Below are positions 1 to 10,412 of a stretch of 10,412 bases of DNA, piece after piece. The position numbers and the translations under genes are program-made. The notes beneath the pieces were generated by a model. The model had not been told where the DNA came from, searched no databases, and worked only from the letters and a program-made list of their open reading frames with translations. Location of the stretch: contig JAJCJC010000029.1 of the NCBI GenBank assembly GCA_020555605.1, positions 1 through 10,412 of the forward strand. The letters are read 5' to 3'. The DNA comes from a bacterium 210917-SL.2.15 (GTDB taxonomy: Bacteria > Bacillota > Clostridia > Oscillospirales > Oscillospiraceae). Numbering within the stretch: position 1 is the stretch's first letter; each line of letters starts with the position of its first letter.

Positions 1-1
1 T

Positions 2-34
2 AGACTTTTACAATACAAGGCGGCTTCAAGCTAA
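2..34 (+). CDS. Possible C-terminal tail of IS3-type transposase (OrfB), partial
   Basis: The second frame reads RLLQYKAASS followed by TAA at 32-34. IS3-family OrfB integrases often end in a similar short basic/alanine-rich tail after the SPxxYR region, and the stop lies about 70 bp before the proposed element end, which fits such elements. Only ten residues are visible, so this rests mostly on the neighbouring terminal repeat. The alternative is that this is non-coding. Confidence 0.28.
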   Translation, partial: RLLQYKAASS

Positions 35-39
35 GTTAA

Positions 40-76
40 AGGGCCTGGCTCCCCTTGCTTACAGGAACCAGACCCT
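40..76 (-). terminator. 13-bp hairpin, best paired on the minus-strand transcript
   Basis: Arms at 40-52 and 64-76 enclose an 11-nt loop. On the plus strand two pairs are C/A mismatches. On the minus strand both become G-U pairs, giving an unbroken 13-bp stem followed by UUUAAC. This favours a minus-strand RNA structure, perhaps a weak terminator shielding the element from outside transcription. The U tract is short, so termination is uncertain. Confidence 0.35.
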
Positions 77-230
77 CGTGGCGTAATTTTTCTTTTTTTA
101 CCTGTCTACTTGACAGGGGGCGGTTCACACCCGCCGGCCGCTGTTAACATATTTTTCATGCCGCCGCCCCCGAAATGGCATCTTTATTTTCCTTATGCTA
201 CGATAGGTGCGCAAAAAAGAAGAAAACGTT

Positions 231-310
231 ATGCAAATTGCTCCTATCGGTATTGGCTTTTGATCGCCGTTCTGGCCTATTTAAGCTGGGCGCTGATAAA
301 GGGGGAATGA
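231..310 (+). pseudogene. kdpF: kdpF remnant with one-base frameshift
   Basis: KdpF is a single-helix peptide of about 25-30 residues that stabilises the KdpFABC potassium-pumping ATPase in the membrane. From ATG 231 the frame reads MQIAPIGIGF and hits TGA at 261-263. The neighbouring frame continues LIAVLAYLSWALIKGE and stops at 308-310, five bases before kdpA. Adding one T to the four-T run at 258-261 joins the two into a 26-residue hydrophobic peptide ending in the ALIKGE-type tail seen in KdpF. Length, hydrophobicity and position immediately before kdpA all fit. The upstream ribosome site is a weak AAGAAG-like stretch. A single-base sequencing error is possible, but the damage to kdpA next door makes real decay more likely. 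Confidence 0.6.
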
Positions 311-314
311 TGCC

Positions 315-858
315 ATGAGTTCTATGGTCCAGTATCTTTTTTACCTCGCTTTTCTGGTGGCGCTGGCCATTCCGTTGGGCAGCTAGATCGCCAAAGCAAT
401 GGAAGGTAAGCCAGTGTTCCTATCCAGGATCCTGCGTCCTTGTGAAAATGGAATCTATAAATTGCTCCACATCAACGCAAATGAAAACATGGAGTGGAAG
501 AAATATCTGTTCTGCGCTCTTGCATTCAACCTGGTGGGACTGATTTTCCTGTTCGCCATTCTGATGCTGCAGGGCGTCCTTCCCCGGAATCCCCAGGCCA
601 GCCAGGTCGCTCCCAAGCAGGCCGGTACCAACGGCGGCGGTATCGTGGGCGCCAACTCGGCACATCCTTTTGAAAACCCCAATGCGCTGACCAACCTGTT
701 TGAGATGACGCTGCTGCTGCTGTTGATCCCTGTGGCGCTGTGCTTCTCTTTCGGCAAGTGCGTTAAGGATAAGCGCCAAGGCATTGCGATTTTCTTGGCC
801 ATGGTTATCATGCTGGTGGTCGCTCTCGGTGTCGTGGCTTCCTGTAAGCAGGCCGGCA
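315..858 (+). pseudogene. kdpA: kdpA remnant: early stop, internal deletion, lost C-terminus
   Basis: KdpA is the roughly 550-residue channel-like potassium-binding subunit of the Kdp ATPase. From ATG 315 the frame reads MSSMVQYLFYLAFLVAL, then reaches TAG at 384-386 where the family has an aromatic or similar residue before IAK. After the stop the same frame continues FLSRILRPCENGIYKLL, a conserved KdpA N-terminal stretch, up to LPRNPQ at about 596. It then jumps to ASQVAPKQAGTNGGG, which in intact KdpA lies more than 100 residues further on and includes a potassium filter loop. The next motif, ANSAHPFENP, is well kept, though the usual GFFN before it reads GIVG. Family similarity fades after ASCKQAG near 858. 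The deletion keeps the reading frame. kdpB and kdpC are not found. The protein cannot form a working KdpA. Confidence 0.85.
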
Positions 859-1184
859 TTTTTGCCGCCCAAACGCCTGCGCGCTTGTTCGGCACCACAA
901 AGCACCGGGAAACGGCCGAAATGAATTTTTTCCAGCGGGGCACGGTACTCATAGCCTGCCGCCGCTCAGCCTCCGGCCGGGAATTCGATCATCTGCAGGG
1001 GCTTGCGCTGTAGGCCCGATGGCTGGACGCGGCGCTGGCACAGCTGGGATTTCACATTGAACAGAGACAAAATACCTTCCGCCTGCTGAACCGGGAGGGC
1101 CGCGAGCGGCGCTTCGGCTTTGCCAAAGTTGGCCCGGCGGAAAAGCCGGCTCTGAAGCTGCTCTTTCCCTTAGATGACAAATAG
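859..1184 (+). pseudogene. Unrecognised broken coding fragment joined to kdpA
   Basis: The kdpA frame runs on without similarity to KdpA, reaches TAG at 1011-1013, then continues open to TAG at 1182-1184. An internal ATG at 921 starts MNFFQRGTVLIACRRS. After the stop the frame gives ARWLDAALAQLGFHIEQRQ and ends KLLFPLDDK. If TAG 1011 was once CAG, the piece would be a basic protein of about 87 residues, or the end of a longer one. I do not recognise the family. Upstream of 921 there is only a weak GGGA-like ribosome site. It may be the tail of whatever gene lay beyond the deletion that removed the rest of kdpABC. Confidence 0.4.
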
Positions 1185-1199
1185 CCGGCCTGTTCCGCG

Positions 1200-1233
1200 T
1201 AAAAGAACGGCGGCGCCTCTTGGCGCCGCCGTT
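1200..1233 (-). terminator. Rho-independent terminator of ktrBA
   Basis: Perfect 12-bp arms AACGGCGGCGCC (1206-1217) and GGCGCCGCCGTT (1222-1233) enclose a 4-nt loop. Read on the minus strand the stem is followed by CTTTTA, so it serves ktrA, whose stop lies 5 bp away. In the other direction there is no T tract. Confidence 0.85.
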
Positions 1234-1237
1234 GCGT

Positions 1238-1888
1238 TCACGACAGCCTTAAAAATTTTTTCATATCCCGGTTGTCTCCCAATATAAACATCGTTTCGTG
1301 GGCCTGAAAGCAGTGGTCCGGCCCAGGAAGCGGTTCCAATTTGCCGCCGCGTTGGATGGCCAGGATATTGATGTGGTATTTCTGCCGGACCTCCAGCTCC
1401 ACTACCGTTTTTCCCACCCAGCCCTCAGGCACGGCTGTTTCAAAAATGGAATATTCCGGCGTCAGCTCCACATAATCGAAAATATGGCTGCTGCTGTAGC
1501 GCACAGCCGCCCAGGAAGCCATCTGCCGTTCCGGATAAATCACATCGTCCGCGCCGTTGCGCAGCAGAAATTTCGCGTGAACGTCGCGGGCCGCCCGCGA
1601 CACCACAAGGGGCGCGCCGTTCTCTTTCAGCAGCGCTGTGGCCTCCAAGGAGCTTTGAAAATCATCTCCGATCGCCACCACACACAAATCAAAATTGCGC
1701 ACGCCCAGCGAAGCGATAAAGGCTTCGTTGGTGCCGTCGCCGATCTGGGCGTTGGTCACATAGGGCAGCGCGTCATTGACCCGCTGTTCCTCTTTGTCAA
1801 TAGCGAGCACTTCATGGTGCAGTTCCTGTAGTTTTTGGGCCATATGTCGGCCGAAGCGGCCCAGCCCGATCAGTAAAACCGATTTCAT
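1238..1888 (-). CDS. ktrA: KtrA/TrkA-type potassium uptake regulatory subunit
   Basis: A cytoplasmic 216-residue protein that gates the KtrB channel in response to bound nucleotide. In this family an octameric RCK ring under the membrane subunit binds ATP/ADP or NAD(H). The N-terminal RCK_N Rossmann fold is plain: GLGRFG at residues 8-13 and the acidic residue D31 after the second strand (VLAID). The stretch IGDGTNEAFIASLGV near residues 48-63 and the following VVAIGDD are typical. The RCK_C domain occupies roughly 140-216 (VPEGWVGKTV, then LPGPDH and ETMFILGD). Length is normal for KtrA. The ATG at 1888 has AAAGAAAGGA upstream. It follows ktrB by 16 bp and is co-transcribed with it, and a strong terminator follows. 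No damage is seen, unlike the surrounding kdp genes. Confidence 0.93.
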   Translation of the reverse strand: MKSVLLIGLGRFGRHMAQKLQELHHEVLAIDKEEQRVNDALPYVTNAQIGDGTNEAFIASLGVRNFDLCVVAIGDDFQSSLEATALLKENGAPLVVSRAARDVHAKFLLRNGADDVIYPERQMASWAAVRYSSSHIFDYVELTPEYSIFETAVPEGWVGKTVVELEVRQKYHINILAIQRGGKLEPLPGPDHCFQAHETMFILGDNRDMKKFLRLS

Positions 1889-1904
1889 GGAAATTTTCCT
1901 TTCT

Positions 1905-3251
1905 TTATCCGACAGTCACTTGTTCAATGGGATACTGCGCTGGGTTTTTTCCGTTGGTGGACACGGCATAGATTAACGTCAGGCCGCCCACCCGGCCAAA
2001 GTACATGAGAAACATGAGGATCAGCCGGCTGGGCACAGACAGCTCTGCCGTGCCGGCCAGCGACATCCCCACCGTTCCGATGGCCGAGGCCGTCTCAAAG
2101 AGCGCATCCATCATAGGAATGCCGTCGATGGCACAGATCAGAATGCCGCTGGCCAGGAACAGCAGAAGATACAGCACGAAAAGCGCACTGGCCCGGTGCA
2201 GCACATCCTCCGAAAAGCGGCGCCCCAGGCACTGTGTACTGCCCCCTCGGTAAAATACCGCCCGGATCCCCAGAAGCAGGATGGCCAGCGTAGTGACTTT
2301 AAAGCCTCCCGCCGTGGAACCGGGCGCACCGCCAGCCAGCATCAGAAGGATCATTACCATCTGCCCGGGCGGGCTGAGCTGGGTCAGATCCACCGTATTG
2401 AAGCCCGCCGTGCGGGGGCTGACCGACTGAAACACAGCGCCCAGCATTCGCTCTCCCGTGCTCAACTCCTGCCATTGCGCCTGCCGGAATTCATACAGTG
2501 CAAAAAACAAAAAGCCGAAGAGCAGCAGGGCCACCGTGGTGCAAAGGATCAGTTTGCTCTGCAGGCGGTATCGGCTCCAATGGATGCCATGCGTCCGGAA
2601 ATCATGCCAGGTAAGAAAACCGATCCCGCCCAGCACAATCAAACCTGCGATTGTGAGGCTCACCAGCGGATCTCCCGCATAGCCCGTCAATGAAGGATAG
2701 GGCGTCTCCTCTGTGGCCATCAAGTCGAACCCTGCATTGCAGAAAGCGGAAACAGCATGGAACAGCGCATACCACAAGCCCTTCCCCAGACCGAACTGCG
2801 GGCAAAAGCGCAGCGCCAGCAGCAGTGCGCCGATTCCTTCCAGAAGCAGAGCCGCTTTCAGGATAAAGCCCGTCATACGAACAATCCCTCCCACCTGGGG
2901 CGCAGAAATGGACTCCTGCATGACCCAGCGCTGCTTCAGGCTGATTTTTCGACCGGAAAACACAAAAATCGCCACCGCCATGGTGACTACCCCCATGCCG
3001 CCGATCTGAATCAGCAGCAAAAGGACCGCCTGCCCGAAGGGCGCCCAATACAGGGCCGTGTCGTGGATCACCAGCCCGGTGACGCAGGTAGCGGACGTGG
3101 CGGTGAACAGCGCGTCCAGAAACGGCGCGCCGCCGGGGCCGTTGGTGGCGCAGGGAAGCATCAGCAGAAGCGTCCCGCCCAGAATCAAAAGAAAAAAGCC
3201 CAGAAGAATGATCTGCGCCGGCGTAATCCGGCGGTGTTTGAAAAAGGACAT
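1905..3251 (-). CDS. ktrB: KtrB/TrkH-family potassium transporter, membrane subunit
   Basis: The ion-conducting subunit of a sodium-dependent potassium uptake system, in the inner membrane. The start chosen is ATG 3251, which has GGGAGG six bases upstream and gives 448 residues beginning MSFFKHRRITPAQ. An upstream ATG at 3287 has no ribosome site. The four pore loops of the family are visible: SATCVTGL (about 53-60), SAFCNAGFD (168-176), SPRTAGFNT (278-286) and SAIGTVGMS (389-397). Each has the central glycine that replaces the channel filter. GGAPGSTAGGFK (307-318) lies before a long helix, and FGRVGGLTL is near the C-terminus. These sit among eight or more hydrophobic segments. The gene is first in the ktrBA operon and divergent from the kdpD remnant. 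Confidence 0.93.
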   Translation of the reverse strand: MSFFKHRRITPAQIILLGFFLLILGGTLLLMLPCATNGPGGAPFLDALFTATSATCVTGLVIHDTALYWAPFGQAVLLLLIQIGGMGVVTMAVAIFVFSGRKISLKQRWVMQESISAPQVGGIVRMTGFILKAALLLEGIGALLLALRFCPQFGLGKGLWYALFHAVSAFCNAGFDLMATEETPYPSLTGYAGDPLVSLTIAGLIVLGGIGFLTWHDFRTHGIHWSRYRLQSKLILCTTVALLLFGFLFFALYEFRQAQWQELSTGERMLGAVFQSVSPRTAGFNTVDLTQLSPPGQMVMILLMLAGGAPGSTAGGFKVTTLAILLLGIRAVFYRGGSTQCLGRRFSEDVLHRASALFVLYLLLFLASGILICAIDGIPMMDALFETASAIGTVGMSLAGTAELSVPSRLILMFLMYFGRVGGLTLIYAVSTNGKNPAQYPIEQVTVG

Positions 3252-3321
3252 GACAAGCCTCCCGCTTGTGCGCAGCCGCATTTCCATCCGGCTGCAAAAA
3301 GGAAATTTTAGATTTGGAATG

Positions 3322-3327
3322 ATTATA
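3322..3327 (-). promoter_or_regulatory. Extended -10 promoter element of ktrBA
   Basis: On the minus strand TATAAT is preceded by TGG, an extended -10 (TGnTATAAT). No good -35 hexamer is seen 16-18 bp upstream, which is common with an extended -10. Transcription would begin near 3315, leaving a leader of about 64 nt before the ktrB ATG. Confidence 0.6.
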
Positions 3328-3349
3328 CCACGTCTCAGATGAGAATTCC

Positions 3350-3398
3350 ATTAAGAAAAACTCCGTGGTATTAAGGCGCATCTTAATGATATCTTAAT
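3350..3398. promoter_or_regulatory. Cluster of four TTAA-core hexamers between ktrB and kdpD
   Basis: ATTAAG occurs at 3350-3355 and 3370-3375, and its reverse CTTAAT at 3382-3387 and 3393-3398. The last two are direct repeats with an 11-bp period. The middle two form an inverted repeat with a 6-bp gap, and the first two are 20 bp apart. Direct repeats with 11-bp phasing are the hallmark of OmpR/PhoB-family response regulators such as KdpE and Bacillus PhoP. The cluster lies upstream of both divergent promoters, so one regulator could serve both. That this regulator is KdpE is an inference; no kdpE gene is present here. Confidence 0.5.
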
Positions 3399-3437
3399 TT
3401 CAGAAAAACATCAATGTGATACTGACATGAACTGTAC

Positions 3438-3443
3438 TATACT
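3438..3443 (+). promoter_or_regulatory. Possible -10 element of kdpD
   Basis: TATACT lies 34 bp before the kdpD ATG, with AAGAAAGG and AAGG as ribosome sites between them. There is no recognisable -35 at the right distance, as expected for an activator-dependent promoter next to the hexamer cluster. Confidence 0.4.
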
Positions 3444-3476
3444 GAGAAAAACAAGAAAGGATTTCAAGGTACCGCT

Positions 3477-4302
3477 ATGTCGGAACTGCTGCGGCCAAAT
3501 TCAGATGTTCTGCTGAAAACGATACAGAAAAAGGAATCCTCTCCCAGAGGAAAGCTGAAAATTTTTTTCGGCTATGCCGCCGGAGTCGGCAAAACCTATG
3601 CCATGCTGGAAGCCGCGCCCCGCGCCAGAGAGGCCGGCATTGACGTGGTGGCTGGCTATATTGAACCTCATACCCGCCCGGAAACCATGGCCTTGCTTGA
3701 TGGTCTGGAGCAGCTCCCCACCAAAGGTGTTCCATACAAAGGCACTGAACTCCATAAGTTCGATTTAGACGGCGCACTCGCGCGCAGGCCCCAGCTGATT
3801 CTGGTGGATGAACTGGCCCATACCAATGCGCCGGGCTGCCGCTATGCAAAGCGGTATCAGGCCGTGCAGGAGCGCTTTTCCTGGCGGGACAGTCTGAAAA
3901 TGCTGGGCATCCTTGCTCTGTGCACGGCGGTGGGCTATTTCTTCTGGTGGCTCGGATTCAATGTAAATAACATCATTATGATTTACATTTTGGGCGTTCT
4001 GGCCGTTTCCATGGCGGCAACGGGCCGCAGTTACAGTTTGATTTCTTCCCTGCTTTCCGTCCTCATCTTCAACTGTTTCTTCACGCATCCATATTTTACT
4101 CTGATGAGCGATCCGGGATACCTGGTTACCTTTGGCATTATGTTTATCGTGGCCCTGCTGGTCAGTTCCCTGACCACCCGCATCAAAGGACAGGCTATTC
4201 TGAGCGCCAATAAGGCCTACCGCACGGAAATACTGCTGGAAACCAGCCGGAAGCTCCAGACCGCCGAAGGCCCCGAAGCCATTCTCTCGGCGACAGCCGC
4301 AC
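3477..4302 (+). pseudogene. kdpD: kdpD remnant: N-terminal ATPase and membrane domain, no kinase
   Basis: KdpD is a sensor histidine kinase of about 900 residues that controls kdp expression through KdpE. Here residues 1-128 match the KdpD N-terminal domain, with Walker A AAGVGKT at 34-40 and Walker B LILVDELAHTNAPG at 107-120. After KRYQ (125-128) the rest of that domain and the universal-stress-like domain, roughly 250 residues, are missing. The frame continues unbroken into four closely packed membrane helices (about 141-160, 164-181, 187-203, 214-233), the DUF4118 sensor bundle. A linker (KAYRTEILLETSRKL) follows, and similarity ends near residue 275. No H-box or kinase domain remains. 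The frame stays open to 4613, but from about 4303 it only reads the antisense of another broken gene. The product, if made, could not phosphorylate KdpE. Confidence 0.88.
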
Positions 4303-4916
4303 ATAGCGCGCCTTCGCCGATTCGTTTCCCCGCACATACCGATCCCAAATGGCCTGTTTTTCCGCCGCGCCGGGCGCCTTGTTCTGCAGCGCCTCCACCT
4401 CCTGTATCACCTTTTCATGGTAAAACATTCCGTATACGCGCTGCGCCTTGGCGGGCGTCAGGCGCAGCGCATCGGCGATGGCGGCAAAGGGAGCGTGCTC
4501 CTGCTCCCGCAGCGCGACCACACGGGCAATCGTTCTTTTCTACAGCCGCCGGCGAAAGGGCGGCAATCTCTCGAAAAAAGGCGGCGGCACCCCCGGCTCC
4601 CCCCTGCCGGTAGGCATCCAGAATCTCCCGGTATTTCTGCTCCAGATAGGCGCATGTCCTGATAGCATTCATAGGCGTCGTTAAACTCGACATGGACGGC
4701 GGAAATGCGCTCATGGCCCAGCGCCGTGGAAATATGGCAGATATAGCGACCGACCTGCTGGACTTTGATGCGCTGATAGATCTCCCGGGCGCGGGAGGCA
4801 GAAACGCCTTATTGCTCCCCCAACGCAGCAAAAGAATAGCCGCGCTGATCCCGCAGAAGCAGCATTCCATAAGCCCGCTGATCCTTTTTTAAGATGTCGT
4901 ATGGAGCCTCTTTCAA
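4303..4916 (-). pseudogene. Broken helix-turn-helix (sigma region 4-like) gene, 3' truncated
   Basis: Reading starts at TTG 4916, with AGGAGG seven bases upstream: LKEAPYDILKKDQRAYGMLLL, then SFAALGEQ, and TAA at 4809-4811. The frame resumes with GVSASRAREIYQRIK, a helix-turn-helix like sigma-70 region 4. A shift near 4655 leads to AYLEQKYREILDAYRQ, and a second near 4532 to ARVVALREQEHAPFAAIADAL, then RLTPAKAQRVYGMFY, a second similar helix-turn-helix. It ends where kdpD sequence begins, near 4303. Restored, it would be at least 205 residues with two DNA-binding segments. I know no precise family; a small regulatory or sigma-like protein of clostridial accessory DNA is likely. The intact promoter and start signals suggest the damage is recent. 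Confidence 0.6.
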
Positions 4917-4923
4917 AACTATT

Positions 4924-4965
4924 CCTCCTATTCATATTATGTTCTGTTGGGCAAATCATATTATA
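4924..4965 (-). promoter_or_regulatory. Extended -10 promoter and ribosome site of the HTH pseudogene
   Basis: On the minus strand TGATATAAT gives an extended -10, with the TATAAT at 4960-4965. The ribosome site AGGAGG lies at 4924-4929, seven bases before the TTG start. The expected -35 position (4983-4988) reads ATAAAT and is poor. Together these fix the pseudogene start at TTG rather than at an ATG further in. Confidence 0.6.
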
Positions 4966-5002
4966 TCAGATCGGTACGCAATATTTATCCGGATACAAGG
5001 TA

Positions 5003-5029
5003 AGCATTACCCGATGTACGGGTAATGCT
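5003..5029. repeat. 27-bp perfect palindrome, likely operator
   Basis: Arms AGCATTACCCG (5003-5013) and CGGGTAATGCT (5019-5029) flank ATGTA. The match is perfect over 11 bp. It lies about 45-70 bp upstream of the -10 of the minus-strand HTH gene. No T tract follows on either strand, so it is not a terminator. A dimeric regulator site, perhaps for the product of the neighbouring HTH gene, or a transposon/phage-linked site are possible readings. Confidence 0.55.
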
Positions 5030-5062
5030 GCAATACATCCAGCATCCAAACCACACAAACAC

Positions 5063-5100
5063 AAAGCGCCTCTGCCTGCAATCGCAGACAGAGGCGCTTT
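5063..5100. terminator. 16-bp hairpin with one mismatch, possible bidirectional terminator
   Basis: AAAGCGCCTCTG (5063-5074) pairs with CAGAGGCGCTTT (5089-5100). Four more pairs (CTGC/GCAG) follow after one mismatch and close on AATC. On the plus strand it is followed by GCTTCATTGTTT. On the minus strand the stem itself ends in UUU and is followed by GUGUUUGUGUGG. It separates the HTH pseudogene promoter from the Fic remnant and suggests that another gene once ended here. Confidence 0.5.
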
Positions 5101-5155
5101 GCTTCATTGTTTGGCATACCCTTTCGGAGCATGGACCCTCATCAAACTATCGCGG

Positions 5156-5479
5156 GATCTGCTTAGTACATCTATCCGAAAGCGGCAGATCAATGCCGCC
5201 GGGGAGTCCACCGTGTTCATCGAGTTGCTGCTCGCCACCATCAAAGCATCGCTCATGGATGCCATCAAAATGAGCGATGCCGCGGCGGACAAGGCTGCGC
5301 TCCGCTGGAGAAGCATCGAACACTTCCTGGACCCCCACGGCTTCATCATGAACAGCGATGTCCGCGCGCTGTGCGGCGTACCGGCTGCCATGGCAAACCG
5401 CATTCTAGCAAGGCTGGTCAAGGAGGAAAAGCTGATCAAATGCCGCATAGGCGGACACTGGGCGTACCACAAACTCTGA
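5156..5479 (+). pseudogene. C-terminal remnant of a Fic-family protein
   Basis: Fic proteins transfer AMP or similar groups to target proteins and often act as toxins. Only the part after the Fic core is present. SIRKRQ is followed directly by INAAGESTVFIELLLATIK, matching the post-core helix of large Fic proteins, where several residues normally separate the two. Then comes a linker (KMSDAAADKAALRWRSIEHFL) and a winged-helix-like end, DVRALCGVPAAMANRILARL then KCRIGGHWAYHKL. The catalytic HPFxxGNGR motif is absent. The open frame extends back to 4901, but its first 70 residues read across the palindrome and hairpin and are not convincing protein. The fragment ends at a normal TGA. Non-functional as an enzyme. 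Confidence 0.62.
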
Positions 5480-5498
5480 TTTCATCAGACAGCAAAAA

Positions 5499-5524
5499 GC
5501 CGCCGCTCCAATTGGAGCGGCGGC
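5499..5524 (-). terminator. Rho-independent terminator of groES-groEL
   Basis: Perfect arms GCCGCCGCTCC and GGAGCGGCGGC enclose AATT. On the minus strand a TTTTT run follows directly. It lies 100 bp past the groEL stop. In the plus direction, 20 bp past the Fic remnant stop, it is followed by CTCATTTT, so it may work weakly both ways. Confidence 0.88.
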
Positions 5525-5623
5525 CTCATTTTGCCCGTCAAGCGCTGATTTGGGTATAAATTTGGTATCGATCGACCGCATTCCAGCCCAAACGCCAGCG
5601 GTTTCAAGGGGCTGCAGTGCCGA

Positions 5624-7270
<1,647 letters not shown>

Positions 7271-7304
7271 CTACCTCCTACAGGATAATCAATCAGAACT
7301 GTTG

Positions 7305-7350
7305 TTATTCCACGATAGCCAGGATATCGCCCTGACGCACGATGGTGTAT
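7305..7350 (-). pseudogene. groES: Duplicated last 15 codons of groES
   Basis: On the minus strand this 46-bp stretch encodes YTIVRQGDILAIVE and TAA. It repeats the end of the full groES at 7483-7528 with four base differences. The only protein change is Val to Ile at residue 92 of GroES. It has no start of its own. It sits directly upstream of the groEL leader, so it may be the original 3' end of groES, with the intact gene now ending in the inserted copy. It is separated from that gene by a hairpin-rich insert. Confidence 0.8.
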
Positions 7351-7352
7351 CT

Positions 7353-7466
7353 CCCACGAAATTTCATTTCGCGGGAACCCATGATTTCACTTGCGCGGCA
7401 GAACTGAATTCTGCCGCACCAAGGTTTTGCGCCTACGCAAAACGCTTGTACGCCGCACTTGCGGCG
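7353..7466. repeat. String of four hairpins inserted in the groES-groEL spacer
   Basis: Four consecutive inverted repeats are visible. (1) 7353-7375, CCCACGAAAT against ATTTCGCGGG, loop 3; the single mismatch becomes a G-U pair on the minus strand. (2) 7390-7423, GCGGCAGAA against TTCTGCCGC, loop CTGAA, extended by CTTG/CAAG. (3) 7424-7443, GTTTTGCG against CGCAAAAC, loop CCTA. (4) 7451-7466, CGCCGC against GCGGCG, loop ACTT. Little sequence lies between them. No coding potential is apparent. The layout resembles a small non-autonomous repetitive element or a structured RNA within the operon transcript. Confidence 0.72.
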
Positions 7467-7482
7467 GCGCGCCGGAACCGCT

Positions 7483-7767
7483 TTATTCCACCACTGCCAG
7501 GATGTCGCCCTGACGCACGATGGTGTATTCCACGCCGTCCATCTTCACTTCGGTGCCGGAGTACTTGCTGGTAATGACCTTGTCGCCAGGCTTGACGGTC
7601 ATCTTGACCTCATTGCCGTCCACCATGCCGCCGGGGCCGACAGACACGACTTCTGCCACGGAGGGCTTTTCTTTTGCATTGCCGGTGAGGATCAGGCCGC
7701 CCTTGGTGGTTTCCTCCACCTCGACCATCTTCAGCACAACACGGTCAGCCAACGGATTGAGTTTCAT
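7483..7767 (-). CDS. groES: Co-chaperonin GroES (Hsp10)
   Basis: The lid of the GroEL chamber, which forms a ring of seven. The start is ATG 7767, with AAGGAGG eight bases upstream, giving 94 residues (MKLNPLADRVVLK). A longer frame back to 7845 runs into the CIRCE operator and is not used. The mobile loop that contacts GroEL is at about 17-34 (EEETTKGGLILTG region), followed by VVSVGPGG (41-48), KPGDKVITSKYSGTE (59-73) and the ending YTIVRQGDILAVVE. First gene of the operon, under CIRCE control. The end of this gene is repeated downstream, and the hairpin string begins about 16 bp after its stop on the minus strand. Confidence 0.97.
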   Translation of the reverse strand: MKLNPLADRVVLKMVEVEETTKGGLILTGNAKEKPSVAEVVSVGPGGMVDGNEVKMTVKPGDKVITSKYSGTEVKMDGVEYTIVRQGDILAVVE

Positions 7768-7829
7768 TTTGAGTTCCTCCTTATATAATGAGCATGTATC
7801 AACACAATGTTTCTCGCCGGTATAGGGCG

Positions 7830-7874
7830 ATACCAGCGTTAGCACTCAACGCGCCCGAGTGCTAACGCTGGTAT
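7830..7874. promoter_or_regulatory. CIRCE operator (HrcA binding site), extended palindrome
   Basis: TTAGCACTC (7839-7847), nine bases, GAGTGCTAA (7857-7865) is a perfect match to the CIRCE consensus bound by the heat-shock repressor HrcA. The symmetry goes on for another nine base pairs on each side (ATACCAGCG and CGCTGGTAT), giving arms of 18 bp. It begins directly downstream of the groES -10, so it overlaps the start site and the leader RNA. Heat or misfolded protein would relieve repression by limiting GroEL-assisted HrcA activity. Confidence 0.97.
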
Positions 7875-7875
7875 T

Positions 7876-7904
7876 ATCATAAATCAATTCCTTCATTTAT
7901 GCAA
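7876..7904 (-). promoter_or_regulatory. Housekeeping (sigma-A type) promoter of groES-groEL
   Basis: On the minus strand -35 TTGCAT (7899-7904) and -10 TATGAT (7876-7881) are separated by exactly 17 bp. The start site would fall in the left part of the CIRCE palindrome, the normal arrangement for HrcA repression. The leader before groES is about 100 nt. Confidence 0.82.
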
Positions 7905-7980
7905 GAGAAATATGGAGAAAAATATTCCAGATTTCGAAAAACTTCTTTGTGTATTTTGACATACTTTGACTAAAGTCTTC

Positions 7981-8000
7981 GACACATCGCGTCCTGTGTC
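7981..8000 (-). other. Small hairpin after the lipid kinase gene
   Basis: GACACA (7981-7986) and TGTGTC (7995-8000) form a 6-bp stem with an 8-nt loop, just after the stop at 8004-8006. The minus strand continues GAAGACTTTA without a real T tract. It might be a weak terminator; otherwise the upstream operon could read into groES. Confidence 0.25.
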
Positions 8001-8003
8001 AGG

Positions 8004-8939
8004 CTATTTGTCGAGCCGGCGCCGCGCTGTGCGGTTGCAGGAGGCTCCTGCCGGCGCAAAAAAGTGCAGTTTTTTGGTGCTCAGCATGATCTGCGCATCG
8101 GTCCTATATTGGATCTCCCCGTCCAGGCTCAGCGCAAACGGCTCCCTGCTCTGGATGCGCACGGAATTGGTCTGCACCCTCCGGGCCACATCCGGAAAGC
8201 GCCACGCTTCGCCCCGGGCATAAGCCGGGGCCAGGCGCAGAAATTTCGCCCGGCTTACGCGCCGCACGATCAGTGCGTCCAGCCGTCCGTCGTCCATGCG
8301 GGCATCGGCGATGGGCATAAAGCCGCCGCCGTAGTACCGGCCATTGCAGACGCACACCATGGCGTATTCCCCGATGGTGGCCTGCGCGCCGCAGGTGACC
8401 ATCATCCGCTGGCTTGTGCCCTTGCAGAAATTTGCCCCCGCCGAGGCCAGATATGCCATCTTTCCGTTGAGGGGCAGAACCTTGCTGAAACGGTGCACAT
8501 CGTCCGCCACCCTGGCATCCAGCCCAACACAGGCAATGGTAGCCGCCAGTCGGCCACCGCACTCGATCAGGTCCAGATCATGCCCCGGACCGTTCCACAG
8601 CTGTTCCAAGTCCTCGAAGCGCACTGCATCCTCGCCGTAATTTTTTAAAAAGTCATTGCCGGTGCCCATGGGCACCACCGTGATCCCCGCCCGGTCCGCC
8701 CCGGCCGCGCCGTTGAGGACTTCATTCAGCGTCCCATCGCCGCCGCAGGCATACAGCCGGACCGCCTCCCCGCTCTCCGCGGCCCGGCGGGCCACTGCCT
8801 CGGCATGGCCCTGCCGGCCGGTCAGCACAGTCTCGCAGGTCAGGCCATGGACGCGCCGCAGCGCTTCGATCTGATCCATCAGATGCGCGGCGCTGTTTTT
8901 GCGCCCCGCCCGAGGATTAATGATAAAGATGTGCTTCAC
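8004..8939 (-). CDS. dagK: Diacylglycerol kinase-like lipid kinase (DagK/YegS family)
   Basis: A soluble or membrane-associated kinase that phosphorylates diacylglycerol or a related lipid, recycling it into phospholipid synthesis. The 311-residue length is normal for the family. Motifs seen are IINPRAGRK (6-14), GGDGTLNEVLNG (66-77, nucleotide-binding), VVPMGTGNDFLKN (88-100), FMPIADARMDDGRLDALIV (207-225) and the catalytic-region SLDGE (271-275). The start is GTG 8939, with AGAGGAAG upstream. It lies 28 bp after the methyltransferase gene, with no promoter of its own visible, so the two form an operon. The C-terminal tail after residue 297 is basic and probably variable. The exact lipid substrate cannot be told from sequence alone. 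Confidence 0.93.
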   Translation of the reverse strand: MKHIFIINPRAGRKNSAAHLMDQIEALRRVHGLTCETVLTGRQGHAEAVARRAAESGEAVRLYACGGDGTLNEVLNGAAGADRAGITVVPMGTGNDFLKNYGEDAVRFEDLEQLWNGPGHDLDLIECGGRLAATIACVGLDARVADDVHRFSKVLPLNGKMAYLASAGANFCKGTSQRMMVTCGAQATIGEYAMVCVCNGRYYGGGFMPIADARMDDGRLDALIVRRVSRAKFLRLAPAYARGEAWRFPDVARRVQTNSVRIQSREPFALSLDGEIQYRTDAQIMLSTKKLHFFAPAGASCNRTARRRLDK

Positions 8940-8967
8940 GGTTTTCTTCCTCTTTCCGCCCGCCGTG

Positions 8968-10086
8968 TCAGCGGTAATACATAAACAGATCGCACTTGAT
9001 CATGCCGTTGTACAGCTTGCGCTTTTTGGCCGCCAGGCTGCCATAGCATGCTTCAAACTCCGGATGGGAGGACAGGATATACACCCGCCACTTTTCCGGC
9101 AGCGCTGCGGCAGCCCGCCCGAACGCGCGGTAGAGCTGCCCGGCCTCCTCCTGCTCCAGCAGCCGTTCACCGTAGGGCGGGTTCGTTACCAGCTGGCCAT
9201 AGTCGCTGCTGCGGGAAAAGGACGTCGCATCGGCCACCTCAAAACGCACCAGATCCTCCACGCCCGCCTTTTCGGCATTGCTGCGGGCAATGGCAATGGC
9301 TCTGGGGTCGATGTCGCCGCCCCAAATATCGTAATCGCCGTCGTATTCCTGATCCATAGCCTCTTCAGCGGCATCCATCCAGCTTTCACCCGGCACAGTT
9401 TTCCACTTCTGCGCGTCAAAGCTGCGATCCAATCCCGGCGCGCGGTTCTTAGCCATCAGCGCCGCCTCGATGGCGATGGTGCCGCTGCCGCAGAAGGGGT
9501 CACAGAAGGGATCCTTACCCCGGAAGCGCGAAAGCGTCACCATGGCTGCCGCCAGAGTTTCCCGCAGCGGCGCGCGCACGCCCACGGCCCGGTAGCCCCG
9601 TTTGTGCAGCCCCGCGCCGGAAGTATCCAGAAACAGAGCTGTGCGGTCGTTCATCATGGCAAACTGGATCTGATATTTTGCACCCGTTTCCGGAAGCTGC
9701 CCAGCGCCGTATTTCCCGGCCAAACGGGTGGCCACGGCTTTTTTGATGATCTTCTGGCAGCCGGGTACCGAGTGCAGCGTGCTGTCCAGGCTGTATCCCT
9801 TTACAGGGAACGCGCCGTCTTTGGGAATCCAGTTTTCCCAGGGCAGGGCTTTTGTCTGCTCAAAAAGCGCGTCAAACGAAGACGCGGTGAACACGCCCAG
9901 CACCACCAGCACCCGCTCGCCGCAGCGCAGGTTCAAATTGAGCCGCGCCACGTCCGCCACTGTGCCGCAGCACAACACATGGCCGTTTTCCACGCGGATA
10001 TCCTTCATATGCAGGCGGCGCAGCTCATCGCCCACCAGAGCCTCCAAACCGAAGAGGCAGGGAATATAAAATGTGACCGGCGTCAT
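8968..10086 (-). CDS. rlmL: THUMP-domain class I SAM-dependent RNA methyltransferase (RlmL/YpsC family)
   Basis: Predicted to methylate a guanine N2 of 23S rRNA, by relation to the RlmL family (COG0116); older annotations call it an N6-adenine DNA methylase. 372 residues, the usual length for the single-domain form, which lacks the RlmK half found in enterobacteria. A ferredoxin-like and THUMP region occupies about 1-155. The catalytic domain then shows RAPLRETLAAAM (171-182), the SAM-binding DPFCGSGTIAIEAA (196-209), GGDIDPRAI (256-264), and the base-flipping motif NPPYGERL (302-309). ATG 10086 has AAGGAGG ten bases upstream. First gene of an operon with the lipid kinase, from a clear promoter at 10141-10169. 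Confidence 0.93.
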   Translation of the reverse strand: MTPVTFYIPCLFGLEALVGDELRRLHMKDIRVENGHVLCCGTVADVARLNLNLRCGERVLVVLGVFTASSFDALFEQTKALPWENWIPKDGAFPVKGYSLDSTLHSVPGCQKIIKKAVATRLAGKYGAGQLPETGAKYQIQFAMMNDRTALFLDTSGAGLHKRGYRAVGVRAPLRETLAAAMVTLSRFRGKDPFCDPFCGSGTIAIEAALMAKNRAPGLDRSFDAQKWKTVPGESWMDAAEEAMDQEYDGDYDIWGGDIDPRAIAIARSNAEKAGVEDLVRFEVADATSFSRSSDYGQLVTNPPYGERLLEQEEAGQLYRAFGRAAAALPEKWRVYILSSHPEFEACYGSLAAKKRKLYNGMIKCDLFMYYR

Positions 10087-10123
10087 ACTCGTTCGGCCTC
10101 CTTGCGTTTCTCATCGCAGTCCG

Positions 10124-10169
10124 CTGGAACTGCAGTTTCCAGTATAGCCGAAAGGATACTACTTTGCAA
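10124..10169 (-). promoter_or_regulatory. Promoter of the methyltransferase-dagK operon, with a dyad at the start site
   Basis: On the minus strand -35 TTGCAA (10164-10169) and -10 TATACT (10141-10146) are spaced 17 bp apart, a good sigma-A promoter. Directly downstream, at 10124-10142, is an imperfect dyad: CTGGAA and TTCCAG around CTGCAG, with one extra base. It covers the expected start site and could be a repressor site or a 5' stem. The leader is about 50 nt. Confidence 0.7.
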
Positions 10170-10305
10170 TCAGGATTTTACATTTTCCTTTCAGCAAAAT
10201 CAGTCTGACCGGTGTTGTTTCCCGCCGGCGCACAAGCCGCGTTTCTCCCTTCTTCTCCTCTGTTTTTTCTTCTTTTGTTGCCCTGAACCATACAACTTTT
10301 GCCCT
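10170..10305. other. Non-coding stretch with a pyrimidine-rich tract
   Basis: No open frame with a start and ribosome site is found between the methyltransferase promoter and the terminator at 10306. The plus strand at 10242-10275 is almost wholly C and T, with one G at 10262. No promoter could be assigned with confidence for the gene that begins at 10377. Confidence 0.5.
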
Positions 10306-10335
10306 GCCCTACACGGTAAGTGTAGGGCTTTTTTT
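10306..10335 (+). terminator. Rho-independent terminator or attenuator
   Basis: GCCCTACAC (10306-10314), loop GGTAA, GTGTAGGGC (10320-10328), then seven T. A textbook terminator on the plus strand. No plus-strand gene lies before it in this window; the nearest plus-strand coding remnant ends at 5479. It lies about 40 bp upstream of the start codon at 10377, so it may act in the leader of that gene. Confidence 0.85.
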
Positions 10336-10376
10336 ACAAAAGCTCCGAAATTCGACTACAGAAGGGAGAAATCGAC

Positions 10377-10412
10377 TTGAAGTATACAGAACACTATCAA
10401 CTGAACCAATGG
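10377..10412 (+). CDS. Start of a gene running out of the window, perhaps a phage-like protein
   Basis: TTG 10377 has GAAGGGAG about eight bases upstream and opens LKYTEHYQLNQW to the window edge. Short starts of the type TxHYxLNQW are known to me from phage- or tail-associated hypothetical proteins of gut Clostridia, but twelve codons are too few to be sure. No stop is reached. The alternative is a chance open frame. The good ribosome site and preceding terminator favour a real gene. Confidence 0.5.
   Translation, partial: MKYTEHYQLNQW

Follow-up and report, generated by a model that had tools for sequence, protein, structure and literature searches.

Between groES and groEL of a groESL operon, the window (the whole 10,412-nucleotide stretch of DNA analysed here) carries an insert made of four successive hairpins and a second copy of the groES 3′ end (Table 1). 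The two gene-end copies, which we call X-left and X-right, form a direct repeat of 46 bp (7305–7350 and 7483–7528; 91% identity, four differences, spacing 178), as the original prediction had described. When read from the sequence, three of the four differences are at third codon positions, and by eye neither copy is clearly nearer to the groES genes of relatives. The stop codon in use by groES occupies 7483–7485 on the minus strand. The predicted hairpins are also borne out by folding: the minus strand of 7345–7485 folds at −66.1 kcal/mol (z −5.4), a value that none of 200 shuffles equals, and the plus-strand fold of the same region has a z of −4.3. On the plus strand the mismatch in hairpin 1 is C-A; the operon transcript has G-U there, so that a wobble pair forms in the transcript only, which had likewise been claimed. 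A perfect inverted repeat upstream of groES (7830–7874; GAGTGCTAAC and its complement) is presumably a CIRCE-like operator, so the operon is probably under HrcA control. Elsewhere in the window, a frame at 3477–4613, beside TrkA/TrkH-like genes, is KdpD-like by eye; most of its kinase part is missing, it appears to be internally shortened and it is likely a pseudogene remnant. The relatives returned by a protein search with the neighbouring methyltransferase were for the most part unnamed.

Table 1. Features of the groES–groEL region in the window, and positions of the hairpin core in two phage contigs
Feature	Position	Strand	Basis
groES, intact	7483..7767	−	ORF 7483–7845; start set at MKLNPL (7767)
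groEL, downstream in the operon	5624..7264	−	ORF list
X-right, gene-end copy in use by groES; its first base is the stop-codon boundary	7483..7528	−	repeat search
X-left, second groES 3′ end; truncated by the core on its gene-interior side, running into the native groEL spacer	7305..7350	−	repeat and spacer comparison
Hairpin 1 (stem-loop placed at 7353–7375), fixed left end of the core, contains the wobble mismatch	7351..7376		folding, family alignment
Linker ACCCATGATTTCACTTGC, of a type conserved across the family	7377..7394		
Hairpin 2, loop CTGAA (commonest loops in the family: GTGAA, ATGAA)	7395..7417		
Hairpin 3, family-wide arms CAAGGTTTT...AAAACGCTTG	7420..7448		
Hairpin 4, optional family module	7452..7465		
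Slot of the inverted breakpoint tag J′ in other copies	7466..7482		window copy score 5, chance level
Phage core, L312	4971–4996		
Phage core, L312	8670–8695		
Phage core, L313	1285–1310		

The insert is a derived state

The family and empty-site analyses were run on genomes of relatives, the closest of which were sought among 300 sampled. Over the groES tail and groEL, the nearest genomes are G076 (88% DNA identity), G153 (88%) and G210 (84%); the groES–groEL region of G153 was left out, as a contig end cuts it. In G076 and G210, only a short spacer (36 and 31 bp, respectively) separates groES from groEL and the insert is absent; the insert in the window is therefore derived. The native spacer of the window is the part adjoining groEL, so that the core and the second gene end are additions.

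Alignment of the spacers across relatives, which the original prediction had called for, gave these empty sites and also a locus with anatomy of the window type. The groES–groEL spacer measures at least 90 bp in 18 of 30 relatives (L091–L120), and several of the long spacers that were printed hold hairpin strings with no groES tail. One of the 18 (L093, in G085) has hairpins flanked by two copies of the groES end as in the window; since its break site differs, this insertion is independent of the window's. Other types of hairpin string occupy the spacer in several related genomes (L095–L104). The groES–groEL spacer looks like a hot spot for hairpin strings.

A dispersed family of hairpin strings

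When the window core was used as a DNA query, clear copies turned up in G076, G153, G210, G085 and G093 (best E-values from 5.5e-12 to 1.6e-6); the matches in G243 and G100 were weak. The family units are non-coding and about 130–200 bp long, with conserved linkers and with stems that vary yet remain complementary. On the window plus strand, the frame runs from hairpin 1 through a linker like ATTTcACTTGC to hairpin 2, whose loop is mostly GTGAA or ATGAA across the family, then to hairpin 3 (CAAGGTTTT..AAAACGCTTG) and to the optional hairpins 4 and 5. The left end of the core is fixed, and the right end lies after hairpin 3, 4 or 5. Copies were gathered by the exact hairpin-3 pattern, which misses degenerate copies and gives 18 in G085, 10 in G076, three in G153 and one in G210. 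The exact core pattern is present in 27 of 149 sampled relatives of G076, two of these calls (L215 in G013 and L225 in G338) being without family features and looking like chance; the reversed pattern gave 0 matches in the same genomes. At gathering score, Rfam returned no match in 10 sources, and the window region had only sub-threshold matches.

Hairpin 1 has 64 distinct arms among 81 aligned stems, and its pairs 6–10 are Watson-Crick in 96% of cases versus 34% when arms are swapped between copies. The original prediction had proposed a search for other copies and a covariance analysis, and had conceded that a lack of both other copies and conserved pairing would leave a one-off duplication with chance hairpins; this fallback is set aside, because relatives hold dispersed copies with conserved pairing. 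Wobble-type mismatches in hairpin 1, mostly at pairs 4 and 5, are A-C in 59 and G-T in 11 cases on the reference strand and are therefore predominantly G-U on the opposite strand, which in the gene-end type is the transcript strand of the adjoining gene. The corresponding A-C and G-T counts are 30 and 15 in hairpin 2, 20 and 15 in hairpin 4, and 2 and 0 in hairpin 3. Thus, the earlier suggestion that the RNA form matters gains from the asymmetry in hairpin 1, but the bias is weaker in other hairpins and single-stranded DNA could give the same pattern.

Duplicated gene ends and their boundary at the stop codon

Among 128 distinct exact copies, 121 have an alignable flank and 107 have at least 330 nt on both sides, these counts including the apparent chance matches L215 and L225. 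We set the threshold for a repeat at a score of 22, the mismatched-flank control having a 99th percentile of 21 and a maximum of 80; in a smaller first set, the top control scores came from pairs of flanks of the same locus or the same target gene. A direct repeat spans 76 of the 107 fully flanked copies. By genome, duplication was found in 16 of 18 copies in G085, a single-contig genome, 11 of 15 in G029, 10 of 11 in G096, 7 of 9 in G076, 7 of 7 in G081 and 6 of 7 in G052, and in none of the six fully flanked copies of G093 or the one of G210. Sixty of the 76 duplicated copies keep the usual left end of the core, the remainder being mostly tandem or variant. In 59 of 61 copies, a coding frame reads better across the right junction than across the left one; L206 departs from this, as does the window, where the left flank is the start of groEL. 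According to a codon model trained on six window genes, by which gene frames were picked, the repeat is a gene 3′ end in 42 readable copies and a gene 5′ end in 7. The original proposal of an element that invaded the gene end and restored the coding sequence there is supported.

We checked 19 target proteins against family libraries. Those above the Pfam cut-off are EF-G, sigma-70, tRNA pseudouridine synthase, SMC, glutamate dehydrogenase, glucose-6-phosphate isomerase, RNase III, rubrerythrin, an ABC ATPase and DUF1934. In NCBIfam, GroEL, D-aminoacyl-tRNA deacylase and an SsnA-like hydrolase exceed at least one cut-off, and dihydroxy-acid dehydratase, UppP, HinT, a response regulator and a deoxyribonuclease IV-like protein, some of them fragments, fall below it; one of the 19 has no family match in Pfam or NCBIfam. 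The distance from the insertion point to the end of the stop codon is 36–106 bp (median 64), and all that 61 insertion sites have in common is a weak motif (C at +2 in 79%).

The duplicated segment has a sharp boundary. In 31 of 42 gene-end copies, one of them a tandem copy with an offset of 160, the intact copy starts within 5 bp of the stop codon, and in 23 within 2 bp; four extend more than 10 bp past it and three fall more than 10 bp short. Where the two X copies are at least 97% identical, the boundary is within 5 bp in 17 of 19, and in L240 all 71 of 71 bases of X are identical and nothing is shared beyond. Identity in the 25 nt past the boundary is 0.42, versus 0.39 for unrelated flanks. 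Because near-identical X copies show the same boundary, it is not a product of decay of the untranslated part. In gene-start copies (for example, L230, L252 and L264), X reaches the ribosome-binding site or the start codon.

The differences between X-left and X-right are distributed over codon positions 1, 2 and 3 as 12:13:84 in 40 gene-end copies (ungapped X, coding score of at least 15, tandem junctions excluded), and the codon changes in the same copies comprise 81 synonymous and 23 nonsynonymous ones. Since an unselected left copy should mutate evenly over the codon, most of these differences appear to have arisen while both copies were functional, or else X-right may keep importing synonymous variants. 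A plain target-site duplication that decays in place is disfavoured by the codon positions and by the stop-codon boundary.

An inverted tag of the breakpoint beside the core

On the right side of the core lies a segment of 10–17 nt, J′, which is the reverse complement of the target at the breakpoint. We searched for it in 61 copies with a repeat score of at least 23, adequate flanks and a core left end 60–90 nt from CAAGG; ten of the 61, in which the repeat starts less than 8 nt from hairpin 3, were excluded. A J′ score of at least 10 was reached in 37 of the 51 testable copies versus 5 of 990 swapped controls. The tag follows the last core hairpin, whether this is hairpin 3, 4 or 5. Its match reaches the breakpoint in 33 of 37 copies (not in L138, L194, L251 and L264), begins 7–12 nt before it in 22 of 37 and ends 5 or 6 nt past it in 17 of 37. 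Among 27 copies with no recognisable X-left, three carry J′ (L222, L262 and L273); the high score of a fourth, L161, comes from a terminator's own repeat. L093, the independent groES insertion, has a plausible degenerate J′ by eye, and the window copy has no significant one (score 5). Where X-left and X-right differ within J, J′ agrees with X-right at eight positions, with X-left at one and with neither at two, a comparison of 11 positions only. The types of mismatch in J′ (6 versus 3, with 13 other) are too few to tell the acting strand. The original reading of the locus is upheld in part; it had overlooked the tag, the boundary at the stop codon and the predominance of synonymous differences.

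The core was also found in two contigs of a viral collection, L312, which encodes a portal and a capsid protein, and L313, which encodes a terminase, a capsid and a tail sheath protein. The L313 core is at the end of the terminase gene, with a duplication and, by eye, a perfect 19-nt J′. Both L312 cores are in gaps between structural genes, one of them directly abutting the stop codon of the neighbouring gene, and by eye there is no duplication at either copy.

Several arrangements depart from the common one. Tandem arrays of the form X-core-X-core-X, in which the unit of core, J′ and gene end is repeated at least twice, occur at L163, L153, L198, L164, L243, L249 and L254. Copies follow tRNA genes or terminators at L157, L137, L145, L161 and L156, and at L156, L157 and L161 a terminator-like hairpin flanks the core on both sides; perhaps the same process acts here at a transcript end instead of a stop codon. 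In G093 (L107, L122, L136, L143 and L160), the core lies within longer hairpin strings that begin, by eye, about 13 bp or less after the stop codon and have no gene-end duplication.

Probable recurrent entry into the same genes

Ten of 61 target gene families were hit in at least two genomes, and by our own reading the insertion sites coincide, or nearly so, in seven of these. Cores at these shared sites are 0.72–0.87 identical, against a background with a median of 0.73 and a 95th percentile of 0.82, and three of the ten pairs exceed that percentile. Within each genome, the X copies agree at 0.88–1.00. This points to repeated entry at preferred sites; some shared-site pairs may be inherited insertions, for example L151 and L124, whose hairpin-1 sequences are alike by eye. 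We considered a deep shared insertion followed by slow decay and rejected it: in four in-register groups X agreement is higher within than between genomes, and a gapped comparison of L195 with L238 likewise places X closer within a genome. The other comparison groups were out of register (values below 0.4) and uninformative.

Proposed mechanism and alternatives

Based on these findings, we tentatively propose, at somewhat less than even confidence, that the insert in the window is a copy of a mobile gene-end cassette, itself non-coding, which its tag would direct to the target and which would bring its gene end from another allele. The unit would consist of the hairpin core, the J′ tag, 0–80 nt and a complete gene end X, and it would lie at a site, J, within the terminal part of a conserved gene. 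There the resident end of that gene (X-left) would be severed and stay behind as a remnant, while the gene body would read seamlessly into the X copy of the cassette; the protein would remain whole because the gene body continues into this cassette-borne X. J′, commonly spanning from 7–12 nt before to 5–6 nt after the breakpoint, would be an address able to pair with the site. The sequences show the anatomy, the spread and the independence of insertions; the addressing role of the tag and the origin of the gene end in a different allele we infer: J′, in RNA or in a single-stranded core, would locate J; the left end of the core would be joined there; and the gene-body side would be joined by homologous recombination with another allele, the source of X-right. 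The acting form would be the strand bearing the G-U wobbles; in gene-end copies, the majority type, the transcript of the adjacent gene has this strand. Some observations sit uneasily with this model. J is intact in the cassette, so a J′-addressed nuclease should also cut its own gene. The agreement of X copies within a genome (88–100%) means that donors would need to be mostly conspecific, yet the flank after the stop codon shares nothing. Moreover, no enzyme was found that tracks the copies: in searches in which most genomes were drafts, so that misses are possible, RVT_1 was present in 6 of the 12 carriers and in 7 of the 12 genomes free of the pattern, Y1_Tnp in 3 of 12 and 7 of 12, and the TnpB domain in 1 of 12 and 2 of 12. 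The comparison of J′ with X-right and X-left covers 11 positions, the window copy is without a significant J′, four of the 37 J′ matches stop short of the breakpoint, and the copies in G093 and G210 are without duplication.

The main rival of the cassette model is replicative insertion within a single genome, in which staggered nicks, copying of the element through RNA or single-stranded DNA, and fold-back synthesis on the 3′ overhang would make X and J′ at once, X-right being altered later by recombination with other alleles. The order A-X-core-J′-X-Y is what a target duplication would look like, a J′ spanning the breakpoint is expected if fold-back synthesis copies the uncut strand, and a fixed left end with a right end after hairpin 3, 4 or 5 resembles truncated copying. 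That the same gene ends were entered in several genomes by cores mostly no more alike than unrelated ones also fits. However, a random stagger leaves the stop-codon boundary of X unexplained, even for identical copies, a freely decaying left copy should not yield the observed bias towards third codon positions, and J′ should match X-left rather than X-right. Nor do reverse transcriptase genes track the copies. We consider replicative insertion rather unlikely, though a serious candidate.

Homologous spread of an old junction would require no dedicated activity today: an ancestral tandem of core, J′ and gene end, or an excised circle, would recombine through X into empty alleles. The tandem arrays exist, the lengths of X fit recombination, the targets are conserved housekeeping genes, and the pair L151/L124 may be one inherited insertion, given its similar hairpin 1. 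Against this, only three of the ten shared-site core pairs are more alike than the 95th percentile of unrelated pairs, the break sites in the gene common to L219, L230 and L252 vary by 1–3 bp (by eye), and J′ is left unexplained; we think this origin unlikely. As for a tandem duplication that happened once and bears hairpins by chance, or an error of assembly, the window does hold a single copy, but the copies are dispersed, their linkers are conserved and their stems pair, 16 of 18 copies are duplicated in a single-contig genome and the reversed-pattern control gave none, which makes such an origin extremely improbable. The dispersed copies, paired stems and recurrent duplications also lend no support to the second option of the original prediction, a plain tandem duplication that captured a hairpin array.

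Relation to known elements and significance

Small bacterial repeats are usually thought to survive by landing between genes. REP and REPIN sequences, defined in outline as GTAG/CGTC-tagged palindromes of 20–40 bp, and BIMEs, mobilized by the Y1 transposase TnpA-REP, presumably resemble the present family in being short dispersed hairpins near gene ends with a mismatch in one stem. Unlike what would be expected of REP/REPIN elements, Y1 transposase was not found in 9 of 12 carrier genomes, mostly drafts, and REPs are not known to have a long gene-end duplication or a J′. TPRT retroelements (LINE/SINE elements and group II introns) have one fixed and one variable end and a target duplication; here, reverse transcriptase genes do not track the element in the sampled genomes (one was found in 6 of 12 carriers and none in the other 6), X is bounded by the stop codon and there is no Rfam match above the gathering score. 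To OMEGA/TnpB guide RNAs (IS200/IS605), we take the likeness to be a structured core adjoining a short match to the insertion site, but the present tag is a reverse complement, the target stays intact and TnpB occurs in 1 of 12 carriers.

The closest precedent for the rebuilding of a gene end is e14 in icd. Prophages e14 in icd and DLP12 at argU, as outlined in PMC6379469, break into a gene close to its 3′ end; the native end persists as a remnant, and the prophage provides a substitute for it. Judged from sequence, the hairpin element would similarly leave the native gene end as a remnant while the insert supplies the coding end; e14 and DLP12, however, are prophages of many kilobases with site-specific integration, whereas the present element has about 130–200 bp, many targets and an inverted tag. 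It also differs from gene-end-rebuilding integrative elements in that no integrase gene fits into 130–200 bp and there is no common attachment core. Families of bacterial stem-loop repeats have been catalogued in a paper whose main text contains neither "duplicat" nor "target site" (PMC2267715). Like the MITE-like and stem-loop repeats outlined there, the present units are of non-autonomous size, intergenic and folded. Unlike MITEs, they show no pair of terminal inverted repeats, the ends being dissimilar by eye, and instead of a short fixed target duplication they duplicate tens of bp ending at the stop codon; the hairpin-1 stems, moreover, are rewritten in most copies (64 arms in 81). A literature search over open-licence papers, which is weak evidence of absence, found no description of such an element. 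The kind of insertion seen here fits no small mobile element in our comparison.

A hairpin element thus enters conserved genes (those of GroES, GroEL, EF-G, sigma-70, SMC, RNase III and others) and leaves them intact. For annotation, this is a warning that short gene-tail fragments beside hairpin strings can be insertion scars. The trace that it leaves is that of a replaced gene end, and it suggests a possible address-guided mechanism of insertion, for the testing of which up to 18 recognised sites are available in one genome. It is conceivable, although we hold this wider view with more doubt than confidence, that a hairpin-string unit of gut bacteria and their phages, carrying its own complementary address of 10–17 nt, enters the ends of housekeeping genes and gives them replacement ends that run exactly to the stop codon (or, at gene starts, from the ribosome-binding site), its insertion thereby being harmless. 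For such a unit, the boundary at the stop codon would imply that a translated RNA, or else an unprecedented allele-swapping step, lies on the route by which the gene end is copied.
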